DNA of 64,000 nucleotides from Armatimonadota bacterium (lineage in GTDB: Bacteria; Armatimonadota; Fimbriimonadia; Fimbriimonadales; Fimbriimonadaceae): assembly GCA_037138755.1 (NCBI GenBank), contig JBAXHT010000001.1:1521805-1585804 (forward strand). The letters run 5' to 3'. A program made the translations under genes and the position numbers. Below are positions 1 through 64,000 of the stretch, in pieces; within the stretch, counting starts at the first letter, position 1, and the number at the start of each line of letters is the position of its first letter. The notes below the pieces were generated by a model. That model ran no database searches. It saw nothing but the letters and a program-made list of their open reading frames with translations, and was not told the origin of the DNA.

Positions 1-2
1 AC

Positions 3-509
3 GCGATTGCGACAACGAAGTTCCAATGGCTACAAACCGAATCCACCACAACCGCCACCCGAACCGGGAACGGCACCGATAATGTCGTGGTTTTTGAATC
101 TGATAAAGCAATCAGCATCGCTGGATTTGTTGGCGGAAAGTCGGTCAAAACAAAGTACGGAACGTTCAAGTTCGCCAACACGCCTACGAACTTTGCGTCC
201 CTCATGCTCACCCCTCTGGATGGAAACGCTCTCAAAGTTTCTAAGCGAGTGTTGCTCACGGTCGTCGGTCGAGTTGAGAATCAGAACATGGGCTGGAACG
301 CGGCTCGCGATTCGGTCAGCGATCAATGGGGAACGGCACCGAGTTCGGCTGAAGTCATTCCGGTCACTGTGACACTCGCCGCCAGCACACCCGTCAAAGT
401 CAGTAGTCTCGATAGCACCGGAAAGCCAAAGAAGGCTCTTTCCTTCAGCAACAAGAGCTTCGAAATCAACCTCTCCAGCCGGTCCGCTTGGTACGAGATC
501 ACTCAATAA
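3..509 (+). CDS. C-terminal part of a secreted beta-sandwich protein, cut by the window start
   Basis: An open frame runs in from the left edge without a start and stops at 507-509. The visible 168 residues are Ser/Thr-rich and beta-strand-like, with the stretch VVGRVENQNMGWN about two thirds in. Such tails occur at the C-terminus of large secreted glycoside hydrolases, but no catalytic motif is visible here. The stop lies 7 nt before the sialate O-acetylesterase start, so the two are probably co-transcribed. Function of the missing N-terminal part is unknown; the hydrolase link is inference from context. Confidence 0.6.
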   Translation, partial: AIATTKFQWLQTESTTTATRTGNGTDNVVVFESDKAISIAGFVGGKSVKTKYGTFKFANTPTNFASLMLTPLDGNALKVSKRVLLTVVGRVENQNMGWNAARDSVSDQWGTAPSSAEVIPVTVTLAASTPVKVSSLDSTGKPKKALSFSNKSFEINLSSRSAWYEITQ

Positions 510-516
510 TCCGCCC

Positions 517-2385
517 ATGATCCCTCCTGTCCTTCTTCAGCAAATTCAGCTCCCGTTCATTGCGCCGTGCTTTAGCTCGCACATGGTGTTACAGCGCGAC
601 AAGCCCAACAACATCTGGGGTTGGAGTTCGCCAGGGTCGCAGATTCGAGTCTCCATCGGAGGCTCGCGGGCGACGGCAACGACTGATGCCACCGGGAAGT
701 GGATCGCCCAAATCAAGCCTCCAAAGGCCGGTGGCCCTTACAAGTTGACCATCGAGGGACTCCAGAAGGTCGAACTCGATGACATCCTCGTCGGCGATGT
801 CTGGATCTGCTCGGGTCAATCGAACATGGAGATGGGGATCTCCATGGCAAAGGATGCAAAGAACGAAATTGCCGCAGCGACCGACTCCCATATCCGGATT
901 TTCATGGGCACCAAAACAACCTCGTTGAAGCCTGCCAGCACCAATGAAGGAACTTGGGCAGTCTGCTCCCCCGAAACCGTAGCAAAGGGCGGCTGGGGCG
1001 GATTTTCCGCGGTTGGCTACTACTTCGGCCGACATCTTCGGGCCAAAGTCGGGGTGCCAATCGGACTGATCCAAACCGCATGGGGCGGCTCCGCTGCCGA
1101 AGCCTGGACCAGTAGCGCCGGATTGGCTCCCGTCAAAGACTTCGACGACCAAGTCGCCCAAGCGCGAATCCAATCAATTGGTTCTGCGTCTTCAACCCAC
1201 GACCTGATCGAAAAGTGGGTGACTCAGAACTCACCCATGCCAGCAGGAGCCGGTAACAAAACCGTCAAACTTCCCGGAACCACCCGCCAAATGGGCCAAG
1301 ACGGCAAACGCCGAGTCTATTGGTTCCATCGAACCCTCAACCTCACCAAAGACCAAATCAGTCAACCCTGGCTCACCGTTGGTTCTGTCGAAGGTGCCGA
1401 CGCCCTCTACATCAACGGCAAACGCGTGATGGCGGGCAACAGTATCCTGATCTGGCAAGCCGCCCAAATGCCCGCCGGAGTCCTGAGAGAGGGCGAAAAT
1501 GATCTCTGGTTCCGTCTCGTCGACCTCAACGGAAACGGAGGGGTCACCAACCCACAGTTTAACATGGACTTTGGTGGCGGAAACCGCGTCGAACTCGGCG
1601 GCCAATGGGAGATCTACCCGGGTGCCGAACTCGACAAGCTCCCCAAGTTCCCGCCAATGATCGAAGGCAACCCCAACTGGCCAACCGTCCTCCACAACGC
1701 GATGCTCCGGCCCTTCCAGCCGATGGCAATCAAAGGTGCCATCTGGTACCAAGGCGAAACCAACGTCGGCCGAGGTGAGCAATACTCCCGCCTCCTACCC
1801 GCCCTCATCACCGATTGGCGCAAAGGCTTCGCCCAAGGCGACTTTCCATTCCTCGTCGTCCAGCTCGCCAACTACGGCCGCAAACATGATCAACCAAGCG
1901 AAAGCGGCTGGAGCGAACTCCAAGAAGCCCAAGCCACCGCCGTCACTCGAGTAAAGAACGCTGCGCTCGTCTGCACGGTCGACATCGGAATGGGTAACGA
2001 CATCCACCCCACTAACAAGCAGGACGTCGGCCTCCGCTTGGGACTCCAAGCCGAGCGAATTGGCTACGGACGAAACCTTGTTTCGAGCGGCCCAACCGTA
2101 AAGGGTATCGACCTCAAGGGCAATGAGATCGTCGTGAAGTTCGATAATGTCGGTAGCGGACTCATGGCAAAGGGAAGCCTCAACAAGTGCTTCGCCATCA
2201 TGGGCTCAAGCGGAAAATGGGTTTGGGCCGATGCCCGAATCGAAGGAGCGAGCGTCGTTGTGAGCGCGAAGGGGGTCATCGCCCCGATGTACCTACGCTA
2301 TGCTTGGGATGAAGATCCGAACGCACCTCTGTACAACAAAGAAGGGTTGCCTGCCGTTCCCTTCAGAATTGATCCTCCAAAGTGA
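517..2385 (+). CDS. Sialate O-acetylesterase / SGNH carbohydrate esterase
   Basis: This 622-residue protein is predicted to remove O-acetyl groups from sugars. The nucleophile block GQSNME carries Ser102, a second conserved block IWYQGETN follows at 409-416, and the Asp/His pair D495 and H497 lies in NDIHP. The N-terminal segment SSHMVLQRDKPNNIWGW (residues 20-36) is the usual family opening. A galactose-binding-like insert (about 245-370) sits between the halves, as in longer family members. No clear signal peptide is present from this ATG. Acetylated sialic acid is the name-giving substrate; in an environmental bacterium acetylated plant polysaccharide is as likely. Confidence 0.85.
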   Translation: MIPPVLLQQIQLPFIAPCFSSHMVLQRDKPNNIWGWSSPGSQIRVSIGGSRATATTDATGKWIAQIKPPKAGGPYKLTIEGLQKVELDDILVGDVWICSGQSNMEMGISMAKDAKNEIAAATDSHIRIFMGTKTTSLKPASTNEGTWAVCSPETVAKGGWGGFSAVGYYFGRHLRAKVGVPIGLIQTAWGGSAAEAWTSSAGLAPVKDFDDQVAQARIQSIGSASSTHDLIEKWVTQNSPMPAGAGNKTVKLPGTTRQMGQDGKRRVYWFHRTLNLTKDQISQPWLTVGSVEGADALYINGKRVMAGNSILIWQAAQMPAGVLREGENDLWFRLVDLNGNGGVTNPQFNMDFGGGNRVELGGQWEIYPGAELDKLPKFPPMIEGNPNWPTVLHNAMLRPFQPMAIKGAIWYQGETNVGRGEQYSRLLPALITDWRKGFAQGDFPFLVVQLANYGRKHDQPSESGWSELQEAQATAVTRVKNAALVCTVDIGMGNDIHPTNKQDVGLRLGLQAERIGYGRNLVSSGPTVKGIDLKGNEIVVKFDNVGSGLMAKGSLNKCFAIMGSSGKWVWADARIEGASVVVSAKGVIAPMYLRYAWDEDPNAPLYNKEGLPAVPFRIDPPK

Positions 2386-2390
2386 GAGTT

Positions 2391-2419
2391 GTTGTGCCCC
2401 GAACGCATCGGGGCACAAC
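2391..2419. terminator. Bidirectional hairpin between convergent genes
   Basis: A perfect 12-bp stem (2391-2402 with 2408-2419) and a 5-nt ACGCA loop lies between the convergent esterase and dehydrogenase genes. There is no strong T-run on either side, so termination efficiency is uncertain. Confidence 0.65.
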
Positions 2420-2424
2420 CGAAC

Positions 2425-3912
2425 TTACGGAGCAGGAACGATCCGGACAATCTTGTCTGGGCCGTTCAGTGCGACGTAAATCACTCCATCCGGAGCAGTT
2501 GCGATATCTCGCACTCGTCCCATTCCGATCAGAAGTCCTTCCCGCTCGACGAGTTCGCCGTTCTTCGTCCGGATCCGATCAACGTTGTTTCCGCTCAGCC
2601 CGCCTGCGATCAGATCGCCTTTCCATTTAGGGAACGCCGCTCCACGTGCAACATCAAGGCCGGAAGCTCCGATCGAGGGTAGCCAGCGGAAAACTGGCAT
2701 CTTGTACTTCTCGCCTGGCCCGTTCCAAGGCACCCACTCTGCTGAGTCGTTGTAGTTAATGCTGAACGCCACTTTGCTCCAACCGTAGTTGTCTCCCTTG
2801 GTGCAGTCGTTCAGTTCGTCGCCTCCACGGGGACCGTGTTCGGTGTCCCAGATTCGGCCATCCAATCCAATGGTCAAGCCCTGAGGGTTGCGATGCCCGT
2901 AACTCCAGACCTTTTCTGCGACGACTCCCTTCCCAACGAATGGGTTGTCCTTGGGAACCGATCCATCCTCGTTCAGCCGATAGATCTTGCCATTAGGGAT
3001 GTTCAGGTCCTGCGCAGTGTTGCCGCCTCCACGCTCTCCCTGCGAGATAAATATGTGGCCTTTCCCATCGAACGCCAGCTTGCAACCATAGTGAACGCCC
3101 GAACCGTTGTAAAACTCCTGGCCGACCTGATAAATCGTTTGCTGCGAGCCCCACTCAGCATTGTCGCCGTTCCACGTTAGCTTGCCTCGGACGACCTTGG
3201 TCATGGCTGCTCGCGAACCATCGGCTTTGGGCTCCGAATAGCTGATATAAACCCAGCCGTTTGTCGCGTACTGCGGGTGAACGGCGACTTCCATCTGACC
3301 GCCTTGGCCGAGTTCGAGCACCTTCGGAAGCCCCATAATCTCGCCAACTTTCTGGCCGCCTTTATAGATAATGATTCCTCCAGGGCGGTTAGTAACCAAC
3401 ATGCGACCATCCGGAAGCCAGTCAATCGACCAAGGCACTTTGAGTCCTTGGTTTTGATCAACGACAGTTTCGACGCGATAGTTGTGCAACTTGGAGTTGA
3501 AAACATCGCCCGTCTTCTTTGGCTGGCCCATCTGCCACTTCAGAGCCTTGCCCTGAAGTTCTCGAATGTGAACCACCAGTCCCCAAACTTCTTGATCCGT
3601 CAACGTCTCGCCCATCGACTCCATTCCGGTGCCGGGGACCCCGTTACGGGTCGCGTCGAAGAATGCTCGGTCGTGCTTCTGATCAAACTTTTCAGGTGTC
3701 AAAAGAGTTTGGGTTCCTCCCCCACCGCCTTCGCCATTTTCTCCATGACACTTCGCGCAATAGTCGTTGTAGAGCTTGGTGACGTTTGTTCGACGCTGCT
3801 GGGGCTGCTTCTTGTTGGGCTCGTACGGAGCTTCCTTCTTCCCTGCAGCAATCGTAGTGCATCCGACCACAAGACCGGACGCTGCGAGAGCTAATTGAAA
3901 CAGTTTTGTCAT
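2425..3912 (-). CDS. PQQ-dependent sugar dehydrogenase with N-terminal cytochrome c domain, lipoprotein
   Basis: The start at 3912 is preferred over the longer frame from 3957 because it gives a typical lipoprotein signal with LVVGC (Cys18) and lies 10 nt after the upstream stop. A cytochrome c domain follows, with CAKCH (C52, C55, H56). The rest matches the soluble glucose/sorbosone dehydrogenase beta-propeller (Gdh-B/YliI type), with the blocks HYGCKLAFD and EHGPRGGDELN. It should oxidise an aldose in the periplasm using PQQ and Ca2+, with the fused heme taking electrons. It is the last gene of a three-gene minus-strand group with a glycoside hydrolase and an oxidoreductase. Substrate unknown. 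Confidence 0.85.
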   Translation of the reverse strand: MTKLFQLALAASGLVVGCTTIAAGKKEAPYEPNKKQPQQRRTNVTKLYNDYCAKCHGENGEGGGGGTQTLLTPEKFDQKHDRAFFDATRNGVPGTGMESMGETLTDQEVWGLVVHIRELQGKALKWQMGQPKKTGDVFNSKLHNYRVETVVDQNQGLKVPWSIDWLPDGRMLVTNRPGGIIIYKGGQKVGEIMGLPKVLELGQGGQMEVAVHPQYATNGWVYISYSEPKADGSRAAMTKVVRGKLTWNGDNAEWGSQQTIYQVGQEFYNGSGVHYGCKLAFDGKGHIFISQGERGGGNTAQDLNIPNGKIYRLNEDGSVPKDNPFVGKGVVAEKVWSYGHRNPQGLTIGLDGRIWDTEHGPRGGDELNDCTKGDNYGWSKVAFSINYNDSAEWVPWNGPGEKYKMPVFRWLPSIGASGLDVARGAAFPKWKGDLIAGGLSGNNVDRIRTKNGELVEREGLLIGMGRVRDIATAPDGVIYVALNGPDKIVRIVPAP

Positions 3913-3922
3913 GTCAGTGGTT

Positions 3923-5842
3923 TTACCTAGCTCTACGGGTGAGGACGACCAGAACATCCGCAGTTAAGTTGTCAATTTTCATTGCGCCGCCCTTGATCGT
4001 GGTCGTGGTGTTGAACTCTCGGTCGCCGCTCATGTCGAAGATCTTAGTGTCGTAGACTCCATCCTTCCACTTTGCGTACTTGATCGTGCAGGTTGCTGTG
4101 TTGCCATTGCCGACCGCTGAATTGATCCGGATAACAGATTTGTCGCCGTTTGAGGCGAGCAATGCGCTGCTGACAGGCATGATTCCGGGGATATCGATGC
4201 TTCGAACCCGGAACCAATCGGGGCCGTTGTTTTCGATTCGCAGGAGATGCTGACCAGCGGTGTAGGGAACCCGGATTGATTCGGCCTTGTTGCCTTGCCC
4301 TTTCCACTCTTTGGAAAAGACCTCTTTTCCATCGAGGAAAACCTGAGCTTTGGAGCCGCCAGTCGCGAACTCGGCGAGGTTGATACTCGCCTCGCCAGGC
4401 TGCTCGGCAGTGAATTTTATCGAGACTGGCTCGGGCTGCATTTCGCGATGCCCGGTGCCTTGGAAGTAGCCGGAAAGTAGTCCGACCTTCTCAGCGTCCG
4501 CAGGGAGGTCGAAAGACATCACGTCGCTCTTCCCCCAACCGCGACCAGGAATTAGCTGAAGGGTTGCTCCTTTGGGCGAATTGACGGCGATCTTTTGGCG
4601 TTGGAAGGTCATCGGATCGCCGAGTAAACTTAGTACATCGATGGACCGCTTGTATTCCCCGTACATCCCCGGCTTACTCATCTGATCCCAGTACCAGAAT
4701 TGCGCCGCTCCCGAGTGTCCCGCGAAGAATGCGCCCCAAATGCCGTCCCGAATGGCCAAGCGATCCGAGTTACCCGAGTCTCCCCAGCCGATTTCTCCGA
4801 AGAACAGCGGCGATTTAGGATCGGGAGGTGTCCCCAAAATTAATCCGGAGATGCTGGATGGATATCCATGACCCTGCTTAAAATCCATCTTTGACCAGAT
4901 GGATTGACCAAGTTCGCTACTAGTGGTTATCAGGTGTCGGTAGGGATCGAGTGATCGGATGTAGGCCCCCATTTCGTCGTGCCATTTTGCCACCGTCTTC
5001 CAGTCGGCCCCTTTCCTTATTGCCTCTACAAACTGGACTTCATTGAAGAGTTCCCACGCCATGATTGATGGCGAAGAACCCCAACGGGCGATCGCGTATC
5101 GAACGAAGTTCTTCTCTCGTTTGATAGCTTCTGGATGTGTGAAGAATTCGGTTGCGGTATTCAGAAAGCCGCCGTTTTTCTTGTTCCAAGGGTGGTCATT
5201 CCAGTTGGGATTGACGTCCGTGCTGACTTGACCGTGATGAAACAGGACGAATTGGAATTTGAGTCCGTTCTTTTCAGCTCCTTCGACGGTTTCATCGAGG
5301 CGTTTGAGAACTTCCGGTGAGAACTCGCCATCTTTGGGTTTAGGAAAGCTCGTCGGCCAGTACGGATTTCGGTTGTCCCAGTGGCAAGCCCAGATTCGGG
5401 TCCAATTGAGGCCGTTTGCCTGCATCAGGTCCATCTGCTCGCGGAACTTGTACTGCCCACCCTGCCATGCGAGGTTATGCCCAATCGGCCAATAGGATTG
5501 GCCCTTCTTTCCATCGGTGAGCCAGAATTTGGTTCCCTGTTTGTAGACAAACCCGCTTGTCGTCTGAGCGGCCCTGACCGTGATTTCTGAGCCTTGGCGG
5601 GTGCCGTTGCGATAGAAAAAGCCTTTGTAGTTTCCTGCTGCTGGGAACACTGGTTTCGCCTTCCAATTCCCGGCGTCGTAGTATGCGGGGAACGATACGG
5701 TCCTGCCTTTTACCGTTACCAGGAACACGACATCGTTGTCCTTCGCATCGTAAGGATTCCCCGTCATTGGAATACCTTTTCCGATGACTGGGGCCGAGGA
5801 GTAGGCAACCTGAGGTGGAGCGATATAACCGTCTATCAACAC
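3923..5842 (-). CDS. DUF5060-containing GH5-like glycoside hydrolase
   Basis: A 639-residue protein with an N-terminal DUF5060-like beta domain (about 15-95), a TIM-barrel (about 110-420) and C-terminal beta-sandwich domains. Candidate catalytic acids are E268 in WELFNE (acid/base) and E350 in FFGEIGWG (nucleophile), spaced as in clan GH-A. The start is GTG at 5842; an in-frame stop four codons upstream rules out a longer N-terminus. The best SD-like string is about 18 nt away, which is poor. The protein therefore lacks a signal peptide, unusual for this family. It likely cleaves a beta-linked polysaccharide such as mannan or glucan; specificity cannot be read from sequence. Confidence 0.75.
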   Translation of the reverse strand: MLIDGYIAPPQVAYSSAPVIGKGIPMTGNPYDAKDNDVVFLVTVKGRTVSFPAYYDAGNWKAKPVFPAAGNYKGFFYRNGTRQGSEITVRAAQTTSGFVYKQGTKFWLTDGKKGQSYWPIGHNLAWQGGQYKFREQMDLMQANGLNWTRIWACHWDNRNPYWPTSFPKPKDGEFSPEVLKRLDETVEGAEKNGLKFQFVLFHHGQVSTDVNPNWNDHPWNKKNGGFLNTATEFFTHPEAIKREKNFVRYAIARWGSSPSIMAWELFNEVQFVEAIRKGADWKTVAKWHDEMGAYIRSLDPYRHLITTSSELGQSIWSKMDFKQGHGYPSSISGLILGTPPDPKSPLFFGEIGWGDSGNSDRLAIRDGIWGAFFAGHSGAAQFWYWDQMSKPGMYGEYKRSIDVLSLLGDPMTFQRQKIAVNSPKGATLQLIPGRGWGKSDVMSFDLPADAEKVGLLSGYFQGTGHREMQPEPVSIKFTAEQPGEASINLAEFATGGSKAQVFLDGKEVFSKEWKGQGNKAESIRVPYTAGQHLLRIENNGPDWFRVRSIDIPGIMPVSSALLASNGDKSVIRINSAVGNGNTATCTIKYAKWKDGVYDTKIFDMSGDREFNTTTTIKGGAMKIDNLTADVLVVLTRRAR

Positions 5843-5864
5843 GATAGAGCTATCTTATCTCACC

Positions 5865-6854
5865 TCAGTGCCAAGAGGATGAGATATCGACCCATTTGTC
5901 TTGCTCTGCACCTTGATAAATCGCCGACATCACGACATCTCGATTCGTCGCCTCCCGAGGCGTAACGAGATCAGCGGGCTTTCCTTCGAGGGCATCGAGC
6001 CAGCCGTTGAATCCAGCGGGCTTGGCGGGTTCTAAACTCTCGTAAACCGCAAGCTTGCCGTCTTCACCTGCAACCTTCAACTCAGCACCAAGCGTCGCGT
6101 AGCCCTTCGTTCCCATGACCATCAACCGGTAAGGGTCGGCGACATCGTTCCAACCTGCAGCCATGGTGCCGATAATGCCGTTGGTGAACTTGAGCATCGC
6201 TTCTCCGAGCTCTTCGCACCCTTCGTACCGGGCTGTGCCGTTCGAGAATGCTCCAGTAACAGATCGAATAGGCCCAAACATCCAAAGGACGAGATCGAGG
6301 ACGTGGGTTCCCAAGTCACCGAAAGCTCCGACTCCGGCACGGGATTTATCCGCCATCCATCGCCAGTCTGTGTCAAACCATCCGCCAAGCGCGCCGGAGT
6401 GGCAGTTGCTGGCCCGGACACGGGTGATGGTTCCAAAGTGCCCTTCGTCAACCAGTTTCTTCAGCGTCTGCACCCCAGCACCACCTCGCGAGAAGTAGCC
6501 GGTGGAAAACATGTTTCTGTTCTCTGTCAGTACTTTCAATAACTCTTTAGACTGAGCCGCATCAAAGCCAACTGGCTTTTCGATAAAGATGGGCTTGCCC
6601 GTTTTGGCCAGCGCAGAAACGATCTCCAAGTGGTGGACTGTTTCACTGGTCACGACGTAACCAGTTACGGCGTCGTTCCCGGCTAACTCGGCAAGTGACT
6701 GAACCGGCCCCTTCAAGTTCTCGGCGTTCTTCTTCGCCCGTTCGGAGTCATGATCATAAACTCCTGCACACTCGATTCCTCGCTTCAGGACCTCGCCTGA
6801 GAAACCTGGGGTGTGAATGTGGCCAACTCCGGCCCAGCCTAATTTGATGCTCAT
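5865..6854 (-). CDS. Gfo/Idh/MocA family NAD(P)-dependent oxidoreductase
   Basis: The 329-residue protein begins with a Rossmann fold (SIKLGWAGVGHIHTPGF, residues 2-18) and carries the family signature EKPVGFD at 92-98. DLGTHVLDLVLWM in the second half fits the substrate-binding domain. Family members oxidise or epimerise sugars and cyclitols in the cytoplasm. It is the first gene of the group with the glycoside hydrolase and PQQ dehydrogenase (22 nt to the next start), which suggests handling of the released sugar. Substrate unknown. Confidence 0.85.
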   Translation of the reverse strand: MSIKLGWAGVGHIHTPGFSGEVLKRGIECAGVYDHDSERAKKNAENLKGPVQSLAELAGNDAVTGYVVTSETVHHLEIVSALAKTGKPIFIEKPVGFDAAQSKELLKVLTENRNMFSTGYFSRGGAGVQTLKKLVDEGHFGTITRVRASNCHSGALGGWFDTDWRWMADKSRAGVGAFGDLGTHVLDLVLWMFGPIRSVTGAFSNGTARYEGCEELGEAMLKFTNGIIGTMAAGWNDVADPYRLMVMGTKGYATLGAELKVAGEDGKLAVYESLEPAKPAGFNGWLDALEGKPADLVTPREATNRDVVMSAIYQGAEQDKWVDISSSWH

Positions 6855-6923
6855 CGACGGAGAGTTTATCCAGTGAGAAGCTTAGAGTTCTGGGCGATTT
6901 GGCAAAAACGGAAGGAGATGCAT

Positions 6924-6962
6924 GGCACCCCTCTCCCAGTGTTTAGACGGGAGAGGGGTGCC
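6924..6962. repeat. Perfect 14-bp hairpin downstream of the aminopeptidase gene
   Basis: Arms at 6924-6937 and 6949-6962 pair perfectly with an 11-nt loop. It lies just past the aminopeptidase stop and could end that transcript, but no T-run follows directly; a T5 tract on the minus strand lies about 20 nt further on. Its CCCCTCTCCC arm recurs in another intergenic element at 29627-29637, so it may be a dispersed repeat. Confidence 0.6.
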
Positions 6963-6967
6963 AGGGA

Positions 6968-8086
6968 TCAGAAGTTGTCTGGATTCAGGCCCTTCAGCTC
7001 ATCCAGCACAAAAAGACCATCCTTTCGGATGAGCACGTCGTCGAACCAGATCTCACCGCCGCCGTACTCCGGACGTTGGATGCAGACGATGTCCCAGTGA
7101 ATCGAGCTGACGTTCCCGTTTCCTCCGGGCGGGTCGTAGGCGTTGCCGGGGGTGAGGTGGAAGGAGCCGGCGATTTTCTCGTCAAAGAGAGTGTCCTTCA
7201 TGGGTTCGAGAACATAGGGATTGAAGCCGATGGCCCATTCTCCGAAGCAACGCGCTCCTTCATCGGTATCCAGAATTTCGTTGAGCTTGGCGGTGTTTGC
7301 TCCGGCGGTTGCTTCAACAATGCGGCCGTTCTCGACACGGAAAAAGATGTCCTTGAACTCGGTTCCTTGGTAGAGCGAGACTGTGTTGTACTGAACCGTT
7401 CCGTTCATAGAGCCTTGGACGGGGGCAGTGAAGCACTCACCATCGGGGATATTCGCTTCGCCAGCGCATCCGACGGCGCCGATGCCTTTGATGCTGAACG
7501 AGAGGTCGGTTCCAGGGCCAATGATCCGAACCCGATCCGTTCGAGCCATCAATTCTTCGAGCGGCTTGGTCGCTGCCGCCATTTTTGCGTAATCCAATGT
7601 GCACACATCGAAGTAAAACTTCTCGAACGCCGGTGTGCTCATGCTGGCCTGTTGAGCCATTCCGGGAGTCGGCCATCGGAGGGCGACCCACTTGGTATTC
7701 GGAACCCGGACTCCGAAGACGACCGGCGTCGTGTATTCCTTCTGCCACATCTTCATAATATCGCCGGGGACGTCGGCGGTTTCAGCGTAGTTATGAGTTC
7801 CCCGCAACGCGATGTAAGCCGTCATCTGCTCCATCTCGTACTTTTCGATCGTGGCAATGGTCTTCGCATTAGCCTCGGTCATGCCGTGCAAAAGCTGACG
7901 CTTGACCAGATTGCTTTCAAGCCGAACCGCGACCTTGGCTCCGCGGGATTGAGCAACTCGGACGATTTCGGCGACGGCCTCCTCGGGAATATCAAATGCG
8001 TGGACGAGGACAGAGTCGTCTGAGTTAAGCCGTGTTGAGTGGTCACAGAGCAACTCGGCGAGGCGTGTGATACGCGGGTCAAGCAT
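6968..8086 (-). CDS. M29-family aminopeptidase (AmpS/thermophilic metallopeptidase type)
   Basis: A 372-residue cytoplasmic peptidase of the usual M29 length. The N-terminal half matches the family (HSTRLNSDDSVLVHA), and the C-terminal GNVSSIHWDIV with GGGEIWFDD is the characteristic end containing metal ligands. It should release N-terminal residues from peptides using two metal ions (Zn or Co). It is a single-gene unit: a terminator of the next minus gene lies upstream and a hairpin lies downstream. Confidence 0.88.
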   Translation of the reverse strand: MLDPRITRLAELLCDHSTRLNSDDSVLVHAFDIPEEAVAEIVRVAQSRGAKVAVRLESNLVKRQLLHGMTEANAKTIATIEKYEMEQMTAYIALRGTHNYAETADVPGDIMKMWQKEYTTPVVFGVRVPNTKWVALRWPTPGMAQQASMSTPAFEKFYFDVCTLDYAKMAAATKPLEELMARTDRVRIIGPGTDLSFSIKGIGAVGCAGEANIPDGECFTAPVQGSMNGTVQYNTVSLYQGTEFKDIFFRVENGRIVEATAGANTAKLNEILDTDEGARCFGEWAIGFNPYVLEPMKDTLFDEKIAGSFHLTPGNAYDPPGGNGNVSSIHWDIVCIQRPEYGGGEIWFDDVLIRKDGLFVLDELKGLNPDNF

Positions 8087-8109
8087 GGCACTAGGTTACC
8101 GCGCCACGC

Positions 8110-8145
8110 AAAAAGCCCCGAACCTGGGTACCCAGGAATCGGGGC
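8110..8145 (-). terminator. Rho-independent terminator of the small lipoprotein gene
   Basis: The outer stem 8115-8121 with 8139-8145 encloses an inner palindrome (8123-8136). On the minus strand it is followed by T5 (8114-8110). It lies 9 nt after the stop of the lipoprotein gene. Confidence 0.8.
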
Positions 8146-8153
8146 CGAAGTGG

Positions 8154-8375
8154 TTACTTCTTGTCGGTGTCGGCTGGGGCGTTGGTTGCCGGAGCAGCTG
8201 CCGAGCTACCCGCATCCGGAGCAGCAGCTTCGGGAGCTGCAGAGTTTGCCATCGGCTTCTCAGCCGGTGGGACGTTTGTTGCGGTGTCAGTGTTGCCTTC
8301 GGCAGCCTGACCACAACCGGTGACGAGAGCGCCAGCTACGAGACTGGCGGCGATGAGCAGCATGTATTTTTTCAT
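8154..8375 (-). CDS. Small Ala/Pro-rich lipoprotein
   Basis: A 73-residue protein with a signal peptide ending in the lipobox VTGC (Cys21), then a low-complexity tail rich in Ala, Pro, Asn and Asp (APEAAAPDAGSSAAAP). It should be anchored to a membrane by its acylated cysteine. No catalytic or fold signature is visible. It has its own terminator and an ATG behind a purine-rich stretch, so it is probably a real single-gene unit. Function unknown. Confidence 0.7.
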   Translation of the reverse strand: MKKYMLLIAASLVAGALVTGCGQAAEGNTDTATNVPPAEKPMANSAAPEAAAPDAGSSAAAPATNAPADTDKK

Positions 8376-8468
8376 GTTTCTCCTGGATTTTCTAGATTGG
8401 CAACCGGGGCTCTTGAACCCAGTTCCACACCTAGTAACGGAGACGGCGGCGATTCGGTTTCCGTTTTT

Positions 8469-8975
8469 TTAGCCGCCGCCAAATCCGCTAAACATATCGA
8501 GGGCACTGACATCAACCCGAACGTCCGATACGCGCCAAGCCTTCTTCGGGAAAATCAGATACTCGTAGGTGTCTTCTCGCTTTAGGGTGATGGTGACGTT
8601 TTTGAGCTCAACGCTTTGGTTCATGCCGAGCATGCTCACCGACATTGTCGCTGGAGTTTCGATGCGTGCCTCGTCGCCGAAGACCTGGGGTTCAAGTGAC
8701 TTGAACTCAACGTCAGGCTTGAGCTTCTTGATGTAGTCAGCAATCTGTCCCTTTGCACCCGGCGAACCTTCGCCGTTCACAGTCAGGCTCGCGCTCAGTT
8801 TTTCGAGAACGCCTCCTGGGCGGCCCTCCTTGCTTGCCTTGAGACCATCTTTAACAGCTTCGACGATCAGCGTTTTGTCATCAACTTTGGTGAGGAGTCC
8901 GAGGGCAATTTTCCCCCCGACCAAGAGCGCAACAACTCCGCCAGTTACCGCCAAGATCTTTCCGCCGCGAGCCAT
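8469..8975 (-). CDS. Membrane-anchored protein with a possible NTF2-like domain
   Basis: A 168-residue protein with one N-terminal transmembrane segment (about 8-28, AVTGGVVALLVGGKIALGLL) and a soluble alpha/beta part ending in Gly residues. The pattern of long helices followed by strands (EARIETPATMSVSML, VTITLKREDTYEYLIF) resembles NTF2-like folds, but this is a weak impression. It is 8 nt downstream of ribF and likely co-transcribed. Function unknown. Confidence 0.6.
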   Translation of the reverse strand: MARGGKILAVTGGVVALLVGGKIALGLLTKVDDKTLIVEAVKDGLKASKEGRPGGVLEKLSASLTVNGEGSPGAKGQIADYIKKLKPDVEFKSLEPQVFGDEARIETPATMSVSMLGMNQSVELKNVTITLKREDTYEYLIFPKKAWRVSDVRVDVSALDMFSGFGGG

Positions 8976-8983
8976 GTCTTAGG

Positions 8984-9895
8984 TTACGCCAAAAGTGCGC
9001 GGACAGATTCGACATCCTTCGCCATTTGCTCTTTCAGCGAATCGAGGGAAGGGAAGTTAAGCTCGGGTCGTAGGAAGTGTTCCAGCCGCAAACGAACATG
9101 TTTGCCGTACAGCGAGGCGCCAGGATAATCGAGTAGGAAGGCTTCAATCGAGCGAGGCCCGCCGCCAGCAGCAGGTCGCGTGCCTATGGCGAGCGCGGCG
9201 TTGAACGATTGCCCATCAAACATGATCCGAGCGGCGTAAACGCCGTCAGCAGGCAAGACTTGATCGAAGGACCGGGCGATGTTGGCGGTGGGGAATCCTA
9301 GGGTTCGTCCTAGCTTTTGACCGTGATCGACAAATCCCTGTATCTCAAATCCGCGTCCGAGCATTGCGTTGGCTTTCTCGAGATCACCTGAAGAGACGGC
9401 AGCCCGGATCAGCGAGGAAGACACCCGTTCTTCGCCCACTGAAAAGGCGGGCACTACGTCTGTATCCATCCGCTCCGAGAGCCAAGTAAGAGTGCCTTCG
9501 CGCCCGTTCCCCATCGCAAAATCGTGGCCGACCACAACCGTAGAAGCCCTAAGCTTTTCAACCAGAATTGTCCTGAAAAACTCGTCAGCACTCATCCGGC
9601 TCAGCCACGCGTTGAACGGCAGAACAACCGTTAACCCTACGCCGAGTCCCTGAAAGTGCTCAAGGTTCATCTTGAGAGAGGCGATGGCTTTCGGTGCCTT
9701 TGATGGGTTAAGTACAACCGATGGGTGTCGGTCAAATGTCACAACAATGGACGGTAACTCCTCGCGTCCAGCCCGAGCGACGGCCTCGGAGATGACAGCT
9801 TGATGACCCAAGTGGACCCCATCGAATGTTCCAATACAGACAACTGCACGAGTCCATTCGGGGCGCAATAGCTCGATTCCGAAATGAACTTGCAT
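8984..9895 (-). CDS. ribF: Bifunctional riboflavin kinase / FAD synthetase
   Basis: A 303-residue RibF of normal length. The FAD-synthetase nucleotidyltransferase motif GTFDGVHLGH is at 22-31, and the riboflavin-kinase motif GFPTANI near residue 200 starts the C-terminal domain. It converts riboflavin to FMN and then FAD in the cytoplasm. Its start shares an A with the upstream stop (TAATG at 9895), so it is translationally coupled to the small membrane protein gene and lies at the end of the flagellar transcript. Confidence 0.93.
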   Translation of the reverse strand: MQVHFGIELLRPEWTRAVVCIGTFDGVHLGHQAVISEAVARAGREELPSIVVTFDRHPSVVLNPSKAPKAIASLKMNLEHFQGLGVGLTVVLPFNAWLSRMSADEFFRTILVEKLRASTVVVGHDFAMGNGREGTLTWLSERMDTDVVPAFSVGEERVSSSLIRAAVSSGDLEKANAMLGRGFEIQGFVDHGQKLGRTLGFPTANIARSFDQVLPADGVYAARIMFDGQSFNAALAIGTRPAAGGGPRSIEAFLLDYPGASLYGKHVRLRLEHFLRPELNFPSLDSLKEQMAKDVESVRALLA

Positions 9896-10335
9896 TACAC
9901 TTTTCTCCTAAACGCAATCGGAATTGTGAGCAACCCAAACTGAGCAAGACCTACGGGCACAAGGGTTCCGATCTCCGTCCAGCTCGAGATGACGGCTAGC
10001 ATCGGTGGGACTCGAGAAGTCGAGGACTCGGCGGTAGTTAGGGCCGAGGCAAGGAACCAATTCACCAACCCCCAAACGACTGGGATTGTTACATTGAGAG
10101 GTGCCCGAAGTCGCGAGAATGGGACGAACGCAGGAACAAAGGCGGCAAGCAAAGCCACTGCACCGCATGCGGCTACCGGGCTACAAAGAGAAACAACGCG
10201 AGGCAACAACCCGTCTTCAACGGGAATCTGTTGAATCGCCCAAACAATGGCGACAAGAAGGCAAACTGAGCAGCAACCAAGAGCGAGGGCCACCCGGTCG
10301 GTAAAGCTAGCCGGGGAGGTCTTCGGGTCGGACAT
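9895..10335 (-). CDS. Small four-helix membrane protein of unknown function
   Basis: The start MSDPKTSP at 10335 is chosen because it overlaps the csrA end by 29 nt, while the longer frame to 10410 lies mostly inside csrA. The 146 residues hold about four hydrophobic segments (for example [18 protein letters not shown] and FLASAL). No family is recognised. Its position between csrA and ribF with coupling at both ends suggests constitutive co-expression; no function is inferred. Confidence 0.55.
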
Positions 10336-10513
10336 CGGCGGCGCCGCGATTCTCCTCTGCAATTTGCTCGAAAATCTCTTTTCGGTGGACGGTGACGTCT
10401 CGGGGCGCACGGATACCTAGTCGGACTTGCTCTCCGCGCACTTCAAGGACGACGACCTCGATTCCATCTCCGATGACGATTGTCTGATTTACTTTTCTGG
10501 TGAGGACCAGCAT
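10307..10513 (-). CDS. csrA: Carbon storage regulator CsrA
   Basis: A 68-residue CsrA starting [18 protein letters not shown], with the conserved [15 protein letters not shown] in the second half. It binds GGA-containing mRNA leaders as a dimer to control translation, notably of flagellin in flagellated bacteria. A strong AGGAGGG Shine-Dalgarno precedes the ATG. It lies 36 nt downstream of fliW, whose product binds and inhibits CsrA in Bacillus and Campylobacter, so the pair likely forms the flagellin checkpoint here. Confidence 0.95.
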
Positions 10514-10549
10514 CTGTCTGCCCTCCTTGGCATCCTCGTCCGGGGCAAC

Positions 10550-11008
10550 CTATGCCGCCAACTTTTGTGCAGGCGCAGACTGCTCCGAAAAGATCGGATG
10601 TCGCATAGTATACGCTTCATTGTCCAAAACGACCTGTTTTCCTCGTTTTGTATCCAAATTGATCAAGATTGGCGCAGCAAGGTTTGCGGTTGCCTTTTTC
10701 GGTTCCCCGACGGGAATTGCAGAAGTGACAAAAATCCCGAAGTCTGCACCGCTCATGAGTCCGAGCTGATTAGCGTCAAAGTCGCTGACCTCGGGATCGT
10801 AGTCATCAAAGAACGCAGCAGGATCCGCGATCAGGAAAGCGAGCGAAGAGTCTTGAGCCGACTGGAGCCAGCTGAATGGACTTCCGGGCTTGCTCGGAAC
10901 CATCAGAAACTCTGTTGATTCGCCAAAGCCGATCAATCCCCCCTCAAGGGTGATGACGTCGGAAGGTGAAAATTCGATGCTGCCGAAACGAGTATGGGTA
11001 AGGATCAT
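10550..11008 (-). CDS. fliW: Flagellar assembly factor FliW
   Basis: A 152-residue protein starting MILTHTRFGSIEFSPSDVI with the FliW hallmark LEGGLIGFGE (about 21-30). FliW binds flagellin and, when free, antagonises CsrA. It follows flgL by 5 nt and precedes csrA, the commonest arrangement for this pair. Length and sequence are normal for the family. Confidence 0.93.
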   Translation of the reverse strand: MILTHTRFGSIEFSPSDVITLEGGLIGFGESTEFLMVPSKPGSPFSWLQSAQDSSLAFLIADPAAFFDDYDPEVSDFDANQLGLMSGADFGIFVTSAIPVGEPKKATANLAAPILINLDTKRGKQVVLDNEAYTMRHPIFSEQSAPAQKLAA

Positions 11009-11013
11009 GGTTG

Positions 11014-11895
11014 CTATTTGAGGTAGTTCAACAAGCTGAGCCCAAATCCTTGGCTCATGACTTGAAGGGATGCCTGGTAGGCAGTTTCGGCGCTCTTATA
11101 CTCCATGATCGCCTGAGAAAGGTCCACATCTTCGATGTCGGAGATGCTGCTTGTGAGTTCTTCAATTCGACGCGAATGGTCGTTTTGGAAGGACTCAACA
11201 CTTTTTGCCCGCGTTCCAACATCTCCTCGGAGATTGTTGAGTTGCGAGATGCCGTCTTGGACGGCCTTGATACTCACGTCGCTAATGGTCGAAGTGCTTC
11301 CGCCTTCGAGATTGGTTTTTAGCTGATCAAGCGTTGTGTAGAGGGTTGTGAAAAGCTGTTGAGCGTCGGCATTGATTGTGATCGAGTCGCTTGCGCTTGC
11401 CTCAACCTTCATCGTTCCTGAGTTGCCCTTGTAGGTAATGCCAGTTGTGGTGATGTTGAATGGCTGGGTGTCGGTCGCCGTCCCTGAGAATAAGTAGCCA
11501 CCAGTCGGCCCCTTGCTGTTCGCAAGGCTGAGAACTTGATCGCGAATCGTTTGGACTTCCGCCGCCATCGCCCGACGAGCATCGATGGATGTCGTTGCCG
11601 TTGCACCAGAAACGGCCAAAGAGTTAGCGCGGTTCAACAGATTTCCAACTTCACTTAGCGAGCTTTCGCTGGTCTTGAGCCAAGTCTCGGCTCGGTTTAA
11701 GTTGGTCTTGTACTGTTCGATCGATGCCTTGACGCCGCGCATTGTTAGCACGTCGCTTAGTCCTCGAGGATCGTCGCTCAACGTATTGATGCGCTTGCCT
11801 GAACTCACGCGCTGCTGAGCAACACGGTAGTTATCGCCCGCAGTGTTCATCTTGCTACGCATCGTCTCAAATTGATAGTTCGTGCTTACTCGCAT
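11014..11895 (-). CDS. flgL: Flagellar hook-associated protein 3 (hook-filament junction)
   Basis: A 293-residue flagellin-like protein. The N-terminus MRVSTNYQFETMRSKM and VSSGKRINTLSDDP match the FlgL/flagellin N-terminal coil, and the C-terminal SQAIMEYKSAETAYQASLQV matches the C-terminal coil. It forms the second junction layer between hook and filament. It has its own strong AGGAGG Shine-Dalgarno and a 69-nt gap from flgK, so a separate promoter is possible. Confidence 0.93.
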   Translation of the reverse strand: MRVSTNYQFETMRSKMNTAGDNYRVAQQRVSSGKRINTLSDDPRGLSDVLTMRGVKASIEQYKTNLNRAETWLKTSESSLSEVGNLLNRANSLAVSGATATTSIDARRAMAAEVQTIRDQVLSLANSKGPTGGYLFSGTATDTQPFNITTTGITYKGNSGTMKVEASASDSITINADAQQLFTTLYTTLDQLKTNLEGGSTSTISDVSIKAVQDGISQLNNLRGDVGTRAKSVESFQNDHSRRIEELTSSISDIEDVDLSQAIMEYKSAETAYQASLQVMSQGFGLSLLNYLK

Positions 11896-11964
11896 TCAAA
11901 AGCCTCCTATTCAGAATCATCGGTAAATTCGCTGGGTAATCCTTAGTCATTTATCCCGGTTCGT

Positions 11965-13353
11965 TTATCGTTTCAACATATTGATGAGATCGCTGAGCGT
12001 TTCATCCATCACGCTTAAGACCTTTGCGGATGCCTGATAGCTGCGCTGGAACTGTTGAAGATTCGCGAGTTCGTCGTCGAGATTCACTCCACTGACGTCC
12101 TGAACTTGTGACTCGACTTGTTCGCCGAGCGCGTACGCGGTATCGCGATCATTCTTGGCGGTGGCGATATCGCGCCCTACCGTCGCCAGCAACGTTGAAA
12201 AGTAGCCGCGCGTCGACTGTCCGCCAAGACCTGCGACGGTTTGGTCACGAAGCTTAGACATTGCAGTCGCGATCGTTCCATCGCCAGCCGCGCTGGTGGT
12301 ACCGGTGACAAGCAGGGCTGGATTCGTCTCTACTGCAGAATCGACGTAGAGATTCGCAGCCCCGAGGATCGGGGTCGTGGCGTTGTCGGAAAAGAAGAAT
12401 CCCCCGGCCGCCCCGGAGTTTGTGACACCACTTTGGTGGAGACTGTTTACTTGGGAACGAATTGTGTTTGCCAGGCTATCAAGCTGGGTCATGTACTGTG
12501 CAACATCACCCAGACCATCGAACTGACCTTTGAGGACTCCCCCCGAGATGGGCCAATTTGTCGCACCGCCATCATTCACAGTGCTCGTCGAAGCGTTAAA
12601 GTTTGTTGGGAACTGCCGCGCACCGACTTGATCGACGAGCGGCAAGCTTCCGACAAACACCGAAAGGCTATTGTCGCTACTCAGATTGGTGTCGATGTTG
12701 ACGAGCTTTGAGAGTTCGGCTACCGCCTGATCTCGTTGATCCATTAGGTCGTTGGGAAGCCCACCTCCAGCGATATTGGCTCGGATGTCAGAGTTGAGCT
12801 TGCCGATCTGATCAGCGTAACTTTGAATCTGAGTAATTGTATCGGTGACTCCCTTAGTCTGAGAATCTGAAACGGCTTTGAGGTCGCTGTACGCCGTTCT
12901 GACTTTTGTCGAGAGGTCCCGGGCTGAAGCAATAACGGCTTGCCGATTTGTTGTGGACGAGGGATCGTTTGCGAGCGATGACCACGAGTTGTAAAATGAA
13001 TCCAACGCGGAGCTGATGCCTTTGCCGGAAACATCCAAAAACGATGACTGGACTCTTTCGAGCAAACTGAGTCCTGCTTCGGATCGGCCTTGATCGCCGT
13101 TGATGTCCTGCCGGCGTGACTCTAAGAAGGTATCTCTTGCCCGGCTAATTTGAACAAGATTGACCCCGGATCCTAGATTAATGTTTCGCCCGGCACTGTA
13201 GGTGTTCGGAATGCCAACCGCAAGCTCCGCTCGCTGACGCGAATAGCCCTGCGTATTGACGTTAGCAATGTTGTGACCGGTCGTATCGAGAGAGCGCTGG
13301 AAAGCATTAAGCGCGCGTCTCGAAGTTTCGATCCCCTGAAATGGACTTGGCAT
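11965..13353 (-). CDS. flgK: Flagellar hook-associated protein 1
   Basis: A 462-residue FlgK. The rod/hook N-terminal motif LDTTGHNIANVNTQGYSRQR and the C-terminal QQFQRSYQASAKVLSVMDE are both clear. It is exported by the flagellar type III system and forms the first junction layer at the hook tip. It follows the FlgN-like chaperone gene by 14 nt, the usual pairing. Confidence 0.93.
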   Translation of the reverse strand: MPSPFQGIETSRRALNAFQRSLDTTGHNIANVNTQGYSRQRAELAVGIPNTYSAGRNINLGSGVNLVQISRARDTFLESRRQDINGDQGRSEAGLSLLERVQSSFLDVSGKGISSALDSFYNSWSSLANDPSSTTNRQAVIASARDLSTKVRTAYSDLKAVSDSQTKGVTDTITQIQSYADQIGKLNSDIRANIAGGGLPNDLMDQRDQAVAELSKLVNIDTNLSSDNSLSVFVGSLPLVDQVGARQFPTNFNASTSTVNDGGATNWPISGGVLKGQFDGLGDVAQYMTQLDSLANTIRSQVNSLHQSGVTNSGAAGGFFFSDNATTPILGAANLYVDSAVETNPALLVTGTTSAAGDGTIATAMSKLRDQTVAGLGGQSTRGYFSTLLATVGRDIATAKNDRDTAYALGEQVESQVQDVSGVNLDDELANLQQFQRSYQASAKVLSVMDETLSDLINMLKR

Positions 13354-13367
13354 TGTTAATCTCCTCC

Positions 13368-13847
13368 CTAAGCAGCTGCATCAACCAAGATCGACTTCGA
13401 TCCTGAAGGTCGCCCTCTATATGGCCCCGATCCTTCGGTGGCTGCTCGAGCGATGAGCGTGAGTGTGCCGTTGATGTATGTCATCTCGCTCTCAATCAGC
13501 TTTCGGTTCTTCGACATCACATCTTGGATCCGCTGGGCTCCCACTAGGACCTTGTTCGCAGTGGCCTGTATGATTGCCGCCTCGTCCTTTTCTAGAACGG
13601 CGACGAGACCTCGAAGGCTTGGCGTTGGTGCGCCAAGCTCTTCGGCCAGCCTCTTTGCCTCATCCATTGCCTTGGCATCAATTGTCCGAACATTGGCGAG
13701 TTGCGCTTCCAATTCAGGTCGGATGCGTTCGACTCGTTCGACATCTCGCAATGTCACCGCGACGGTTTGCTCATGAAGCGTCAGCAGAAGCGCGTCGGAC
13801 GCCTTCAGCCATTCGGCCCATGTGGTTTGTAGAGTTTTTGTTCTCAT
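13368..13847 (-). CDS. flgN: FlgN-type flagellar export chaperone
   Basis: A 159-residue, mostly alpha-helical protein with a long coiled-coil-like body. Its size, composition and position directly before flgK fit FlgN, the chaperone for FlgK and FlgL. The C-terminal tail (GSGPYRGRPSGSKSIL) is flexible, like the substrate-binding end of FlgN. Sequence conservation is low in this family, so the call rests partly on context. It overlaps the flgJ-like gene by 4 nt (ATGA). Confidence 0.75.
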   Translation of the reverse strand: MRTKTLQTTWAEWLKASDALLLTLHEQTVAVTLRDVERVERIRPELEAQLANVRTIDAKAMDEAKRLAEELGAPTPSLRGLVAVLEKDEAAIIQATANKVLVGAQRIQDVMSKNRKLIESEMTYINGTLTLIARAATEGSGPYRGRPSGSKSILVDAAA

Positions 13848-14182
13848 GCTTTCTTCTCGATCTGTGATTCAGGGGTCTTGTTGGAGCGGGCGTTTTTGAT
13901 GGCCTGTTGGGCCGCCATTGGCGCCACGCTTCGATATATTGTCTTGCTGATTCCTAGCTGTCCGCTTTCAGCGAGCATGTCGGAAAGATTCTGTTCGAAC
14001 ATGTCCTTGTACACTCCGGCACCTGGAACATCGCTACCGAACAGTCCCTTCTTGCCGCCCATCTGTTGGATGAGCGACTTGAACATGAACGCTTCGAGTC
14101 CGTCAGATGCCTTCTTCAGCTTTGCGAGGTCCTTGCTGGCAAGGATGGCTGGTTTCAGCGCATTCGTGATTTCAAGATTCAT
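13844..14182 (-). CDS. flgJ: Rod-binding protein, FlgJ N-terminal domain only
   Basis: The 112 residues match the rod-binding domain of FlgJ: LKKASDGLEAFMFKSLIQQM, then GAGVYKDMFEQNLSDMLAESGQLGISK. The C-terminal muramidase of enterobacterial FlgJ is absent, as in many phyla, so another enzyme must open the wall. It overlaps flgI and flgN by 4 nt each, indicating translational coupling. Confidence 0.88.
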   Translation of the reverse strand: MNLEITNALKPAILASKDLAKLKKASDGLEAFMFKSLIQQMGGKKGLFGSDVPGAGVYKDMFEQNLSDMLAESGQLGISKTIYRSVAPMAAQQAIKNARSNKTPESQIEKKA

Positions 14183-15378
14183 TGGATGATCAGCCTCGCT
14201 TTGAGGGCGCCCTGCTGGCGCAGGAGCTGGAGAATGTTGATGATGTCGTTCGCCTTCAGCCGGAGCTCTTGGAAGATCCGGGCGAGGTCGGCGACTGTGG
14301 TGTTTGGAGCCAGGACCGCGACGTCTGCCTCACCTTGATTTGCGTTCACCCTTTGGTTTGCAACCACTTCTGTGGTGCCTTTTGAGAAGGGATTTGGCTG
14401 GCTCACGCTGACCTGCTCCTGAATTTCGACGCTGATCGAACCTACGGCGATGACGCTGGGGGCAATCTTTACGTTTCCGCCGATTGTGATCGCACCTGAC
14501 TTCTCGTTGATGATGACAATTGCAGCGTTGTCCACGTTGACGGTCATCTCCTCTAATCTAGCCATTGTTGTGATCGGATTTACGCCCTTCGGTGCATTGA
14601 CCGAGATTGTCTGTCCGTTCTCGGCGACCGCATTTAGCTCGGGATACTTTTTGTTGATCATTTCCTGAATTCGGCTTGCTGTGGTGAGATCGGAGTCCAT
14701 CAGTTCGAGATACATCTTCCCGTCGTAGACGAGTTTTGTGGGTGCCCCGCGTTCGACGATTCCGCCGTTGGGGACGCGACCGACGGTCATGAATCCGGTT
14801 GTGCTCTGGTTTCCTCCAGCAGCGGCTCCAAAGCCGCTGATGCTGACCGAACCTTGGGCGATGGTGTAGATCGTCTCGTTGTCGCCAACCGCATAGAGCT
14901 CAGTTCGCAGCAACGTTCCGCCGCGTAAGCTCTGAGCATCGCCTGCTGAAGAGACGGTGACATCGAGCTGCTGACCGTTTGTAGTGAAGGCGGGAAGCTC
15001 GGCAGTAACAACGACCCAGGCCGCATTCTTCGGCTCCATGTTTGAAAGTTGAGCGTCCATATTGATGCTCTTTAGGTAGTTGGACAGAGCTGCCGCGGCT
15101 TGCGGGTTTCGGCGGGTGTCGCCGGTGCCGGCAAGGCCGATGACGAGCCCGAATCCCATGAGCTGGTTACCCCGAATCCCCCGGAAGCGAGAGATGTCCT
15201 TGAGGCGAACGGATACTCCGTTCTTCTCGTCGAGATTCATCATTTTCACCCGACGGTCGAGTTCGCCTTGGCTGGTCTTCGGTTCGTCAATCTTGCCGCT
15301 GGGCTTGACCAAAGGAACGTTCTGAGCCGTACCAATACAGGCCGCAGCGAGGAGCAAAATAGATGATATGAGCCTCAT
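14179..15378 (-). CDS. flgI: Flagellar P-ring protein
   Basis: The start at 15378 is preferred: it gives a signal peptide (MRLISSILLLAAACIGTAQ) and a TAATG junction with flgH. The 399-residue product carries the FlgI core SRFRGIRGNQLMGFGLVIGL and GTGDTRRNPQ, and ends with IINILQLLRQQGALKARLII. It assembles the periplasmic P ring around the rod with FlgA as chaperone. Its presence shows a diderm envelope. Confidence 0.94.
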   Translation of the reverse strand: MRLISSILLLAAACIGTAQNVPLVKPSGKIDEPKTSQGELDRRVKMMNLDEKNGVSVRLKDISRFRGIRGNQLMGFGLVIGLAGTGDTRRNPQAAAALSNYLKSINMDAQLSNMEPKNAAWVVVTAELPAFTTNGQQLDVTVSSAGDAQSLRGGTLLRTELYAVGDNETIYTIAQGSVSISGFGAAAGGNQSTTGFMTVGRVPNGGIVERGAPTKLVYDGKMYLELMDSDLTTASRIQEMINKKYPELNAVAENGQTISVNAPKGVNPITTMARLEEMTVNVDNAAIVIINEKSGAITIGGNVKIAPSVIAVGSISVEIQEQVSVSQPNPFSKGTTEVVANQRVNANQGEADVAVLAPNTTVADLARIFQELRLKANDIINILQLLRQQGALKARLIIQ

Positions 15379-15998
15379 TAGAACAACCAATCCATCAGCT
15401 TCGTGACAAAGCCGCGTCGTTGCCGCTGGTAGATCATTCCGATGCCTTCGGATTTGATTTCGGCGTTAGCGAGGTTCTCGCTTAGTAGCGTGTTATCCAG
15501 CCGAATATCGTCGAGTCGGCACGTCCCGGTGAGGGTCATCTGCTGGGTGTCGCGGTTGATCTTAACGGCCCTGGTTCCCTCGACAACAAACACTCCGTTC
15601 GGCATGATTTGCTTGATGGTCACTGACATACGGGCCGAGAGCTTATTCGTCTGCGAAGACGTTCCCTGGGATTGCATTTGACTATCAGCAGATGTGCTTC
15701 CTCCAGAAAGAAGCGTGTTGACCAGACCAACTCCGAGCCAGTTGGCTAGGGGAATATTGTTTGGCCCGACTTTGTTATCGTCCTTCTTGCTGTTCTGCAT
15801 GTTCGCCTGGTACTGACCATTTGATGACTCACTGATGATGACGGTCAGGATGTCTCCCACCTTCCGTGCGTTTCGGGTTTGAAACAGAGGCTTGTATGCT
15901 TTGGGAGTTAGAGATCCGAAAGTCTCGTCTGTTGTTGTCGTTTGTTGGCTGTAGGCAACGAACGGAAGCAGTGCCAAGAGTAGGAGAGTCTTTTTCAT
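15378..15998 (-). CDS. flgH: Flagellar L-ring protein
   Basis: A 206-residue FlgH with the conserved core GDILTVIISESS and the C-terminal GIIRPxDI-like region RLDDIRLDNTLLSENLANAEI. It forms the outer-membrane ring. The signal peptide MKKTLLLLALLPFVAYSQ lacks the lipobox cysteine found in enterobacterial FlgH, so anchoring must differ. It overlaps flgA by 4 nt (ATGA) and flgI by 1 nt (TAATG). Confidence 0.92.
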   Translation of the reverse strand: MKKTLLLLALLPFVAYSQQTTTTDETFGSLTPKAYKPLFQTRNARKVGDILTVIISESSNGQYQANMQNSKKDDNKVGPNNIPLANWLGVGLVNTLLSGGSTSADSQMQSQGTSSQTNKLSARMSVTIKQIMPNGVFVVEGTRAVKINRDTQQMTLTGTCRLDDIRLDNTLLSENLANAEIKSEGIGMIYQRQRRGFVTKLMDWLF

Positions 15999-17143
15999 AG
16001 TCGCACCTCAACGGTGTTATTAGCGAGCAATATGCCGGTCTGGAGAGCTCCGGTGTCTGTTTTCACAGTCACCTTTTGACCTAGATAAGCGGTTCCTTGA
16101 GCTTTGCCCTTCACCACCACCGTGGCGGAGGCAGAGATCATCTTTAACTTCACGTCATCGCCGAGTTTGACTTGGGGGATGTTGCCCGTGCCGTACATCA
16201 AATTGAGCGAAGTCGAGAGCTTTTTGTCGACTGAGATATCCACGGTTACCGAAAGCTGGTTATCGCGAATTTGGAGGTTAGAGGCTTCGACCGAAGATGC
16301 GCCGACGGGTACGGGAACGGCGAATTGCCGAGTACGGAGTTCCAAATCAACATCGATTCCGAACTTCTTTTTGAAAGCATCTGAGACGGTTTGGTTGATT
16401 GATTCGATGGTAACGGATTGGCTCTTTCGAGCGACCTTTGCTCCGCCGGGAACGGTGATTTGAACCGTGCGAACATCAATTTGGGCCGCCGCAATGTGAG
16501 CACGAATCGTCGCCGTCGTTAGTGTCCGTGCCGCGCCAAAGTAAGGCGCGCGCCCCAGGTCGATGCCCTTCAGAGTCTTTACTAACGTGGGATCCCCGCT
16601 GATCTCCGCCACGGACTCCAGCGAGACGGATTCTCCTTCAACAAGGCTGTCCGGGCGGACCGTGACTTCGGCTGTTGGAGACAAAAAGGCGCTACCTGCG
16701 GTACCGCTGGTCTTCGGTTTCGTGGGAGCTTTCGCTGCGGTTCGCTCAGGACGAATGACGCCTGCACTTCCATCGCCGGGGTTTGTCAAGCTTGGCTTCG
16801 AGAGCGTAGAAAGCATTGAATCAAAGTTGATGAAGCTGGGCTTGTCTTTGAAGACGGCAAGCACAATGCGTCCGATGGTCTTCGGAGTTGTTCCGACGAC
16901 CGCTGTGATCTCGCCGTCCAGAGAGCAACTGAGAGACGAGGTTCCGGCGGGTGCGAAAATCTTCGGAGCTAGGATGGAACCATCGGCGGCAACGAGACCC
17001 TTTGGCGACGAGACCAGCATCGCGGAGCGAGCGTAGAGGAGATTGGCGCCACGTGTAAATCGAAGGTATCCCTCGCCATCGACTTTGATCGAGAGCGATG
17101 GCACCGGAGCCAAGATGACTACAGAAAGAAGAGTTGAGATCAT
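15995..17143 (-). CDS. flgA: FlgA-type P-ring chaperone with an N-terminal FlgG-like domain
   Basis: The C-terminal part (about 230-382) is FlgA: a SAF/ChapFlgA region with VKLGDDVKLKM, GTAYLGQKVTVKT and an ending VEVRL. At 382 residues it is far longer than typical FlgA (about 220-250). The extra N-terminal part (about 19-98) aligns with the mid-domain of FlgG in the same operon: VDGEGYLRFTRG, GLVAADGSILAPKI and GRIVLAVF match VVGEGFFQVLKP, GTLVTSSGYKLQPEI and GQITLAVF. A Pro/Thr-rich linker joins them. FlgA assists P-ring assembly in the periplasm; the extra domain may contact the distal rod (inference). Confidence 0.82.
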   Translation of the reverse strand: MISTLLSVVILAPVPSLSIKVDGEGYLRFTRGANLLYARSAMLVSSPKGLVAADGSILAPKIFAPAGTSSLSCSLDGEITAVVGTTPKTIGRIVLAVFKDKPSFINFDSMLSTLSKPSLTNPGDGSAGVIRPERTAAKAPTKPKTSGTAGSAFLSPTAEVTVRPDSLVEGESVSLESVAEISGDPTLVKTLKGIDLGRAPYFGAARTLTTATIRAHIAAAQIDVRTVQITVPGGAKVARKSQSVTIESINQTVSDAFKKKFGIDVDLELRTRQFAVPVPVGASSVEASNLQIRDNQLSVTVDISVDKKLSTSLNLMYGTGNIPQVKLGDDVKLKMISASATVVVKGKAQGTAYLGQKVTVKTDTGALQTGILLANNTVEVRL

Positions 17144-17146
17144 GGA

Positions 17147-17935
17147 TTACCTCTTGAGCGTGTTGAGGGTCTGGAGCATGTCGTCGGAGGTTTGGATCGC
17201 CTTCGAGTTGATCTCATAGGCTCGTTGAGCAGAGATCATACGGACCATTTCCTCGACAACCGAAACGTTTGAACCTTCTAGGTAGCCGGCCATTAATCCG
17301 CCAGCACCCGCGGTCTCGGGTGGAACGATGGTCGCGGTTCCCGAAGCGGTGCTCTCTGCCCACATGTTGCCGCCGATTCGGCTCAGACCTGCTGGGTTGG
17401 GGAAGACAGCAAGCGTGATTTGACCGATGCTGACCGGTGTGCTACTATCCGATGTAGTCGCTTCGACGTTTCCGGCTTTGCCGATGCTTACGGAAACTGT
17501 GTTCGCCGGAACAACGATCTCTGGTTGAAGCTTGTAGCCGCTGCTTGTCACCAGCGTGCCGGTTGCGTCTCGCTTAAAGCTTCCGTCTCGGGTGTAAGCA
17601 AAAGTGCCGTCTGGCTTAAGGACTTGGAAGAACCCTTCGCCGACTACCATCACGTCGGTTGAGTTGTTAGTGTTCAGAGCTGCGCCTTGCGCGAAGTCGT
17701 TTGCAGTTGCAGAGTTGGTAGCACCCAGACCGTACTGAACGCCGCCTGGTGTCTTCTGATTGTTACCAATAGAGGTTCCGCCAGCTTGCACGGTTTGATA
17801 GATCAGATCCTGAAATTCGGCGCGTTGATGTTTAAAGCCCGTGGTGTTGGCGTTAGCGAGGTTGTTTGAGATGACGTCGAGGTTCAGTTGCTGAGCAACC
17901 ATTCCGGTGGCGGAGGTATTGAGTGATCTTAACAT
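17147..17935 (-). CDS. flgG: Flagellar distal rod protein
   Basis: A 262-residue FlgG, the usual length. N-terminus MLRSLNTSATGMVAQQLNLD, the motif VISNNLANANTTGFKHQRAE, mid-domain VVGEGFFQVLKPDG, and the C-terminal YLEGSNVSVVEEMVRMISAQ are all present. It builds the distal rod of the flagellar basal body. It ends 3 nt before the flgA start. Confidence 0.95.
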   Translation of the reverse strand: MLRSLNTSATGMVAQQLNLDVISNNLANANTTGFKHQRAEFQDLIYQTVQAGGTSIGNNQKTPGGVQYGLGATNSATANDFAQGAALNTNNSTDVMVVGEGFFQVLKPDGTFAYTRDGSFKRDATGTLVTSSGYKLQPEIVVPANTVSVSIGKAGNVEATTSDSSTPVSIGQITLAVFPNPAGLSRIGGNMWAESTASGTATIVPPETAGAGGLMAGYLEGSNVSVVEEMVRMISAQRAYEINSKAIQTSDDMLQTLNTLKR

Positions 17936-18019
17936 GATGTCTGATGGTCATTCTTTGCCTTCCTTTGCGTGTTTCAAGCCTCGCATCCTGCTCAGCCTTT
18001 CGTCGTCACCGATTGGTTA

Positions 18020-18766
18020 CTAGCGTTTCAAAATCTCGAAGAGCTTTGCCGTCATGTCATCCTGGGTGTGGATTGACTTCTGACTCATCTCAAAATGGCG
18101 GGTGATCTTGATGAGATCAACCATTGTGGCGACCGCATCAACGTTGCTCCCTTCGAGACTGGCAATAGCAATGTCTGGCTCATCGACTCGGGTCGGAGTA
18201 GGGGCAGACCAGAGGTTGTTGCCTTCCTTACTGAAGGTTCCGGTATAGACTCCCAACTTGGCGATTTGGTTGGTACCTTGCATGACCTCTCCAGTGGGCG
18301 AAATGTGAACAAGCCCTTCGGTTCCAAGCCGAATCGGCTGGCCGCGATCATCTAAAACCTGAAAACCGCGCTGGGTCACCAGGAACCTTTCCGGACTGAC
18401 CTTGAGAGCACCGTCACGGGTGTACTGCGTTTTTCCGTCGGCTTGAATCGCGAGCATTTCTTTCGGATTCTGCAAAGCGATATCGAGGGGGTTGCCGGTC
18501 GAGCGAACAGGGCCTAGCTTCATGTCAGTGCTTTCGACCACGGCATCGGGCCCGTTCCCAACGCTTCCCAGGAACTTGCCCGAGCCACCATGGGCATACA
18601 TGTTCTTCACCAACACATCCGCAAACGCGATGGTATCGGTCTTGTAACCGTCCGTTGATGCATTGGCCAGATTGTTCGAGATCACGTCCATCCACTGGGT
18701 CGTGGTCTGCATCGCTTTCGCGCTCGAATAAATTCCTCGGTTCATCCCGATATTGAGCATCGGCAC
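18020..18766 (-). CDS. flgF: Flagellar proximal-rod/hook-basal-body protein FlgF
   Basis: A 248-residue rod protein starting MPMLNIGMNRGIYSSAKAM, with VISNNLANASTDGYKTDT near residue 30 and a C-terminal LEGSNVDAVATMVDLIKI. It resembles FlgG but is distinct from it, and lies first in the operon, as flgF commonly does. The 115 nt upstream, after the scoB terminator, must contain the operon promoter; no convincing consensus was identified there. Confidence 0.9.
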   Translation of the reverse strand: MPMLNIGMNRGIYSSAKAMQTTTQWMDVISNNLANASTDGYKTDTIAFADVLVKNMYAHGGSGKFLGSVGNGPDAVVESTDMKLGPVRSTGNPLDIALQNPKEMLAIQADGKTQYTRDGALKVSPERFLVTQRGFQVLDDRGQPIRLGTEGLVHISPTGEVMQGTNQIAKLGVYTGTFSKEGNNLWSAPTPTRVDEPDIAIASLEGSNVDAVATMVDLIKITRHFEMSQKSIHTQDDMTAKLFEILKR

Positions 18767-18830
18767 GTATTCCTAACAGGTTAGGGTCAGAACTTTGCAA
18801 TCTACTTTAGGTTTTGGAATCTGGAGCAAT

Positions 18831-18856
18831 AAAAAAGCACCGCAGAGATGCGGTGC
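18831..18856 (-). terminator. Rho-independent terminator of the scoB transcript
   Basis: An 8-bp perfect stem (18837-18844 with 18849-18856) with a GAGA loop is followed on the minus strand by T6 (18836-18831). It separates the CoA-transferase unit from the flagellar operon. Confidence 0.88.
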
Positions 18857-18881
18857 GATTCTCAAAGCAGCTCTTCGCGAT

Positions 18882-19544
18882 CTAGCTCAAAGCCATCTCT
18901 CGCAGCCCACTCGATACTTCAAACTTCGCCGCCGTCTTCGCCTGCACCTCGTCCAGCGAAACGCCCGGCGCGAGCTCCAGCAGGGTCATTGAAGTCCCTC
19001 GCTCAACCGAGAACACTGCCAAGTCGGTAATCACCAAATCAACGCAAGCTCTGCCTGTCAGGGGCAATGTACAAGCCGGAAGCACTTTTGAGTCTCCTGC
19101 TTTGTTGGTGTGTTCCATCACCACGACGACGCGCTTGACGCCTGCGACCAAATCCATGGCGCCACCCATCCCCTTGACCATCTTGCCAGGAATCATCCAG
19201 TTGGCAAGGTCGCCGGTCTCGGAGACTTCCATTGCTCCCAGAATGGACAAGTCGATATGCCCACCGCGAATCATCGCAAAGGAATCAGCCGAAGAGAAGT
19301 AAGACGATCCAGGAATTTCGGTCACCGTCTGCTTGCCTGCGTTGATCAAGTCTGGGTCTTCTTCGCCTTCAAACGGAAACGGCCCGAGCCCCAGCATCCC
19401 GTTTTCGGATTGCAACGCGACTTCCATTCCGTCCGGAATGTAGTTCGCGACCAAGGTCGGAATCCCGATTCCAAGGTTTACATAGAATCCATCGCGAAGC
19501 TCTTGCGCTGCTCGCTGTGCCAACTGATCTCGATTAAGCGCCAT
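18882..19544 (-). CDS. scoB: 3-oxoacid CoA-transferase subunit B
   Basis: A 220-residue beta subunit with the catalytic motif SENGMLG, where Glu47 would form the CoA thioester. GIGIPT at 25-30 and [14 protein letters not shown] are family blocks. With subunit A it moves CoA between succinate (or acetate) and a 3-oxoacid in ketone-body or acetoacetate catabolism. Unusually it is separated from its partner gene (20838-21539) by two genes. It overlaps the preceding gene by 11 nt. Confidence 0.92.
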
Positions 19545-20235
19545 TTTCCCTCAGCCTAGACGGATAGATCGTCCGATGCGAGAAGCTTACCGAAAGCGCC
19601 ATCCCCTGAAGCTTCATTTTCAAGGCTCCCTCGGCTGATCGATAACGCCCACTCATTCGCTCGACGACGAACCGATAGGGCTTCACTACAGTAAGATTTT
19701 CAGACTCGGCGAGATCGGCTTGGATCACAGCAGTGTCACGATCAAAACTCTCTAGGCGGTAGGTGATCTTTACCTCGCCAATCGCTGGATTTGGATTGAA
19801 GCTCGATTGCCAAATGTCGCCGATTCCAACTTCGCCCTTCGGCAGGAGTAAGTCGACAGTGGAACTTCCGAGCCCGGACATCCCCGCGAGCGTGAGCGCT
19901 TTTCCTGTCATATCGCACTCCTTCTCATACTTCAGCCCCTTCATCTCCTCGAAGGTCGTAGAAGCAGCGGCAAGTGCGCCGGATGCCATCACCGAGACCC
20001 CGGGGACATACATTGAGGTCTTGACTGCCTGGTCGGTGACGGAGATCACTCGTTCTGCGAAGTGCATTGTGGCAGCAACGGAGCCGTTCTCTCCAGCATC
20101 GATTGCGATCTTGACTTGATGCTCAAATCGCTGCTGTGGAAGCACGTTCCAACGCAGAGTAATCTTTTCATCCGCCGCAAAAGCTGCTGATGAGAGCACA
20201 AGTAGGGCACCAACTATACGAGCGCGAAGGTTCAT
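19534..20235 (-). CDS. Secreted protein of unknown function
   Basis: The start [20 protein letters not shown] at 20235 is chosen for its signal peptide; the frame opens to 20259 but that would cross the divergent gene start. The mature 213 residues are beta-rich ([36 protein letters not shown]), suggesting a beta-barrel or lipocalin-like fold similar to DUF6263-type proteins. No catalytic motif is seen. It overlaps scoB by 11 nt and is probably co-transcribed with it. Confidence 0.65.
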
Positions 20236-20242
20236 CCTGAAT

Positions 20243-20857
20243 ATGATAGCAACTGCCACTCTCGCCCTTGGCTTCCTTCATTCACAACCTCAATCCAAAT
20301 TGCGAGATTCGTTTCATTCCTATCCACCAAAGACCCTGTTTCTTCGCGCATTCAAGCAAGAAAAGGAACTCGAAGTCTGGGCAGGAACTCGCAAGCTGCG
20401 TCTGATCAAAACCTTTCCGATCCTCGCGGCGAGCGGTGTTTTGGGCCCCAAACTTCAGCGCGGTGACCGACAGGTGCCCGAGGGCTGGTACCACATCGAC
20501 CGCTTCAATCCGAAGAGCCGATTCCACCTGTCTCTGGGTCTGAACTATCCGAATGAGGCTGACCAGATCCGGTCCGCGGGCCGTGATCCTGGCTCTGACA
20601 TCTTTATCCACGGAAGCAACGTCAGCATTGGATGCTTAGCAATGGGAAATCCTGCGATTGAGGAGATTTATGGGGTTGCTCGCGACATGAAAACTCGTAT
20701 CCAAGTTGTGATCCTTCCGAGCCGACGGATTGACCCAAAGACCGAACTAGACAATCAACTCAAGGGGATCAACGACACATTCGAAACCAAGCACTTTGTT
20801 CCAAAAGTGAGAATCAATCGCTTCGGTGCCTACGAAATCACGCCTTTGGACGAGTAG
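20243..20857 (+). CDS. L,D-transpeptidase (YkuD/YafK type), exported
   Basis: A 204-residue protein with a short hydrophobic N-terminus ([11 protein letters not shown]) and the YkuD catalytic block [13 protein letters not shown], with His123 and Cys131. The segment [10 protein letters not shown] and [13 protein letters not shown] is typical of the YafK subgroup. It would cut or form meso-DAP crosslinks, or attach/remove lipoprotein in the periplasm. It is convergent with scoA, overlapping its end by 20 nt, and its ATG lies 7 bp from the divergent start at 20235. Confidence 0.88.
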
Positions 20858-21539
20858 TTCGCCGCTCGATGCGTTTTTCAAAACTCTCGCCAACAACAAT
20901 CCGGTTCACATAGATTGAAGGCGTGTGAATCTGGTCTGCATCCAGTTCGCCCACTTCAACCAGTTCCTCAACTTCTGCAATGCAGACGCGACCAGCCGTC
21001 GCCATCATCGGGTTAAAGTTCCGGGCCGTCTTTCTGTAGATCAGATTCCCCGAGCGGTCGGCTTTCCAGGCTTTGACGATCGACAGATCAGCCACCAGCC
21101 CTGTCTCCATCACGAAATCTTCGCCGCCAAACTGGCGCATCTCTTTCCCTTCGGCGACCAGAGTTCCGAAGCCGGTCTTGGTGTAAAAAGCGGGAATACC
21201 GGCGCCGCCCGCACGGATTCTCTCCGCAAGCGTTCCTTGAGGATTGAACTCAAGCTCCAACTCGCCCGAGAGGTACTGCCGCTCAAACTCCGCGTTTTCT
21301 CCCACGTAGCTACTGACCATCTTCTTGATCTGCTTGGTTTGCAGCAGAAGACCAAGACCAAAATCGTCCACACCGCAGTTGTTGCTGATCACGGTGATAT
21401 CCTTCACGCCCGAATCTCGCAGGGCAACGATCAGGTGCTCCGCAATCCCGCAGAGCCCAAAGCCCCCGGACATCACGGTCATCCCGTCAAAAACCAACCC
21501 CTCAAGAGCTTCCTCGGCACTGGGAAAAACCTTGTTCAT
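20838..21539 (-). CDS. scoA: 3-oxoacid CoA-transferase subunit A
   Basis: A 233-residue alpha subunit with [13 protein letters not shown] (about 25-38) and [15 protein letters not shown], the glycine-rich CoA-binding region of family I CoA-transferases. It pairs with the beta subunit at 18882-19544. The two genes are normally adjacent; here a convergent L,D-transpeptidase gene and another minus-strand gene lie between. Confidence 0.92.
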
Positions 21540-21563
21540 CGTGCCTCAGAGTGTACGCCATAT

Positions 21564-21618
21564 GGAGTGCGGCAACTCGTTGCCGCTTTACGTTGCGAAG
21601 GGCTCTGCCCGAGCTAAA
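21564..21618 (+). repeat. REP unit, left copy
   Basis: This 55-bp unit contains an 8-bp stem (21569-21576 with 21579-21586) and a second short GGGC/GCCC hairpin (21600-21610). It aligns without gaps to the right copy in inverted orientation, with identical last 19 bp. It ends 11 nt before the transposase start. Confidence 0.82.
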
Positions 21619-21629
21619 CTTGCTACCAG

Positions 21630-22160
21630 ATGAAAAGCTGGCCTCATGCCCCAGCCCGAGCCTGGATTGGACACGGCTCCTACATGATCACGGGCGGAAC
21701 TTACCAGCGCAAGCGGCTATTCGATACCTCCGCAAAACTCGAGTTACTGCAGGATATCGCGTTCGAAACCTGCCTCAACTACCAGTTCGAACTCCAGGCG
21801 TGGGCCTTTCTATCGAATCACTACCATCTGGTCGGCCACTACACGGGCCAAAGCCATAGCTTCAAGCAAATGATGAAAGCTATTCACGGAAAATCGAGCA
21901 TCGAACTGAATCGACTGGACCGCGAGCCTGGTCGAAAGGTCTGGTACCAGTATTGGGACTCGCACGTCACCTTCGAACGATCCTACTTGGCAAGAATCGC
22001 ATACGTTCATCGCAACCCGGTCAAGCACGGTCTGGTCTCGGTGCCTCAGGATTATGAGTTCTGCAGTGCCGCTTGGTTCGAGCGAACCGCTGAGCGACCC
22101 TGGTACGAGACGATCATGAGTTTTGACACGAGCGAAGTGAACGTCTTCGACGACTTTTAG
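21630..22160 (+). CDS. REP-associated tyrosine transposase (RAYT, Y1_Tnp/IS200-like)
   Basis: The 176-residue protein carries the HUH motif as HYH (H64, H66 in SNHYHLVG) and the catalytic tyrosine Y125 in YVHRNPVKHGL, the typical RAYT block. The N-terminal YMITGGTYQRKRLF and the segment WYQYWDSHVTFERSYL also fit. Such enzymes nick single-stranded REP hairpins and are thought to spread REP sequences. It is flanked by inverted REP units; its stop codon lies inside the right unit. It appears intact. Often single-copy and domesticated in hosts. Confidence 0.92.
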   Translation: MKSWPHAPARAWIGHGSYMITGGTYQRKRLFDTSAKLELLQDIAFETCLNYQFELQAWAFLSNHYHLVGHYTGQSHSFKQMMKAIHGKSSIELNRLDREPGRKVWYQYWDSHVTFERSYLARIAYVHRNPVKHGLVSVPQDYEFCSAAWFERTAERPWYETIMSFDTSEVNVFDDF

Positions 22161-22210
22161 CTCGGGCAGAGCCCGTCGCTATCGAAAGCGGAAATGAATT
22201 TCCGCACTCC
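22156..22210 (-). repeat. REP unit, right copy
   Basis: An inverted copy of the 21564-21618 unit. Its 8-bp stem pairs at all positions although it differs in four bases from the left copy, two base pairs having changed on both sides. It overlaps the end of the transposase gene by 5 nt. Confidence 0.82.
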
Positions 22211-22503
22211 GAAAAGAAGGAGCCAACCTCGGGGGAGAAGCGGCTCCTAATAGCATTGCAGTTTGTGGATAAGGTCTCCTTGCGGAGAACCATGCAATCA
22301 GACGCAACCGCATTGCCCGGGTTCCCTTTTGCTAAGCTCAAGGGGACTTTCGACCCTCACTGTTTGAGCGGGAAACTTCCAGGAAGCATCGGCAGACACA
22401 TGTTCACAAAACCTTAACCTTAAACCCCTAGACCTGAAGCGAAGTGTGAGGTTTAATATGAGGGTCGTAGGGCAAAGTGGCTCTGCGCATGGTTGGAATA
22501 CTC
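22211..22503 (+). ncRNA. Structured leader region upstream of the PEP-CTERM gene
   Basis: About 290 nt without a gene. It holds a hairpin 22218-22224/22242-22248; a nested element ATTGCA/TGCAAT (22255-22260, 22293-22298) around a TCTCC/GGAGA stem (22275-22279, 22284-22288) with a TTGC loop; CCCTT/AAGGG (22324-22328, 22340-22344); and a long-range 9-bp pair 22351-22359/22459-22467 enclosing a 7-bp pair 22420-22426/22450-22456. This suggests a folded 5' leader, perhaps regulatory. It does not match a riboswitch class I can recall. Confidence 0.4.
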
Positions 22504-23475
22504 ATGAAAAAACTTCTATTCATTTCTGCCCTGGGAATCTCCGCGGCATCCTCATTTGGGCAATTCACGTTGACAAGTTTCGATAACGGACTTGGCTACA
22601 ATCAGAACTTTGACTCAGTTCTTCCCTCCGGAACAACTACTGCTCCAGCAATTTCAGCCCTGCCAAATGCTACCAGTGGTCTACTGAACGGCACGACGTC
22701 TGTTACCGCTGTCTCAGGTTCGGTTGCCACGGCGTTCGCTTTCCCAAACAATGAGTGGACGTATTCGTGGGGTAACCCGACAAACTCAGCTAACAACCAA
22801 ATGGCTTCGATAAACGGTGGCACATTGGTCGGCAGCACTTACACAGGCACAACTAATAGCACTGGTGGATTCAAGAACTACGGGATCAGCGGAGATGCAG
22901 ATCGTTCGCTGGGAACTCTTGCTTCTGGAACTTCGGTTACCGGAGTAACCAATCTCTCGATGAATATGGGGCTGTCGCTTCTTAACGGAACGACCACCTC
23001 AACTGGCACTGTAGCTCTGGACTACACCCTGAAGACATGGCGTTTTGGTGCGGCTAACCAGGCTGATGGATACACTCTCAGTTACGCTCTCTTCAAGGGC
23101 GGTAGCGGATACTCTGCTTCCTCGCTTTCTAACGATGCCAACTGGAAAATGGGTGCTACATACTACCAATCGAATGGTGGAGCAGACACTTTTGCAAACA
23201 CTCCCCCGAGCGCAACCCAAGCTGGCGCCGATGCTGGTGTCAATGGGAACCTTGCCGCGAATCAACGGGCTATCAAAGCCAGGTTCGAACTTTCGCGTAA
23301 CGGAGATTTGTATGAGCCTGGTGATTTGCTGGTTATCCGATTCAGCGACCTCAACAATCCTGGAAACGATCAGGGTATTTCGATTGACAACCTTCAAGTA
23401 GTTCCAGAACCAGCTTCGATGGCAGTCCTCGGACTTGGAATCTTCGGTCTCGCTCGACGACGACGCAACAAGTAA
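22504..23475 (+). CDS. PEP-CTERM sorting-domain protein
   Basis: The start at 22504 (MKKLLFISALGISAASSFGQ) is chosen over the frame opening at 22477 because it gives a clean signal peptide. The mature part is Gly/Asn/Thr/Ser-rich and beta-like. The C-terminus is a textbook PEP-CTERM signal: VPEPASMAVLGLGIFGLARR plus basic residues. Exosortase recognises this and transfers the protein to the cell surface or matrix. No exosortase gene is in the window. A long structured leader precedes it. The function of the mature part is unknown. Confidence 0.9.
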   Translation: MKKLLFISALGISAASSFGQFTLTSFDNGLGYNQNFDSVLPSGTTTAPAISALPNATSGLLNGTTSVTAVSGSVATAFAFPNNEWTYSWGNPTNSANNQMASINGGTLVGSTYTGTTNSTGGFKNYGISGDADRSLGTLASGTSVTGVTNLSMNMGLSLLNGTTTSTGTVALDYTLKTWRFGAANQADGYTLSYALFKGGSGYSASSLSNDANWKMGATYYQSNGGADTFANTPPSATQAGADAGVNGNLAANQRAIKARFELSRNGDLYEPGDLLVIRFSDLNNPGNDQGISIDNLQVVPEPASMAVLGLGIFGLARRRRNK

Positions 23476-23499
23476 GTCGAAACGGAATATCCAACCATA

Positions 23500-23526
23500 A
23501 ACACCCCGAACATAGCTCGGGGTGTT
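23500..23526 (+). terminator. Hairpin after the PEP-CTERM gene
   Basis: A 10-bp perfect stem (23500-23509 with 23517-23526) with a 7-nt loop lies 24 nt after the stop. Only TTCTGCTGTTT follows, so the T-tract is weak. Confidence 0.7.
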
Positions 23527-23569
23527 CTGCTGTTTGAGAGACTGACCAATCGAAGACCAAAGCCGAAGA

Positions 23570-23591
23570 CTCAAGGCTCGGGCGCCTTGAG
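23570..23591. repeat. Short palindrome between the PEP-CTERM gene and purA
   Basis: CTCAAGG (23570-23576) pairs with CCTTGAG (23585-23591). It lies between convergent genes and could act as a weak terminator for purA. Similar AGGCTC-rich palindromes occur near 40694 and 60400. Confidence 0.45.
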
Positions 23592-23605
23592 CCTCCGAAA
23601 GCCCC

Positions 23606-24895
23606 TCAGCCCCAGATCAAGTCTTCGCGAACGATGATTGTTTCCGCACGATCGGGGCCGATCGAGACAATCGCCACCGGTGTCTTGGTGTACTCCGCCA
23701 TGAAGTCAAGATATTCCCGAGCATTCTCTGGCAAGTCAGACATCTTACGGCAAGTTCTCAAATCTCCCGTCCAACCCGGAAGCTCCTTGTACACTGGCTT
23801 CACCCGCGCCAACACGTCAACATCACCCGGCAAGTAATTGATCTCTTCGCCATCTAGTTCGTAGCCAACGCAAACCTGAATCGTCTCGAACTCCGAAAGG
23901 ATATCCAGGCGAGTGACGACGAGCCCAGAAAGGGAATTCAAGCGGCACGCGTGCCGAAGCGCAACTAAGTCGAGCCAGCCGATCCGGCGACCCCGTCCGG
24001 TGGTGGTTCCGAACTCTTTTCCGATGGTCCGAATATGGTCGCCCAGTTCGTTATCCAGCTCCGTCGGGAATGGTCCCGAGCCCACACGGGTCGTGTACGT
24101 CTTGCAAACTCCAAGAACGGAGTCAATGTGCCTTGGCCCGATTCCGGTCCCAAGACAAGCTCCGCCAGCTACCGGGTGCGACGAGGTCACATAGGGATAA
24201 GTCCCCGAGTCGAGGTCCAGAAATGTGCCCTGGGCACCTTCGAGCAGAACTCGCTCTCCGGCTTCCACTGCCTCGGCGACCATTGGCTCAATATCTCGGA
24301 CGAACGGTCGGAGACGATCCGCATAAGCCGAGTACTCCGCAAGCACCTCTTCAAAAACCAGAGGAGCCTGGCCGAACCGAACGAGCATTTCGTTCTTCGC
24401 TTCCAGAACAGCCCTCAGACGAACTGAAAAACGAGCCGGATCGACAAACTCGCCCATCCGAATTCCGATGCGAGCAACCTTGTCCTGATACGCTGGACCA
24501 ATGCCCCGCGAGGTTGTGCCGATTTTATTCGACCCCCGAGCGGTCTCCTCCAGCGAATCGAGCATTCGGTGATAGGGGAAAACGACGTGGGCTGCCGACG
24601 AGATAATCAGCTCGCCGAGGTCCTTTTTCTGAAGAATTGTCCTGTCCCACTCTTCAAGCAGACCCTTGGGGCAGACAACCATGCCTGACCCGACGATCGC
24701 TCGGGTGCCTGGGTGCAAAATCCCGGCGGGAATAAGGTGGAATTTGTACTCCTGACCGTCGGCGATCACCGTATGCCCGGCGTTATTGCCTCCGGCATAT
24801 CTAACGACGAGGGAAGCTTGGCTTCCGAGTACATCAACGAGCTTTCCTTTAGCTTCGTCGCCCCACTGGGCACCGACAATTACAAGTGTTGGCAT
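23606..24895 (-). CDS. purA: Adenylosuccinate synthetase
   Basis: A 429-residue PurA of normal length. The N-terminal GTP-binding motif WGDEAKGKLVD and GGNNAGHTV are intact, as is GAQGTFLDLDSGTYPYVTSS. It joins aspartate to IMP using GTP in AMP synthesis. A strong AAGGAG precedes the ATG. It is a single-gene unit, divergent from a lipoprotein gene, with hairpin-forming sequence in its 130-nt leader. Confidence 0.97.
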   Translation of the reverse strand: MPTLVIVGAQWGDEAKGKLVDVLGSQASLVVRYAGGNNAGHTVIADGQEYKFHLIPAGILHPGTRAIVGSGMVVCPKGLLEEWDRTILQKKDLGELIISSAAHVVFPYHRMLDSLEETARGSNKIGTTSRGIGPAYQDKVARIGIRMGEFVDPARFSVRLRAVLEAKNEMLVRFGQAPLVFEEVLAEYSAYADRLRPFVRDIEPMVAEAVEAGERVLLEGAQGTFLDLDSGTYPYVTSSHPVAGGACLGTGIGPRHIDSVLGVCKTYTTRVGSGPFPTELDNELGDHIRTIGKEFGTTTGRGRRIGWLDLVALRHACRLNSLSGLVVTRLDILSEFETIQVCVGYELDGEEINYLPGDVDVLARVKPVYKELPGWTGDLRTCRKMSDLPENAREYLDFMAEYTKTPVAIVSIGPDRAETIIVREDLIWG

Positions 24896-24935
24896 GGTTC
24901 ACAAACTCCTTTGTACGTGACCTTCGTCATAGAAG

Positions 24936-24973
24936 AAGGCCAGCGCACCCTGCTGAGGATCCGCCGGCCTTTT
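24936..24973. promoter_or_regulatory. Inverted repeat in the purA upstream region
   Basis: AAGGCC (24936-24941) pairs with GGCCTT (24966-24971), followed by T on the plus strand. A second stem ACCGTTG/CAACGGT lies at about 24979-25002. Both would lie in the purA leader. They could be attenuator-like, but no purine riboswitch core is visible. Confidence 0.35.
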
Positions 24974-25006
24974 CAGAACCGTTGAGCCTTCTCCCAACGG
25001 TATAGA

Positions 25007-25021
25007 AGTATAGCTTATACT
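25007..25021. promoter_or_regulatory. Palindromic AGTATA-GCT-TATACT in the divergent promoter region
   Basis: This perfect 6-bp inverted repeat with a 3-nt spacer contains a -10-like TATACT on both strands and lies 7 bp before the lipoprotein ATG. It may be an operator or two overlapping -10 elements for the divergent pair. No good -35 was found. Confidence 0.3.
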
Positions 25022-25028
25022 GCTGAGA

Positions 25029-25958
25029 ATGCGTTTCTTAGTTGCCCTTCTTGGTATAGCCGCCCTAACCGGTTGCGCTCGTACTTCCTCGACGACTGTC
25101 GTCGATGCCAACGGAGATTGGCATCGGACAGTCAAGCTGACGATCTCCAAAGGGATGGGTGTAAACGATCCCGCAGCCGCCGCCGAAGAGTGGCCCACTC
25201 CATTCAAGCTCCCCACTGGAGCGGAGTGGAGCAAAACTGAATCCGTAAAGGAAGACGAAAAAACGATTACCCTTTCGCGGGATGTCAAGGCTGGTGACAC
25301 TCAGCTCACCGACATCGTGGGCCAAGATGAGAAGAGCAAAAAGACCACACTGAAGAACTTCGTGCAAGTTAAAGAGATCGAGCCAGGAGTGTTCGAGTAC
25401 TACGAAAAGATCGTCAATCCGAACCCCGACAAGACTCCAAATAGCGATATTGTCAAGTTCAAGGAGAGTCTTGGTAAAGCGCTTCCCGCTGGGGTTTCTC
25501 TCGATGACGAGGACGCCAATCTCGTTGCCAAGCAAATGGTCGTCAGCGTCTCCAGAATCATGTTTGGTCCGGACGACCACTTGTTTGGATCAATCATTAC
25601 CAACCCCGAAGGTGCCGGCCGACGCCTGAAAGTCGGCCTTGGGAAGGTTTTGGATACTGCATTTAAGACTCACCTGTCGGCAAAGCTCAACGACGGACAG
25701 CGGAAAGAAGTTATCGCCAAGCTAATGGCCGAAGTGGATGGCGAATCGATCAAGAACTCCAAAAAGTCGGACGCATCGCCGGATAAGGCTGGCGAAGGCT
25801 CGTTTGTGGGGATGTCGGTCAGCGTAAAATTCCCGGGTGAAATCATCTCCACCAACGGAGAAATTGACCCTTATACGGGTGAGGTGTTCTGGGACTTCCT
25901 CTCGGCGAGCGCCGAGATCGAGCCTCTCGAACTCCGCGTCAGGTTTCGAGTCAAGTAG
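25029..25958 (+). CDS. Lipoprotein of unknown function
   Basis: A 309-residue protein with a lipoprotein signal ending in LTGC (Cys16). The mature part is Lys/Glu/Asp-rich with strand-helix alternation (KTTLKNFVQVKEIEPGVFEYYE) and ends in a beta-rich segment (VSVKFPGEIISTNGEIDPYTG). That ending resembles the LppM-like beta-barrel domain found in several lipoproteins. No catalytic residue pattern is evident. It is divergent from purA. Confidence 0.7.
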   Translation: MRFLVALLGIAALTGCARTSSTTVVDANGDWHRTVKLTISKGMGVNDPAAAAEEWPTPFKLPTGAEWSKTESVKEDEKTITLSRDVKAGDTQLTDIVGQDEKSKKTTLKNFVQVKEIEPGVFEYYEKIVNPNPDKTPNSDIVKFKESLGKALPAGVSLDDEDANLVAKQMVVSVSRIMFGPDDHLFGSIITNPEGAGRRLKVGLGKVLDTAFKTHLSAKLNDGQRKEVIAKLMAEVDGESIKNSKKSDASPDKAGEGSFVGMSVSVKFPGEIISTNGEIDPYTGEVFWDFLSASAEIEPLELRVRFRVK

Positions 25959-26140
25959 AGCACCTGCTTGAAGTGTGACAACTTTTCACGGCTATAGATG
26001 CCAGTGTTTCATAGCGGAAGAACACTGTTGACCACCCGCGGGCCGAGCAGGGGTCGGGCTGATTCGAAGCGAAACCAAGTTTGCGCACTGCAGATGAACC
26101 AACGGAACCTTCTAGGCTTCCCGCCGTCCATAATTACGGT

Positions 26141-27082
26141 ATGCGCCGACTCGCCTTATTACTGTGTCTCGCCCCTTGCACCTTGCTCGCCTGGAGCGCC
26201 GATGGGCACATGCAAGTCGCCGACATCGCGTGGACAAAACTCACCCCAGCCGTCCAAGCCAAGCTCGCCAGAATCCTGGCTGCCGGAGAGCCAACGTTCA
26301 CTCCGCTCAATAACGACGTTCGTGACTCTTTCCGCAAGTCGTCCACCTGGGCCGACTTTATCAAGGGCACAAAGCCGAGCATCTATGACGAGATGATCAA
26401 GGCGAACAACACGCGGTTCGAGCCAAACATCGAAAGCACCCCCGGAAACGAGGGCGTGAAGTGCAAAACGTGGCACTACTACGACGTCCCGATCCGCTAC
26501 CGAGGGGCTGAACCTTCGGTTCGCCCTAGCAACGCTCTGGTTGCCCTCACCTTTTCCATCAACGAAACCGCTCGGCTCAACAAGCTCCCCGACGCAAGCC
26601 CCCGCGAGCAGGCTTTCTGGGTCTACTGGATCAACCACGTTGTCGGCGACCTGCACCAGCCGCTGCACTGCACCAGCAACCACGAGCACGATGAGGCCGG
26701 TGACGACGGTGGAAACAAGTTTATGATCACCGCACCGGACAACGACCGCTCGATCCGCCTCCACGGATTCTGGGATGGTGCGGTTGGGAAAGCAATCGCC
26801 AAAGACCGCGAAGCCGGTCTGAACGCCAATGTCGAGGCAGTCACCGAGCGTTGGGTCGCCGATCCCACCCTCCAACCCACCGCCGCCCAAGTGAAGAATC
26901 TCGACATCATGTCCTGGCTCAAGACTGGTGCCGCCCTCGCTGACAAGTTCAGCTACGACGGACTGAAGCCCAACGACAAACCGAACGAAGAGTACATGGA
27001 AGCCATGATCACCCTCAGCAAGAAGCAAGTTGTCCTTGCCGGGTACCGGATGGCGGCGATTCTGAATAAAGCTCTGGGTTAG
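26141..27082 (+). CDS. Secreted S1/P1-type zinc nuclease
   Basis: The start MRRLALLLCLAPCTLLAWSADGH at 26141 is preferred over 26081: it gives a signal peptide whose cleavage before Trp18 leaves the N-terminal Trp zinc ligand that defines S1/P1 nucleases. Other expected ligands are present: His23 in DGH, the NHVVGDLHQPLHC block, and LHGFWDGAVG. It should cleave single-stranded DNA and RNA outside the cytoplasm using three Zn2+. The family occurs in Bacteroidetes, Proteobacteria and others. It follows about 180 nt of featureless spacer. Confidence 0.9.
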   Translation: MRRLALLLCLAPCTLLAWSADGHMQVADIAWTKLTPAVQAKLARILAAGEPTFTPLNNDVRDSFRKSSTWADFIKGTKPSIYDEMIKANNTRFEPNIESTPGNEGVKCKTWHYYDVPIRYRGAEPSVRPSNALVALTFSINETARLNKLPDASPREQAFWVYWINHVVGDLHQPLHCTSNHEHDEAGDDGGNKFMITAPDNDRSIRLHGFWDGAVGKAIAKDREAGLNANVEAVTERWVADPTLQPTAAQVKNLDIMSWLKTGAALADKFSYDGLKPNDKPNEEYMEAMITLSKKQVVLAGYRMAAILNKALG

Positions 27083-27135
27083 GTCGGCAAAAGAAACGAC
27101 TAGTCTCCACGCGTCGAATAGCGTAAAGTAGAAGC

Positions 27136-28134
27136 ATGAGCCTCGTTGCCGTAGCTTTGTCTCTTCTTCTGTCTCAAGGCGGACAGAAGCCGAAGTCCAC
27201 TCCTACTCAGCCGTTGCAAACAGCCCCGACATTGGGAACTGTTCAACTTCCTGGCGACAACGGGAAAGTGGGGGTCACCTATCAGCTTGGAGCGAAGGGA
27301 CGCGAAATCCATTTCACGCTCGACTCCGCGACTGTCGGAATGAACTTTTCCGCCCCTGAGGACTCGCTCGTCGCTGGTGAAAATCAGCGCATCCTTGTCC
27401 TAAACTTCACAGTTCAGAACCCGCAGAAAGAGGAGATGGGACTCAGTGCGACGACGTTTGGGTTCACAGCGGTATCACCTGACGACGAGAACTTCAAGTT
27501 CAGCGGGTACCTACTAGGCCAGCCTAAAAGGGGCAGAATAAGCCAGTCTCTGAAGCCAGCCCAGAAGGTCAAGTGCGTCGTTGCGTTTCCGATCTATTCC
27601 ACCGGCCCCGTCACCAAAGTGATGGTCAACAAGGGCGACGCTCCGATCCTTCGTTACGACCTCACTGGCAAGCTGGCTAAGATGGAATCCGCCTTCAGTA
27701 AAGACGGAATTGACCTTGACCAGACCACTAAGTTCCCCCTTCTGGCCAAAGGCGAGTCGCTCGACATGGGTGAATTCGGCGTAACCTATAATGGCTGGGA
27801 GTTCACCAGCGAAAAGATCAAAGGCTATGAGCCGTCGAAAGGTTTCAAATACCTGGTGATCAAGACCAGCTATAAGAACTTGGTTGCCAAAGACTCTTTC
27901 CTAAGCTTTGCCTACTTCGACTGGACAGTCAGCGACGCCTCCGGACAGAAGCTCCCCTGGAATAAGGACATCCTGTTCGAAGGCAGTGACACTCCCATTT
28001 ACCAAAAACTGGTCTTTGGTGAAGACGAGATCAAGGGTCGCGTTTACTACCAAGTCCCCGAGACAATGACGTCCTTCGCCGCAACCCTGACCCATGTTGC
28101 TTCAAAAAGAAAAGTGAAACTCCAAACGAACTAG
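27136..28134 (+). CDS. Exported protein with two DUF4352/Ig-like beta domains
   Basis: A 332-residue protein with a short hydrophobic N-terminus (MSLVAVALSLLLSQ). Two similar halves are visible: VAGENQRILVLNFTVQNPQK in the first and FKYLVIKTSYKNL with FDWTVSDASGQKLPW in the second. These resemble DUF4352-type immunoglobulin-like domains, which often occur in exported proteins. No enzymatic motif. It lies 24 nt before the DUF1800 gene, so it may share its transcript. Function unknown. Confidence 0.6.
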   Translation: MSLVAVALSLLLSQGGQKPKSTPTQPLQTAPTLGTVQLPGDNGKVGVTYQLGAKGREIHFTLDSATVGMNFSAPEDSLVAGENQRILVLNFTVQNPQKEEMGLSATTFGFTAVSPDDENFKFSGYLLGQPKRGRISQSLKPAQKVKCVVAFPIYSTGPVTKVMVNKGDAPILRYDLTGKLAKMESAFSKDGIDLDQTTKFPLLAKGESLDMGEFGVTYNGWEFTSEKIKGYEPSKGFKYLVIKTSYKNLVAKDSFLSFAYFDWTVSDASGQKLPWNKDILFEGSDTPIYQKLVFGEDEIKGRVYYQVPETMTSFAATLTHVASKRKVKLQTN

Positions 28135-28158
28135 CAAAACGTCCTCTACAATAAACCC

Positions 28159-29619
28159 ATGGCTCTGACGGAACGCGAGAAGATTGCACACCTGTATCGA
28201 AGGTTCTCCTTCGGGGGAACGGTGGCGGAGATTGACGAGGGCACTAGTGTTGGAGTCGAAGCAACGATTAAGAGGCTGATCGACTACGATACGGTTCCTC
28301 AAAATGTGACGGCACATCCTTATGAGTTTTCTTTCCGCGAAAAGGAGGAGGCCGACTTCGGCATCTGGCGATTCAGGCTTTGGTGGATCCTGCACATGGC
28401 TGCCAGTAAGCGACCGGCTCAAGAAAAGCTCTCGCTCTTCTGGCACAGCCACTTTGCCGTCAGCGACGCCAAAGTAGAACACGCCGGTCTGACCCTCGAG
28501 TATCTCCAGACCCTCCGAAAAAGTGCCAACGGCAAATTTGGCGATCTCCTCAAAAACGTCGCCAAAAACCCCGCCATGATGAAGTACCTCGATATGGATC
28601 GCGCCTTCCGAGGACGCCCTAACGAGAACTTCGCCCGCGAAGTCATGGAGCTATTCACCATGGGCATCGGGAATTACACCGAAAAAGATGTCCAAGAGCT
28701 CTCTCGGGCCCTCACCGGATGGGGCTACATCGACACCTTTTGGGAAGGCGGCAAGGACAACACCGAGCGGCTGATGACGCTGTACCGCGACAAACGCCCG
28801 TCCGGAGCCTTCTGCTACTTCCCGACCATGCGCGATACCGAGCCCAAGACCATCCTAGGGCAGACCAAAGACTTCGATGGCGACACTGCCTTGGATATGC
28901 TTGCGACTCGTCCCGAGACCGCCCGGTACATGAGCAGAAAGCTCTGGGAGTTCTACGCCTACAAGGACCCCGAGCAAGCCATCATCGACCGCCTTGCCGG
29001 AATCTGGACGAAGACCAACGGTGACATCAAACAAGTTCTGCTTGCCATCGCGCGCTCGCCAGAGTTCTACAGCGACAAGTGCGTGATGAAGCACTACAAG
29101 AGCCCTGCTGACTACGTTGTCGGAACCGTGCGCCAAATGGGTCTTGGCGAATCAATTCTCGCCATGCGCGCGAAGGATGCGAACCCGACAACACCCATCA
29201 AGCAGGAAGTTATCGATCAACTGGGTTACATCCAATACCAAATGTTTAAGATGGGTCTGGATATCTGCTACCCCAACGACGTGAACGGCTGGAAATGGGG
29301 CGAGGAGTGGGTCTCCACCAGCATGATGACGTACCGGATGCAGTACCACGGCATGATGATCTGGAATGACAAAGGCCCCTACACGGCTGCCCGTAATACC
29401 CAAGCTCTCATGCAAGCTAGGGCGCCAAAAACCGCTCCTGAAGCCAAGCAGCGCTTCCTCGAGATCTTTGACCTTCGCCTCTCTCCGAGCGCGGACCAAG
29501 TGATACAAAAGGTATTTGAAAACAACCCAACCAGCTACACCGACACCGGAGCCTGGGCTGGCACCCTCTACGCCTGCCTCAAACTTCTTTCCGCCTGTCC
29601 AGACATGCATGTCTGCTGA
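28159..29619 (+). CDS. DUF1800 domain-containing protein
   Basis: A 486-residue protein with the DUF1800 blocks LYRRFSFGGTVAEID, FWHSHFAVSDAKVE, NENFAREVMELFTMGIGNYT and ALTGWGY. The family is common in Planctomycetes, Armatimonadota and Proteobacteria; its biochemical role is not established. A DUF1501 gene usually follows but is absent here. There is no signal peptide. The last codons form a 16-bp palindrome (29600-29615) that is also coding. Confidence 0.85.
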   Translation: MALTEREKIAHLYRRFSFGGTVAEIDEGTSVGVEATIKRLIDYDTVPQNVTAHPYEFSFREKEEADFGIWRFRLWWILHMAASKRPAQEKLSLFWHSHFAVSDAKVEHAGLTLEYLQTLRKSANGKFGDLLKNVAKNPAMMKYLDMDRAFRGRPNENFAREVMELFTMGIGNYTEKDVQELSRALTGWGYIDTFWEGGKDNTERLMTLYRDKRPSGAFCYFPTMRDTEPKTILGQTKDFDGDTALDMLATRPETARYMSRKLWEFYAYKDPEQAIIDRLAGIWTKTNGDIKQVLLAIARSPEFYSDKCVMKHYKSPADYVVGTVRQMGLGESILAMRAKDANPTTPIKQEVIDQLGYIQYQMFKMGLDICYPNDVNGWKWGEEWVSTSMMTYRMQYHGMMIWNDKGPYTAARNTQALMQARAPKTAPEAKQRFLEIFDLRLSPSADQVIQKVFENNPTSYTDTGAWAGTLYACLKLLSACPDMHVC

Positions 29620-29626
29620 TTCTCAA

Positions 29627-29670
29627 CCCCCTCTCCCACCTGTCATGAAAGAGCGGCAGGGGGTGAGGGG
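29627..29670. repeat. Imperfect intergenic inverted repeat before mqnE
   Basis: CCCCCTCTCCC (29627-29637) pairs imperfectly with GGGGGTGAGGGG (29659-29670). The left arm shares CCCCTCTCCC with the hairpin at 6924-6962. It may terminate the DUF1800 transcript or be a dispersed palindromic repeat. Confidence 0.45.
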
Positions 29671-29726
29671 AAAGAGTTTTCAAAGAAAACTGAAACTTTG
29701 GCGGTAAACTGAACGCAGGAATAGAT

Positions 29727-30869
29727 ATGCCAGTCGCACCCGAACGAATCGTTGGCCCGGACCTGATCGACATCTACCGAAAAGTCGACGAAGGAACGCG
29801 CCTCAGCTTCGAGGACGGCATGCGCCTCTATCAAACGCCGAACCTCACCGCCGTCGGCTACATGGCAAACATCGTGCGCGAACGACGTCACGGAAAGAAG
29901 ACCTACTTCGTCGCTAACCAGCACATCAACTACACCAATATCTGCAACAAGTTCTGCAAATTCTGCTCTTTTTACGCCAAGAAAGGCGGTCCCGAGCCCT
30001 ACGAGATGTCTCTTGACACCGTCAGAGAACGGCTGAGCTGGCACCGCGATGTGGATATCACCGAGGTCCACATGGTCGGCGGAATCAACCCCCGCCTCCC
30101 CTACCAGTACTATCTCGACCTCGTCAAAACCGTCAAAGAGGTCCGCCCCGGCGTCCACGTCAAGGCATTCACCGCAGTCGAAATCACCGAAATCGCCCGC
30201 CAAGGTAAGTGCACGGTTGAACAAGCTCTCGCCGACCTCATCGAAGCCGGTCTCGACTCGCTTCCAGGTGGCGGAATCGAGATCCTCTCCGACCGCGTTC
30301 ACCAAGAGCTCTTCGGCAAAAAGCTCAACGGTGACGAATGGAAAGAAGTCGCCCGCGCTGCCGCCAAGCTCGGCCTGCGCCAGTACGCGACCATGCTCTA
30401 CGGCCACATCGAAACTCTCGAAGAGCGCGTCTCGCACCTCATCCAGCTCCGCGAGCTGCAGGATGAAACCCAAAACTTTCTCACCATGACCCCACTCGCC
30501 TTCCACCCCGAGAAGACGGAACTTGAGCACATCCAAACCCCAACCGGAGACATGGATCTTCGAGGAATCGCGGTCACCCGGCTCATGCTCGACAACTTCG
30601 AACACGTCAAGAGCTTCTGGATCATGAACACCGCTCCCATTACCCAACAAGCCCTTTGGTACGGCGCTGACGACGCCGACGGCTTCGTCCACGAATACGA
30701 AATCACCTACAACGAAGGCGACTTCGGCAACAAGAAGCAGGTCCTCACAAGGTCAAACATGGTCAAACTCATCGAAGAAGTCGACCGAATCCCCATCGAA
30801 CGCGACTCCCTCTACGAAGAAATCAAGCGCGAGCCAAAGAAGCCACTGGTTCCAATTGCTGTTGGCTAA
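29727..30869 (+). CDS. mqnE: Aminofutalosine synthase (radical SAM)
   Basis: A 380-residue radical SAM enzyme with CNKFCKFC (C73, C77, C80, a CxxxCxxC cluster) preceded by NQHINYTN. HMVGGINPRLPYQYYLDL and GLDSLPGGGIEI are the MqnE/MqnC family blocks. MqnE joins 3-[(1-carboxyvinyl)oxy]benzoate and SAM to give aminofutalosine in menaquinone synthesis. The start has a purine-rich GCAGGA upstream. No other mqn gene is in the window, so the pathway is scattered. Confidence 0.92.
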   Translation: MPVAPERIVGPDLIDIYRKVDEGTRLSFEDGMRLYQTPNLTAVGYMANIVRERRHGKKTYFVANQHINYTNICNKFCKFCSFYAKKGGPEPYEMSLDTVRERLSWHRDVDITEVHMVGGINPRLPYQYYLDLVKTVKEVRPGVHVKAFTAVEITEIARQGKCTVEQALADLIEAGLDSLPGGGIEILSDRVHQELFGKKLNGDEWKEVARAAAKLGLRQYATMLYGHIETLEERVSHLIQLRELQDETQNFLTMTPLAFHPEKTELEHIQTPTGDMDLRGIAVTRLMLDNFEHVKSFWIMNTAPITQQALWYGADDADGFVHEYEITYNEGDFGNKKQVLTRSNMVKLIEEVDRIPIERDSLYEEIKREPKKPLVPIAVG

Positions 30870-30893
30870 CGATCAGCGACGAAGCGCCGAAAG

Positions 30894-30920
30894 TCCCCTT
30901 TTCTTTCGATAAAGAGGGGA
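30894..30920 (+). terminator. Hairpin after mqnE
   Basis: TCCCC (30894-30898) pairs with GGGGA (30916-30920), with additional T-A pairs inside. It lies 25 nt after the mqnE stop. No clear T-run follows. Confidence 0.45.
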
Positions 30921-31046
30921 TGCAAGGATGAGCCTGCTCACAACCGACCAGGCCAACGCCGCCAGCGCACGAGCTGGTGGTAGATAGTATAGAGAGAGTT
31001 ACTTCGCGACAAACCCCCTCAATATTGGTCTGGCCTCGGCAAAGTT

Positions 31047-31124
31047 ATGGTCGTCCTTGACCAAGGCATGCTCACCCCCGAGGAGTACGACGCCAAGCGC
31101 AAAGCGATCATCGACTCGATTTAG
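31047..31124 (+). pseudogene. SHOCT-like C-terminal remnant
   Basis: Within the 281-nt gap after mqnE, a short frame encodes 25 residues containing LDQGMLTPEEYDAKRKAII, which matches the SHOCT oligomerisation motif normally found at protein C-termini. Upstream the frame is open only to about 30993 and has no good start or Shine-Dalgarno. A separate frame opens at 30928 (ATG after AAGG) but stops after 19 codons. This looks like the end of a decayed gene; a translated micro-ORF is less likely. Confidence 0.45.
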
Positions 31125-31150
31125 ATCGCGGTGAGGTAAACATCGGAGAA

Positions 31151-34100
31151 ATGTTGTTGCTTACTACGCTTCTCATTGCAGCTGTTCAGAACTCGGAATT
31201 TGATCCCGGTCCGAACCCGCGTTTGATGCAGCATCCGACGATCAACCGAACGACGGTCGTCTTCGAATATGCTGGTGATCTTTGGTCGGTGCCTCGCACT
31301 GGCGGCGATGCGAAGCGGCTGACGAGTTCGCCCGGGCTGGAATCGAATCCTAGCTTTTCGCCGGACGGAGAAACCATCGCGTTCACCGGCCAGTATCACG
31401 GGAACTTCGATGTTTACACCGTCCCGGCAAGCGGCGGTATTCCAAAGCGGCTCACTTACCACCCGGCCCGAAAGCTCGTGATGGGCTGGACTCCCGACGG
31501 AAAGTCCGTCATGTTCGCCTCCACAATGTTCTCGAACACGGCTGCGCCGATGATGTACACCGTAGGCACTGAAGGCGGGGTTCCCAAACAACTCCCGTTC
31601 CCGATGGGAACGATGGCGTCGATGTCGGCCAACGGCGAGCAGATCGCCTACGTTCCGGGCTACAAATGGCAAGAAGCCTGGAAGCGGTACCGAGGAGGAC
31701 AGGCGTACTCGATCTGGATCGGAAACATGTCCGATTCTAGGGTCTACGAAATCCCCCGAAAGGGATGGGAGACGTTCCAGCCAATGTGGATCGGCGACAA
31801 GATCTACTTCCTTAGCGACGAGAAAGGGCCCGTCGGGCTGAGCAGCTTTGATGTCAACTCAAAGAGGGTGGCCGAAGAAATCCCTGGTAAGGGCTTCGAT
31901 CTCAAATCCGCATCCGCCGGACCAGGAGCAATCGTCTACGAAAAACTGGGCTCGTTGAACCTGTTTGACCTGAAAACGAAGGCTTCGACCCGACTCCAAA
32001 TTAACATCGAAGGCGACTTTCCAGAAGTGAGAACGACCTTCAAAGACGCCTCCAAGAACATCACTGGAACGGCCGTTTCCCCGAGCGGACAGCGCGCCGT
32101 TATTGCTGGTCGCGGCGCAATCTTCACTGTTCCCGCCGCCAAGGGCGATGCAAGATTGCTGACGCCCCAAACCGGCGTCTTCCGTCGCGACCCTTCTTGG
32201 TCGCCCGACGGCAAAACGATTTCGTACATCACTGACGAAGCCGGGAAGCAACAAATGGCACTGTTTGATGTTGCATCCTCGACGACCAAGCTCGTGGACC
32301 TCGGCGATTCTCCAGCCTACTATTACGGCTCAGGCAGCGCGTACTGGTCGCCAGATTCGACCAGGATCGCTTACTGGGACAACCGAAACAAGCTTTGGGT
32401 TCTGGAGCTCGCAACCGGCAAGAGCACGTTTGTGGATCAGACGCTGTTCACTGATCCAAATGTCGCTCAGCTGTCTCGTTGGTCGCCAGACTCAAAGTGG
32501 CTCACCTATGCGCGCGACCTCGAGAGCCACATGCAAGCGGTGTTTGTGTACAGCTTGGAGTCTGGAAAATCGACTCAAATCACCGACGGACTGAGCTTGG
32601 CGAAGAGCCCCATATTTGATCGCAACGGCAAGTATCTGTACTTCTATGCCAGCACCAACGCGGGTCCCGCGACAAGCTGGCTCGACATGTCGAGTATGAC
32701 CAACCCGGTCATTTTGAGCTCGGTCTATTGCGTCGTTTTGCGGAAGGACCTTCCGAACCCTCTCAGCCCCGAGAGCGATGAAGAGGTGGTTCCTCCTGCA
32801 GCGGGAAGCGAACCGGCCAAGAAACCTGAGGAACCCAAGTTCTCGATTGACCTGGATGACATTGATCAGAGAATCATCACTCTGCCAATGCCAATCGGCG
32901 AGTACACCGGGCTCGAGCCGGCCACCGGTGGCTCGTTCTTCGCAATGTCCACACCGCCTCATGTGAACCCAATGGCGGGTTCGCCGATTTCATCGGTCAG
33001 TAAGTGGAGTATGGATTCCCGAAGAAGCACGCCCTTCGGATCCGCACTTTCGATCACCACCACGCCGAGTGGAGCGAAAGCAATGGTCGTCGGGCCAGCT
33101 GGTCCCGCAATCGTTTCAACGATGGCTCCTTGGGGACCAGGCGAGGGGGCGATCGACCTCTCCGGCCTCAAGTTGAAAGTGAACCCGCGAGAAGAGTGGC
33201 GGTCGATTTTCAATGAGATTTGGCGCAACGAACCGATGCTGTTCTATGCCGCAAATCTTCACGGTATCAACGCCGAGGAAATGCGTCAACGTTACGAGCC
33301 GTTCCTAGCCGGAATCTCGTCGCGCAATGATCTCAACTACCTCTTCACCGATATGCTCGGCGAGATCGTTATTGGTCACATGTGGGCCTCCGGTGGAGAT
33401 ATGCCCAGCGTGGGCGGAACTCCGGGCGGGCTTCTCGGTGCGGATTACACCATGGAGAATGGCAAGTACCGCCTCAATCGCATCTACAACGGGGAGCGAT
33501 GGAATCCAGGACTTTACGCTCCGCTTGCTCAACCGGGAATCAACGCGAAGGTGGGCGAGTACATCTTGGCAATCGACGGGAAGGAGCTTGTTGATTCAAA
33601 CGACATTTACGAGCTGCTGGAAGGCAAAGCCGGGAAGCAGGTAAAAGTTCGGATCGGGCCTAATCCTAACGGAACCGACGCCCGTGAGGTCACGGTGGTT
33701 GCGATCAATAGCGAAGGTGCGTTGCGCAACCGAGCTTGGTCAGAAGACAACCGGCGTTATGTCGATAAGATGACGAACGGTCGTGCGGGTTACGTTCATG
33801 TTCCGGATACAGCCGGTGGAGGTTGGACCTCCTTCATACGTTACTACTACTCACAGGTTGGAAAGGACGGAATTGTGGTTGACGAGCGCTTTAATCAGGG
33901 CGGTCTGATCGTTGACTACATCGTTTACGAAATGAGCAAGGTTCTGGACGGGGCCTTCACGCCTCGTGATGGACGCGACTGGCCGACTCCAGGGGCAACC
34001 ATTTTTGGCCCGAAAGTCTTGATCACCAACCAGTTCGCAGGTTCGGGTGGCGACATGTTCCCTTGGCTGTTTAAGCATAAGAAGATCGGTCCAATCATTG

Positions 34101-34393
34101 GGAAAAGGACCTGGGGAGGCCTCGTTGCCTCGTTCGGCTTTCCGACTGTTGATGGCGGAAACATCAACTCGCCCAACTGCGCGTTTTACAACGTTGATGA
34201 AGGGAAGTGGGATGTGGAGGGGCACGGTGTTGATCCCGATTTTGACATCGAACTCGACCCATACCTGTGGCGCCAGGGCAAGGATTCACAATTGGAAAAG
34301 GCAATTCTCGAAATCAACAAACGCCTAGCCAACTACAAGGCTCCTGCTCTGAAGCGACCAACCAACCCAGACAAGAGCAAGATCGGCAACTGA
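31151..34393 (+). CDS. Tricorn-like protease (S41 family, beta-propeller plus PDZ), exported
   Basis: A 1080-residue tricorn-type protease. A short signal (MLLLTTLLIAAVQ) is followed by TolB/WD40-like propeller repeats (LESNPSFSPDGETIAFTG, FRRDPSWSPDGKTISYITD) over roughly 25-560. A helical C1 domain carries His704 in NLHGIN, a PDZ domain lies at about 770-860, and the tail-specific protease domain has FNQGGLIVDYIVYEM and the nucleophile Ser965 in NQFAGSGGDMF. It would degrade peptides, probably in the periplasm. Architecture matches Thermoplasma tricorn, but the signal peptide indicates export. Confidence 0.92.
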   Translation: MLLLTTLLIAAVQNSEFDPGPNPRLMQHPTINRTTVVFEYAGDLWSVPRTGGDAKRLTSSPGLESNPSFSPDGETIAFTGQYHGNFDVYTVPASGGIPKRLTYHPARKLVMGWTPDGKSVMFASTMFSNTAAPMMYTVGTEGGVPKQLPFPMGTMASMSANGEQIAYVPGYKWQEAWKRYRGGQAYSIWIGNMSDSRVYEIPRKGWETFQPMWIGDKIYFLSDEKGPVGLSSFDVNSKRVAEEIPGKGFDLKSASAGPGAIVYEKLGSLNLFDLKTKASTRLQINIEGDFPEVRTTFKDASKNITGTAVSPSGQRAVIAGRGAIFTVPAAKGDARLLTPQTGVFRRDPSWSPDGKTISYITDEAGKQQMALFDVASSTTKLVDLGDSPAYYYGSGSAYWSPDSTRIAYWDNRNKLWVLELATGKSTFVDQTLFTDPNVAQLSRWSPDSKWLTYARDLESHMQAVFVYSLESGKSTQITDGLSLAKSPIFDRNGKYLYFYASTNAGPATSWLDMSSMTNPVILSSVYCVVLRKDLPNPLSPESDEEVVPPAAGSEPAKKPEEPKFSIDLDDIDQRIITLPMPIGEYTGLEPATGGSFFAMSTPPHVNPMAGSPISSVSKWSMDSRRSTPFGSALSITTTPSGAKAMVVGPAGPAIVSTMAPWGPGEGAIDLSGLKLKVNPREEWRSIFNEIWRNEPMLFYAANLHGINAEEMRQRYEPFLAGISSRNDLNYLFTDMLGEIVIGHMWASGGDMPSVGGTPGGLLGADYTMENGKYRLNRIYNGERWNPGLYAPLAQPGINAKVGEYILAIDGKELVDSNDIYELLEGKAGKQVKVRIGPNPNGTDAREVTVVAINSEGALRNRAWSEDNRRYVDKMTNGRAGYVHVPDTAGGGWTSFIRYYYSQVGKDGIVVDERFNQGGLIVDYIVYEMSKVLDGAFTPRDGRDWPTPGATIFGPKVLITNQFAGSGGDMFPWLFKHKKIGPIIGKRTWGGLVASFGFPTVDGGNINSPNCAFYNVDEGKWDVEGHGVDPDFDIELDPYLWRQGKDSQLEKAILEINKRLANYKAPALKRPTNPDKSKIGN

Positions 34394-34400
34394 AGCTCTG

Positions 34401-34443
34401 AGTCGCTTCTTCCTGGGGATCACCGCGGGGAGAAGCGACTTTT
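34401..34443 (+). terminator. Terminator of the tricorn-like protease gene
   Basis: A perfect 10-bp stem (34401-34410 with 34431-34440), a 20-nt loop with internal pairing, and a short T-run follow the stop by 8 nt. It also lies between convergent genes. Confidence 0.75.
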
Positions 34444-34464
34444 AGAGTAACTCGAAAAGGGATT

Positions 34465-36690
34465 CTAGTTTCGTAACGGCTTGCCAGTTTCAAGCATGTG
34501 CGCGACTCGAGCTTTTGTTTCGGGCCTTTGGCAAAGTAGGAGGAAGCGTTCGCGTTCGAGGCGGAGGCAGTCTTCGTAGGAGGTTGCTTTCACCATGCAG
34601 TGCTTCAGCTGGTCGCCGATGAGTACGTCGTAGGCGGTGTAGGTGGGGTCTTTGAGCTTTTCGTCGACCATGCCGGCGGTGTGCGGGGGCATCGGTGTCC
34701 AATCTTGGGCGGGTGTGGGCTCTACGGTCAACGCTAGCTCGCGGGCGCGGGTGATGAGCATATCAGGGTGGAAGGCGACTTTGTCTTGGTCGCGCAGGAA
34801 TCCGTTTTGGCGGGCTTCGACGGCGTTTGTGGCAACGTAGCCACTGGTCATGAGTCCAATGGTGTCGCGCATCATCTGGGGGCCGCCCTGGCTGCGCTGT
34901 CGCATCATTGTGACGCCACGTCCGCCGGGGATGAGGCCGACCCTTGACTCAGGAAGTCCGATCTGGGCGTCGGAAAGGGCAACGACCTGAGGGCAACTCA
35001 TGGCGAGCTCCAACCCGCCGCCGAGGGCGTAGCCGTGAAGTGCGGCAACGACTCGCCGAGAGGCGAGTTTCTCGCCGAGGGATTGAAGGCGCTCAAGAGC
35101 GGATTCGATCCCGATCCAGTCTTCGCGTTCTATGGCGTCGAGGAAGAATTTGAGGTCGAATCCGACGGAGAACGCCTTGGTGGATGAGGCGAAGACGAAG
35201 CGGCCCTCGGGCTCTTGGTCGAGCAAGGCGTGGAGATCTTCGACTCCTTGGGGCGGCACGGAGCCCATCTTGGTCCGCAGCTCAAGACTGCGGACGCCTT
35301 CGCCGAGGTCGCGGACATCCACGAGACCTTGGGTTGCGACAATCGGGTAGTCGGTGAGCGGGCGGTAGGCGGGTTCGCGGACGATTGCGAATCGCTCAAA
35401 CTCGGTTGGAGCCAGCTGACCTTCAGCGGTGTAGAACTGCTTATCGGCACCCAGAACCGTCTGTGAACCGATCATGTCGATCATCTCGAACGGCCCGGCT
35501 TCCCAGCCGAAGCCCCACTGCATGACTCGGTCGAAGTCTTGGACGGAGTAGCAGATGGATGCTTTGAGGTAGTCGGCGTAGCGAAGCGTGGGCAGCAGAT
35601 AGAGCCGAAGGAATTCGCCGACTTCGTCTCGTGCGGAAAGGCCGATCTTAAGCCGCTCGGCAAGAGGCTTGCGTAGGTTGTCGGTGACGGTGGGAAGGTT
35701 GGGCTCGATGCGGGGATGATAAGCGTGGGTGGTGAGGTTGAACGAGAGGTAGTCGTGGCCAATTTTGTCGTAGTAGCCCTTTCCTGCCTTGTTACCGATA
35801 TTCCCATGGCTTAGGAGGTGGTCCATCGACTTGGGGTTGATGAGGGTGCCGATGTAGGGATCTTCGGGGCAGCGAGCAAACTGATTCCGGGCGATATCTT
35901 GCATGATATCAAGTCCGACAATGTCGTTGAGGCGGAATGATCCAGATCGGGGACGACCGAGGAAGGGGCCTGTGATCAGGTCCACTTGCTCGATGGAAAG
36001 CTGAAGCTTTTCGGCGATATGAATGGCGTGGTACATCGACCACATTCCGTAGCGGTTGGCGATAAAGCCGGGGGTGTCAAGAGCGTGTACGACCCGGCGG
36101 GCGACACGCTTCTCGAGGAATTCGGTGACCGCTGCGTGGGCTTCGGGGGTAGTGTGGTCGGTGTCAATGAGTTCGAGGAGTTTGAGATAGCGCGGAGGGT
36201 TGAAGAAGTGGGTTCCGAAGAATCTTTTCTTAAAGGAGTCAGATCGGCCCTCGACGAGAAGGGAAATTTCTAGGCCGCTGGTGTTGGTGGAAATCAGGGC
36301 GTCTGGATCGAGCAAGGTTTCGAGTTTGTCGTAGAGGGCTCGCTTTGCGTCGAGCTTTTCGATGATGGCTTCGCAGACCCAGTCGGCACCTTTGACCCAG
36401 TCGAGATTCTCTTCGATGGAACCGAGACGGATTTTGTCTGCGGTGCCTCGAACGAAGAAGTGAGGGGGCTTTGCGGTCTTAGCGCGGTCGAAGCATGCGT
36501 TGACCGATTGGGTCGTTAGGTCTAATAAGGTGACGTTAAAACCAACATTTGCTAGGTGTGCGGCGATGCCAGACCCCATGGTTCCTGCGCCAATGACGCA
36601 TACTGTATTACCTGTCTTCAACCGATTGGCCAGTGAACCCACAATACTGCTAAGGATACCGACCAAGAAAGGTTCCTGGCTTCCCTTCAT
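34465..36690 (-). CDS. 3-hydroxyacyl-CoA dehydrogenase / enoyl-CoA hydratase fusion (FadN type)
   Basis: A 741-residue fusion. The N-terminal dehydrogenase has GAGTMGSG (34-41), and FGTHFFNPPRYLKLLELI follows. The C-terminal crotonase domain has GYALGGGLELAMSC and PESRVGLIPGGRG. The order (dehydrogenase first, hydratase last) is that of Bacillus FadN, opposite to E. coli FadB. It would perform the hydration and NAD-dependent oxidation of beta-oxidation. Partner thiolase and acyl-CoA dehydrogenase genes are not in the window. It is divergent from infC. Confidence 0.92.
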   Translation of the reverse strand: MKGSQEPFLVGILSSIVGSLANRLKTGNTVCVIGAGTMGSGIAAHLANVGFNVTLLDLTTQSVNACFDRAKTAKPPHFFVRGTADKIRLGSIEENLDWVKGADWVCEAIIEKLDAKRALYDKLETLLDPDALISTNTSGLEISLLVEGRSDSFKKRFFGTHFFNPPRYLKLLELIDTDHTTPEAHAAVTEFLEKRVARRVVHALDTPGFIANRYGMWSMYHAIHIAEKLQLSIEQVDLITGPFLGRPRSGSFRLNDIVGLDIMQDIARNQFARCPEDPYIGTLINPKSMDHLLSHGNIGNKAGKGYYDKIGHDYLSFNLTTHAYHPRIEPNLPTVTDNLRKPLAERLKIGLSARDEVGEFLRLYLLPTLRYADYLKASICYSVQDFDRVMQWGFGWEAGPFEMIDMIGSQTVLGADKQFYTAEGQLAPTEFERFAIVREPAYRPLTDYPIVATQGLVDVRDLGEGVRSLELRTKMGSVPPQGVEDLHALLDQEPEGRFVFASSTKAFSVGFDLKFFLDAIEREDWIGIESALERLQSLGEKLASRRVVAALHGYALGGGLELAMSCPQVVALSDAQIGLPESRVGLIPGGRGVTMMRQRSQGGPQMMRDTIGLMTSGYVATNAVEARQNGFLRDQDKVAFHPDMLITRARELALTVEPTPAQDWTPMPPHTAGMVDEKLKDPTYTAYDVLIGDQLKHCMVKATSYEDCLRLERERFLLLCQRPETKARVAHMLETGKPLRN

Positions 36691-36739
36691 TGACAGGTAA
36701 AAATGCCGAAGCTATAATTGGCATACAAACCAAACACAC

Positions 36740-36781
36740 ATGATGAAAACTACCGAGGTGAACACCCATCGCAGGATTTAG
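36740..36781 (+). other. Possible 13-codon leader ORF overlapping the infC start
   Basis: ATG at 36740 (or 36743) opens MMKTTEVNTHRRI and stops at 36779-36781, 14 nt past the proposed infC start at 36768 and in another frame. Its codons include the infC Shine-Dalgarno. It could couple or regulate infC translation. No Shine-Dalgarno of its own is visible, so chance is quite possible. Confidence 0.25.
36755..36760 (+). promoter_or_regulatory. Shine-Dalgarno that decides the infC start
   Basis: GAGGTG lies 7 nt upstream of the ATC at 36768. It is the only well-spaced ribosome-binding site for the conserved N-terminal IF-3 reading frame. Confidence 0.7.
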
Positions 36782-37409
36782 GGGACGACGTCCCGTCCGA
36801 CCAGAGCCAGGCCCAGATATCAACGGCCGGCTTCTGAAGCACCGTGAGCTACGAATTGTCGGCTCAGAAGGTGAACAGCTAGGGGTCATGACGACCCGAG
36901 ATGCGCTTGATCAGGCACGAAGCCAGGGGTTGGACCTTATTATGGTCGCGCCTCATGCGCAGCCTCCGGTGGCAAAAATTGCCGATTATGGCAAGCACAA
37001 ATACCTTGAGGGCAAACTTGGAAAGGATAAAAAGCCCAAAGGACAGGAATTAAAGGGTATAAAGATAAGTCCGCGTATCGCAGAAAACGACATGGCGCAC
37101 TTGTCACGGAACGCAATCAAGTTCCTTGAGCACGGCGACAAAGTCAAAGTCACCTGCATGTTTCGACAGCGCGAGCTTGCTCACCCAGAAAACGGATTGA
37201 AGCGACTCGAGCATTTTGCCGAACTGGTGAGCGAAGTGGGTACGGTCGAAAGACCACCGAATTTGGATGGGCGCCAGATGATCATGGTGCTGATGCCAAA
37301 GCCGGGAGTGAAGAAGAAAGATGCCAAAGATCAGGACAAACAAGTCGGCAGCGAAGAGGTTCAAGATCACCGGGACGGGGAAGATCACTCGACGCAAGAG
37401 CCACAATAA
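36768..37409 (+). CDS. infC: Translation initiation factor IF-3, non-canonical ATC start
   Basis: The conserved N-terminal block INGRLLKHRELRIVGSEG lies upstream of the first ATG (36888), and the frame is closed by TGA at 36759-36761. No ATG, GTG or TTG lies between, so initiation must use a rare codon; ATC at 36768, 7 nt after GAGGTG, is the best fit. IF-3 rejects non-AUG starts, giving autoregulation as known for AUU in E. coli. The 213-residue product has a C-terminal Asp/Gln/Glu-rich tail (about 30 residues) that overlaps rpmI by 89 nt. It binds the 30S subunit. Confidence 0.93.
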   Translation: MAGFRGRRPVRPEPGPDINGRLLKHRELRIVGSEGEQLGVMTTRDALDQARSQGLDLIMVAPHAQPPVAKIADYGKHKYLEGKLGKDKKPKGQELKGIKISPRIAENDMAHLSRNAIKFLEHGDKVKVTCMFRQRELAHPENGLKRLEHFAELVSEVGTVERPPNLDGRQMIMVLMPKPGVKKKDAKDQDKQVGSEEVQDHRDGEDHSTQEPQ

Positions 37410-37515
37410 CCACCAGTTCCTGCACAAGCGCAATAGCACCAAGCGTGCTCTTGAAGGCGAGCCGGTACTGTTCCGAGGCGAGACAAAGCGCGTTAAGCGA
37501 CTTCTCGTTCTGTAG
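37321..37515 (+). CDS. rpmI: 50S ribosomal protein L35
   Basis: A 64-residue L35 starting MPKIRTNKSAAKRFKITGTG and containing RRKSHNNHQFLHKR, all typical. It is second in the conserved infC-rpmI-rplT operon. Its first 89 nt lie inside infC in another frame, preceded by a GGAG-like string inside infC. Codon use in the overlap must serve both proteins. Confidence 0.96.
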   Translation: MPKIRTNKSAAKRFKITGTGKITRRKSHNNHQFLHKRNSTKRALEGEPVLFRGETKRVKRLLVL

Positions 37516-37521
37516 TTTTAT

Positions 37522-37538
37522 TCCCGACTTCGTCGGGA
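37522..37538 (+). promoter_or_regulatory. rpmI-rplT intergenic hairpin
   Basis: A 7-bp stem (37522-37528 with 37532-37538) with a TTC loop lies just after rpmI. GGGACCCG occurs at 37535-37542 and again at 37574-37581. In other bacteria L20 binds RNA in this operon to repress its own synthesis, so this gap could be such a site; that is inference. Confidence 0.4.
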
Positions 37539-37610
37539 CCCGACCCCTTACCGCTACCGCTCTTGATTGAGCTGGGACCCGGTGGAAAGATACTAAACAG
37601 GAGATAAAGA

Positions 37611-37964
37611 ATGGCAAGAATTAAACGTGGCCTTATGCGCCACAAACGCCACAAGAAGATCATTGGCAAGGCCAAGGGTTACTTCGGGCGAAAGAAGAAC
37701 GTTTTCCGACGTGCTAACGAGCAGGTCATGAAGTCGGGGCAGTACGCCTTCCGAGACCGACGAGCCAAGAAGCGCGATTTCCGTCGCCTTTGGATCGTTC
37801 GTATCACCGCTGCTTGCTCGCACTGCGACATCAAGTACAGCCAGCTGATCCACGGACTCAACACCCAAGGCATTCAGCTCAACCGCAAAATGCTCTCCGA
37901 GCTCGCCATCGCTGACATGAGCGCCTTCAAAGCCGTCGTCGAGTCGGCTCGAAAGGGACTCTAA
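37611..37964 (+). CDS. rplT: 50S ribosomal protein L20
   Basis: A 117-residue L20 with MARIKRGLMRHKRHKKIIGKA at the start, GYFGRKKNVFRRA, and FRRLWIVRITAACS. It is essential for early 50S assembly and often autoregulates the operon. AGGAG precedes the ATG by a good distance. A strong terminator follows. Confidence 0.97.
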   Translation: MARIKRGLMRHKRHKKIIGKAKGYFGRKKNVFRRANEQVMKSGQYAFRDRRAKKRDFRRLWIVRITAACSHCDIKYSQLIHGLNTQGIQLNRKMLSELAIADMSAFKAVVESARKGL

Positions 37965-38000
37965 CCGGAGTTCGGACGTCTTCGTCCGCTTCCGAAAATC

Positions 38001-38041
38001 ATCGCCCTGGACCGATTTGGTTCAGGGCGATTTTGGCTTTT
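38001..38041 (+). terminator. Terminator of the infC-rpmI-rplT operon
   Basis: A 9-bp perfect stem (38001-38009 with 38023-38031) with a 13-nt loop is followed by TTTGGCTTTT. Confidence 0.85.
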
Positions 38042-38194
38042 GTGACGATTTTGCAATCGGCAGCCACAGTCAAACCATTGGCATCTTCCGGTCGAACCCG
38101 CTCGCTTGTTTTCATCCATACCGCCAACGTTTCGCGGCACTGCGGTTGTGTCGATAAGCACGGAGAGTTGTTTGGTCTCGAATTGAGGCCTAGC

Positions 38195-39451
38195 TTATGG
38201 CGAAGCAGGCATCGGAAGCGGTTCAAAAAGGATCGCATTCTGTTTCTCCAATGCTACAAACGCGCCGGTTTTCGAAATCCATCGGCGTCCCTGATTTCGT
38301 GAGTCGCCCGATTGATTGTCGGGGATTATGAGTTCGGAACCAGCTCCACCACGCGGCTGCGGCACACGGAACAGTTTGGCGTCCTTCATGAGATATAGAC
38401 TGCCCCCATAGGGTGCGGTTCCGCACCTAATCACCATCGTGGAGCGATCCGCCACCGCAACTGCTTTGCCTGTGGTTGAGCCTTCTGGAAGCGGAACCGG
38501 ATCAACCATTCCGTCCTTAACGAAGTGCGGCCAGTATTGGAGATTGTGTGGGTCTCGGTAGTGAACCACCACCGAATCGTCGAAGCCGACGAGCGGGTCA
38601 GTGTAGTCGGGTCGGAAGCCTTCGGGTAAGGGGATCGGAGTGAGAGGGCCCCCAGCTGATCTGTAGGGCACATATCCGCTTGCTGACTGGCTACCGTAAA
38701 TCTGTGTGTTTTCGTAATTCATCCCATACACCGTGCCCGAGGCAGAAATTTGGAATGACTGCGGAAACGAGTTGCGGTAGATGGGGTCAAAGATGAAAAA
38801 GGTTCGTCCAGCGGCGATCCAAGGGCTCTCGTCGGCAGGCGAAAAGCTCCGGATCTCCTTGACCACTCCTGTGGATGAAATCAGGGCGATGTAGGAGGAC
38901 TCTGTGAGGATGAAGCTCGATCCAGCTGCCGCGATGAGATCTCGATAAGATATTCCCCCAAAGTATTCCGTGCTGAGGTCTGGGTGAGTAGCACCACTCA
39001 AGCCAAGTGGCTTTCCATCGATTCGAATCTCATGATCCATCTGCTGGACCACTCGTCCATCGGCTAGGATTCCCGAGGGTCGTCCAGCCAATTCCTTGGT
39101 GTTGCCGTCCGGTCGCCGCAAGAAGATTCGTTTGTTTCTGTTTGATCCTGGGTCAAATGTGGACGAGTAGAGAAGTGTCCCATCGTCCGCAAAACCAATG
39201 GGTAACGCTTGCCCAAGGTTGGTCCGCTTGAAGTCCAGGTCACCCGCGACAGGAGCAAAGGGACCGGTAAGTAGCTTGAGGTTCTTACGTTGAATTGCCT
39301 CTCGTTGGAGCTTGATGTATTCGCCCGTGTAGCTCGTGTTGCGGTGATACCTATAAACCAGGGCGCAAGCGTACGCGCAGAGCAGAAGTTTGCCGAAAGT
39401 AGCGAAGGTCAATCTTCGCTTCGGGCCAGAAGTCATGCCTGCCGCCGTCAT
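38195..39451 (-). CDS. Membrane-anchored protein of unknown function, propeller-like
   Basis: The start at 39451 (MTAAGMTSGPKRR) is chosen because the frame further out collides with hmgA; 39436 is an alternative. A single transmembrane segment (about 17-32, LLLCAYACALVY) is followed by about 380 residues with strand-rich repeats such as GFADDGTLLYSS and FDDSVVVHYRD, suggesting a beta-propeller. No catalytic motif is recognised. It is divergent from hmgA, with little room for separate promoters. Confidence 0.6.
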   Translation of the reverse strand: MTAAGMTSGPKRRLTFATFGKLLLCAYACALVYRYHRNTSYTGEYIKLQREAIQRKNLKLLTGPFAPVAGDLDFKRTNLGQALPIGFADDGTLLYSSTFDPGSNRNKRIFLRRPDGNTKELAGRPSGILADGRVVQQMDHEIRIDGKPLGLSGATHPDLSTEYFGGISYRDLIAAAGSSFILTESSYIALISSTGVVKEIRSFSPADESPWIAAGRTFFIFDPIYRNSFPQSFQISASGTVYGMNYENTQIYGSQSASGYVPYRSAGGPLTPIPLPEGFRPDYTDPLVGFDDSVVVHYRDPHNLQYWPHFVKDGMVDPVPLPEGSTTGKAVAVADRSTMVIRCGTAPYGGSLYLMKDAKLFRVPQPRGGAGSELIIPDNQSGDSRNQGRRWISKTGAFVALEKQNAILFEPLPMPASP

Positions 39452-39536
39452 CAAGTTCCAGTATGTCCAACTTCCAATCCTCAGGAACAGCGTTCCATCG
39501 CAGTAAACTCGTAGAACAACTCGAAGAAGAGGCACT

Positions 39537-40688
39537 ATGCGATACCATCACCTCGGCCAGCTACCCAAGAAGCATCATATCCAGTTCCGAAAGCCTGACG
39601 GGGGGCTTTATACGGAGCAACTGTTCAGCACTCACGGCTTCAGCAATGTCAGCTCGACGCTCTATCACATTAACGAGCCGACGGAGATGGGGCCTTGGCG
39701 AGACTTGGGGTCTTGTGCGCCGCAGTATCTGGAAGAGCAGCCGGTACACCACCGGCACCTGAAGACGGCGCAGCTAAAGCCAGCAGGCGACGCGGTATCG
39801 GGTCGGAAGTGCTTGATGGGCAACAACGATATCGAGTGGAACCAGGTTCTGGTCGCCGAGCAGATGGATTACTTCTTTAAGAACTCGGACGGGGACGAAT
39901 GCTTGTTCATCCATGACGGAAAGGGAACCATGGAGTCGTTGTACGGCACCATCCACTTCCGAGAAGGCGATTACCTGGTTATTCCTCGCGGGACAATCTA
40001 CAAGCTCAACTTCGAGACACTTCCGGTGAGAATGCTAGCTATCGTGAGTCACGGCTTTATTGAGACACCACGGCGATATCGAAACGAGTATGGGCAGCTA
40101 GAAGAGCATGCACCCTACTCAGAACGCGACTTCCGCCCGCCGTCCGAACTGCCGGTTCATGATCAGCGCGAGGAAACCAAAGTGGTGATCCGAAGCCGGA
40201 ACCGGATGACAGAGTACACCAGCCCTTACCATCCTCTAGACGTCGTCGGCTGGGACGGTTACTGCTATCCGTATGCCTTCAACATCAACGACTTCCAGCC
40301 GATCACGGGCAAGTTGCACATGCCCCCACCGATCCACCAGACCTTCCAGGCTCCGGGATTTGTCGTCTGTTCGTTCTGTCCTCGCATGTTGGATTACCAT
40401 CCAGAGGCGATTGTGGTTCCCTATGTACACAGCAACGTCGATTCCGACGAGGTTCTTTACTATTGCAACGACAAGTTCGGCTCTCGAAAGGGGATCGAAG
40501 AGGGAAGCATTACGCTTCACCCGCTCGGGATTCCGCACGGGCCGCAGCCAGGGGTTGTGGAAAAGGCGATTGGGGCGACCAAGACGGACGAGTTGGCTGT
40601 CATGGTGGATACATTTAAGCCGTTCAAGCTGACGAAGTACGCGCTTGAGATTGAGGACGAGAACTACTGGAAGAGCTGGAGCAAGTGA
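39537..40688 (+). CDS. hmgA: Homogentisate 1,2-dioxygenase
   Basis: A 383-residue enzyme of the bacterial HmgA type, starting MRYHHLGQLPKKHHIQF. The cupin core has VVPYVHSNVDSDEVLYYCND and GIPHGPQPG, which carry the histidine and acidic iron ligands. It opens the aromatic ring of homogentisate in tyrosine and phenylalanine breakdown. Maleylacetoacetate isomerase and fumarylacetoacetase genes are not adjacent. Confidence 0.93.
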   Translation: MRYHHLGQLPKKHHIQFRKPDGGLYTEQLFSTHGFSNVSSTLYHINEPTEMGPWRDLGSCAPQYLEEQPVHHRHLKTAQLKPAGDAVSGRKCLMGNNDIEWNQVLVAEQMDYFFKNSDGDECLFIHDGKGTMESLYGTIHFREGDYLVIPRGTIYKLNFETLPVRMLAIVSHGFIETPRRYRNEYGQLEEHAPYSERDFRPPSELPVHDQREETKVVIRSRNRMTEYTSPYHPLDVVGWDGYCYPYAFNINDFQPITGKLHMPPPIHQTFQAPGFVVCSFCPRMLDYHPEAIVVPYVHSNVDSDEVLYYCNDKFGSRKGIEEGSITLHPLGIPHGPQPGVVEKAIGATKTDELAVMVDTFKPFKLTKYALEIEDENYWKSWSK

Positions 40689-40693
40689 GTTTG

Positions 40694-40721
40694 TAGGCTC
40701 GAGGCTCTAGCCGCGAGCCTA
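40694..40721. repeat. AGGCTC-type intergenic palindrome after hmgA
   Basis: TAGGCTCG (40694-40701) pairs with CGAGCCTA (40714-40721); an alternative fold pairs GGCTCTAG with CTAGAGGCC. Related palindromes occur at 23570 and near 60403. Confidence 0.45.
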
Positions 40722-40733
40722 GAGGCCAACCAA

Positions 40734-40768
40734 AAGAAGGCTTCTAAGATGTCCTTAGCCGCCTTCTT
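40734..40768. terminator. Bidirectional terminator between hmgA and the Spy-like gene
   Basis: AAGAAGGC (40734-40741) pairs with GCCTTCTT (40761-40768), with an inner CTAAG/CTTAG stem. On the minus strand a TTTT follows. Confidence 0.7.
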
Positions 40769-40790
40769 CAATATTTACGTAATTCGCTGC

Positions 40791-41477
40791 TTAGCCTTCT
40801 TTGTGGACGAACTTCTTGCCGCCCATTTCAGATAGCTTGGCTTTTTGGTTTTCGGTCAGAATCTTCCCGAGTTCGGTATTCATGATCTCACCGTTCTTCT
40901 TCTGCTTCTCTTGCATCTCTTCGCGAGTGATTTCTTGATCGCGCATCTTTTGCATCAGTGCCGTCATCGCTTCGCCGGAAGCTTTCTGCAAACCGTCGAT
41001 CTTCTCCTGCTGTGCCGACGTAATCTCAAGAGCCTTGGCGACGTCCTTGTTCAGGACCGATCGAAATCCGCTTACTTGAAGATAAATCTGACTAAGCCGC
41101 TTGACCTGATCTGGGGTCATCATCCCCTCGATTTCCTTCTTCATGGACTCCTGTTGCTTGCCCATGATTTCCTGCATCTTCTTGCGACCTTCTTCCGAAC
41201 GCATGTCCTCAAAGCTCATGCCCGAGTTCTGCATGACCGACATAAACCGCTCGCGCATAGCATCCGGTGCGAAATATTCCGCAAGCTTTAGCTTCTGGTC
41301 ATCTGAAAGACCGAGATCGGCATAGATGGATTCCTTCAGGTCCTCTCGCATGAGGATCATGAGCGGGCTGTCCATGCCCATTCGGCCCATCATTCCACCC
41401 TGGCGGCCACCGCCACCTTGGGCGAATGAGGCGCAGGCGACGACGGCTACGACGAGAGAGAGAATGATTTTCTTCAT
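40791..41477 (-). CDS. Exported Spy/CpxP-like helical protein
   Basis: A 228-residue protein with a signal peptide (MKKIILSLVVAVVACASFAQ), a Gly/Met-rich start to the mature part, then long charged helices with LTxxQ-like repeats (LSDDQKLKLAEYF, MTPDQVKRLSQIYL, LTENQKAKLSEM). Such proteins are periplasmic chaperones or stress factors. It follows the secretin gene with its ATG directly after the stop region (1 nt), so it is the last gene of the secretion operon. A role in secretin biogenesis is possible but unproven. Confidence 0.7.
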   Translation of the reverse strand: MKKIILSLVVAVVACASFAQGGGGRQGGMMGRMGMDSPLMILMREDLKESIYADLGLSDDQKLKLAEYFAPDAMRERFMSVMQNSGMSFEDMRSEEGRKKMQEIMGKQQESMKKEIEGMMTPDQVKRLSQIYLQVSGFRSVLNKDVAKALEITSAQQEKIDGLQKASGEAMTALMQKMRDQEITREEMQEKQKKNGEIMNTELGKILTENQKAKLSEMGGKKFVHKEG

Positions 41478-43949
41478 TTAATTGCCTCCAGATTTCTTCT
41501 GGTCTTTAACGGGAGCCTTCACAGGTTCCTTCACTTCGGTCTTTGTGCTTTCCGGCGGGATCGCTTTTCCAAGAGCGTCCTGGTTGAGCTGGGAGAGCTT
41601 CTTGGTTTGATCCAATCGGAGTTGACGTGCTTCATCTTCATCTTTCACGATTCGCGGCGTCAAAAGCACTAGTAACTCGGTTTTGTTCGAGATTTTAGAG
41701 TTTGTTCTGAACAACTGACCCAGCAATGGAATATCTCCGAGGACGGGAACCTTGTTCGAAGTCGTGCTCACGCTGTTCCGAATGATTCCACCAAGGATGA
41801 TGGTTTCGCCGTTCTTGACACTGACAACAGTATCTGCTTCTCGCTGGTTGACGATCGGCGCATCAAAGGTTGTGTAGCCTTGGAGATCGTTTGCAGTCTG
41901 GTTAACGTCCATCGTGACGTACCCGTTGGCGGTGATTCGCGGGGTGACGGTCAAGACGATTCCTACGTCGAGGAACGCGTAGTTGAAGATCGTGTTTCCG
42001 TTGGCATCGATACGGCTGTTAGTGACGTAAGGGATGCTTTGGCTGATATTGATCTGCGCCTGCGTGTTGTTCGAAGTGAAGATTCGCGGTGTTGAAAGGA
42101 TTTGGAACTTGGTGTCGGTCTGAATTGCGTTCATGAACGCGGTCAGGTTTGCGCCGCCGAGGGTGTATCGGAAGCCTTGGAGGGCAGGATTTGCCTTTGC
42201 CTGGTTGAAGTCTGTTCCCACCGTACCGGTTTGCCCAGGAGTTCCGAACTGACCGGTGCTGGTGTAGTTCCACTCAACACCGAGCTTATTCGTCGAGTCC
42301 AAGTTCGCTTCGACGATGATCGTCTCGATCATGACTTGCTCAGGAATTCGGTCGAGTTGCTCAAGGATCTGCTTTATGAGAGCCGCGGAGTCGGGGTTTC
42401 CGACAACGATGATCGAGTTGGTGTTTGGATCGGGGATCGCGGTGATCTGACCAGTAAGGTCTCGGATAGGGACGAGTCGTCCGTTGGCGTCTCTACCAGT
42501 TTGAGTCTGATTTTGGGTTTGTGCGTTTGTCCGCGCTCCTCCTCCTCCACCGAACTGACCAAAGAATCCTCCGCCTTGTGCGAAGACGTTGGTCATAAGG
42601 TCGCCCGAGGTTGCATTCGGGTCTTCCATGTCCACAAACATCTGGTTGTCTTCGATGGTGCCACCGATTCTCTGAGCATTATTGTTCGCCCGCTGAGCAT
42701 TGTTGGTGTTGGTTCTCTGCTGGGTTGGGGTGGTGTTGCGGTTCGTTCTACCAGCGCCTTGGCGTTGGCCGAAGGATTGGTTCAGAAGGTTTGCCACATC
42801 GTCTGCTTTGGCGTTATTTAGCGGGAACACGAAGGTCGTGTTCTGGAACTCGACTGGTTTGTCGATGTCTTTGATGACCTGTGCAACGATAAGCTGGCTT
42901 TCATCGGTCGCGGTGATGACGAGTGAGTTGGTGCGCGTGTCGCTAGCCACGGTTCCGAAGGCAGCCTGAGTGGAGCCGAATCGGGCGGCCTGTTGGAATC
43001 GGTCGCCAATATTTGCACCCGAGCTTGTGGTGCCTCCTCGACCTCGCGGGGCGTTGTTGGTGAGAACGTTTTGGATGGTTGGGGCAATCTCGGTTGCAGT
43101 TGCGAACTCTAGTTTGTACACCATCGTTTTTTGAGGCTGATCAGTTTCTTTGTCGATCTGCTTGATGACCCGTTCGACTTCAAGTTGCTCTTTGTCTGGA
43201 GCGTTGACAATGACGGAGTTTGAGAAATCATCGGCAGAAGCACGAACGTTTGAACTTGACTGGTTTCGATTGCCGCCCAACATGCTCATTGGGTTGAAGC
43301 CCCCGCCTCGTCCGCCACGACCGCCACCCTGGAAGCCCATCCCTCCGCCACCGAACATGCTCTGGAAGGGGTTCGAGTTGGTTTGTCCAGCCGAGACAAA
43401 GACTTCATTGACGACCCGTGCAACCTGGGTTGCGTTTGCGTATTTGATCGGATAAAATTTGAGTTTGAGAGGAGGCTGATCGCCACCACCCATACCAGGG
43501 AAGCTCATTCCGGTTGGCATCCCGCCACCCTGACCAAAAATGCTCCCCATTCCGCCACCGCCGCGGGTCTCGCGCTTCTTGATAACTGCCATGCCGGACT
43601 CAGCCGTCATGTCATAGCCCTTTAGGTTGAGGGTCTTTTCGAGAATGGTGAACGCGGTGCTGAGGTCCACACTTCCGGCCGACGTGATCGTGAAAGGACC
43701 CGTCAGGTTTGGATCTTTGATGATCGTTTTTCCGCTCGTCTTCTGGAACATCTGAAGGACGAGGTCGATGTTCGCATTTCGGAAGTCAAGCTTGATTTTG
43801 GCTTTCGATGTCATCTTCAGCTTTTCGGCCCAGGAACCGCTGGAGCTTGAAGTAGAGGCTCCACCTCCCATATCGAATTGAGCGGAAGCGACTGAACCTG
43901 CTACAAGGGCTAAGGCGAGCGAAAAACTACGAGTTGGGAATTTATTCAT
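41478..43949 (-). CDS. gspD: Type II secretion / type IV pilus secretin
   Basis: An 823-residue outer-membrane secretin with a signal peptide (to about SVASAQ). N1-type domain (about 50-130), then three NolW/N-domains (FYPIKYANATQVARVVNEVF; YKLEFATATEIAPTIQNVL; FVFPLNNAKADDVANLLNQS) and the C-terminal secretin domain with VSVKNGETIILGGIIRNS and VPVLGDIPLLGQLFRT. Gly-rich and Asn/Gln/Thr-rich inserts break up the N-domains. It forms the exit pore. Its ATG shares a base with the stop of the upstream gene (TAATG). Confidence 0.93.
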   Translation of the reverse strand: MNKFPTRSFSLALALVAGSVASAQFDMGGGASTSSSSGSWAEKLKMTSKAKIKLDFRNANIDLVLQMFQKTSGKTIIKDPNLTGPFTITSAGSVDLSTAFTILEKTLNLKGYDMTAESGMAVIKKRETRGGGGMGSIFGQGGGMPTGMSFPGMGGGDQPPLKLKFYPIKYANATQVARVVNEVFVSAGQTNSNPFQSMFGGGGMGFQGGGRGGRGGGFNPMSMLGGNRNQSSSNVRASADDFSNSVIVNAPDKEQLEVERVIKQIDKETDQPQKTMVYKLEFATATEIAPTIQNVLTNNAPRGRGGTTSSGANIGDRFQQAARFGSTQAAFGTVASDTRTNSLVITATDESQLIVAQVIKDIDKPVEFQNTTFVFPLNNAKADDVANLLNQSFGQRQGAGRTNRNTTPTQQRTNTNNAQRANNNAQRIGGTIEDNQMFVDMEDPNATSGDLMTNVFAQGGGFFGQFGGGGGARTNAQTQNQTQTGRDANGRLVPIRDLTGQITAIPDPNTNSIIVVGNPDSAALIKQILEQLDRIPEQVMIETIIVEANLDSTNKLGVEWNYTSTGQFGTPGQTGTVGTDFNQAKANPALQGFRYTLGGANLTAFMNAIQTDTKFQILSTPRIFTSNNTQAQINISQSIPYVTNSRIDANGNTIFNYAFLDVGIVLTVTPRITANGYVTMDVNQTANDLQGYTTFDAPIVNQREADTVVSVKNGETIILGGIIRNSVSTTSNKVPVLGDIPLLGQLFRTNSKISNKTELLVLLTPRIVKDEDEARQLRLDQTKKLSQLNQDALGKAIPPESTKTEVKEPVKAPVKDQKKSGGN

Positions 43950-44650
43950 TACTGGTTACGACGTCCACGCCGTCCATTTGTTTGGTCGTTGCCACCGAAA
44001 CCTTCGATAGCGGGGAGAGTTGCCATGTTTTGTGGCGACTCGGCAAAAACTTGCCCGCCTCCACCGATTTGACCTGCCAGACGTGGGGCAGGGCCGGGAT
44101 TAACGGGCGCTACAGTTTGCGCGGCGTCAGATTGATTGCTGCCGAAGAAAATCTCTTTCTCAAAGCCGTCTGCAGCCCTCAGCACGATCGAGTCTGCCTT
44201 CACTTGTTTCAGCGTCATGGATTTCCACTTTTCGCCAGGTTTAAGGAAGACGCCTTCGCCGGTTCCTCCGTTTTCGAGGAGAGCGTTCTGACCGCCGTTG
44301 ACCTCCATGTTGCCGGTGTAGATCCATCCGGTTTCACCGGAGGTGAAGATGGGCGGAATCGCGTTGGAAGTTTTTGCAGAACCCACTGCAATTCGTTTCT
44401 GGACGGCGGGCTTGAAGGCGTTGGGGAGCTCGCCACTGATTGAAGCAAACTGCGCTTTTTCATCCTCAGGCAGGTATTCAATTTCCCCAGACTTCTTCTT
44501 CTTGTTCGCGGTGGGAAATTGCATGGCGGTTCCTTTCTTCGCAGTGGCTCCGCTTCCGCCCCCCATCATGCCGAAGGCTAACGCAATCACGAGAACGCCA
44601 ACGAGGAGAGGCATGGAGCTTTTCTTATTCTGAGTTGTGGCTTTCGACAT
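43949..44650 (-). CDS. GspC/PilP-like inner-membrane linker
   Basis: A 233-residue protein with one N-terminal transmembrane segment (about 13-30) and a central domain with GETGWIYTGNMEVNGGQNAL and GEGVFLKPGEKWKSMTL. This looks like the GspC homology region or PilP beta-domain, which links the inner-membrane platform to the secretin. The C-terminal 50 residues are Gly/Pro/Asn-rich. The position between the GspM-like and GspD genes supports this role. Confidence 0.7.
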   Translation of the reverse strand: MSKATTQNKKSSMPLLVGVLVIALAFGMMGGGSGATAKKGTAMQFPTANKKKKSGEIEYLPEDEKAQFASISGELPNAFKPAVQKRIAVGSAKTSNAIPPIFTSGETGWIYTGNMEVNGGQNALLENGGTGEGVFLKPGEKWKSMTLKQVKADSIVLRAADGFEKEIFFGSNQSDAAQTVAPVNPGPAPRLAGQIGGGGQVFAESPQNMATLPAIEGFGGNDQTNGRRGRRNQ

Positions 44651-44652
44651 TT

Positions 44653-45246
44653 TTAGCTCTTCACTCCGGAATTCCTTTCGGGCTTTGTGTTGCCCGGTTT
44701 AGTGGTCGCCTTCTCAGGCTTTACAAAATCGTGGAAGGCCACTAGTCCGATTACAGCGGTCACCTGATCCGAATCATTTTGCGAAGCGGCGTATTGAATC
44801 GAATTCACAGCCAGCCTAGCGTCTGACTTTTCAATCTTTTCAACCAGGGTTGCTACGCTTGTATACGAACCGTCAACAGATAAGTTGTACTGAATTTGTA
44901 GCAAAGCGGTTCCATCCAGGGGCTTTTGGGGGCGAAATGAGACTAAACTCAGCTTGGAATCCGATACCAGTCGGCCGACCTTTGCCAGCGACACGGGGGT
45001 GATGTCAGCAACCTTCTCCTTCCACAGCTGCTTTTCGATTATCAGGTCGGCAGAGTAAATGTCGGCTTCAGTCTTCTTTTTTAGCGCTGAGTACTCAAGG
45101 CGTTTCTGGTTGTTCTTTCGAGCCATTTCCGTGGTCGAAACCTTCTTGTTCATGAACAAGCCAACGATCGAGCCGCATAGCAAGACAATTCCGACGATTG
45201 CGAGAAGGCTTGGTACCTGGTCTTTGGGGTCCTTAAAATTGATCAT
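44653..45246 (-). CDS. GspM/PilO-like assembly protein
   Basis: A 197-residue bitopic protein: transmembrane segment at about 14-31 (LLAIVGIVLLCGSIVGLF), a coiled coil (about 45-75), then a ferredoxin-like domain with LSLVSFRPQKPLDG and LQIQYNLSVDGSYTSVATLV, as in PilO. It forms part of the inner-membrane platform with the GspL-like protein. The genes are directly adjacent. Confidence 0.82.
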   Translation of the reverse strand: MINFKDPKDQVPSLLAIVGIVLLCGSIVGLFMNKKVSTTEMARKNNQKRLEYSALKKKTEADIYSADLIIEKQLWKEKVADITPVSLAKVGRLVSDSKLSLVSFRPQKPLDGTALLQIQYNLSVDGSYTSVATLVEKIEKSDARLAVNSIQYAASQNDSDQVTAVIGLVAFHDFVKPEKATTKPGNTKPERNSGVKS

Positions 45247-46491
45247 CTACTTTTTCTTCTTGCTGGTTTGGATGACCGGGAGGTTTCCGACCGGGAACGC
45301 GGTGATGTTGAACTGGATGATCTTCTCACCTTCAAGCTCGCCCGCGTTGGCACTAATGAGTCGAACGTCGCGGAAGCGCGATTGTTTACTCAATTCTCCG
45401 ACATATGTGGCAACAGCCTCCGAACTCTTCGCGCTGCCACGGAGTTGGAGAAGTTTTCCTCGCTCCAAGTTGAGCGAAGTCAGCCAAGCGCCTTTTGGCA
45501 CCAGCATTGTCGCGACTTTGGTGACATCGCTAATCTTTTGGGCAGGCATAAAGGCGAGTTTGAGCTGTTTGGCTTTCGGTCCAACCTTGGATAGTTCCGA
45601 GGTTTTTGAATCGAGGCCAATTTTGAGGAGCTTTGTCAGGTTCGTTTCTTTCTTCTCAGTTTTTGCAAAATCTTGCTGTTTCAGCATGAGCTCGTTGCCA
45701 ACCATCGCCGCGACGCAGAATCCACCAGCAAACAAAACGTATGCTTGTCGATGAGCGATCTTGCGCTTCTTCTCGATTTTCTCTCGGCGATATTCATCGG
45801 GTTCGAGGTCCATCGGGATGGCGGCGGAGCCAGCTAGCGAGACGAGGAAGCCGCCGAGCTTTTGCTCAGTGCCTTTGAATTCGACACCTTGAGCAAGAAT
45901 CTTCGATCCCGATACAGCGGCCACGCGGGCAATCTCGTCGTCGAGACGGTCGAGCGTAACGGTTTTTGAGACGGCAAGCGTGCCTTCTTTGAAGCCGTCA
46001 AGGTTGACCAGATCGCCGAACCGCTCGGCGATGATGCCGGAGACCAGGCCCTGCTCCTGTGCTACTTTCAGGGCGTAGGCTTGGGCAGGAACGATCTGCT
46101 GAACGGTGATACCAAGGCCATCGCAGACCGAGAGGAGCTCCCGGACGTCGCTCGTCTTTGCTGCAAAAACATCGCTTAAGCGCCCTTCGGAAGAGCGGAC
46201 GGCAGACGGAAGAAAGTCGAATGCAAGCTCCGAAACTTGGATCGGGAACACGTCACCGAGCTTCTGCTTGAGGACAACGAGAGTGTCGTTTCGGGCTGCC
46301 TCCGGCAATACCATGGAGCGGTGCATTACCAGGCGTCGAGAGAGGACGACGACGGCATTTTTTCCGCCGACTCCCTCGATGGAACCCAAGGAGACGCCTT
46401 CTCGGGTCTGCGTAGAGTCGACAAAATGAACCCGCGTCCAGTCGCGATCCCATTCGATAATCAGGTTTGGTCGTGTAGGTTTCTGGTTCAT
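45247..46491 (-). CDS. gspL: GspL-like (PilM-PilN fused) assembly protein
   Basis: A 414-residue protein. The N-terminal half (1-240) is an actin-like PilM/GspL cytoplasmic domain (IIEWDRDWTRVHFVD; VVLSRRLVMHRSMVLPEA). A transmembrane segment lies at about 252-270 (AYVLFAGGFCVAAMVG), and the C-terminal ferredoxin-like PilN part has LVPKGAWLTSLNLERGKLLQ. This fusion is the GspL layout. It connects the GspE ATPase to the platform. Confidence 0.85.
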   Translation of the reverse strand: MNQKPTRPNLIIEWDRDWTRVHFVDSTQTREGVSLGSIEGVGGKNAVVVLSRRLVMHRSMVLPEAARNDTLVVLKQKLGDVFPIQVSELAFDFLPSAVRSSEGRLSDVFAAKTSDVRELLSVCDGLGITVQQIVPAQAYALKVAQEQGLVSGIIAERFGDLVNLDGFKEGTLAVSKTVTLDRLDDEIARVAAVSGSKILAQGVEFKGTEQKLGGFLVSLAGSAAIPMDLEPDEYRREKIEKKRKIAHRQAYVLFAGGFCVAAMVGNELMLKQQDFAKTEKKETNLTKLLKIGLDSKTSELSKVGPKAKQLKLAFMPAQKISDVTKVATMLVPKGAWLTSLNLERGKLLQLRGSAKSSEAVATYVGELSKQSRFRDVRLISANAGELEGEKIIQFNITAFPVGNLPVIQTSKKKK

Positions 46492-47781
46492 CTAGTTTTC
46501 CAAAAGCGTGGTTTGGGTCGTTGCCTCGTCCCATAGCCATTGGGTGGCGAGGTTGGCGTAAGGTGGGCGTTCGATGCGGAGGACTTTCATGACGCCTTGG
46601 TCGATCTGGACCAGGGCTTCGATTCCGTATTCTGTTTGTCCAGATTTCCCGAGGACTCGGACCTGGAAGCACTGGCTGTTCACGTTAAGCCGATCGGCAA
46701 CAGCTCCGGCGAATGCCTGGTCCGCAGCAATGCTCAAGAGTTCGCTGAGCTGGGTGTAGCCTCCGGTCGGTCGACTGTCTACCATCTGGGTAGCTTGGTC
46801 TTGGCTGATTCCAGGGATCGTCTGGAGGACAGCTTCAGGTGCCGTATTGACGTTGATCTTCCCGCTGAGTTGCTCGCCGGGTGAAACGGTCATTCGATCC
46901 AGGACGCTTCGAACGACCGCTTGGTTATTGGCTACTCCAGGAACACTGAGAACTTGGCTCAGGGCAGTGTATGTCGCGTTCGGCTGAGTGGCGCGTTGAG
47001 CAATGATTTGCTGAGCGCTTTGGATTGGGATCTGGGCTTGCTGAGCGAAATTCTGAGCGTTGAGCTGGGGGTTGTTAACGTTTACACGGCCATCACCTTC
47101 CGGAGTACGGGCGGCTGAGAAGTTTTGGGTCGTGATTAGCTCGATTAGAGCAAGGTCGCTGACGGCCGATGAAGCGGCAGTACTCGACGTGTTATCTACA
47201 GGAAAGAAGACGTTTTGTGGGGTGAACCCCTTAATGTCCAAGATTTCGTAGACCGATTGGAGTTGGTTCTCGTGCGCGTTATAGGGCTTCGCGAGACGGT
47301 TGTAGTAGTCGTCTTTTGCGCCTTCCGGGCGGCTGTCGACGGCAACGTCGCGCCAATCGAGGAAACTGTCGATCTGCTCCTGGGTGAGATTAAGGTTTGC
47401 GAGGTGATCCTGAGTGACGGTATTCAGGTCAATTCGAGCCGCATTGTCAATAATCTGGATTCGGAACGAGTCCTGCCCCATCATAAATTCTTCGGCGCCG
47501 TTGTTTCCAAACGTTGCCCAATCGTCTTCAAGAGTGACTGGTTGGTCCGTGGCATCGACGACGGCTTGCAATTCTGCCATTGCACGCTGAACACCCGCCA
47601 TGGCTGCCGCTTCGGCTTTTCGGGTTTCGTTACGGGCAACAACGGCTTTGAAGGCAACGGTTTGGTTTTGGGCATACACCGCCACGACAGTGACGACCAG
47701 TGCCATTGCGGCTAGGGCGATGATGAACGAAACTCCTCGTTGACGCGAGAAAGCAGGTCGGCGCTTCGAGAGTCTGTTCAT
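46492..47781 (-). CDS. gspK: Type II secretion minor pseudopilin GspK
   Basis: A 429-residue protein with a prepilin signal (RQRGVSFIIALAAMALVVTV). The position-5 residue is Ile rather than Glu, the hallmark of GspK, the tip pseudopilin. A helix-hairpin-helix-like repeat region (about 230-390) includes INVNTAPEAVLQTIPGI. It starts the pseudopilus with GspI and GspJ. It overlaps gspJ by 4 nt. Confidence 0.92.
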   Translation of the reverse strand: MNRLSKRRPAFSRQRGVSFIIALAAMALVVTVVAVYAQNQTVAFKAVVARNETRKAEAAAMAGVQRAMAELQAVVDATDQPVTLEDDWATFGNNGAEEFMMGQDSFRIQIIDNAARIDLNTVTQDHLANLNLTQEQIDSFLDWRDVAVDSRPEGAKDDYYNRLAKPYNAHENQLQSVYEILDIKGFTPQNVFFPVDNTSSTAASSAVSDLALIELITTQNFSAARTPEGDGRVNVNNPQLNAQNFAQQAQIPIQSAQQIIAQRATQPNATYTALSQVLSVPGVANNQAVVRSVLDRMTVSPGEQLSGKINVNTAPEAVLQTIPGISQDQATQMVDSRPTGGYTQLSELLSIAADQAFAGAVADRLNVNSQCFQVRVLGKSGQTEYGIEALVQIDQGVMKVLRIERPPYANLATQWLWDEATTQTTLLEN

Positions 47782-48503
47782 TGCGTTGAACTCCCGGCAG
47801 TGACAGGATTATCAGGGGTCACGTCGCTCAGCGGCAGTCGAACGATGAATACGTGCTCCTTTGAGTCGCTCGTCCTTGAGTAAGTTACTCGGACCGCTGA
47901 GGGAAGTCGCGGAACGTCCATCGCTGTGGAGTCCCAAGAAAGGTCCCAACTCTCGCCATTGTAAAACTCGAATGAGATTGATTCGATATCCGAATCGAGT
48001 GAGGACTCAAATCCACCCTGAGAAGAGTCACCGTCAGCCGGAGTTTGCCGGCGGAGGAATAGTCCCGTTGAGACTGGTGCATTGCCGATTGCAGATTGCG
48101 AGATTGAGATCTCGCACAGGCCACCGCGCGGACCGTAAGTCTGGTTGAGAGTTTCGAAGTCGTCCTGAGAGTTAACGTACTCGGCAGGAAGTTTTTCGGA
48201 TAAGGCAGTGAAAACCAGTCCGGCGCCCGACGTGGTGATGCTTTGATCGGTGTCACCAGCTGCATCGCCACCTAGGTAGTAGCTTGCTGGGTCGGTCGTC
48301 ACGGTCGAAAGGCAGGCCGCCGAGATGAGGGTCCGCAACCGGTCTTCAAACTGCTGGTCTCGAGTTGCCACTGTTCTGTATGCCTTCGCCGAAGCATTGT
48401 GTCGCACAGCGACGTAGGTCGCCTGGCCAGCGGAGGCTGCGATCAGCGCAGTAATCACGATCGCAACCATGAGCTCTACTAGAGTCAGTCCGCGAACTCT
48501 CAT
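47778..48503 (-). CDS. gspJ: Type II secretion minor pseudopilin GspJ
   Basis: A 241-residue pseudopilin with the prepilin motif RVRGLTLVELMVAIVITALI (Glu at +5). The globular part is beta-rich and large, as in GspJ. It is in the tip complex with GspI and GspK. It overlaps gspI and gspK by 4 nt each. Confidence 0.88.
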   Translation of the reverse strand: MRVRGLTLVELMVAIVITALIAASAGQATYVAVRHNASAKAYRTVATRDQQFEDRLRTLISAACLSTVTTDPASYYLGGDAAGDTDQSITTSGAGLVFTALSEKLPAEYVNSQDDFETLNQTYGPRGGLCEISISQSAIGNAPVSTGLFLRRQTPADGDSSQGGFESSLDSDIESISFEFYNGESWDLSWDSTAMDVPRLPSAVRVTYSRTSDSKEHVFIVRLPLSDVTPDNPVTAGSSTQ

Positions 48504-48892
48504 TGCGTGGTCTCCGGTGGAGTAAACAAAAGTCCCCGCGCTCGTCCCTCTTGGGCGGTTGTGTCGCTGTTCGACTTCTTGGCGATCACGAGAATCGTGT
48601 CGAGGCTATCGACGCCGGACGGTTGAACCTCAACGGTGAACTCGTAGTTCGGCTCGCCGTACTCCTCGAAGTTTCCATCGGTATCCGTGTTAGTGGCGTT
48701 GCCAAGAGCTATGATCTCGTCGAGCTTCATGTGTGCCAAGCGGCTGAGCTTTTCGGACTCTCGCATCCGAATCTCAGTCTGGCTCATCGAACCAATCGCG
48801 CTCATCCCGGCAGTGACACCGACCCCAACAAGGACGGCGGCTGCCAGAGCCTCCATGATGGTGAAGCCCTTAAGCCGTACCTTTCTGTTCAA
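48500..48892 (-). CDS. gspI: Type II secretion minor pseudopilin GspI, probable TTG start
   Basis: The start is set at TTG 48892, giving 130 residues (LNRKVRLKGFTIMEALAAAV; Glu at +5), the usual GspI length. It is preceded by GGGAGG about 9 nt upstream. The frame is open to 49051 but that region is inside gspH. The gene overlaps gspH by 23 nt and gspJ by 4 nt. Confidence 0.85.
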   Translation of the reverse strand: MNRKVRLKGFTIMEALAAAVLVGVGVTAGMSAIGSMSQTEIRMRESEKLSRLAHMKLDEIIALGNATNTDTDGNFEEYGEPNYEFTVEVQPSGVDSLDTILVIAKKSNSDTTAQEGRARGLLFTPPETTQ

Positions 48893-49421
48893 GGTTTCCT
48901 GCCTCCCATTCGGAGTTGTTTTGTGCGGCGGGTGCGCCTCGGCTAACGGTGACGTTGCCTTCTTTCGTGACCGTAAGACCAAAAATGACCCCGTTTTGCT
49001 TGAAGCTAGCGGTGGTCGCTTCGGCGCTACCATCAGCGAAGAATCGAACACTGAACTCCGACGTTGTGTCTGCGTCCGAGCCCTTCGCTACGTCAGAGAC
49101 TGACCAAGTGTTAAGCAGTTTCTGCTCCGTCGGGTCGCTAGTTCCGGTGGTCGTGCCAGTGGTCTGTCCAGCACCTTCTTCTTCGGGACTGTAGCGGAGC
49201 GTGTTAGTGTCTCCGTCAAAGCTAAGCACTTGGATATTTCGACCGCTGATCGCCGCAGAGTGCGCTCTTTCGGCAAATGTCTCGATGGTCTGGGAGTCTC
49301 TGAGCGTTCGCTGGCTATCCTGGAACGCGACAAGGCGCGGCGCAACAATGCTTGCGACTAACGCAAGCACTGCTGAAACCAGCATTGCCTCAACCAGGGT
49401 GAATCCACGACGACGCATCAA
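48870..49421 (-). CDS. gspH: Type II secretion minor pseudopilin GspH
   Basis: A 183-residue pseudopilin beginning MMRRRGFTLVEAMLVSAVLA (Glu at +5). The body is beta-rich with a Gly/Thr-rich linker (TTGTTTGTSDPTEQ). Its position directly after the major pseudopilin gene supports GspH. It overlaps gspI. Confidence 0.86.
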   Translation of the reverse strand: MMRRRGFTLVEAMLVSAVLALVASIVAPRLVAFQDSQRTLRDSQTIETFAERAHSAAISGRNIQVLSFDGDTNTLRYSPEEEGAGQTTGTTTGTSDPTEQKLLNTWSVSDVAKGSDADTTSEFSVRFFADGSAEATTASFKQNGVIFGLTVTKEGNVTVSRGAPAAQNNSEWEAGNLEQKGTA

Positions 49422-49429
49422 ACCGCTCT

Positions 49430-49858
49430 TTACAGATCCATGTTGGTGACGTCGTCGTCGGTGTTTGCCTGTTTGTCTGGTCCGTAGCTTCGGATGATGA
49501 ACGAGTCATCGCCCGCCATTCCTGGCCAGGAGTATTCGTAAGGCATCTTCCAGGGGTCCTCAACAATGTCCTTTTCGACGTATGGCCCCTTCCACCCTTC
49601 AGCGTCTGAGGGAGGTGTGGTTAAAGCCTGGACTCCTTCTTCAGACGTGGGAAATCGGTCGCAGTCAAGCCGAAATCTCTGAAGAGCACTTCCGATAGTG
49701 GATATATTTGCCTTTGCAGCTGCGATTTTAGCGTCGGTGCCCGCCCCAAGCAGACGAGGAACGACCAACGACGCGAGAACGGCGATGATCAGAATAACGA
49801 CCATAAGCTCCATGAGCGTAAAGCCGCGTGTTTTACGAATTTTGCGAGAGAGTTTCAT
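49430..49858 (-). CDS. gspG: Type II secretion major pseudopilin GspG
   Basis: A 142-residue GspG: KTRGFTLMELMVVILIIAVL prepilin signal (Glu at +5), then a typical C-terminal region with DRFPTSEEGVQALTTPP and GPYVEKD. DPWKMPYEY and SYGPDKQANTDDDVTN carry the calcium-binding loop of GspG. It forms the pseudopilus shaft. Confidence 0.95.
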   Translation of the reverse strand: MKLSRKIRKTRGFTLMELMVVILIIAVLASLVVPRLLGAGTDAKIAAAKANISTIGSALQRFRLDCDRFPTSEEGVQALTTPPSDAEGWKGPYVEKDIVEDPWKMPYEYSWPGMAGDDSFIIRSYGPDKQANTDDDVTNMDL

Positions 49859-49861
49859 GTT

Positions 49862-51079
49862 TCACTTCACGAGAGTTGCTGAGTTAAGAATTGGGACGAG
49901 AATTGCTAGAACGACAAAACCAACGAAAACGCCCATAAAAAGAACGATCATTGGCTCCACCATCGACGTTGCACGGCGCAAGCCGTTGTCAACTTCGAAA
50001 TCTAGGGCATCTGAGACACGGGTGAGCATCTTTGGCAGGTCGCCGGTTTCTTCTCCGACCGCGACCATGTGGGTCAAAACCGCCGGGAACGCTTGAGTAT
50101 CGCGCATCGCTTCGGCGATGGGCCGACCTTCCCGAACGGCGTCGCGGACTTCGACTGCCGAACGTCGGAAGACGCGGTTGCCGGCGGCGATTCCGGCGAG
50201 TTCCAGTGCGTCGAGAATCTGAACGCCGCCAAAAACGAGGGTGCCGAGAACCCGAGCGAAGCGAGAAACGGTGGCTTTCTGAATGATCTTGCCGATGAGG
50301 GGAATCTTTAGCAGTATGCGGTCGCGGATTTCTGCACCCGCCTCGGTCGCAGTCCAGAGCCTGTACAGGACCACTGCGCCAATGATTCCGCCGACGATTA
50401 TCAGCCAGTTTGTGGAGATGAACGCACCAGAAGCCATCAAGATCTTGGTTGGCGTCGGTAGTTTGTCGCCCTGGGCGGCGAAGGTGTCGCTCAGTTTCGG
50501 AATAACGAAGGTGAGGATGAAGATGACGACCATGATCGCGGTTCCGCCGAGGATCGATGGATAGACCATTGCGGATGCGATGGTGCTTCTTCGCGCAACT
50601 TCTTTCTCTTGGAACTCCGAAAGTCTTGCGGCGACTTCGGCGAACTGACCGGAAGCTTCACCTGCTTGAAGGGTTGAGGTGAAGACTTCCGGGAAAATTT
50701 TGGGAAACTTTCCGAGCGCGGCGGAGACAGACGCCCCGCCCCGAACATCTTCGAGGGCTTCTTCAGCGATTTCGGTGAGATACTGGTTTTCTGATTGCTC
50801 GGCGACGACTTGGAGGACACGGTCGAGGGGCAGTCCTGCGTCGGCGAGATCCGCCATCCGGCGCGAGAACATTGCCAGATCCGCTCGGCTCGGCTTGCCT
50901 CGGGTCTTCTTTTCTTCACCGCCACCGAATCCGGCTCGGGCGGCTTGCTCGTTTAGATCGAGCAGGAAGCTTCCGGTTTGGGTGAGCTGCATGACGGCGG
51001 CCTCGCGGGTGTTTGCTTCAACAAACCCGCTCTTGCGCTGCCCGGATGGCTCCAGGACGGTGAATGAGTACGTCGCCAA
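49862..51079 (-). CDS. gspF: Type II secretion inner-membrane platform protein GspF
   Basis: A 405-residue GspF/PilC protein with two repeated cytoplasmic domains (FSRRMADLADAGLPLDRVL; FARVLGTLVFGGVQILDALE) and three transmembrane segments (about 170-190, 220-240, 375-395). It transmits motion from the GspE ATPase to the pseudopilus. It ends 3 nt before gspG. Confidence 0.94.
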   Translation of the reverse strand: MATYSFTVLEPSGQRKSGFVEANTREAAVMQLTQTGSFLLDLNEQAARAGFGGGEEKKTRGKPSRADLAMFSRRMADLADAGLPLDRVLQVVAEQSENQYLTEIAEEALEDVRGGASVSAALGKFPKIFPEVFTSTLQAGEASGQFAEVAARLSEFQEKEVARRSTIASAMVYPSILGGTAIMVVIFILTFVIPKLSDTFAAQGDKLPTPTKILMASGAFISTNWLIIVGGIIGAVVLYRLWTATEAGAEIRDRILLKIPLIGKIIQKATVSRFARVLGTLVFGGVQILDALELAGIAAGNRVFRRSAVEVRDAVREGRPIAEAMRDTQAFPAVLTHMVAVGEETGDLPKMLTRVSDALDFEVDNGLRRATSMVEPMIVLFMGVFVGFVVLAILVPILNSATLVK

Positions 51080-52633
51080 TTAGAGTTCCTCCCTCTGGCA
51101 GACACGGAGGACTTCGTTGGGCGTGGTTTTACCGAGGAGAACGTTGCGCTTGCCGTCACTGAGTAGCGGTACAAGACCTTGGTTCTTGACGGCGTAAGCT
51201 TTTATCTCATTGGCTGACTGTCGGTCGACGACCATCTTCTTGAGGGCTTCGTCCATGACAAATAGTTCGTAGAGACCTTGTCGTCCCTTGTACCCCGAGC
51301 CGCCGCACTTCTCACAGCCAGCACCTTTTCGGAAGTTTGCAGTCTTCAGGTCTTCCTCTGTGATTCCGAGAGCCTGGATGAACTCCACGCTCGGCGGACC
51401 GCAGGGCTCGGCACAGTTGGAACAGATGCGTCTTACAAGTCGCTGGGCTACGACGCCAAGCAGGGAAGACGATACCAGGAAGGGTTCGACGCCCATGTCG
51501 AGGAGTCGGGTGACCGCACCGGGCGCGTCGTTGGTGTGGAGGGTCGAGAAGACCAAGTGGCCAGTGAGCGACGCATGGATTGCGATTTCGGCGGTTTCAA
51601 GGTCTCGGATTTCACCAACCATGATGACGTCGGGGTCCTGCCGTACAATGGAACGGAGTCCGGCGGCAAAGGTGAGACCGATGTTGGAGCGCACTTGCAT
51701 CTGACCAATTCCGGCGACTTGGTATTCGACCGGGTCTTCGACGGTGAGAATGTTGGTGGTCGGACTCCAGATTTCGCTGAGCGAAGCATACAGAGTCGTT
51801 GACTTTCCCGCACCAGTCGGACCGGTGGCAAGGATGATGCCGTACGGTTGGCCGATGACTTTGCGGTATCGCTCAAGCACTTCAGGGGCGACACCAAGCT
51901 CTTCGAGGCCCATCATCGCGGTGCCTTTATCAAGGATACGCATAACGGCGCGCTCGCCGTAGACGGTGGGGAGGATGGAGACACGGACGTCGATCTGGCG
52001 TCCGGCGATGGTGATCTTGATACGGCCGTCCTGAGGAAGTCGCCGCTCGGCGATGTTCATCTCGCCAAGAATCTTGATGCGCGAGATAAGGGCCGCGTGC
52101 ATGCGCTTAGGCGGCTTCATGGCCTCAAACAGCATGCCGTCGACGCGGAACCGGACCTTAACGTCCTTCTCGTACGGTTCGATATGAATGTCCGAGGCTC
52201 CGTCGCGCACCGCTTGGGCGAAAAGGAGGTTGACCATCTGGACGACGGCGGTTTCGCCTGCCATCTTTTGGAGGTCGGCAAGGTCGGTGACGTCGTCGCC
52301 GTCTTGGATCGAATCGGCATCGTTCGAACCGGAAACTTGGCTAAGGATCTTTTCGAGGAAGATCTCTTCGATTTTTTCTTTAAGCTCCGCGGGATCGGCA
52401 AGAACGGGTTCGACTTCGGTGTTAAGAAGAACTTCTAGGTCTGAGACAGCCGGCAACGATTCGAGGGAGCCAATGGCGACCAGCATTTTGCCGTTGGTTC
52501 GCTCGAGCGGTAAGACTTGATTCTTGAGGGCGAATTCTCCGGGAATCAGCTCGATGAGTTCAGTGTCCAGCTTGCGGCCTTCGAGGCGCACTTGCTCGAA
52601 GGGCATTGGGCTAGATTCAGTGATTGCGCTCAT
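51080..52633 (-). CDS. gspE: Type II secretion ATPase GspE
   Basis: The start MSAITESSP at 52633 is preferred over 52678. The 517-residue ATPase has an N-terminal MshEN-like domain, Walker A GPTGAGKST (Lys277), VEDPVEYQ and RQDPDVIMVGEIRD, and a four-cysteine zinc module (CSNCAEPC, CEKCGGSGYKG). It powers pseudopilus assembly. It is the first gene of the secretion operon; a 94-nt divergent spacer precedes it. Confidence 0.95.
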   Translation of the reverse strand: MSAITESSPMPFEQVRLEGRKLDTELIELIPGEFALKNQVLPLERTNGKMLVAIGSLESLPAVSDLEVLLNTEVEPVLADPAELKEKIEEIFLEKILSQVSGSNDADSIQDGDDVTDLADLQKMAGETAVVQMVNLLFAQAVRDGASDIHIEPYEKDVKVRFRVDGMLFEAMKPPKRMHAALISRIKILGEMNIAERRLPQDGRIKITIAGRQIDVRVSILPTVYGERAVMRILDKGTAMMGLEELGVAPEVLERYRKVIGQPYGIILATGPTGAGKSTTLYASLSEIWSPTTNILTVEDPVEYQVAGIGQMQVRSNIGLTFAAGLRSIVRQDPDVIMVGEIRDLETAEIAIHASLTGHLVFSTLHTNDAPGAVTRLLDMGVEPFLVSSSLLGVVAQRLVRRICSNCAEPCGPPSVEFIQALGITEEDLKTANFRKGAGCEKCGGSGYKGRQGLYELFVMDEALKKMVVDRQSANEIKAYAVKNQGLVPLLSDGKRNVLLGKTTPNEVLRVCQREEL

Positions 52634-52727
52634 CGGGAACTTTAAGAATAACGCACTGACTACCCCCATTGTTCGCAAGATGGTTGCAGAAATCAGAACT
52701 GTGCCAGATTGGGACTAAAATAGAGGT

Positions 52728-54011
52728 GTGAATTGCGTTCGTCGGCTTTGCTTGATGTCGGGGTGTTTGCTACCGGTATTTGCTAATGCAGTCTCGGACG
52801 AGGCGATTTACTGGAATAACGTTGGGTTGAAAGTGGTGAAGTCGGCGATGATTCCGCCGCCATTAATCGCTCGAAACCTCGCGATCTCCTCGATTGCTCA
52901 GTTTGACGCCTCGGCGGCTATAAGACGAACAAGAGTGAGCTACATCTACAAGGGCATGACGGACGAAGTTGGAGTGCCGGAAGATGCGGCGGTCGCAGTT
53001 GCGGCGGCGACGGCTCTTAAAGGAGCTTTTCCTGAGCAAGCATTTATTGTTGAGGAAGCTTGGCGTCGGCGACTGCCGGAGTTTAGGAAAAAGAAGCACT
53101 GGTACGAAGCCCAACGGATCGGTGAAGAGGCGGCGAGGGCCATCCTTCGAGCCCGGGCAGACGACGGAGCAAAGGATGCTCAATACACCGACCCTGGGGG
53201 TACAGGGATCGGCGAGTGGCGACCGGTAAAGATTCTTGAAGAACCAGATTTGAAGCGGTACGAACCAAGCGTGCTTCCGGGGTGGAAGTTTGTGCGACCT
53301 TTCGCGATTCCGAACAACCAGGCCTGCTTTCCGTCGGGATCCATTGCACTGGACAGTGCGGAGTATGCAGCTGCAGTAGAAGAAGTGCGGCGCCTGGGCG
53401 GCCGTGTAAGTACGGAACGGACGAAGGAGCAGACGCTGATCGCGCAGTTTTGGCAAGGTCAGGGTGGAACTCTGACCCCGGTGGGCCAATGGAATGATTT
53501 GGCGACTCGCGCAGCAGTGAAAGAGAATCGGACTTTTCACCAGAATTTGTTCATGTATGCCGTCTTAAACGTGGCCCTGGCCGATGCTGGTACTGCGGCT
53601 TGGGACTTCAAGTACGAAACCCGGATGTGGAGACCGCAGACCGCAATCCGAGAAGCCGACAAAGATGGGAATCCTGGAACGCAAGTTGATCCCACTTGGA
53701 GGAGCCTCATCGTGACCCCGAACCACCCCTCCTGTGTTAGTGGACACAGTGCCTTCTCGGCAGCGGGTGCGGAGGTCCTCAAGGCTTGTTTTGGTCGAGA
53801 TGATATCGAAGTTGAAGTAGCGAGCGACAGCACCAAGAATTGGCAAACTCGGACGATTCATGGCTTTACCAACACGGCGAAGGAGTGTGGTAGAAGTCGA
53901 ATCTATGGCGGAATTCACTTTGAGTTTGATAACGTCATGGGGCAAGAAATGGGTAGAAAAGTTGCTAAGTTTGTCCTCAATCAGGCTTGGGTGAAGGCGT
54001 CACTGAATTAG
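52728..54011 (+). CDS. Vanadium-dependent haloperoxidase / PAP2 family protein, exported
   Basis: A 427-residue protein with a short signal (to about VFANA). The phosphate/vanadate site motifs are present: WRPQTAIREAD, SCVSGHSAFSAAG (His340), and SRIYGGIHFEFD (Arg/His397). These are the three blocks of vanadium haloperoxidases and acid phosphatases. Size and the RPxTA-like block favour the haloperoxidase subgroup. The start is GTG at 52728; ATG at 52755 is possible. It lies divergent from gspE and might be a secretion substrate. Confidence 0.85.
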   Translation: MNCVRRLCLMSGCLLPVFANAVSDEAIYWNNVGLKVVKSAMIPPPLIARNLAISSIAQFDASAAIRRTRVSYIYKGMTDEVGVPEDAAVAVAAATALKGAFPEQAFIVEEAWRRRLPEFRKKKHWYEAQRIGEEAARAILRARADDGAKDAQYTDPGGTGIGEWRPVKILEEPDLKRYEPSVLPGWKFVRPFAIPNNQACFPSGSIALDSAEYAAAVEEVRRLGGRVSTERTKEQTLIAQFWQGQGGTLTPVGQWNDLATRAAVKENRTFHQNLFMYAVLNVALADAGTAAWDFKYETRMWRPQTAIREADKDGNPGTQVDPTWRSLIVTPNHPSCVSGHSAFSAAGAEVLKACFGRDDIEVEVASDSTKNWQTRTIHGFTNTAKECGRSRIYGGIHFEFDNVMGQEMGRKVAKFVLNQAWVKASLN

Positions 54012-54134
54012 ATTGGCAAGGTGATCATATTGCGGGAGTGCCGTTTTTCTAATCTTCGCCTCGGGCTGAGAAGAACCTTATGAGGAACTTTTGCGAAGCG
54101 AGAATTCGTAAAGTGCGTCAAACGGATTGACGCC

Positions 54135-54728
54135 ATGAAAGGAACTCTTCTTCTAGCCGGTTCTCTGGGAATTGTGTTTGGGGCAACAATTGCTTCTCCG
54201 CCAGGTCAATCGCAGGATCATGTTCAAAGGTTCGTGGACGGCTTCGCTAAGTTCATGAGCGAAAGACCAGAGGACGGCCGCTTTGGAATCAGTCGCCTCC
54301 CGTCGATCCACAATCGGCAAGTCGCGAACACTCACGGAGTACCGGAGGCGTTTCAGACACTTTCAAAGGATCACTACCTTGGGGTGTTTGCACTAGGGAA
54401 ATTCAAAAACGGCGTCCCAGAGCGATTCAACACTCAGGGCGCGTATTGGGACCTAGAAGAGACTCCAAGTGAGTGGTTCGGGTCGATTCGCGCTGCGTAC
54501 GACGCCAATTCGGCCTTTGTTAATAAGTACCTAAAACCGGCGGCGGGTAGCCTCTTGAAGATGAAGCGTAACCAGGCGCGTTTTGAAGAGACGTACGTAG
54601 GCAACCACAAAGTAGTGATCGAAGCTCGAAAAATCTTTGCCAGCGATGACTCTTGCTACAAGTGTCACGCAGACACTCAGAAAGGGCAACCAATCGGCAT
54701 TATTGGTCTGGCCCGAATTAAAAGATAA
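54135..54728 (+). CDS. Exported mono-heme c-type protein (DUF3365/Tll0287-like)
   Basis: A 197-residue protein with a signal peptide (MKGTLLLAGSLGIVFGATIA) and one heme motif CYKCH near residue 174. It ends GIIGLARIKR. The single C-terminal CxxCH and the helical body are like DUF3365/Tll0287 heme sensors or cytochrome P460-like proteins. No membrane anchor follows. It may act as a periplasmic redox sensor or electron carrier; not decided by sequence. Confidence 0.7.
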   Translation: MKGTLLLAGSLGIVFGATIASPPGQSQDHVQRFVDGFAKFMSERPEDGRFGISRLPSIHNRQVANTHGVPEAFQTLSKDHYLGVFALGKFKNGVPERFNTQGAYWDLEETPSEWFGSIRAAYDANSAFVNKYLKPAAGSLLKMKRNQARFEETYVGNHKVVIEARKIFASDDSCYKCHADTQKGQPIGIIGLARIKR

Positions 54729-54771
54729 AACAGATCGCCCCGAGTCAGTAATGATTCGGGGCGATCTGTTT
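54728..54771. terminator. Strong bidirectional terminator between the cytochrome gene and tuf
   Basis: A perfect 16-bp stem (54728-54743 with 54756-54771) and a 12-nt loop. A-rich and T-rich ends on either side serve both convergent genes. Confidence 0.9.
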
Positions 54772-54790
54772 CACCTACTTCCTTGCGGAA

Positions 54791-56014
54791 TTAGGCAATG
54801 ATTTCGGTGACGGAGCCCGCACCGACGGTTCGTCCACCTTCGCGGATGGAGAACTTAGTTCCGACTTCAACCGCGATTGGGTTGATGAGCGTGATGGTCA
54901 TCTGGACGTTGTCGCCAGGCATACACATCTCAGCGACGGCGCCGCCTTGACCTCGGATCTCGTCGATGGTACCGGTAACGTCAGTCGTTCGGAAGAAGAA
55001 CTGAGGTCGGTATCCAGGAACGAATGGGGTGTGTCGTCCGCCCTCTTCTTTCGAGAGAACGTAAACTTCGCCCTTGAACTGAGTGTGTGGCTTAACGGTT
55101 CCTGGCTTACAGATAACCATTCCGCGCTCGATGCCTTCTCGGTCGATACCTCGGAGGAGGAGACCGACGTTGTCACCAGCTTCGCAGTAGTCGAGGGTCT
55201 TTCGGAACATTTCGATACCGGTACAGACCGTCTTGCGGCTGTCTCGGAGACCGATGATTTCGACTTCTTCCATCGACTTGAGCTGACCTCGCTCGACACG
55301 ACCGGTCGAAACGGTTCCGCGACCAGTGATCGTGAAAACGTCTTCGACAGCCATGAGGAACGGCTTGTCCTTATCTCGCTCTGGGGTTGGGATCCAAGCG
55401 TCGACAGCATCCATCAAGTCGGTGATCGACTTAACGTTCTTCTCGGCGTAGTCAACAGTTCCACCCTCGACCTGGTCGAGAGCCTTTCGTGCCGAACCGA
55501 TGATGACCGGGGTGTTGTCGCCGTCGAAGCCGTACTTCGAAAGCAGTTCTCGGATTTCCATTTCGACAAGCTCAAGAAGCTCGGCGTCGTCAACTTGGTC
55601 AGCCTTGTTGATGTAAACAACGATGTAAGGAACACCGACCTGGCGAGCCAGGAGGATGTGCTCTCGAGTCTGTTGCATAGGACCGTCGGTACCAGCAACA
55701 ACCAGGATTGCTCCGTCCATCTGCGCAGCGCCGGTAATCATGTTCTTGATAAAGTCGGCGTGGCCAGGACAGTCGACGTGCGCGTAGTGCCGCGTATCGG
55801 TCTCGTATTCCTGGTGCGAGATGTTGATGGTTATTCCTCGTGCCTTTTCTTCAGGTGCCGAGTCGATTTCGTCGTATCGGCGTGCCTGGGCGAGGCCCTT
55901 GGTTTGGAGAACGCCGGTGATTGCGGCGGTCAAAGTGGTCTTGCCGTGGTCAACGTGGCCGATGGTGCCAATGTTGACGTGCGGCTTCTTTCGTTCGAAT
56001 TTAGCTCTTGCCAT
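54791..56014 (-). CDS. tuf: Translation elongation factor Tu
   Basis: A 407-residue EF-Tu, slightly longer than most. GTPase motifs [17 protein letters not shown] and NKADQVDD are intact, and GSARKAL is G5. C-terminal domains are complete. It delivers aminoacyl-tRNA to the ribosome. It is a single gene here, away from the str operon, and has a candidate promoter at 56110-56139 and a 16-bp terminator. Confidence 0.97.
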
Positions 56015-56402
56015 GTTTGTTTTTTCCTAAAATTGGATCAACTGAGGGCGACCCGTCGCCCAACTTCGGTCCGACCCACACCGCACGGCAGGGCTACAGA
56101 CAAGCGAGAAGTATACCGTTGGATGTTAGGCGAACGCAATAAGAACGAGCAGATTCGGTAAGCGGGTGGCTCCTTCGCCGTTCGATATCTGTTGAAACAT
56201 CAGATTGAGATTTGACCGTAACGGTGATGTTCCGTCTGAAGAACGGGTGGAGAACTTACATGGAGTGGCAAGGCTTCAATCAGAAGCAAAAGACTTGTTG
56301 AAAAACATTTTTAAAGAGTGCACTTTCATAATCCACTCTTAACAGAGGAGGCGTAACGTTGTCTCTTGGGCACCCCAAAGGTGTCGTTTCGGAGAACTAT
56401 TC
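56015..56402. other. Divergent intergenic region between tuf and the pseudopilin gene
   Basis: This 388-nt stretch holds no gene that I can support. It contains the tuf promoter and leader on the minus strand. On the plus strand, an AT-rich segment (56281-56340), a GAGGAGG string at about 56346-56352 and a hairpin GGCACC/GGTGTC just before the pseudopilin lie in the likely leader. Confidence 0.55.
56110..56139 (-). promoter_or_regulatory. Candidate sigma-70-type promoter of tuf
   Basis: On the minus strand TTGCGT (56139-56134) and TATACT (56115-56110) are 18 bp apart, placing the start about 90 nt before the tuf ATG. The -10 is one base from consensus, the -35 matches only TTG. Confidence 0.45.
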
Positions 56403-57347
56403 ATGCTACGTCGCGCATTTACTCTTATCGAGTTGCTCGTGGTTATCGCAATCATCGCGATCCTTGCAGCCATCCTCTTCCCAGTTTTCGCCCAAGCCAA
56501 GGTTGCGGCAAAGAAAACCGCTGACCTATCCAACCTCAAACAGATCGGAACCGCTTCCATGATCTACACCGCCGACAACGACGATGTTTTCATGCAGCAA
56601 GTCGGCCAGAGCTGCGATAACGAGTGGAACTACAACTCTCGCATCTACTACCCATCCAACTGGAACGCAACCCAGAACGCAGTTGAAGCAGGTGGATGCA
56701 TGCGACGAATCCGTGGTGGTCGAGACGCAGCCGGTAACTCCGTCCAACCATACGCCAAGAACCAACAGATGTTCCAAATGCCCGATGCTCCTGTTGTTGA
56801 GATTGGAGGCGGAGACTGGAATACGGCCGCAACAAACCTTGCTGCCCAGCCAACCAACATGTCCTACAGCTTCAACGGACTCCTCGGAACGAGCTCAGCA
56901 ACTGAGCCTGCTTCTCCCGCAACCGTTCCGATGTGGTGGCCAATGTTTGGGAAGAAAGCTGAGCGTGGTGGCGGCTACTCGAACCCGTTCCTCATCTGTG
57001 CGATTGAAACCGCCCAATGTAAGTTCAATGGCGGCGGACCAATCGTCAGCGGAGTTGGCTCCTGCAACGTAGGTCGAGATGACCGATCAACCACCAACCC
57101 CAACGGTATCCAATCTAGCTTCGGAAACGTCTCCTACGGAACAACTTGGTGCTTCAACAAGACCCAAAACTGGGTCTACGCAGACGGCCACGCAAAAACT
57201 CGACCGACCGGTACTGGCGATCCCAAGAACGATCCGTTCTTCCCATCGGGCACTTACCTCACCAACGGCGTTCCTAGCCAGACCAACATCTACATCGACA
57301 GTCAGTGTCACGTCCCGCTCTTCCGACCTGACTACGTTCCAAACTAA
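56403..57347 (+). CDS. DUF1559 pseudopilin-like protein
   Basis: A 314-residue protein with a prepilin signal ([20 protein letters not shown]) directly at the N-terminus and ending with YADGHAK, the DGH end motif of the DUF1559 family abundant in Planctomycetes and Armatimonadota. It is thought to be processed like a pilin; its role is unknown. GGAG precedes the ATG. A small lipoprotein gene begins 4 nt after its stop. Confidence 0.92.
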
Positions 57348-57351
57348 GAAG

Positions 57352-57525
57352 ATGAAAGCACGCTTCATCCTCGCAGGTCTCGCCGCGCTCCTCGCCTTCG
57401 GGTGCGGAAGCGGTGAGACCGTCTCAGAAACGAAGGTCACTCCTTCCGGTGAGCTTGAAGGTAAGGAACCGACTTTCACAATGGTTCCTGCGCAGAAGGA
57501 TCCCAACTATAAAGGCGGAAACTAG
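57352..57525 (+). CDS. Small lipoprotein paired with a DUF1559 gene
   Basis: A 57-residue protein with a lipoprotein signal ending LLAFGC (Cys18), then KVTPSGELEGKEPTFTMVPA and a Gly/Asn-rich end. The ATG is 4 nt from the DUF1559 stop, so it is coupled. A terminator follows. Similar small lipoproteins follow the other DUF1559 gene in this window. Function unknown. Confidence 0.75.
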   Translation: MKARFILAGLAALLAFGCGSGETVSETKVTPSGELEGKEPTFTMVPAQKDPNYKGGN

Positions 57526-57548
57526 ATTCTGCCCGCCCGAACCATACG

Positions 57549-57578
57549 TGCTCCTCGTCAATCGAGGAGCATTTTTTT
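57549..57578 (+). terminator. Rho-independent terminator of the pseudopilin-lipoprotein pair
   Basis: A 9-bp perfect stem (57549-57557 with 57563-57571) with a 5-nt loop followed by T7. Confidence 0.92.
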
Positions 57579-57683
57579 GTCTTCCGGTCCAAGCTTAACC
57601 GAACTGTCAAGTCACGTTCAGATAGCATTCAGGTTCAAAGTCGATCATCTTCATATCGGCCCGGCCGATATCGGAGTCATCCA

Positions 57684-58373
57684 ATGCGGAAAAACAAAAT
57701 CGGACTTATCGCCCTCGCAGCCCTCGTGTCTGTAGGTGCGGTTTTCACCATCAAATCAGCGCAAGCGTCAGACCACGCCGACACCAAGGAAGTCGTTAAT
57801 CGGGCAGGAACTGACCTCACCGACGTGTACATGTTCCAAAGCCCCGAGAACTCGGATCGTTACATTCTGGCAATGAACGTTAATCCGCTGATCGGTCGCG
57901 GTGCATCGGGCGGCGTCTCATTCGACCCGGACGCGCTCTACCAGTTCAAGATTGACCAAAACGCTGACGGCATTGAAGATCGAGTAATCCAGGTTTGGTT
58001 CGAGGGTACTGGTCCAAGCCAAGTAGTCCACGTTTCACCGCCAACCAAGCCAAACGAGCTTGGCGCAAGCAATACGAAGGTTGCATCCTACGAAACGAAC
58101 GGCGTGATTAATCAGGTGTTCTTCCCTCGGACAAACGTTCGAGTCTTTGCAGGAGCACGAGAAGATTCTTTCTTCTTTGACTTGGAGCAGTTCTTCAACA
58201 TTCTTCCAGATCGTGGCGTCCCTCCTGGGTTGACAACTCCTCCGGCTAACCCAAACCAACCCATGCAGACAACTTGGCGAACGCCACCGAACGCAGTGGA
58301 CTTTTTGTCCAACGGTGGCTTCAACGTGCTGAGCATCGTCATCGAAATCCCTAAGGCAGACCTTCTGAACTAA
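57684..58373 (+). CDS. DUF4331 protein, N-terminal half
   Basis: A 229-residue protein with a signal peptide, after which the mature part begins SDHADTKE, the usual opening of DUF4331 proteins. It continues with LTDVYMFQSPENSDRYILA and FDPDALYQFKIDQNADG. It ends before the C-terminal half of the family, which is encoded by the next gene. It is exported; DUF4331 function is not known. The next ATG is 1 nt after the stop. Confidence 0.82.
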   Translation: MRKNKIGLIALAALVSVGAVFTIKSAQASDHADTKEVVNRAGTDLTDVYMFQSPENSDRYILAMNVNPLIGRGASGGVSFDPDALYQFKIDQNADGIEDRVIQVWFEGTGPSQVVHVSPPTKPNELGASNTKVASYETNGVINQVFFPRTNVRVFAGAREDSFFFDLEQFFNILPDRGVPPGLTTPPANPNQPMQTTWRTPPNAVDFLSNGGFNVLSIVIEIPKADLLN

Positions 58374-58374
58374 G

Positions 58375-58986
58375 ATGAAAACAATTACAATTCTCCCTCT
58401 CGCCGTTATCGCCCTCTCGATTGTCGGTTGCGGCGGAAGCAGCAACAGCTCGCTTCCTTCTGGCAACACCAAGATCGGTCTTTGGGCTACAACCAACGTC
58501 AAGTCAGGCTCGGTTTACAACCAGCAGGACCGCCTCGCTAACCCGGTTGTCAACGAAGTCTTTGCAACCTTTGCTAACGATCGTCACAAGACCAATAACC
58601 TTGCCATTCCGACCAACGACAAGAATGAGCTGGCGAACGATATTCAAAGCTTCATGGTGGGTACCGCCGGACGTTCGCAGGCAATCACCGATGTCGTCAA
58701 GGCCGTTTTGGTACCCGACATCATGATCGCCGATCTTGGCGTCAACGGAAAAGCCGCCTATCTTGGAGTTCAGACCAACGGAGCGACTGGATCGCTTGCT
58801 GGTGGAAGAGCTTTGGAAGATGACGTTGTCGACATGTCACTTGGGGTCGTGTTCGGAACGACTATTTCTGCTCTCGGGCTTGCACCGGCAGACGGAAAGG
58901 AAATCCCAACTCTGACATCCGACAACGTTGGAATGGGTGGAAAGCACTTCAAATCATCCTTCCCGTACCTTGGTGATCCCCGCTAA
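58375..58986 (+). CDS. Lipoprotein resembling the DUF4331 C-terminal half
   Basis: A 203-residue protein with lipobox IVGC (about residue 19), then QQDRLANPVVNEVFATF and GRALEDDVVDMSLGVV. These match the C-terminal part of DUF4331 (dRxGrPaint and GRxLxDDVxD). With the upstream 229-residue protein it would make one complete DUF4331 unit, split into a soluble and a lipid-anchored part. This is a reading of the pattern, not an established fact. Confidence 0.72.
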   Translation: MKTITILPLAVIALSIVGCGGSSNSSLPSGNTKIGLWATTNVKSGSVYNQQDRLANPVVNEVFATFANDRHKTNNLAIPTNDKNELANDIQSFMVGTAGRSQAITDVVKAVLVPDIMIADLGVNGKAAYLGVQTNGATGSLAGGRALEDDVVDMSLGVVFGTTISALGLAPADGKEIPTLTSDNVGMGGKHFKSSFPYLGDPR

Positions 58987-58999
58987 GAAAAGACCATAA

Positions 59000-59017
59000 G
59001 CCCCTCGGAAGAGGGGC
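59000..59017 (+). terminator. Intercistronic hairpin
   Basis: A 7-bp perfect stem (59000-59006 with 59011-59017) and GGAA loop with no T-run. It may stabilise or attenuate the transcript between the DUF4331 pair and the TPR gene. Confidence 0.55.
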
Positions 59018-59031
59018 AGATCGATCAAGTT

Positions 59032-60393
59032 ATGAAATCCTTCGTCCCAATCACGCTTCTTGCGCTCGTCGCCGTCGGTTGCAATGCCGGAATCTCTGGT
59101 CTAACACCGACAAATCCAATTGTCCCAAAAGCAACCCATCCCGCCTTCGACCCCGAAGCAACCGCTCGTCAAATTACGTTTCATGAGGAGCGAGTAAAAA
59201 ATGACCCCACCGGAGCCCTCGGCTGGAACCTTCTTGCCGAATCTTACGCTTCACTCGCTAGCGAGCGCGACGATGACGATGCGGCCATCAAAGCCGAACA
59301 AGCAGCTCGAAAATCCCTTTCGTGTCGGCGAAACCGAAACGAAGCTGCCGAGAGCCTGTTGACCAAGTCGCTACTTGCCCAGCATCGCTTCCACGATGCG
59401 TACGACGAAGTTTCCCGAGCCTACGAAGCCACTCCGACCAATGAGAACCTGCGTCGTCAAAGAATGGAAATCCAGCTTGAATTGGGCCTCTATGATGCTT
59501 TCCGCAAGGAGCTTCCTTACCTGAAATCCAAAACGGATCCAACTTCTCTAGTCGTCCGTGCTCGCTGGGAAGGAATCTCGGGGCGACCGGCGGAAGAAGT
59601 GAAAATCCTTCGAGCCGTAGTGAATCAGATCGATGCGATCACATCCCTTCCGGCTTCAACCGTCGCCTGGTACCGGATGCAACTTGGGGCTGCTCTGATG
59701 CGTGCCGGAGACTATCAGCAGGCAAAGGTCGAACTCGACCGAGCGTACGATCTCAACCCTCACTCTTACCAAGTCTGTGCCTGGCAATCCCGCCTCGCTG
59801 CTGAAACAGCTTCAGTGAAGGACACAATCAACTGGGCGGATAAAACCAGCAAGATTGCCAAAATGACCGATGTACAGGGCCTGGCGGCTCAAGCCTATTT
59901 GGCTGAAGGTAACCAAGCAAAGGCAAGCGCTCTACTCGAACAGATGAAGAAGGAGAACCTGAAGAACGGTCAAACAATGGACGTCTCCGCTAAGCACACC
60001 CACGCAAAGGCGATGAACCAAACTCGCCATACCCACGACCGCCTCTTCGCCATGGCACTTGCGAACTTGGGTCAGAACCTAGCCTTTGCCCACCACGCCG
60101 CCGAAGAAGACCTCCAAAACCGCAAGGACATCTACGCCTACGACACGTTTGCTTGGGCAACCTACCGCTACTGGAAGCTGATCCCTGCTTCCGTCACCGG
60201 CGAAGGCGACAAGGTTCTCCGAGAAGCCGAACAAGCCGCAGAAAAGGCCCTGAGTACCGGCTCAAAAGACCCACACATCCTCTACCACGCTGGAAAAGTG
60301 TTCGAGAAATCCCAGCCAGATCGTTCAGCGAAACTCCTCGCGGAAGCAAAGCGCATCTCGCCTAAAATCGACAAGCTAATCGTCAATCCGTAG
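59032..60393 (+). CDS. Tetratricopeptide-repeat lipoprotein
   Basis: A 453-residue protein with lipobox VAVGC (Cys17). Several TPR-like helical repeats are seen: GALGWNLLAESYASLASE, FHDAYDEVSRAYEATP, GDYQQAKVELDRAYDLNPHS and LAAQAYLAEGNQAKASALLEQ. The gene follows the DUF4331 pair, with which TPR proteins are commonly associated, and is likely co-transcribed. It probably mediates protein contacts at the outer membrane. No enzymatic motif. Confidence 0.82.
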   Translation: MKSFVPITLLALVAVGCNAGISGLTPTNPIVPKATHPAFDPEATARQITFHEERVKNDPTGALGWNLLAESYASLASERDDDDAAIKAEQAARKSLSCRRNRNEAAESLLTKSLLAQHRFHDAYDEVSRAYEATPTNENLRRQRMEIQLELGLYDAFRKELPYLKSKTDPTSLVVRARWEGISGRPAEEVKILRAVVNQIDAITSLPASTVAWYRMQLGAALMRAGDYQQAKVELDRAYDLNPHSYQVCAWQSRLAAETASVKDTINWADKTSKIAKMTDVQGLAAQAYLAEGNQAKASALLEQMKKENLKNGQTMDVSAKHTHAKAMNQTRHTHDRLFAMALANLGQNLAFAHHAAEEDLQNRKDIYAYDTFAWATYRYWKLIPASVTGEGDKVLREAEQAAEKALSTGSKDPHILYHAGKVFEKSQPDRSAKLLAEAKRISPKIDKLIVNP

Positions 60394-60440
60394 GTACCAG
60401 GCTCTCTCGAGAGGCTCTCGACGCCTACCGGTCAACGGCG

Positions 60441-60461
60441 TTGTGGGCTATTTGCCCACAA
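60441..60461. terminator. Hairpin overlapping the GH30 stop
   Basis: TTGTGGGC (60441-60448) pairs with GCCCACAA (60454-60461) with a 5-nt loop. It lies between convergent genes and includes the end of the GH30 gene. Confidence 0.55.
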
Positions 60462-61821
60462 TGTGAGTTGAAAGAGAGTGAGGAGGAACGACCAACTCAC
60501 CCCCAGCCTGTCCCACCGAGAGGCGAACCTTCGCTTCATTGTCCCCTTTGTTGAGCACAACGACAACGGTTCCACCATCCGGGTTAACGAATGCTGACGT
60601 CAAGAGTCCAGTCGGGGCGCTGCAAGCAACTCGCTTGGCTCCTCGATTCACGAACTTGCTCACCTGGGCGATGTAGTAATAGGTTGGATTGACGATGAGA
60701 GACTTGTAATCACTCATCACCATGATTGGAGTGTGGCTCGGATTCTTTGCGTGGTTGGGTCCGCCAAGGTGGTCGAAGAAAAAGCCCCAAACAATCCAGC
60801 CCATGGCCCCGTGGTTCATGTTTTCTAGGATGTCCGTTGCATAGAGCTCAGCCGCATGTGCATCAAGCATAAACGTCCCAAACAGCCCTTGCTCGTTGGC
60901 GATGTACGGAATGTCAGGGTACATTTTGGCGAACTTATCCAGCGGCTCGTAGAATCGCCCCTCGCCTCCTTCGTACCAGTGGTAAGCAATGCCTTGGTAG
61001 TCCTTTTTGCGTTCCGGCGATGTAAGAGTGTCTTTGGCCCAACGTTCAAGGTTGTTCTTGTTATGGTCCCACCCAATAATCTCGACTTCCGGGTGAGCTG
61101 CTCGTAGCTTTGGCGCGAGATGGTTGTGGACGAAATCGCCCAAATCTTTGTTCGACCAGCCCATCGCGTCCCACTTCTGCCAAGACGCCTCCGGCTCATT
61201 CTGAGGAGTGACGCACCAAATCGGTACGCCGTTCTTCTTGTACTCCGAAACAAAGCGCACCATATAGTCGGCCCATACTGGCTGATACTCCGGAAGCAGT
61301 TTCCCGTGGTTATTGATCTTCGAATCTTTCATCCAAGCTGGCGCGCTCCAAGGGCTCGCCATGATCTTAGCGTCCGGTCTCAGTTGCATCACTCGGCGCA
61401 AGCTCGGGATCATGTTGTTATCGATGTCCGGTTGAATTGAGAAGTGCTTAAGATCGATATCTCCAGCGGCATCGTCAAAGGTGTAAACCTTCGACGATGC
61501 GTCGCAAGAGTTGAGGTTGATCCTAAGCAAGCTCCAGTTCGCCCCCTCCTTTGGATCGAGGTACATCTTCATGACCTTGTCCTGCATCGCGGGCGAGATG
61601 CGTTTGAAGTTGTATGCCGCGTTCTCGCTAAATGTCCCTCCGAATCCAAGAATCGTCTGATAGGTCTTCGTCGGGTCGACTTCTATCGACTCTCTCGCGG
61701 TCGACTCGCCCCCGATTCGAACCATCTTGGCTAGACGCAGCTTGTTTTGCAAGTCATAAGTGGAGAAATAGGACGTGATTCGAGGATTCATGAATGCGAG
61801 GGAAGTGAGAACAGCTAGCAT
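60448..61821 (-). CDS. Glycoside hydrolase family 30 (glucosylceramidase-like)
   Basis: A 457-residue GH30 enzyme. It has QTILGFGGTFSENAAYNF near the start, the acid/base in TPQNEPEA (Glu209) and the nucleophile in YIANEQG (Glu310), and a C-terminal beta-sandwich (about 385-457). It should hydrolyse beta-glucosidic, beta-xylosidic or related bonds. The first residues are only weakly signal-like. It is downstream of a DUF1559 gene and a lipoprotein gene, and a LacI-type regulator heads the group. Confidence 0.88.
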   Translation of the reverse strand: MLAVLTSLAFMNPRITSYFSTYDLQNKLRLAKMVRIGGESTARESIEVDPTKTYQTILGFGGTFSENAAYNFKRISPAMQDKVMKMYLDPKEGANWSLLRINLNSCDASSKVYTFDDAAGDIDLKHFSIQPDIDNNMIPSLRRVMQLRPDAKIMASPWSAPAWMKDSKINNHGKLLPEYQPVWADYMVRFVSEYKKNGVPIWCVTPQNEPEASWQKWDAMGWSNKDLGDFVHNHLAPKLRAAHPEVEIIGWDHNKNNLERWAKDTLTSPERKKDYQGIAYHWYEGGEGRFYEPLDKFAKMYPDIPYIANEQGLFGTFMLDAHAAELYATDILENMNHGAMGWIVWGFFFDHLGGPNHAKNPSHTPIMVMSDYKSLIVNPTYYYIAQVSKFVNRGAKRVACSAPTGLLTSAFVNPDGGTVVVVLNKGDNEAKVRLSVGQAGGELVVPPHSLSTHIVGK

Positions 61822-61832
61822 GAGATTAAGCG

Positions 61833-62129
61833 TTATAGGCCGGAAGACGGAGCACCAGCAGGCGCATTAGGGGCACTTGGAGCACCGGGACCGCCTGGGG
61901 CACCGAGCTTTCCGGCTCCGGCTTTTACCGCGTCCTTGACCGTCGCGGGGATGTTTGCGTCGGCGTCAATCGCGGCGTTTCGAGCTTCGGGACTCTCGTA
62001 GATCGGCTTTTCCTGAATCACTTGCCCCTTCGCATTGGCGTCATAAGGAGTTGCGGGCTGCTGCTCCGAAGAGCAACCAGTCAGAGCCAAAGCGGCAATA
62101 CTGAGAACTGCAATAATTGAGGTATTCAT
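61833..62129 (-). CDS. Small lipoprotein following the second DUF1559 gene
   Basis: A 98-residue protein with a signal and lipobox LTGC (Cys19), then a charged middle and a Gly/Ala/Pro-rich C-terminus (GAPGGPGAPSAPNAPAGAPS). It sits between a DUF1559 gene and GH30. Together with the 57352-57525 protein it suggests a recurring lipoprotein next to pseudopilin genes. Function unknown. Confidence 0.72.
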   Translation of the reverse strand: MNTSIIAVLSIAALALTGCSSEQQPATPYDANAKGQVIQEKPIYESPEARNAAIDADANIPATVKDAVKAGAGKLGAPGGPGAPSAPNAPAGAPSSGL

Positions 62130-62140
62130 ATTAAGATGGG

Positions 62141-62166
62141 TCTGACCCCTGCGAACCGGGGTCAGA
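62141..62166 (-). terminator. Intercistronic hairpin
   Basis: A 9-bp perfect stem (62141-62149 with 62158-62166) with an 8-nt loop in the gap between the DUF1559 gene and its lipoprotein gene. No T-run; may reduce read-through or protect the RNA end. Confidence 0.6.
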
Positions 62167-62184
62167 AGGTGACTTAAGAAGTGG

Positions 62185-63057
62185 TTAGTTCCACTCCTTG
62201 AACTGTCGCATGCGGTTGTTGAAGTAAGGAACCCATCCGGTTCGGTTTGGATCGAACAGATTCCAGAGACCCCAAACGTTCTGCTGGTTCGACTGCAAGC
62301 CGTTGGTGTGTTTTGCGTGGCTGTCGAAGAATGTGATGTTCATTCCCCGATTGATCGGTTGAACACACGCAAATTGCGCAGGAGCCGTGATGTCCGTGGT
62401 TGTGAAGCCACCTTGGTTGCTGGTACAGCTCCAGGTTAAAGCCCAGATCTGCACGTCGGGATAAGGCATTCTAGTTGGAACGATCATCGCCGTACCGGCG
62501 TGGTTCTGAAGAACTCCGAGGTTGCCGGAACGTCCGGTTCGGCCACCGCCGAATTCGGGCCACCATGGCCATCCGCCGGCACCCATTTCGTCAGTACCTG
62601 CTTCAGGGTTGATGGCGTACGAACGAGGGTATCGAGTCGTTTCGTCGCCTGCTCCGGCCGGAACCAAGTTTGAAGTGGATGCAGTTGACCAATTGGCGTC
62701 GTTTGCGGGTGATTGGAATATTCCGCCGCTGGTGCGGTTGGTGTTGACCACGCCGACCACGCCGGTTCCACCATTCTTCACGTATGGATAGATGATATCT
62801 TTCCAGCTAATGAAGTTAACTGTGTTTGGCCAAACCGCGTTGTTATAGTCCCTCATAGGAGGAACGCAATCGTCATTATCCGAGTTGTAGATCATCATGC
62901 TGGTACCCAGCTGCTTCATGTTCGACAAGTCGGCGGTCTTCTTTGCCGCTAGTTTGGCTTGGGCAAAAACGGGGAAGAGAATTGCCGCCAAAATTGCGAT
63001 TATCGCAATGACGACAAGGAGTTCGATGAGCGTAAACGCTCGATGATTCATTTTCAT
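62185..63057 (-). CDS. DUF1559 pseudopilin-like protein, second copy
   Basis: A 290-residue paralogue of the 56403-57347 protein: the same [20 protein letters not shown] signal, then [20 protein letters not shown], and a [14 protein letters not shown] end where DGH is replaced by DSH. Its ATG overlaps the stop of the LacI-type gene by 4 nt, so the regulator and pseudopilin are coupled. Role unknown. Confidence 0.9.
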
Positions 63058-64000
63058 GGGTTTAGTTCCTTCTTTGGAGCTGATGTTGAGTCTCGTACGA
63101 TGAGTTGCGTTGCATAAGGCTTGGATGGCTCGACCGGCCGGCTGTTGATATGGTCTAGCAGCATGGCGACGGCGTCCCGTCCCATTCGACCTGCCGGTTG
63201 CCGAATCGTGGTGAGCGGTGGGTTTGTAGCTTCGGCATGGACGAAGTCGTCGAATCCGATGACACTCAGGTCATCAGGAACGTGAAGGCGAAGATGGTAT
63301 GCGGCCCGCATGGCTCCGATCGCAATCTCGTCAGTCAAGCAAACGAGAGCGGTCGGTCGGTCTTTGCGGCTCAGAATTTCGGTTGCCGATTTTTGTGCCT
63401 TGACCGGACTGAGACCAGACCGCCCAATCCATTCTTCAGGCGGCATCAGTCCCCGAGATCGAAGCTCCGAAAGAAGCACATCGCAGCGGGTGACGATATC
63501 AGGAATATAGTCGTCGCCAACCATTGCGCCGATCTTGGTATGACCAAGATCGACCATGTGCTCAACCATTTGGCGGATACCCATAGCATTGTCCACCCTG
63601 AGCATGAAGGGATCGTCGGTGGCAGTACCGGAGAGCGTGACGAACGGAGTTCGCCTGCGGACACACGCCTCGCGAACCGGGTCGAGCAAAGGGTCTCCGC
63701 TGAAGATGAGACCATCAACTCGGCCGTCCGTGAGCAAATCGACAAACTCCGAATGAGGCATGCGCCCGTGTTGGGCGAACACCATAAAGTCGTAATGAAG
63801 CTCCTCACAACCGATCATGATGCCGTTCAAGATGTTTTGCGTATAAGGAATCAACAAGGCGAAATCGTTCGGTCGAGCAGGGACGAAGCCAACAATCCCG
63901 CTTCGCTTGGCACTCAGAGATTTCGCGATTCGATTGGGGCGGTAATCCATCTCTTTGGCTGCATCGAGTACTCGCTGTCGAACTTCGGGTGCAACAGGGC
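63054..64000 (-). CDS. LacI-family transcriptional regulator, cut by the window end
   Basis: The frame runs off the right edge. The visible part has the end of the LacI helix-turn-helix and hinge ([20 protein letters not shown]), then a periplasmic-binding-like sugar domain with [25 protein letters not shown]-like and [19 protein letters not shown]. It ends KKELNP. It would repress by sugar-responsive DNA binding. Downstream DUF1559, lipoprotein and GH30 genes are probable targets. The N-terminal 15-20 residues lie outside the window. Confidence 0.92.

Follow-up and report, generated by a model that had tools for sequence, protein, structure and literature searches.

The RAYT gene and its flanking REP units

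The locus considered here lies in a window of 64,000 nucleotides (the whole stretch of DNA analysed) from a Fimbriimonas-like member of the Armatimonadota, placed in or near the genus Fimbriimonas, and consists of a RAYT (TnpA-REP) gene framed by two inverted 55-bp REP units (Table 1). The 176-aa ORF scores 91.2 bits against the curated NCBIfam RAYT model NF047646, above its cut-off of 80, and 31.1 bits against PF01797, and matches E. coli TnpA-REP (4er8) with a PDB E value of 6e-6. The HUH motif and single catalytic Tyr that mark RAYT proteins accompany this score, and the original prediction of a RAYT with HYH at residues 64-66 and Tyr125 is thereby borne out, both sites having been located. 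The gene occupies the same position in the nearest relative (G017), and comparison of the two orthologues gives a dN of 0.022 and a dS of 0.49 (NG86), with dN/dS at about 0.04-0.06. The host RAYT is vertically inherited under purifying selection and represents a domesticated, single-copy Y1/HUH transposase; most genomes with RAYT hold one gene copy, and no relatives were found in the viral contigs searched.

Table 1. Coordinates of the RAYT gene and REP units in the window
Feature	Position	Strand	Remarks
RAYT / TnpA-REP gene	21630..22160	+	176 aa; NF047646, PF01797, PDB 4er8
HYH motif of RAYT	21819-21827	+	residues 64-66
Predicted catalytic Tyr125 of RAYT	22002-22004	+	
Upstream REP unit	21564..21618	+	55 bp; CM R1 42.1 bits
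Upstream foot GGAGT	21564-21568		
Upstream hairpin 1	21569-21586		
Upstream TTT	21587-21589		
Upstream hairpin 2 core	21600-21610	+	GGGCTCTGCCC
Downstream REP unit, inverted	22156..22210	-	55 bp; CM R1 39.3 bits
Downstream foot	22206-22210	-	
Downstream hairpin 1	22188-22205	-	
Downstream hairpin 2 core	22164-22174	-	

The two units align without gaps and have the same terminal 19 bp, as had been claimed; they are identical at 46 of 55 positions, with nine differences, and 30 shuffles of the flanks never exceeded 27/55. The stem GCGGCAAC/GTTGCCGC of one unit becomes GCGGAAAT/ATTTCCGC in the other, and the two base pairs said to have changed on both sides with pairing kept are confirmed as C10-G19 to A10-T19 and C13-G16 to T13-A16. 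Hairpin 1 can be drawn as an 8-bp stem with a 2-nt loop, for which folding programs give 7 bp and a 4-nt loop. The RAYT reading frame ends within the downstream unit, with TAG as its stop codon (22158-22160), and inverted REP flanks are also found at the RAYT loci of relatives. Three features had escaped the earlier observations: a GGAGT foot that is not canonical, a second hairpin, and how widely the RAYT clade extends.

The window also carries a DnaA-box-like TTATCCACA (22264-22272, minus strand) some 55 bp beyond the downstream unit, conserved in G017. The stretch 18882-21539 contains two CoA-transferase-subunit-like ORFs (20838-21539; 18882-19544, minus strand) with two unrelated ORFs between them; CoA-transferase subunit genes are usually adjacent.

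Dispersed copies and REPIN turnover in the host genome

Copies in the host genome were counted by pattern searches and by searches with covariance model R1, which was built on the 26-nt hairpin, partly from the RAYT flanks. The pattern search returned 22 exact matches, mostly in inverted pairs of ~120 bp, and R1 detected 33 copies at E<=0.01, or 36 with the limit relaxed to E<=0.1; apart from the RAYT pair and 12 singles, these fall into 11 inverted doublets, each 112-123 bp long. Both arms reach E<=0.01 in ten doublets, one arm of the eleventh having an E value of only 0.034. The REP flanking the gene is thus dispersed through the genome, as is typical of RAYT/TnpA-REP systems, and the original call for further copies of the 55-bp unit is answered at the level of the hairpin. 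Because dispersed hairpins and inverted doublets were found, the outcome named as fatal to that prediction, a unit without further copies and with palindromes not conserved near orthologous RAYTs, is excluded. Classic REPs often exceed 100 copies per genome, and the low host number (~33) counts against a REPtron reading.

The doublets are chiefly intergenic, and several begin a few bp past stop codons. They form inverted REP pairs at short, regular spacing in many loci, and G017 is without doublets at the sites matching at least four of them (L009, L013, L019, and L027), all of which identifies them as REPINs. Another doublet (L012) is common to both genomes, and the G017 sites for L015 and L006, which hold other sequence, were left out of the scoring. 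Loss from G017 could in principle explain the missing doublets, and the intergenic flanks are too diverged for the boundaries of target-site duplications to be placed. For domesticated RAYTs, this combination of REPIN turnover with a RAYT that is itself conserved has been published before.

The host genome also holds a second Y1_Tnp domain (L001, G000:C1:1833515), in frame with an upstream PrmC/HemK methyltransferase-like ORF in a 507-aa open frame that is bracketed by direct CCCGGCG-CGCCGGG hairpins. L002 (G000:C3:65122) holds what looks like a separate REP family: a further RAYT-like gene there precedes a long palindrome, GCCTCCACAGT...ACTGTGGAGGC, present three times.

Conservation and covariation among relatives

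A RAYT relative is present in 22 of 85 family genomes; other phyla and Fimbriimonadaceae records supplied 17 additional loci, one of them near-identical. A search anchored on GGAGTG and CTTT alone (GGAGTG-N16-19-CTTT), with no requirement for pairing, yielded 78 copies lying no more than 450 bp from the 47 RAYT-homologue loci, near-duplicate records included, compared with 5 copies in the remaining 126 kb of sequence. The motif occurs at 34 of the 47 loci, so that the conserved flanking hairpins looked for at orthologous RAYTs do exist. Across 38 distinct flank hairpins of 26 nt, pairing holds in 92.4% of cells, as against 23-52% when the partner is slid; covariation is 0.582 versus 0.149 after shuffling, and two-sided changes affect 72 cells versus 22 in shuffles, counts that are inflated by kinship and repeated records. 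Nevertheless, the very different stems GCTAACGC, GCGCGAAT, and GCGAGTGC each pair, and the GGAGT 5' foot and CTTT 3' foot are conserved though unpaired. Covariation is also seen among 18 distinct hairpins of the host's own genome, but six of these are unpaired at pair 10-19. The original claim of direct evidence for hairpin-level selection was overstated from two units, yet the 38 flank and 18 own-genome hairpins truly covary. On this comparative evidence, stem covariation supports pairing, and part of it could come from templated mutation.

REPs are present in 16 of 17 genomes with RAYT and in 4 of 21 without it (Fisher p 3e-6), in a sample of 38 genomes chosen partly by RAYT presence. RAYT was undetected in four genomes that hold REP copies; one of these, G021, has 30 GGAGTG REPs and no relative of the host RAYT at E<=1e-10, and its copies may be an orphan REP population. 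Copies, up to 60, were present in 9 of 14 genomes reached via RAYT loci beyond the family search, and the four sister-clade genomes hold none.

In many Fimbriimonadaceae units, hairpin 1 is followed after 4-9 nt by a second palindrome, whose apex agrees, within each genome, with the apex of the first (2.56 of 4 letters versus 1.54 when genomes are permuted, 0/5000), by a measure devised after examples had been seen and applied to related genomes. The second hairpin is absent in G028, G063, G089, and G090. The apex common to both hairpins suggests a specificity element read in each by the same RAYT.

The GGAGTG clade and comparison with known systems

RAYTs associated with GGAGTG form a single clade in the tree (support 96/99) spanning Armatimonadota, Hydrogenedentota, Lentisphaerota, Chloroflexota, Fidelibacterota, and Pseudomonadota. 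Its sister is a small clade (98/92), and the feet located there read GGAGTAG or GGATTAG. Nearly all units carry GGAGT in place of the 5' GT[AG]G foot that is canonical in published REPtrons (Nunvar 2010 PMC2817692; Quentin 2018 PMC6006769). The GGAGT foot was not found in the text of the REP and TIR papers searched, and its novelty is claimed for that text only.

Loss of the Arg equivalent to R104 of E. coli TnpA-REP was considered as the cause of GGAGT and set aside. The Tyr-11 residue of the RAYT alignment is T/S/D/I in 41 rows and R in four sister-clade rows and L141, and at least four of the five Arg-bearing rows have GGAGTAG, GGATTAG, or similar feet. Arg is also missing from L146 (F), L148 (T), and L150 (L), further RAYTs of GTAG type, so that the hypothesis is no more than a lead. 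At the Omnitrophota RAYT loci L146, L148, L149, L150, L154, L161, and L168, nearly all double-foot GTAG palindromes flanking the RAYT have the DnaA-box consensus TTATCCACA a few nt before the foot, and all TTATNCACA matches in these loci adjoin such a palindrome. These neighbours could link REP copying to DnaA or replication.

The host system resembles GT(A/G)G REPtrons (PMC2817692; PMC6006769) in its single HUH-Tyr gene, two inverted palindromes, compensatory changes, and dispersed copies, and differs in its GGAGT foot and 3' CTTT, its phyla, and its fewer copies. Its doublets are dispersed, inverted, and present or absent between relatives, as in the REPINs of Bertels and Rainey (2011, PMC3116915), but are longer (~120 bp), and each of their ends contains a further, internal hairpin. 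TnpA-REP subclass 2.8 (Quentin 2018 PMC6006769) comprises eight proteins of cyanobacteria whose REPs have the canonical GT[AG]G foot and whose third motif is YIHYNP. In a comparison by motifs, the host RAYT matches its NHYH and W[YH] motifs and has the third as YVHxNP (Y-I/V-H-x-NP), while the host foot is GGAGT. TIRtrons (TIRYT; Di Nocera 2013 PMC3733652) likewise combine RAYT-like genes with non-GTAG inverted repeats, some double-palindromic and some multicopy, as far as their text describes them. Their shared motif GGGGWSAS, carried by just some published TIRs, is absent from the host units, and the GGAGT string was not found in their text, figures apart. The literature search returned no paper joining Armatimonadota and REP elements.

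Alternative explanations

Covariation could arise by templated mutation of quasi-palindromes, in which template switching within a strand rewrites one arm to match its partner and pairing is not selected; the hairpins would still be REPs. As near-perfect inverted repeats, REPs are the substrate of such a process, and imperfect stems do persist in the host. However, the conserved foot and CTTT are unpaired, and both hairpin-1 stems at the RAYT locus are identical in host and G017 despite base changes in the neighbouring spacer and flank, and we regard this explanation of the covariation as rather unlikely.

The identity of the elements is a separate matter. It is very improbable that the hairpins represent terminators of transcription, or RNA elements, that flank the gene by coincidence: the upstream hairpin fits a loose terminator pattern and several doublets lie close to stop codons, but this pattern occurs at chance level (1 found versus 1.2 expected), an Rfam search gave no match, and a constant GGAGT foot, inverted doublets, and cross-phylum RAYT linkage are not terminator traits. 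The hairpins may have a secondary terminator role. Still less credible is an ordinary IS200/IS605-type insertion sequence, or a decayed remnant, with subterminal hairpins. Such elements share the Y1/HUH superfamily and hairpins at both ends with the locus, but the model score is 23.6 bits against a cut-off of 55, the gene is mostly single-copy and vertically conserved (dN/dS about 0.05), the flanks are inverted REPs, and many dispersed copies are gene-free REPINs, so that this reading is already largely refuted.

A probable REPtron with a GGAGT foot

The locus is very probably a REPtron, in which a RAYT framed by inverted REP units is accompanied by genome-wide, non-autonomous REPINs of ~120 bp, most likely multiplied by the RAYT. 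The REP/RAYT system originally proposed is upheld because the family match lies above cut-off, the dispersed doublets are inverted, and flank hairpins are conserved at orthologous RAYTs. The system is ordinary in kind, its unusual features being the GGAGT foot and the tandem hairpins.

Assays of TnpA-REP have provided a model of C|T cleavage directed by a guide (PMC8266576), and by analogy the host RAYT should act on a folded strand with a cut at C|T. The REP unit would fold in single-stranded DNA during replication, and the RAYT would recognise stem and GGAGT on the folded strand. Tyr125 would then cut the conserved C|T at the 3' stem foot, for which CTTT supplies a candidate site. The A and G of GGAG would act as the guide, a part proposed for A3G4 in GTAG; the guide model pairs AG with CT, and this AG is retained in GGAG. 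Strand transfer would subsequently copy REPINs into intergenic sites.

Two REP-recognition strategies are known, namely bulge-reading (group 2) and loop-reading of perfect palindromes (group 3). We tentatively raise the possibility, itself more doubtful than probable, that a cross-phylum RAYT clade with GGAGT replacing GTAG as guide, and tandem hairpins read via a shared apex, represents a third. Assays of the way in which RAYTs select and cleave REPs cover only a few GTAG pairs so far, and a clade with a different invariant foot and fast-covarying stems offers natural variants for tests of the guide model. These findings extend REPtrons and REPINs to Armatimonadota and other little-studied phyla.
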